This document shows positions 1 through 11,331 of a DNA stretch of 11,331 bases, one piece after another. Position 1 is the first letter of the stretch, and each line of letters starts with the position of its first letter. The translations under genes and the position numbers were made by a program. Source of the DNA: an uncultured bacterium. Lineage in GTDB: Bacteria; Patescibacteriota; Minisyncoccia; Phycocordibacterales; UBA9973. The notes beneath the pieces were generated by a model. It was not told the origin of the DNA. It did not search any database and saw only the letters and a list, made by a program, of their open reading frames with translations. The stretch is taken from assembly GCA_903825265.1 (NCBI GenBank), contig CAIJZW010000045.1, positions 1 to 11,331 on the forward strand, in the 5' to 3' direction.

Positions 1-129
1 AATGAGGTTTGGGGCAGTATGAAGTACCAGAAAATAGAGTGTGTGCAGGAGCCTTTTTTGCTTGACTGGGATGAAAAAGGAAGAGCACGATTTGTAACAA
101 CGTTTAATATTGAAAGAATAACAACATAA
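1..129 (+). CDS. C-terminal fragment of an unidentified protein
   Basis: Reading frame 1 is open from the left edge of the window to a TAA at 127-129, giving 42 residues that end in FNIERITT. The fragment is soluble and mixed in charge, with no membrane segment and one Cys. I do not recognise the family. The frame has ordinary amino-acid composition and ends with TAA like every other gene here, which supports it as the end of a real upstream gene. A GGAG sequence directly follows the stop codon (130-133), but no convincing start lies at the right distance from it. The 205 bases to rpoB contain their own promoter candidate, so co-transcription with rpoB is not assumed. The protein is not obviously a ribosomal protein L7/L12 end, which would be the usual upstream neighbour of rpoB. 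Confidence 0.55.
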   Translation, partial: NEVWGSMKYQKIECVQEPFLLDWDEKGRARFVTTFNIERITT

Positions 130-196
130 GGAGATTGAATAGATTGAGTTATGGCAAATCAATCCTCGTTTATTAAGGTTTTAGCATAAAAAAGTG

Positions 197-226
197 TTAA
201 AAAATATCATTGCCAGTAATTATAAG
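197..226 (+). promoter_or_regulatory. Candidate promoter for the rpoB-led block
   Basis: A TATAAG -10-like hexamer lies at 221-226, preceded at 18 bases by a weak TTAAAA (197-202) as possible -35. It is the best promoter-like pair in the 205-base spacer upstream of rpoB. It would start transcription near 233 and give a leader of about 100 bases. The -35 match is poor and the region is AT-rich, so this is a tentative call. Confidence 0.3.
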
Positions 227-237
227 TAAAACAGCAA

Positions 238-266
238 TAAGGTTTGGTCACCTTAGTGCCTTTTTG
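238..266 (+). promoter_or_regulatory. Two overlapping, mutually exclusive short hairpins in the rpoB leader (possible attenuator)
   Basis: Bases 238-243 (TAAGGT) can pair with 250-255 (ACCTTA), giving a 6-bp stem with a 6-base loop. Alternatively, 246-251 can pair with 256-260 (GG, one bulged T, CAC against GTGCC) around a CTTA loop, directly followed by five T at 261-265. The second form resembles a weak intrinsic terminator and the first would block it. Both lie just downstream of the predicted rpoB transcription start. The stems are short, so a regulatory role is inference. Confidence 0.3.
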
Positions 267-274
267 TGTTTAGT

Positions 275-310
275 TTGCGTCGCATTTTAATCGACAGCAA
301 TGCGACGTGA
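275..310 (+). promoter_or_regulatory. GC-rich hairpin in the rpoB leader
   Basis: A perfect 9-bp inverted repeat, CGTCGCATT at 278-286 and AATGCGACG at 299-307, can be extended by three further pairs including two G-U wobbles (275-277 with 308-310). The loop is 12 bases and contains a second CGAC (292-295) that could pair with the same GTCG (279-282), allowing a shift between two forms. It stands out as GC-rich in AT-rich surroundings. It ends about 25 bases before the rpoB start codon. Confidence 0.45.
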
Positions 311-333
311 TTTTGAACGGAAATCAAAAATCA
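308..333 (+). promoter_or_regulatory. Alternative small stems abutting the rpoB start
   Basis: GATTT at 309-313 can pair with AAATC at 321-325, or TGATTTT at 308-314 can pair with AAAATCA at 327-333, immediately before the ATG at 335. No Shine-Dalgarno sequence is present; the closest purine run is CGGAAA, too distant to be convincing. The stems could influence access to the start codon, but they are short and AT-rich. Confidence 0.25.
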
Positions 334-334
334 T

Positions 335-3300
335 ATGAAGAAAACAGCCGTAGTAAAGAAGTATTTTTCACGTTATAAGAAGCCGTTAGTAGAGTTCCCA
401 AATTTAATAGAAAATCAATTGGTTTCTTTTAGTTGGTTAGTAGAAAGTGGACTTAAAGAAGTTTTCAAAGAATTTTCACCTATTAATGACTATTCAGAAA
501 AAAAGTTTCAATTAGATTTTACTTCTTTCTCACTAGGGGAACCAAAATTTGATGAAGAATATTCTAAGATAAATAAATTAACTTACGAAGGACCTTTAAA
601 GGCTCGAGTACGACTTTTGAATAAAAGTATTGGAACTTCTAAAGAACAAGAAATATTTATGGCTGATGTACCGCTTATGACCAAGCATGGTACTTTCATA
701 ATAAACGGAGTTGAACGTGTTATTGTTCCTCAGCTTACTCGTTCATTTGGAGTTTTCTTCACAGAAGCAGAATCAAAAGGAAAGCGTTACTTCGGAGCAA
801 AAATAATTCCAGCTCGTGGTGTTTGGATTGAAATCGAATCTGATACAGATGGAGCAGTGTATGTACGTATAGACAAGAAACGCAAATTCTCAGTTGCTTC
901 ACTTCTTCGTGTTTTAGGATTGACTACAGATGAAGCTATTCTTAAAGCTTTTGGCGACGACGAAGCTATTCTTAAAGTTGCTAAAACTTGTCTTGAGAAA
1001 GATCCAGCTAAAACATTATCTGATTCTTATATAGAAATATATAAGCGTCTTCGTGATGGAGATTTAGCAACATCTGAAAATGCTAAAGAATTTATGAACA
1101 TTCTTTTGTCTTCTGAACGTTATGACCTTTCTCCTGTAGGACGTTTTCGTTTTAATAAACGTTTTGAAAAAAGTATGGATGATCGTGAGATGGAACGTCG
1201 TACTATTGGAGCAGAAGATGTTATTACTATCATAAAGAATATTATAGATTTAAATAATGATCCTCATGCAAAAGGGGACGATATTGATCACTTGGGTCAA
1301 CGCCGTGTACGTTATGTTGGAGAAATGTTCCAACAGAAAATCCGTATGGGTATGGCTCAAATAAAGAGAAATATTCAAGATCGTATGTCTACTATAGATG
1401 TAGCTACTACAATGCCTATTCAGATTATAAATCAGCGCCCACTTCAGGCTCGTATTAAAGAATTCTTCACTGCTAACCAGCTTTCACAGTTCATGAACCA
1501 AGAAAATGTTATGGCGGAAGTTGAACATTTGCGTACACTTTCAGCCTTAGGCCCTGGAGGTTTAACTCGTGAACGTGCAGGTCTTGAAGTTCGTGACGTA
1601 CACACTTCTCACTATGGACGTGTATGTCCAATCCATACTCCAGAAGGTCCAAACATCGGTTTGATTTTACACCTATCTACTTATGCAAAGATAAATGAGT
1701 TTGGTATTATTGAAGCACCTTATATTAAAGTTAAAAATGGAAAAATAACTTCCGAAGTTGTTTACTTGAACGCTCTTGAAGAAGAAAAGTATAATATTGC
1801 TCATGGTGGCGTAGCTTATGATGATAAGGGTAATATTATAGAAGATAGAGTAGAAGCTCGTCTAAAAACAAAACCAGGAATTATAGATAAGAATGAAATT
1901 GACTTTATAGATGTGGCTACAAACCAAGCTTTCTCTGTTGCAACAAGTATGATTCCTTTCTTAGAACATGATGATGCTCACAGAACACTCATGGGAAGTA
2001 ACATGCAAAAGCAGGCTCTTCCTTGTATTGTTCCAGAAATTCCTCTTGTTGCTACTGGTATGGAAGAACTTGCAAGTAAAGATTCAGGAAGATTGATAGT
2101 TTCTGAAGTAAATGGAGTTATTTCTTATGTAGATGGAAAGAAAATAACAGTTAAAGATGAAAAAGGTAAGGATCATACATATCCTTTGATTTCATTTTCT
2201 CGTACAAACAACTTCTCAATATTCCATCAGCGTCCATCTGTTTCACTTGGTGATAAAGTAAAACGTGGAGATGTTTTAGCTGATACAAGTACAACAGATC
2301 ATGGACAGATTGCTCTTGGTCAAAATGCTCTTGTTGCTTTCATGTCTTGGGGTGGAGCAAACTACGAAGATGCGATTATTCTTTCTGAAAAATTAGTAAA
2401 GGAAAGTAAATTTACAAGTATCTATGTTACAGAATTTATCTGTAATGTTCGTGATACAAAACTTGGACCTGAAATAACAACTCGTGATATTCCAAATGTT
2501 GGTGAAAATAAATTAAAAGATTTGGATGAAGACGGTATAATTGTTGTTGGTGCTGAAGTTACTGAAAATGATATTCTTGTTGGTAAAATTACTCCAAAAG
2601 GGGAAACAGAACTTACTCCAGAAGAAAGATTGTTACGTTCTATCTTCACTGAAAAAGCTCGTGATGTAAAAGATACTTCACTTCGTCTTGAACATGGAAA
2701 GAAGGGACGTATTGTTGGAGTAAAAATTTTCTCTCGTGATCAAGGTCATAATCTTGAGTCAGGAATTATAAAGAGAATCGTTGTGGAAATTGCACAAATA
2801 AGAAATATTTCTGTTGGAGATAAACTTGCAGGACGTCACGGAAACAAGGGTGTTATTTCTGTTATTTTACCTGAAGAAGAAATGCCATTCATGGCTGATG
2901 GAACACCTGTAGATATAATTCTTACACCACTTGGAGTTCCTTCTCGTATGAACTTGGGTCAGATATTAGAAATGCATCTTGGTTACGCAGCTCATACTTT
3001 AGGTTATCAAGCTATTGTCCCTCCATTCTCTTCAGCTACTGTAAGTGAAATTAAAGAAGAGCTTGTGAAAGCAGGAATGCCTGAAAGTGGAAAAGTTACT
3101 CTTTATGATGGACGTACAGGAGATGCTTTTGAACAAGATATTGCTATTGGGTATATGTACATGTTGAAACTCCATCACATGGTGGAAGACAAACTTCACA
3201 TGCGTTCTATCGGACCATACTCACTTATTACTCAACAGCCATTAGGAGGTAAAGCTCAGGGTGGAGGACAGAGATTCGGAGAAATGGAGGTCTGGGCATT

Positions 3301-3499
3301 GGAAGGTCATGGTGCTGCTTACTCTCTACGTGAAATGTTAACAATCAAGTCTGATGATATCATGGGTCGTTCACAGACATTCGACGCGATTATAAAAGGT
3401 CAGCCAATCGGTGAACCAAATGTCCCTGCATCATTCAATGTATTGTTGAATTATCTAAGAGGACTTTCTCTTGATGTTGATTTAAAAAAGTCGAAATAA
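335..3499 (+). CDS. rpoB: DNA-directed RNA polymerase subunit beta
   Basis: RpoB is the beta subunit of core RNA polymerase and forms one side of the active-site cleft. The 1054-residue protein is compact compared with about 1190 in Bacillus and 1342 in E. coli, and lacks their large lineage-specific insertions. Visible landmarks in order are the N-terminal lobe with RSFGVFF (136-142), the rifampicin-pocket segment beginning QLSQFM (382-387), CPIHTPEGPNIG (431-442), the Glu-Asp pair of NYEDAI (E678, D679), and GDKLAGRHGNKG with the two active-site-proximal lysines K830 and K838. The conserved C-terminal module has GGKAQGGGQRFGEMEVWALE followed by the clamp-contacting tail. E. coli numbering is offset by 128 through the pocket. 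Several pocket positions differ from the usual sequence: D516 is Asn (N388), R529 is Thr (T401), E562 is His (H434), and Pro in the N-terminal RSPGV motif is Phe (F138). The ATG at 335 is the only sensible start. Arginine is mostly CGT, as expected for a highly expressed gene. rpoC follows after 27 bases. Confidence 0.98.
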   Translation: MKKTAVVKKYFSRYKKPLVEFPNLIENQLVSFSWLVESGLKEVFKEFSPINDYSEKKFQLDFTSFSLGEPKFDEEYSKINKLTYEGPLKARVRLLNKSIGTSKEQEIFMADVPLMTKHGTFIINGVERVIVPQLTRSFGVFFTEAESKGKRYFGAKIIPARGVWIEIESDTDGAVYVRIDKKRKFSVASLLRVLGLTTDEAILKAFGDDEAILKVAKTCLEKDPAKTLSDSYIEIYKRLRDGDLATSENAKEFMNILLSSERYDLSPVGRFRFNKRFEKSMDDREMERRTIGAEDVITIIKNIIDLNNDPHAKGDDIDHLGQRRVRYVGEMFQQKIRMGMAQIKRNIQDRMSTIDVATTMPIQIINQRPLQARIKEFFTANQLSQFMNQENVMAEVEHLRTLSALGPGGLTRERAGLEVRDVHTSHYGRVCPIHTPEGPNIGLILHLSTYAKINEFGIIEAPYIKVKNGKITSEVVYLNALEEEKYNIAHGGVAYDDKGNIIEDRVEARLKTKPGIIDKNEIDFIDVATNQAFSVATSMIPFLEHDDAHRTLMGSNMQKQALPCIVPEIPLVATGMEELASKDSGRLIVSEVNGVISYVDGKKITVKDEKGKDHTYPLISFSRTNNFSIFHQRPSVSLGDKVKRGDVLADTSTTDHGQIALGQNALVAFMSWGGANYEDAIILSEKLVKESKFTSIYVTEFICNVRDTKLGPEITTRDIPNVGENKLKDLDEDGIIVVGAEVTENDILVGKITPKGETELTPEERLLRSIFTEKARDVKDTSLRLEHGKKGRIVGVKIFSRDQGHNLESGIIKRIVVEIAQIRNISVGDKLAGRHGNKGVISVILPEEEMPFMADGTPVDIILTPLGVPSRMNLGQILEMHLGYAAHTLGYQAIVPPFSSATVSEIKEELVKAGMPESGKVTLYDGRTGDAFEQDIAIGYMYMLKLHHMVEDKLHMRSIGPYSLITQQPLGGKAQGGGQRFGEMEVWALEGHGAAYSLREMLTIKSDDIMGRSQTFDAIIKGQPIGEPNVPASFNVLLNYLRGLSLDVDLKKSK

Positions 3500-3526
3500 T
3501 AATTAATAATTTATACATAAAAAACT

Positions 3527-6500
3527 ATGAAAATAATTGATACAACAAATTTCGATTCGATAACACTTAAATTGGCCTCACCTGAACGTATAAGAGAATG
3601 GTCATATGGAGAAGTTACAAAACCAGAAACAATAAACTACCGTACGGGACGCTCAGAGAGAAGTGGTTTATTTGACGAAAGAATCTTTGGTCCAGAAAAA
3701 GATTATGAATGTTACTGTGGTAAATACAGAAGAATTCGTTATAAGGATATAATATGTGAAAAATGTGGAGTGGAAGTTACTCGCTCTATTGTTCGCCGTG
3801 ATAGAATGGGTCATATAGAATTAGCTTCTCCTGTATCTCATATATGGTTTCTTCGTGGAGTTCCTTCTCGTATGTCTACATTGTTAAATATTTCTGTTTC
3901 AGATCTTGAAAAGGTCATTTACTTTGCTGGATACATTATAATAAATGTTTCTAATGAAGAGAAAGAAACTATAACAAAAAATCTTGAAAGTGAATTTAAA
4001 TCAAAAATTAAAAGTGTTAACAATGAAGAAGAGAAAGAGAAATTAAAAGAACTTTTACTAAATACTAAGCGTGAAATATCAGAAATAGTTCCTGGTAAAG
4101 TTTTAAATGAAATTGCATATCACCATTTTGGACTTAAGTATGGTAGTTGTTTTGAAGCAAGTATTGGAGCTGAAGCTATCTTTACTATCTTTAAAAATCT
4201 TGATTTAGAAAAGATTAAAGCAGAGACGCAAGCTATGCTTCCTAAGGCTTCAAGTATTGATAAAGAAAAATTAGAAAAGAGAATGTCTCTTATTCGTTCA
4301 ATGATTCATTCAGGTATTCGTCCAGAATGGATGTTCTTAACAGTTATCCCAGTTATTCCTCCAGCACTTCGTCCAATGGTGGCACTAGATGGTGGACGTC
4401 ATGCTACATCTGATTTGAATGATCTTTACCGCCGTGTTATAAACCGTAATAACCGTTTAAAGAAATTGAAAGAAATTGGAGCCCCTGATGTTATTCTTAG
4501 AAATGAAAAGCGTATTCTTCAAGAAGCAGTTGATGCTCTCATTGATAACTCTATTGCTAAGCAGAATGATTCTCAAGCTGTTTCTGCTTCACAAAAGCGT
4601 GCACTTAAATCACTATCTGATAATCTAAAATCAAAACAAGGTTTGTTCCGTCAGAACTTGCTTGGTAAGCGTGTGGACTATTCAGGACGTTCTGTTATTG
4701 TTGTTGGTCCAGGATTAAAGCTTAATCAATGTGGACTTCCTAAACATATGGCTCTTGAATTATTCCGTCCATTCGTTATTTCAAAAATTCTTGAGACAGA
4801 ACTTGCTTTCAATATTCGCGGAGCTAATCGTTTGATAGAAGAAGGTATTCCTGAAGTTTGGGCGATTCTCGAAGAAGTTATTCGTGGTAAGTATGTACTT
4901 CTAAACCGTGCCCCTACACTTCACAGATTAGGTATTCAAGCATTTAATCCTATTCTTATTGAAGGTCACGCTATCCAAGTTCATCCACTTGTTTGTGCTG
5001 GATTCAACGCAGACTTCGACGGAGACCAGATGGCTGTGTACGTACCTCTTTCTGATATGGCTCAGATGGAAGCACGTGAATACATGGCTTCAAATAAAAA
5101 TTTGCTTAAACCTCAAGATGGTTCTCCTATTGTTATGCCAAAGATGGACATAGTTTTAGGTTGTTACTGGATGACAAAATCAGTAGATGAAGAGAAAGGG
5201 GAAGGAATGTTTTTTGCAAGTCCAAATCAAGCTATAACAGCTTTCGATTTAGGTGTTATAACTTTCCGTGCAAAGATTAAGGTTTTAGGTACTAACAAAG
5301 AAAGATATAATAGATTTGAAAATAAACCTTTTGAAACAACAGTTGGAAGATTATTCTTCAATACTATTTTCCCAGATGATTTCCCTTACTTAAACGAAGA
5401 AATTACTATCAAGCGTATGTCTCTACTTGTTGATGAACTTATTGTTCATTATGGTATTGATGCAACTCCAAAATTCTTGGATAAGATTAAAGATTTCGGT
5501 TATCAATATGCAACTTACTCTGGTGTTACTTGGGGTATTGATAATGTTAGAGTACCAGCTGGTAAAAAAGAAATTGTTGCAAAGTTCCGTAAAGAAGAAG
5601 AAATTGTTCGTGATCAATTTGGAGAAGGACTTCTTTCTGAAGATGAACAATATCAGAAGGTTATTGAAATTTGGGAACATGCGAAGAAGGAAATTGAAAA
5701 ACAAATTCCAGCAACTTTGGATCCAAAAGGTTCTACTTACGATTTGATTACTTCTGGTGCTCGTGGAAATATGGGATCTCTAGCACAGATGTGTGGAATG
5801 AAAGGATTGATCGTGAATACTTCAGGTGCAACATTGGATTTCCCAATTATTCCATCATATATTGAAGGTCTTTCACCTCTTGAATATTTCATTACTACTC
5901 ACGGTTCACGTAAAGGTGCTGCCGACACAGCCTTAAATACAGCTAAGGCCGGATATCTTACTCGTCGTTTAGTTGACGTTGCTCAAGATGTTGTAGTTAC
6001 TGAAGAAGATTGTGGAACTAAGAATGGAAAGAAAATTATTGCTATTGGAAATGATTTTGCTAAATATATCCATGGACGTGTATTACTTTCTGATATCAAA
6101 AAAGAAGATGGAAGTGTTATGTTTAAAAAGGGTTCACTCATAATGAAAGAAGATGCAAGATTGTTAGAAAAAATGGGAGTGAAAGAAGCATTTGTACGTA
6201 CACCACTTTCTTGTGAGACTACTCATGGTATCTGTCGTATTTGTTATGGATTAGATTTAGGACGTAACTGTATGGTTGAATTAGGTCAAGCTGTAGGTAT
6301 CATTGCTGCTCAAGCTATCGGTGAGCCAGGAACTCAGCTTACACTTCGTACTTTCCATGCTGGTGGAGTTGCTACTGTCGACATTACAACAGGTCTTCCT
6401 CGTGTTGAAGAAATTTTTGAAAGACGTATTCCTAAGAATCCAGCAATTATTTCTCAAACAGAAGGTGAAGTTATAGATATAACAGATAATGGAAAAGAAA

Positions 6501-7141
6501 AAATAATTAAAATTCTTTCAGATTCTAAAGCAGATGGTAAAAAGAATGAAATGGAATATACAGTTGCTTTCCGTCGTCAGCCACAAGTAAAAGTAGGTTC
6601 ACAGGTAAAGAAAGGTGAATTACTTACAGATGGATCTGCTGATATAAATGAAATTGTTAAATATGGAGGTAAGGAATCAGCTGAAGAATATATCGTAGAT
6701 GAAATCAATAAAGTTTACGATTTACAGAGTGCTTCAATTTCTCGAAAACATATTGAAATAATTATTCGTCAAATGTTCTCACGTAAAAAGATTAAACATG
6801 CAGGAGATACTACATTCTCTCCAGGAGAAATTGTAGAAACTATTGAACTTATTGAAGAGAACGAACGTGTTGAAAAAGAAGGAGGAGAAAAGGCAGAAGC
6901 AGGAACTATTGTATTAGGTATTACAGAAGTATCCTTAACTACTAAGAGTTGGCTCTCAGCTGCTTCATTCCAGAATACAAACCGTGTCTTGATAAATAAT
7001 GCTATTCGTGGAGGAGTGGATAATCTACGTGGTCTTAAAGAAAATGTTATTATTGGTAATCTTATTCCAGCCGGAACTGGTTTTGGAATAGAGCGTATTA
7101 GTAAAACAGAAGAAGTGAACGAAGAAGATAAGGCTTTATAA
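3527..7141 (+). CDS. rpoC: DNA-directed RNA polymerase subunit beta-prime
   Basis: RpoC is the catalytic beta-prime subunit. At 1204 residues it is close to the Bacillus size (1199) and lacks the large trigger-loop insertion of E. coli. The N-terminal zinc site is C62, C64, C77 and C80. The catalytic magnesium site is NADFDGD with D496, D498 and D500. The second zinc site is C829, C896, C903 and C906. The trigger loop reads GTQLTLRTFHAGG: catalytic His is H944, but the usual bacterial Met four residues before it is Leu (L940), as in eukaryotic Rpb1 and, to my recollection, plastid RpoC2. The C-terminal conserved segment with SWLSAASFQ and the terminal GTGFG region is present, so the gene is complete. 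A charged, variable stretch of about 25 residues precedes SWLSAASFQ. The gene follows rpoB at 27 bases with no Shine-Dalgarno sequence and no clear promoter, so co-transcription with rpoB is likely. A strong hairpin lies 9 bases after its stop. Confidence 0.98.
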   Translation: MKIIDTTNFDSITLKLASPERIREWSYGEVTKPETINYRTGRSERSGLFDERIFGPEKDYECYCGKYRRIRYKDIICEKCGVEVTRSIVRRDRMGHIELASPVSHIWFLRGVPSRMSTLLNISVSDLEKVIYFAGYIIINVSNEEKETITKNLESEFKSKIKSVNNEEEKEKLKELLLNTKREISEIVPGKVLNEIAYHHFGLKYGSCFEASIGAEAIFTIFKNLDLEKIKAETQAMLPKASSIDKEKLEKRMSLIRSMIHSGIRPEWMFLTVIPVIPPALRPMVALDGGRHATSDLNDLYRRVINRNNRLKKLKEIGAPDVILRNEKRILQEAVDALIDNSIAKQNDSQAVSASQKRALKSLSDNLKSKQGLFRQNLLGKRVDYSGRSVIVVGPGLKLNQCGLPKHMALELFRPFVISKILETELAFNIRGANRLIEEGIPEVWAILEEVIRGKYVLLNRAPTLHRLGIQAFNPILIEGHAIQVHPLVCAGFNADFDGDQMAVYVPLSDMAQMEAREYMASNKNLLKPQDGSPIVMPKMDIVLGCYWMTKSVDEEKGEGMFFASPNQAITAFDLGVITFRAKIKVLGTNKERYNRFENKPFETTVGRLFFNTIFPDDFPYLNEEITIKRMSLLVDELIVHYGIDATPKFLDKIKDFGYQYATYSGVTWGIDNVRVPAGKKEIVAKFRKEEEIVRDQFGEGLLSEDEQYQKVIEIWEHAKKEIEKQIPATLDPKGSTYDLITSGARGNMGSLAQMCGMKGLIVNTSGATLDFPIIPSYIEGLSPLEYFITTHGSRKGAADTALNTAKAGYLTRRLVDVAQDVVVTEEDCGTKNGKKIIAIGNDFAKYIHGRVLLSDIKKEDGSVMFKKGSLIMKEDARLLEKMGVKEAFVRTPLSCETTHGICRICYGLDLGRNCMVELGQAVGIIAAQAIGEPGTQLTLRTFHAGGVATVDITTGLPRVEEIFERRIPKNPAIISQTEGEVIDITDNGKEKIIKILSDSKADGKKNEMEYTVAFRRQPQVKVGSQVKKGELLTDGSADINEIVKYGGKESAEEYIVDEINKVYDLQSASISRKHIEIIIRQMFSRKKIKHAGDTTFSPGEIVETIELIEENERVEKEGGEKAEAGTIVLGITEVSLTTKSWLSAASFQNTNRVLINNAIRGGVDNLRGLKENVIIGNLIPAGTGFGIERISKTEEVNEEDKAL

Positions 7142-7150
7142 TAATTATTT

Positions 7151-7180
7151 CCAAACCCTAAGCAAAAGCTTAGGGTTTGG
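7151..7180 (+). terminator. Perfect 13-bp hairpin between rpoC and dnaG
   Basis: Bases 7151-7163 pair perfectly with 7168-7180 around an AAAA loop (7164-7167); the tip is AAGC-AAAA-GCTT. It is thermodynamically strong but is followed by TCATTATTAAAAA and not by a U-run, so it is not a textbook intrinsic terminator. It ends only 14 bases before the dnaG ATG and begins 9 bases after the rpoC stop. It could be a partial terminator, a 3-prime stabiliser of rpoBC mRNA, or a processing site that lets dnaG-rpoD be expressed at a lower level than rpoBC. Confidence 0.7.
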
Positions 7181-7194
7181 TCATTATTAAAAAT

Positions 7195-8979
7195 ATGTCA
7201 TCATCTGTAGAGAAAATCAAAGAAAGACTTTCCATTGTTGATGTTATTTCTTCATACATACAAGTAGAACAATCAGGAAAGAATTTTAAAGCAAAGTGTC
7301 CTTTTCATAATGAAAAGACACCGTCGTTTTTCATATCTCCAGATAGAGGTACTTATTATTGTTTTGGATGTGGAGAGAAAGGGGATATATTTTCTTTTGT
7401 TGAAAAATTTGAAGGAGCAGATTTTATGGGGTCACTTAAATTATTAGCAGAGAAAGCAGGTGTAACTTTGGAATATGATAAAAGTAACAATAAAGAGAAA
7501 GATAAAAAAGAGCTTTATTTTGAAATTTTAGAAGAAGCTACAAAATTTTTTGAAAGTAATTTTGATAAAGAAACTACTCCTCGTGCTTATTTATTAAGTA
7601 GAGGTATTATTGATTCAACAATTAAATCTTTTCGTATTGGTTATGTAAAAGATGAGTGGAGATCTCTTAGTGACTATCTTACAAGTAAGGGTTACAAAGT
7701 CGAAGATATTGAAATGGTTGGTCTCATTAAAAGATCTGAAAGTGGATTTTATGATCGCTTTCGTGGACGTATTATATTTCCAATAAGTGATTCAAGTGGA
7801 AGAGTCATAGCGTTTTCAGGAAGAATTTTTTCTGCTCAAGGGGGACCTGCTTTAGGAGGGGCAGAGAACCTTGAATCTGTTGCTAAATATTTAAATAGTC
7901 CTGATACGCCACTTTTTAACAAATCAAATGTCTTATTTGGTATAGATAAGGCAAAAAATTCTATAAGGAAAAGAGGGTATAGTATTATAGTAGAAGGACA
8001 GATGGATTTGATACTTTCTCATCAGGCAGATTTTACAAATACAGTAGCAGTATCGGGAACCGCTTTTACTGATAGTACTACAGACGGTGAATCAAAAATA
8101 AATAATTTAGGTTTGATAAGAAGAATAACTTCTAATATAATTTTTGCTTATGATGGTGATTCTGCTGGTGTGAGAGCAGCAAGTAGGTCAGCTATGATAG
8201 CTTTAGCATTAGATATGCAAGTAAAGGTAGCTTGTCTTCCTGAAGGTAAAGATCCCGCAGATATAATAATGGAAAATGGAGATACTTGGAAAAATATTAT
8301 TAAAAATGCAGTTGATATAATAACTTTTCATTTAGATAGAATTTGTAGAAATACGAATGACATAAGGATAAGAGGTAAACAAGTTCGAGATATTGTTTTT
8401 CCATTTTTAGTATTAGTGAAAAGTTCTATAGATAGGTCCTCTTATATCTCTATGATTTATTCTAAAACAGGAATACCAGCTAATGCAATTGTTGAAGATT
8501 TTGAAATATATGAACGTAATCATAATGTAAATAATAATATAGTTCTAAAGAATGATTCTGTGGAGAAAAAGAAAGAATTAATTCCTCGTAGAGATAGTTT
8601 AGAGAAGAGATTGTTTGGAATAATATTTTGGCAAGAGAAGAATGATATAGGTATAAAAAAAGAAAATATTTTTAAATCATTAAAAGAAAAGATAGGGGAA
8701 GATGAGTTTGAGAGAATCTATGAATTACATACACCTTTTGCTGAAATTCTCGCTATTGAAACTGAAGATTGGTATAATAATAAGACAAAAGATATTCCTC
8801 GGGATGTAGAAGAAATAATAGTGAACTTAGAAGAAGAAATTTTGAAGGAAAGATTATTTTTACTGAAGGATAAAATGAATAAGAGTAAAAATCAAGATGT
8901 CGATCTCGATTCACTACTAAAAGATTTACAAAAAATAGGAGAAAGATTAGAAGATATTAAAACTTATAGATCAAAATAA
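7195..8979 (+). CDS. dnaG: DNA primase
   Basis: DnaG lays down RNA primers for replication and works with the DnaB helicase. I take the ATG at 7195 as start, giving 594 residues and the usual N-terminus leading into [19 protein letters not shown] at 7177 would add six residues but lies inside the hairpin stem. The CHC2 zinc-binding site is C35, H38, C56 and C59. The TOPRIM catalytic core has [10 protein letters not shown], the acidic EGQMD motif with E267, and AYDGDSAG with D320 and D322, followed by GKDPADI. The second motif is usually EGYMD; Gln replaces Tyr here. Short insertions occur between the core motifs (for example [12 protein letters not shown]). After residue about 435 comes a helical, charged C-terminal region with [10 protein letters not shown], matching the DnaB-binding domain in general form but divergent. 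Arginine is mostly AGA/AGG, unlike the CGT-rich rpoBC, consistent with lower expression. rpoD begins 4 bases after the stop. Confidence 0.96.
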
Positions 8980-8983
8980 TTTT

Positions 8984-10315
8984 ATGATAAAAAATATTAA
9001 ACAAAAAGCAAAAAAGATAATTTCCAAGAAAAAAGTTGTTGTAAAGAAACAGATTAAAAAGATTGTAAAAAAAGTGGTTACTAAAAAAACTCCTTCTAAA
9101 AAGATTATAAAAAAAGTTGTTAAAAAAGTAATAGCCCCTAAAAAGAAATTGGTTAAAGTTTCAAAGCCAAAAATTAAAGTTTTAAAACCAAAAGCTTCTA
9201 CTAAACCTATTTCTAATTCAAAGAAAGATCAATTAGAAAAGAAGCAGAAAGATGAAGAAGCAAAAGCTGTTGATATGATAGAAAAAGGTAAGAAGAGAGG
9301 CTTCGTAACCTATGATGAAATTATTAAAGAATTTCCAGATATAGAAACAAATATTCTTTTTTTAGATGAGTTATATGACCGTTTTTCTGTTGCAGGTATT
9401 GATGTACTTGAAGGAGGTAACCTTCTTGATACTAGTGGTGATGTAGAAAAGTTAGCTCTTAAATATAGTAAAGATGCGAAGACTTACGATTCTATTCAGA
9501 TGTATTTGAAAGAAATAGGTCAATATCCCTTAATTGCTGCAACTCAAGAAAGAGATTTAGCTAAGAGAATTGAGAAGGGAGATATAGAAGCTAAAAATCT
9601 TCTTGCTCGTGCAAACCTACGTCTTGTTGTTTCTATTGCTAAGAAGTATGTAGGACGTAGTTCAGACCTTACCTTACTTGATCTTATTCAAGAAGGGAAT
9701 CTTGGTTTATTTAAAGCTGTTGAAAAATTTGATTGGACGAAAGGTTACAAATTCTCAACTTACGCTACTTGGTGGATTCGTCAATCTATAACTCGTGCTT
9801 TGGCTGACCAATCTCGCACAATCCGTATCCCAGTTCATATGGTTGAAACTATTTCTAAATATAAGCAGGTTGTTAGACGTTTATCACAAGATCTTGGGCG
9901 TGAACCTCTTGTAGAAGAGATAGCCACAGAAATGAATTTAGAAGTAGAGAAAATTCATATTATAGAACAGATTAATCAAGAGACAGTTTCACTTGAGCAA
10001 CCAATAGGAGATGATGATGAAAAATCTACACGTGGAGAATTTATTCCTGATGATAAAATACTTCGTCCTGATCAAGATGCTTCACGTCGTATTCTTTCAG
10101 ATCAAATAAAAGAAGTTCTTGAAACTTTAAGTCCAAAAGAAAGAAAAATTCTAGAGCTTCGTTATGGATTGAATGATGGAGTTCAGCATACACTTGAAGA
10201 AGTAGGTCAAGAATTTGGAGTTACTCGTGAACGTATTCGTCAGATTGAAGCTAAGGTTCATGAAAAGCTTCGTAATAATGAAAAAATTGCTCGTTTAAAG
10301 AATTATTTTGATTAA
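8984..10315 (+). CDS. rpoD: RNA polymerase primary sigma factor (sigma-70/SigA type)
   Basis: This is a group 1 sigma factor, 443 residues. Residues 1 to about 90 form a very basic tail: 31 of the first 70 residues are Lys and there is no Asp or Glu before D82. Residues about 98-145 match region 1.1 (GFVTYDEII onward), the autoinhibitory domain typical of primary sigmas. Region 1.2 begins near D169, region 2 spans about 205-285 with [12 protein letters not shown] and the -10-melting [17 protein letters not shown] segment, and region 3 starts with PVHMVE, where H285 and E288 correspond to the E. coli residues that read extended -10 promoters. The region 3.2 finger is at [16 protein letters not shown]. 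Region 4.2 is the helix-turn-helix at about 402-423 with [10 protein letters not shown], the -35 reader. The ATG at 8984 is favoured because it sits 4 bases after dnaG and the basic tail is an open frame; M98 (9275) is a possible alternative start that would omit the tail. The dnaG-rpoD order matches the macromolecular-synthesis operon. Confidence 0.96.
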
Positions 10316-10320
10316 ATATA

Positions 10321-10359
10321 TACTCCCCAGATAGGGGCTAAGCCCCTATCTGGGGAGTA
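10321..10359 (+). terminator. 18-bp perfect palindrome after rpoD
   Basis: Bases 10321-10338 pair perfectly with 10342-10359 around a 3-base TAA loop. The stem is GC-rich (CTCCCC, GGGGC) in otherwise AT-rich DNA and starts 5 bases after the rpoD stop. Neither strand has a T-run after it, so it may act as an mRNA 3-prime end stabiliser or an auxiliary stop ahead of the following terminator. It could also be a copy of a dispersed palindromic repeat, which this window alone cannot show. Confidence 0.7.
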
Positions 10360-10361
10360 AT

Positions 10362-10418
10362 AAATAGAGATATTAAAAAACCATAAGCAAAGCTCATGGT
10401 TTTTTAATATCTCTATTT
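10362..10418. terminator. Bidirectional intrinsic terminator between rpoD and the DsbA-like gene
   Basis: A 57-base palindrome: 10362-10384 pairs with 10396-10418, followed inward by one A-C mismatch and three more pairs, with an AAA loop at 10389-10391. The core hairpin (CCAT/ATGG plus AGC/GCT) is flanked by six A on the left and six T on the right, so it gives a hairpin plus U6 when read from either strand. This is the expected arrangement between two convergent genes and would end both the rpoD transcript and the minus-strand transcript. Confidence 0.88.
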
Positions 10419-10426
10419 GATTGTTT

Positions 10427-11140
10427 TTATAGTTGATCTGTTACTGTCTCTGCTGATGTTTTAAGTAATCCAAATAATAATTCAGAATATTTCCAGAATG
10501 CATCATTGCCTTTTATTTGAGATACACATTCAGCTGCAACTAACTTTTCAAATGAATTTTGGTGTATAGGCCAGTGACGGTATACCCAAGCTATATTTCC
10601 ATTTGATTCAGTAACTAATTTATTTAAAGTAGCTTGGAATGCTTTACAGTAAGGACATTCATAATCTGAATATTCTACTATAACTATAGGAGCATCAATG
10701 CTACCAATGATATGATCTTCTGCTGTGACAGCTGAGATTTCTCCTTTATATTCGTTTGTTACTTTACCTGCATTTACTTCATCGATTAATTTTTTAACAT
10801 TTTCAATTGAATCAGCTCCGCGGATTTCAGTTTTTACTCCATTCTTTCCTATGATAACACTATAAGGAGTCCCTCTCTGGTTTTCAGGAACAGCTTTCAT
10901 TGCACTTTCTACACTAGTACCGATACTTTTGCTTAAAGCATCTTTATCTATATTAGACATACAAGTTGCAAGTTTATCTTTACTTACTCCTACTTGTGCT
11001 GATAATGTTTTATCTTCTTTACTACTATCTACTTTACTATTACTTCTACCACTAGTTATTAAAATAGCTAACATTACAAGGAAACCTGCAACTATTATTG
11101 CTGTAGGAGTTGTAATTTTTTGTTTTTTATCGTTTTCCAT
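10427..11140 (-). CDS. Membrane-anchored DsbA-like thiol oxidoreductase, apparently circularly permuted
   Basis: The 237-residue protein has a charged N-terminus, one hydrophobic segment at about 13-30 (signal anchor, no clear cleavage site), then an extracytoplasmic part. It likely catalyses disulfide formation or exchange outside the membrane. The domain order is inverted relative to DsbA. Residues about 45-125 resemble the usual C-terminal half: helical segment with LATC (C60), the cis-proline loop RGTPYSVII (T91, P92), two strands, and a final helix (VKKLIDEV). Residues about 137-237 resemble the usual N-terminal half: EDHIIGSIDAP, strand IVIVEYSDYE, active site CPYC (C162, C165), strand WVYRHWPIH, AAEC (C205) and the first helices, ending at DQL. 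Nothing resembling a second cis-proline loop follows CPYC; the frame stops 9 bases before the terminator palindrome. Together the halves make about 180 residues, one normal domain. Alternatives are a degenerate tandem repeat or an assembly artefact. The start ATG lies at the predicted transcription start of an extended -10 promoter. Confidence 0.9.
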   Translation of the reverse strand: MENDKKQKITTPTAIIVAGFLVMLAILITSGRSNSKVDSSKEDKTLSAQVGVSKDKLATCMSNIDKDALSKSIGTSVESAMKAVPENQRGTPYSVIIGKNGVKTEIRGADSIENVKKLIDEVNAGKVTNEYKGEISAVTAEDHIIGSIDAPIVIVEYSDYECPYCKAFQATLNKLVTESNGNIAWVYRHWPIHQNSFEKLVAAECVSQIKGNDAFWKYSELLFGLLKTSAETVTDQL

Positions 11141-11146
11141 TTGATT

Positions 11147-11173
11147 ATTATATCATATAATTAATATTATCAA
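11147..11173 (-). promoter_or_regulatory. Promoter of the DsbA-like gene, probably leaderless
   Basis: On the minus strand, TATAAT occupies 11152-11147, preceded by TGA (11155-11153), a perfect extended -10 element. A TTGATA at 11173-11168 could serve as -35 with a short 15-base spacer, tolerable with an extended -10. Only six bases separate the -10 from the ATG at 11140, so the transcript would begin at or next to the start codon. There is no room for a Shine-Dalgarno sequence. Confidence 0.75.
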
Positions 11174-11187
11174 TTAATAAATGTGGA

Positions 11188-11216
11188 TTGAAAAATATGC
11201 CAATTTGTGATATAAT
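11188..11216 (+). promoter_or_regulatory. Divergent sigma-70 promoter for the gene at the right edge
   Basis: TTGAAA (11188-11193), a 17-base spacer and TATAAT (11211-11216), with TGA directly before the -10, make a near-consensus extended -10 promoter. The start would be near 11223, four to five bases ahead of the ATG at 11228, again too short for a Shine-Dalgarno sequence. It fires away from the DsbA-like gene promoter in the same 87-base spacer. Confidence 0.8.
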
Positions 11217-11227
11217 AGTACCTAGTT

Positions 11228-11331
11228 ATGGATGGTATATATAGTGTTATTTTTTATGTTTTTTCTTTCATTTCTGTCTACGTGCAGATATTTTTTTTAG
11301 TGACTTTTTTGGAAAAACGTAAAAAAATTGC
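11228..11331 (+). CDS. N-terminal fragment of a membrane protein (partial, runs off the window)
   Basis: An ATG just downstream of a near-consensus promoter opens a frame that stays open to the window edge, 34 complete codons. The residues form one long hydrophobic, aromatic segment (about 4-28) followed by a basic EKRKK stretch, as expected for a membrane helix with a positively charged cytoplasmic side. A short membrane helix followed by such a charged stretch occurs at the start of some membrane-bound family 2 glycosyltransferases of Patescibacteria, but no catalytic motif is within the window, so this identification is only a suggestion. The promoter placement and lack of stops make the gene itself likely. 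Confidence 0.6.
   Translation, partial: MDGIYSVIFYVFSFISVYVQIFFLVTFLEKRKKI

Follow-up and report, generated by a model that had tools for sequence, protein, structure and literature searches.

The dsbA-like gene and its surroundings

In the window, i.e., the complete stretch of 11,331 nucleotides analyzed here, the plus strand carries genes that are named from sequence and the list of open reading frames (ORFs) as rpoB, rpoC, dnaG, and rpoD. The dnaG-like ORF at 7177-8979 is listed with a TTG start. Convergent to the rpoD-type sigma factor gene (8984..10315, plus strand), which marks the common locus discussed below, lies a dsbA-like gene on the minus strand (10427..11140) with an ATG start; the ORF list, homologues, and a structure model identify its product of 237 amino acids as membrane anchored and circularly permuted. 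Between the two genes (10322-10415), two neighboring inverted repeats were noticed by eye, the second of which has A and T runs, and they look like a two-way terminator. The source is a draft genome of 515 kb and 77.9% completeness, and the contig ends about 190 bp past the dsbA-like gene.

The initial annotation had described the two halves of the DsbA domain as standing in swapped order. Indeed, the protein reads from its N terminus as anchor (residues 11 to 29), C60, TPY (residues 91 to 93), linker, CPYC (residues 162 to 165), C205, and a DQL end. The anchor (11054..11110, minus strand) is a helix in the model from residue 11 to 29, within a block of pLDDT 52-58, and is common to the canonical relatives of the genus (profile stretch 1-36); the lysines ahead of it have, by eye, a positive-inside pattern and suggest that the domain lies outside the membrane. 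It is followed by the second half of DsbA (residues 45 to 122; 10775..11008, minus strand), which matches the C-terminal part of canonical relatives and contains the end of the helical domain with C60 (in LATC), the cis-Pro loop RGTPY, two strands, and the last helix (in the model, helices 54-63 and 66-80, strands 93-98 and 103-107, and helix 112-124). A linker from the old C terminus to the old N terminus (residues 123 to 140; 10721..10774, minus strand), delimited by alignments and lying between the matches of two half-domain HMMs, leads into the first half of DsbA, now placed last (residues 137 to 237; 10430..10732, minus strand). This half comprises a strand, the CPYC helix, a further strand, and the start of the helical domain with C205, and it runs to the DQL end (strands 143-145 and 152-158, helix 163-178, strand 183-189, and helices 196-210 and 212-224 in the model). 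Pfam Thioredoxin_4 matches residues 140 to 222 with positions 3 to 87 of 165, the first half of the profile only, and because the profile covers just half of the domain, such enzymes are easily mistaken for fragments. The codons of the active site C162-P-Y-C165 (10646..10657) and of the two cysteines that flank the break, C205 (10526..10528) and C60 (10961..10963), are all on the minus strand. All four cysteines and TPY 91-93 are invariant in an alignment of 131 rows, and the TP motif was found in 71 of 71 permuted proteins by sequence motif.

Order of the two halves

With the window protein as query, 745 proteins matched at an E value of ≤1e-3 among 5.8 billion. From the matches listed in searches with the native and the rotated window sequence, a set of 131 proteins was assembled, and half-domain HMMs found the swapped order in every one of them, the window's own protein and 130 relatives. 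The rotated window sequence gave 1,508 matches; the 120 listed all came from this permuted set (P0001-P0131), with no canonical relative among them. Named relatives among the matches listed include Candidatus Nomurabacteria and Paceibacterota, and going by these relatives the source organism would be a member of Patescibacteria. One window-type permuted DsbA (P0104) is labeled Candidatus Woesearchaeota archaeon by its source; this is probably a misplaced contig, or else a transfer.

Canonical-order relatives from the same genus served as a control. The window profile aligns to three of them (G058, G070, and G045) in separate segments, which follow each other along the protein as anchor (profile positions ~1-36), ~115-223, and ~43-120. 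On these alignments, the anchor is common to both kinds of protein and the halves are exchanged. Furthermore, a rotated sequence had been expected to give a full-length DsbA match: in hhalign against the canonical relatives, the mature domain aligned over 100 columns (score 328) in native order and over 179 columns (score 424) when rotated at residue 126, and the best of 13 rotation points tried were 126 and 135.

The CXXC motif stands at the start of a helix (163-178) that follows a strand (152-158), as in the DsbA family (PF13462/PF01323), and the order typical of this family (strand, CXXC helix, strand, helical domain, cis-Pro loop, strands, helix) is rotated. The new termini lie in the helical domain, the old termini are joined, and the predicted fold is kept, as defines a circular permutant of DsbA. 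Judged from sequence, the window protein is therefore a circular permutant homologous to the DsbA family and not a standard member.

Predicted fold

In the structure model, residues ~51 to 220 form one confident domain; a separate domain of residues 45 to 125, which would have spoken against permutation, is not seen. The elements follow each other as helices, strand, strand, helix, strands, CXXC helix, strand, and helices, and the helices of the helical domain are present but divided between the two ends of the chain. This is not the topology of the UGGT domain TRXL1 (PF18400), in which all cap helices precede an unbroken thioredoxin fold. The model aligns to the permuted E. coli protein cpDsbA (1UN2) across residues 45 to 229. 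In a Foldseek search, 1UN2 ranked 8th by E value, behind half-matches to natural DsbAs, and had the best TM-score among the 50 matches listed; chains of ScsC are among the half-length fold matches. Sequence order, profile rotation, predicted fold, and the canonical control thus all support the circular permutation that had been proposed.

An assembly or annotation artefact, i.e., two misjoined fragments, might be suspected in a single draft genome with a contig end about 190 bp past the gene, but this explanation is refuted by independent contigs and has a negligible probability, since the same order is common to 130 other retrieved proteins, some of them on contigs of more than 200 kb, occurs in single-contig genomes (G068, G243, and G337), and is encoded here in one open frame with a confident single-domain model. 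It is also very improbable that the protein consists of two separate domains, a truncated DsbA and an unrelated N-terminal domain. Only the second part of the protein is above the Pfam cut-offs, as such an arrangement would have it, but the first part corresponds by homology to the C-terminal half of canonical relatives that a truncated DsbA would lack, rotation of the profile gives a continuous match, and the single-domain model aligns to cpDsbA over both parts; on these grounds, the two-domain reading was rejected.

Both orders behind rpoD and their distribution

By the order of the two half-domain HMMs, 132 DsbA genes were classified as permuted (58) or canonical (74). On loci that contain rpoD, every DsbA gene (45 of 45) is convergent to it, 26 in permuted and 19 in canonical order, at distances of 4 to 2,187 bp (31 of them within 300 bp). 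Because the other genes have short flanks or are located elsewhere, the slot behind rpoD is claimed for these 45 of the 132 genes only. In the genus of the window, a search of 24 genomes with the A1 profile found permuted copies only in 20, canonical copies only in 3, and both in 1. Permuted and canonical copies seem to stand in for each other in one role, although some genomes carry both (see below).

Of 379 genomes sampled from the phylum, no fewer than 30 carry permuted copies, and this sample combined with a family-wide search of 99 genomes places permuted copies in at least 17 families. Named genome records gave 575 loci, and the best 80 of these hold 25 permuted and 58 canonical genes. 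All 19 permuted genes with a taxon name come from Patescibacteria (Nomura-, Colwell-, Kaiser-, Pace-, and Parcubacteria as well as WWE3), and the other six come from uncultured bacteria; the Proteobacteria loci in that set are all canonical. We infer from its wide presence in other bacteria that the canonical order is ancestral, the trees being silent on gain versus loss.

Number of rotations

For tree building, the halves were brought into standard order, and a rapid tree was computed from 130 of the 132 rows, with L007 (truncated frame) and L137 (weak match) left out. It requires 19 order changes, at least 8 of which are forced by supported branches. Trees of the single halves, which have few columns, gave 22 order changes with 3 forced (N-half) and 23 with 5 forced (C-half); they are concordant for L041, L024, and L056, both put L033 and L034 among the same canonical subfamily, and they conflict on the neighbors of L031, L055, L027, and others. 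A tree built with more care from 45 of the 130 rows, picked after the first tree was known, requires 6 order changes, all of them forced. In this 45-row set, a single permuted clade appeared in 0 of 200 bootstrap trees, and the AU test rejects one permuted clade (p = 4.4e-32).

Pairwise AU tests (n = 15; all p values uncorrected) separate the permuted lineages g17, L033/L034, f34, and f60 from each other with p values between 3e-4 and 1e-90. For the window's own clade, the separation from the other permuted lineages is weaker, with p values of about 1e-4 against L033 and L034, 0.004 against f60, 0.009 against f34, and 0.048 against g17. L033 and L034 differ with p = 0.02, and they may represent one event, because they are nearest neighbors in the C-half tree. 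The pairwise tests thus firmly set four permuted lineages apart, with five or six being the likely number.

Identities between halves give examples. In its two halves, permuted L034 reaches 73% and 59% identity with canonical L134, against 35% and 26% with the window's protein; for permuted L041, the values are 77% and 63% with canonical L021 and 52% and 32% with the window's protein. With permuted L033 as query, 2,925 matches were obtained, and the 120 listed are 69 permuted proteins (including L033 itself) and 51 canonical ones. We had considered several order changes within the L033 subfamily (5 changes, 3 of them forced, in 135 rows), but one permuted clade was not rejected (AU p = 0.23); the idea was dropped, and the subfamily is therefore counted as one lineage. 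One protein (G104, locus L073) has a profile match across the junction, yet is canonical by the order of its halves, and because of this conflict, the counts use half order.

The position of the break differs as well. The 69 permuted proteins of the L033 subfamily end 24 residues past a helix landmark, and those of the window's family end 9 to 13 residues past it (12 residues in 104 of 131); over all permuted loci, the C-terminal tail past the landmark measures 0 to 24 residues.

The order changes are seen in the trees, and the same half exchange appears to have arisen several times independently in Patescibacteria, a repetition that goes beyond what the initial annotation claimed. An alternative that we consider unlikely is that one or very few ancient permutations spread between lineages and that their halves were then overwritten by gene conversion from local canonical copies. 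Five of 115 sampled genomes do hold both forms (G063, G087, G222, G243, and G326), and the window's clade is set apart only weakly from other permuted lineages. Moreover, a gene at the rpoD slot of G087, a genome of genus g17 (L023, 8430-9125), combines a body of the window-genus type (79% and 71% identity with L010) with an anchor that by eye reads like that of its own genus, although the identities over 60 residues (48%/31 and 40%/57) are not decisive; this gene is perhaps a case of recombination or transfer at the rpoD locus. But the conversion view requires separate conversions of the anchor, the N-half, and the C-half in several lineages, and against it stand the break points that are unlike between families (24 versus 9 to 13 residues) and the four permuted lineages held firmly apart by the pairwise tests.

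In sum, we regard it as probable that this DsbA-family oxidase is a natural circular permutant that derives from a canonical dsbA behind rpoD by an exchange of halves within the gene, and that such an exchange has taken place several times in Patescibacteria. A broader reading takes dsbA, often behind rpoD, as a permutation hot spot of Patescibacteria, with at least four to six in-place rotations and breaks scattered over one disulfide-stapled loop, and with each rotation moving the tether and turning the active site relative to the membrane; here, the case for and the case against are in our judgment evenly balanced. If true, the hot spot would amount to a natural, replicated experiment on the permutation of one enzyme.

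Two conserved cysteines beside the break

C205 and C60 lie on opposite sides of the break, and although the break points vary, all of them fall between these two conserved cysteines. When a small shift in alignment columns is tolerated, every complete permuted protein (70 of 70) has both cysteines, and so do 122 of 129 canonical ones; as a predictor of permutation, the pair was rejected, being nearly universal in canonical copies, too. In the profile of canonical relatives, the pair aligns with two cysteines of Wolbachia alpha-DsbA1 (3F4R), of which a mutant is titled C97A/C146A in the PDB. According to the accessible text of PMC3839904, two cysteines in the helical domain of alpha-DsbA1 are joined in a second disulfide, which is non-catalytic and makes oxidation by DsbB slower, and in the accessible text of PMC3792642, the second disulfide of MtbDsbA, Cys140-Cys192, joins H2 and H5 of a four-helix bundle. 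This homology favors the earlier suggestion that C60 and C205 may pair. Because homologues carry a second disulfide there, a disulfide probably spanned this loop before it was broken in the permutants; a C205-C60 staple would keep the new ends in place and could explain why the loop tolerates breaks.

Origin and function

As to the origin, we propose that in a canonical dsbA at the rpoD slot the two halves would have been exchanged within the gene while the N-terminal anchor was kept. Tandem duplication with subsequent loss, the origin put forward at first, left no trace in the flanks scanned, and the molecular route is offered as a proposal. In a six-frame search beside 83 permuted copies (up to 3 kb on each side, or as far as shorter flanks reached), no duplication remnants were found among the 26 best rows per half. 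The flanks yielded one convincing half-domain match, to a DsbA paralogue next to L057 that is intact and separate, and one weak match, to the opening portion of L007, a gene with an internal stop. No ORF with two copies of a half-domain was found in the fetched loci; in one canonical ORF (L209), the C-half match is split.

With its CPYC motif and cis-Pro loop intact, the enzyme would introduce disulfides into exported proteins and would be reoxidized by DsbB and/or VKOR. Genes for both are in the window's genome, and 4 of the 24 genomes of the genus, which are fragmented assemblies, are without DsbB and VKOR matches. A switch of partner linked to the permutation was considered and not seen, as genomes of either order have DsbB or VKOR (a comparison made without statistics). 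In the window's genome (77.9% complete), Thioredoxin_4 finds a single protein over the cut-off, the one encoded in the window, and this protein is most likely the main extracytoplasmic thiol oxidase. It is imaginable, but rather doubtful, that the fold is permuted as described and the protein acts as an isomerase, a reductase, or a substrate-specific foldase in place of a general oxidase. CPYC also occurs in isomerases such as ScsC, and ScsC chains are found among the half-length fold matches; on the other side stand the lack of a second Thioredoxin_4 protein over the cut-off, the presence of DsbB and VKOR, and the best PDB sequence match of the canonical relatives, 4N30, which is titled DsbA2. 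As for the main thiol oxidase that we favor, the anchor would hold the helical cap near the active site and no longer the N terminus of the thioredoxin fold. With the tether moved to the helical cap, the active site should therefore face the membrane differently.

Relation to known systems

Among related systems, 1UN2 (cpDsbA_Q100T99 of E. coli) is an engineered construct without an anchor and has 12% identity to the window protein. Presumably, it is also without the second disulfide. cpDsbA is listed as engineered in the available part of PMC2395249, and for engineered DsbA permutants the available parts of PMC12667903 and PMC3281007 cite Hennecke 1999. Natural counterparts are the canonical anchored DsbAs of Patescibacteria at the rpoD slot (such as L013, L018, and L021), with the same kind of anchor, CXXC, cis-Pro, second Cys pair, and position; their halves are homologous to those of the window protein, but in standard order. 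Wolbachia alpha-DsbA1 (3F4R) and M. tuberculosis DsbA (Rv2969c), as far as the sections available describe them, share the DsbA fold and the second, non-catalytic disulfide of the helical domain that is proposed here, but they have the standard order, and the disulfide spans an unbroken loop. Bacillus BdbD, Pseudomonas DsbA2, and ScsC are homologous by sequence to the CPYC half of the window protein and to the canonical relatives over the whole domain; they are of standard order and align to about half of the window model.

Reordering of another kind is known. One natural DsbA-like domain, UGGT TRXL1, is rearranged in another way (accessible portion of PMC7687155); it has the whole helical subdomain ahead of an unbroken thioredoxin fold and is without CXXC (accessible portion of PMC4255179), whereas in the window protein the helical domain is split between both ends. 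DsbB and VKOR have been proposed as circular permutants of each other (PMC4555120, in the portion available), but these are membrane helix bundles with one ancient event and not the DsbA fold. A literature search with few subscription journals returned no report of a natural DsbA permutant among the matches listed; permuted DsbA is not mentioned in the accessible parts of PMC4255179 and PMC8366655, and PMC7949104 gave no word match.

Repeated permutation occurs in other enzyme families, such as DNA methyltransferases. In the laboratory, DsbA has served as a model for studying circular permutation, and nature seems to have carried out that experiment more than once. With both orders at one slot in related genomes, the origin of a permutation, the tolerance of a loop, and the shift of a tether become open to tests.

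Variant and paralogous copies

Several further copies deserve mention. In G087 and G063, which belong to different genera, a similar pair of canonical DsbA genes lies a few kb apart (L016/L017), perhaps as a common mobile cluster, and one gene of the pair is from a subfamily without the second Cys pair. Second permuted DsbA paralogues occur in the window's genus at L032 1760-2713 (G072; 317 amino acids) and L035 8072-8968 (G030; 298 amino acids), and both have a signal-peptide-like start and a long spacer in place of the anchor. The permuted dsbA of G080, a genome of the window's genus (L007, 1498-1971), has a TGA stop inside its frame. Finally, a permuted DsbA at L158 (3848-4714) reads CPFS for CPFC, and thus the second catalytic cysteine is absent.
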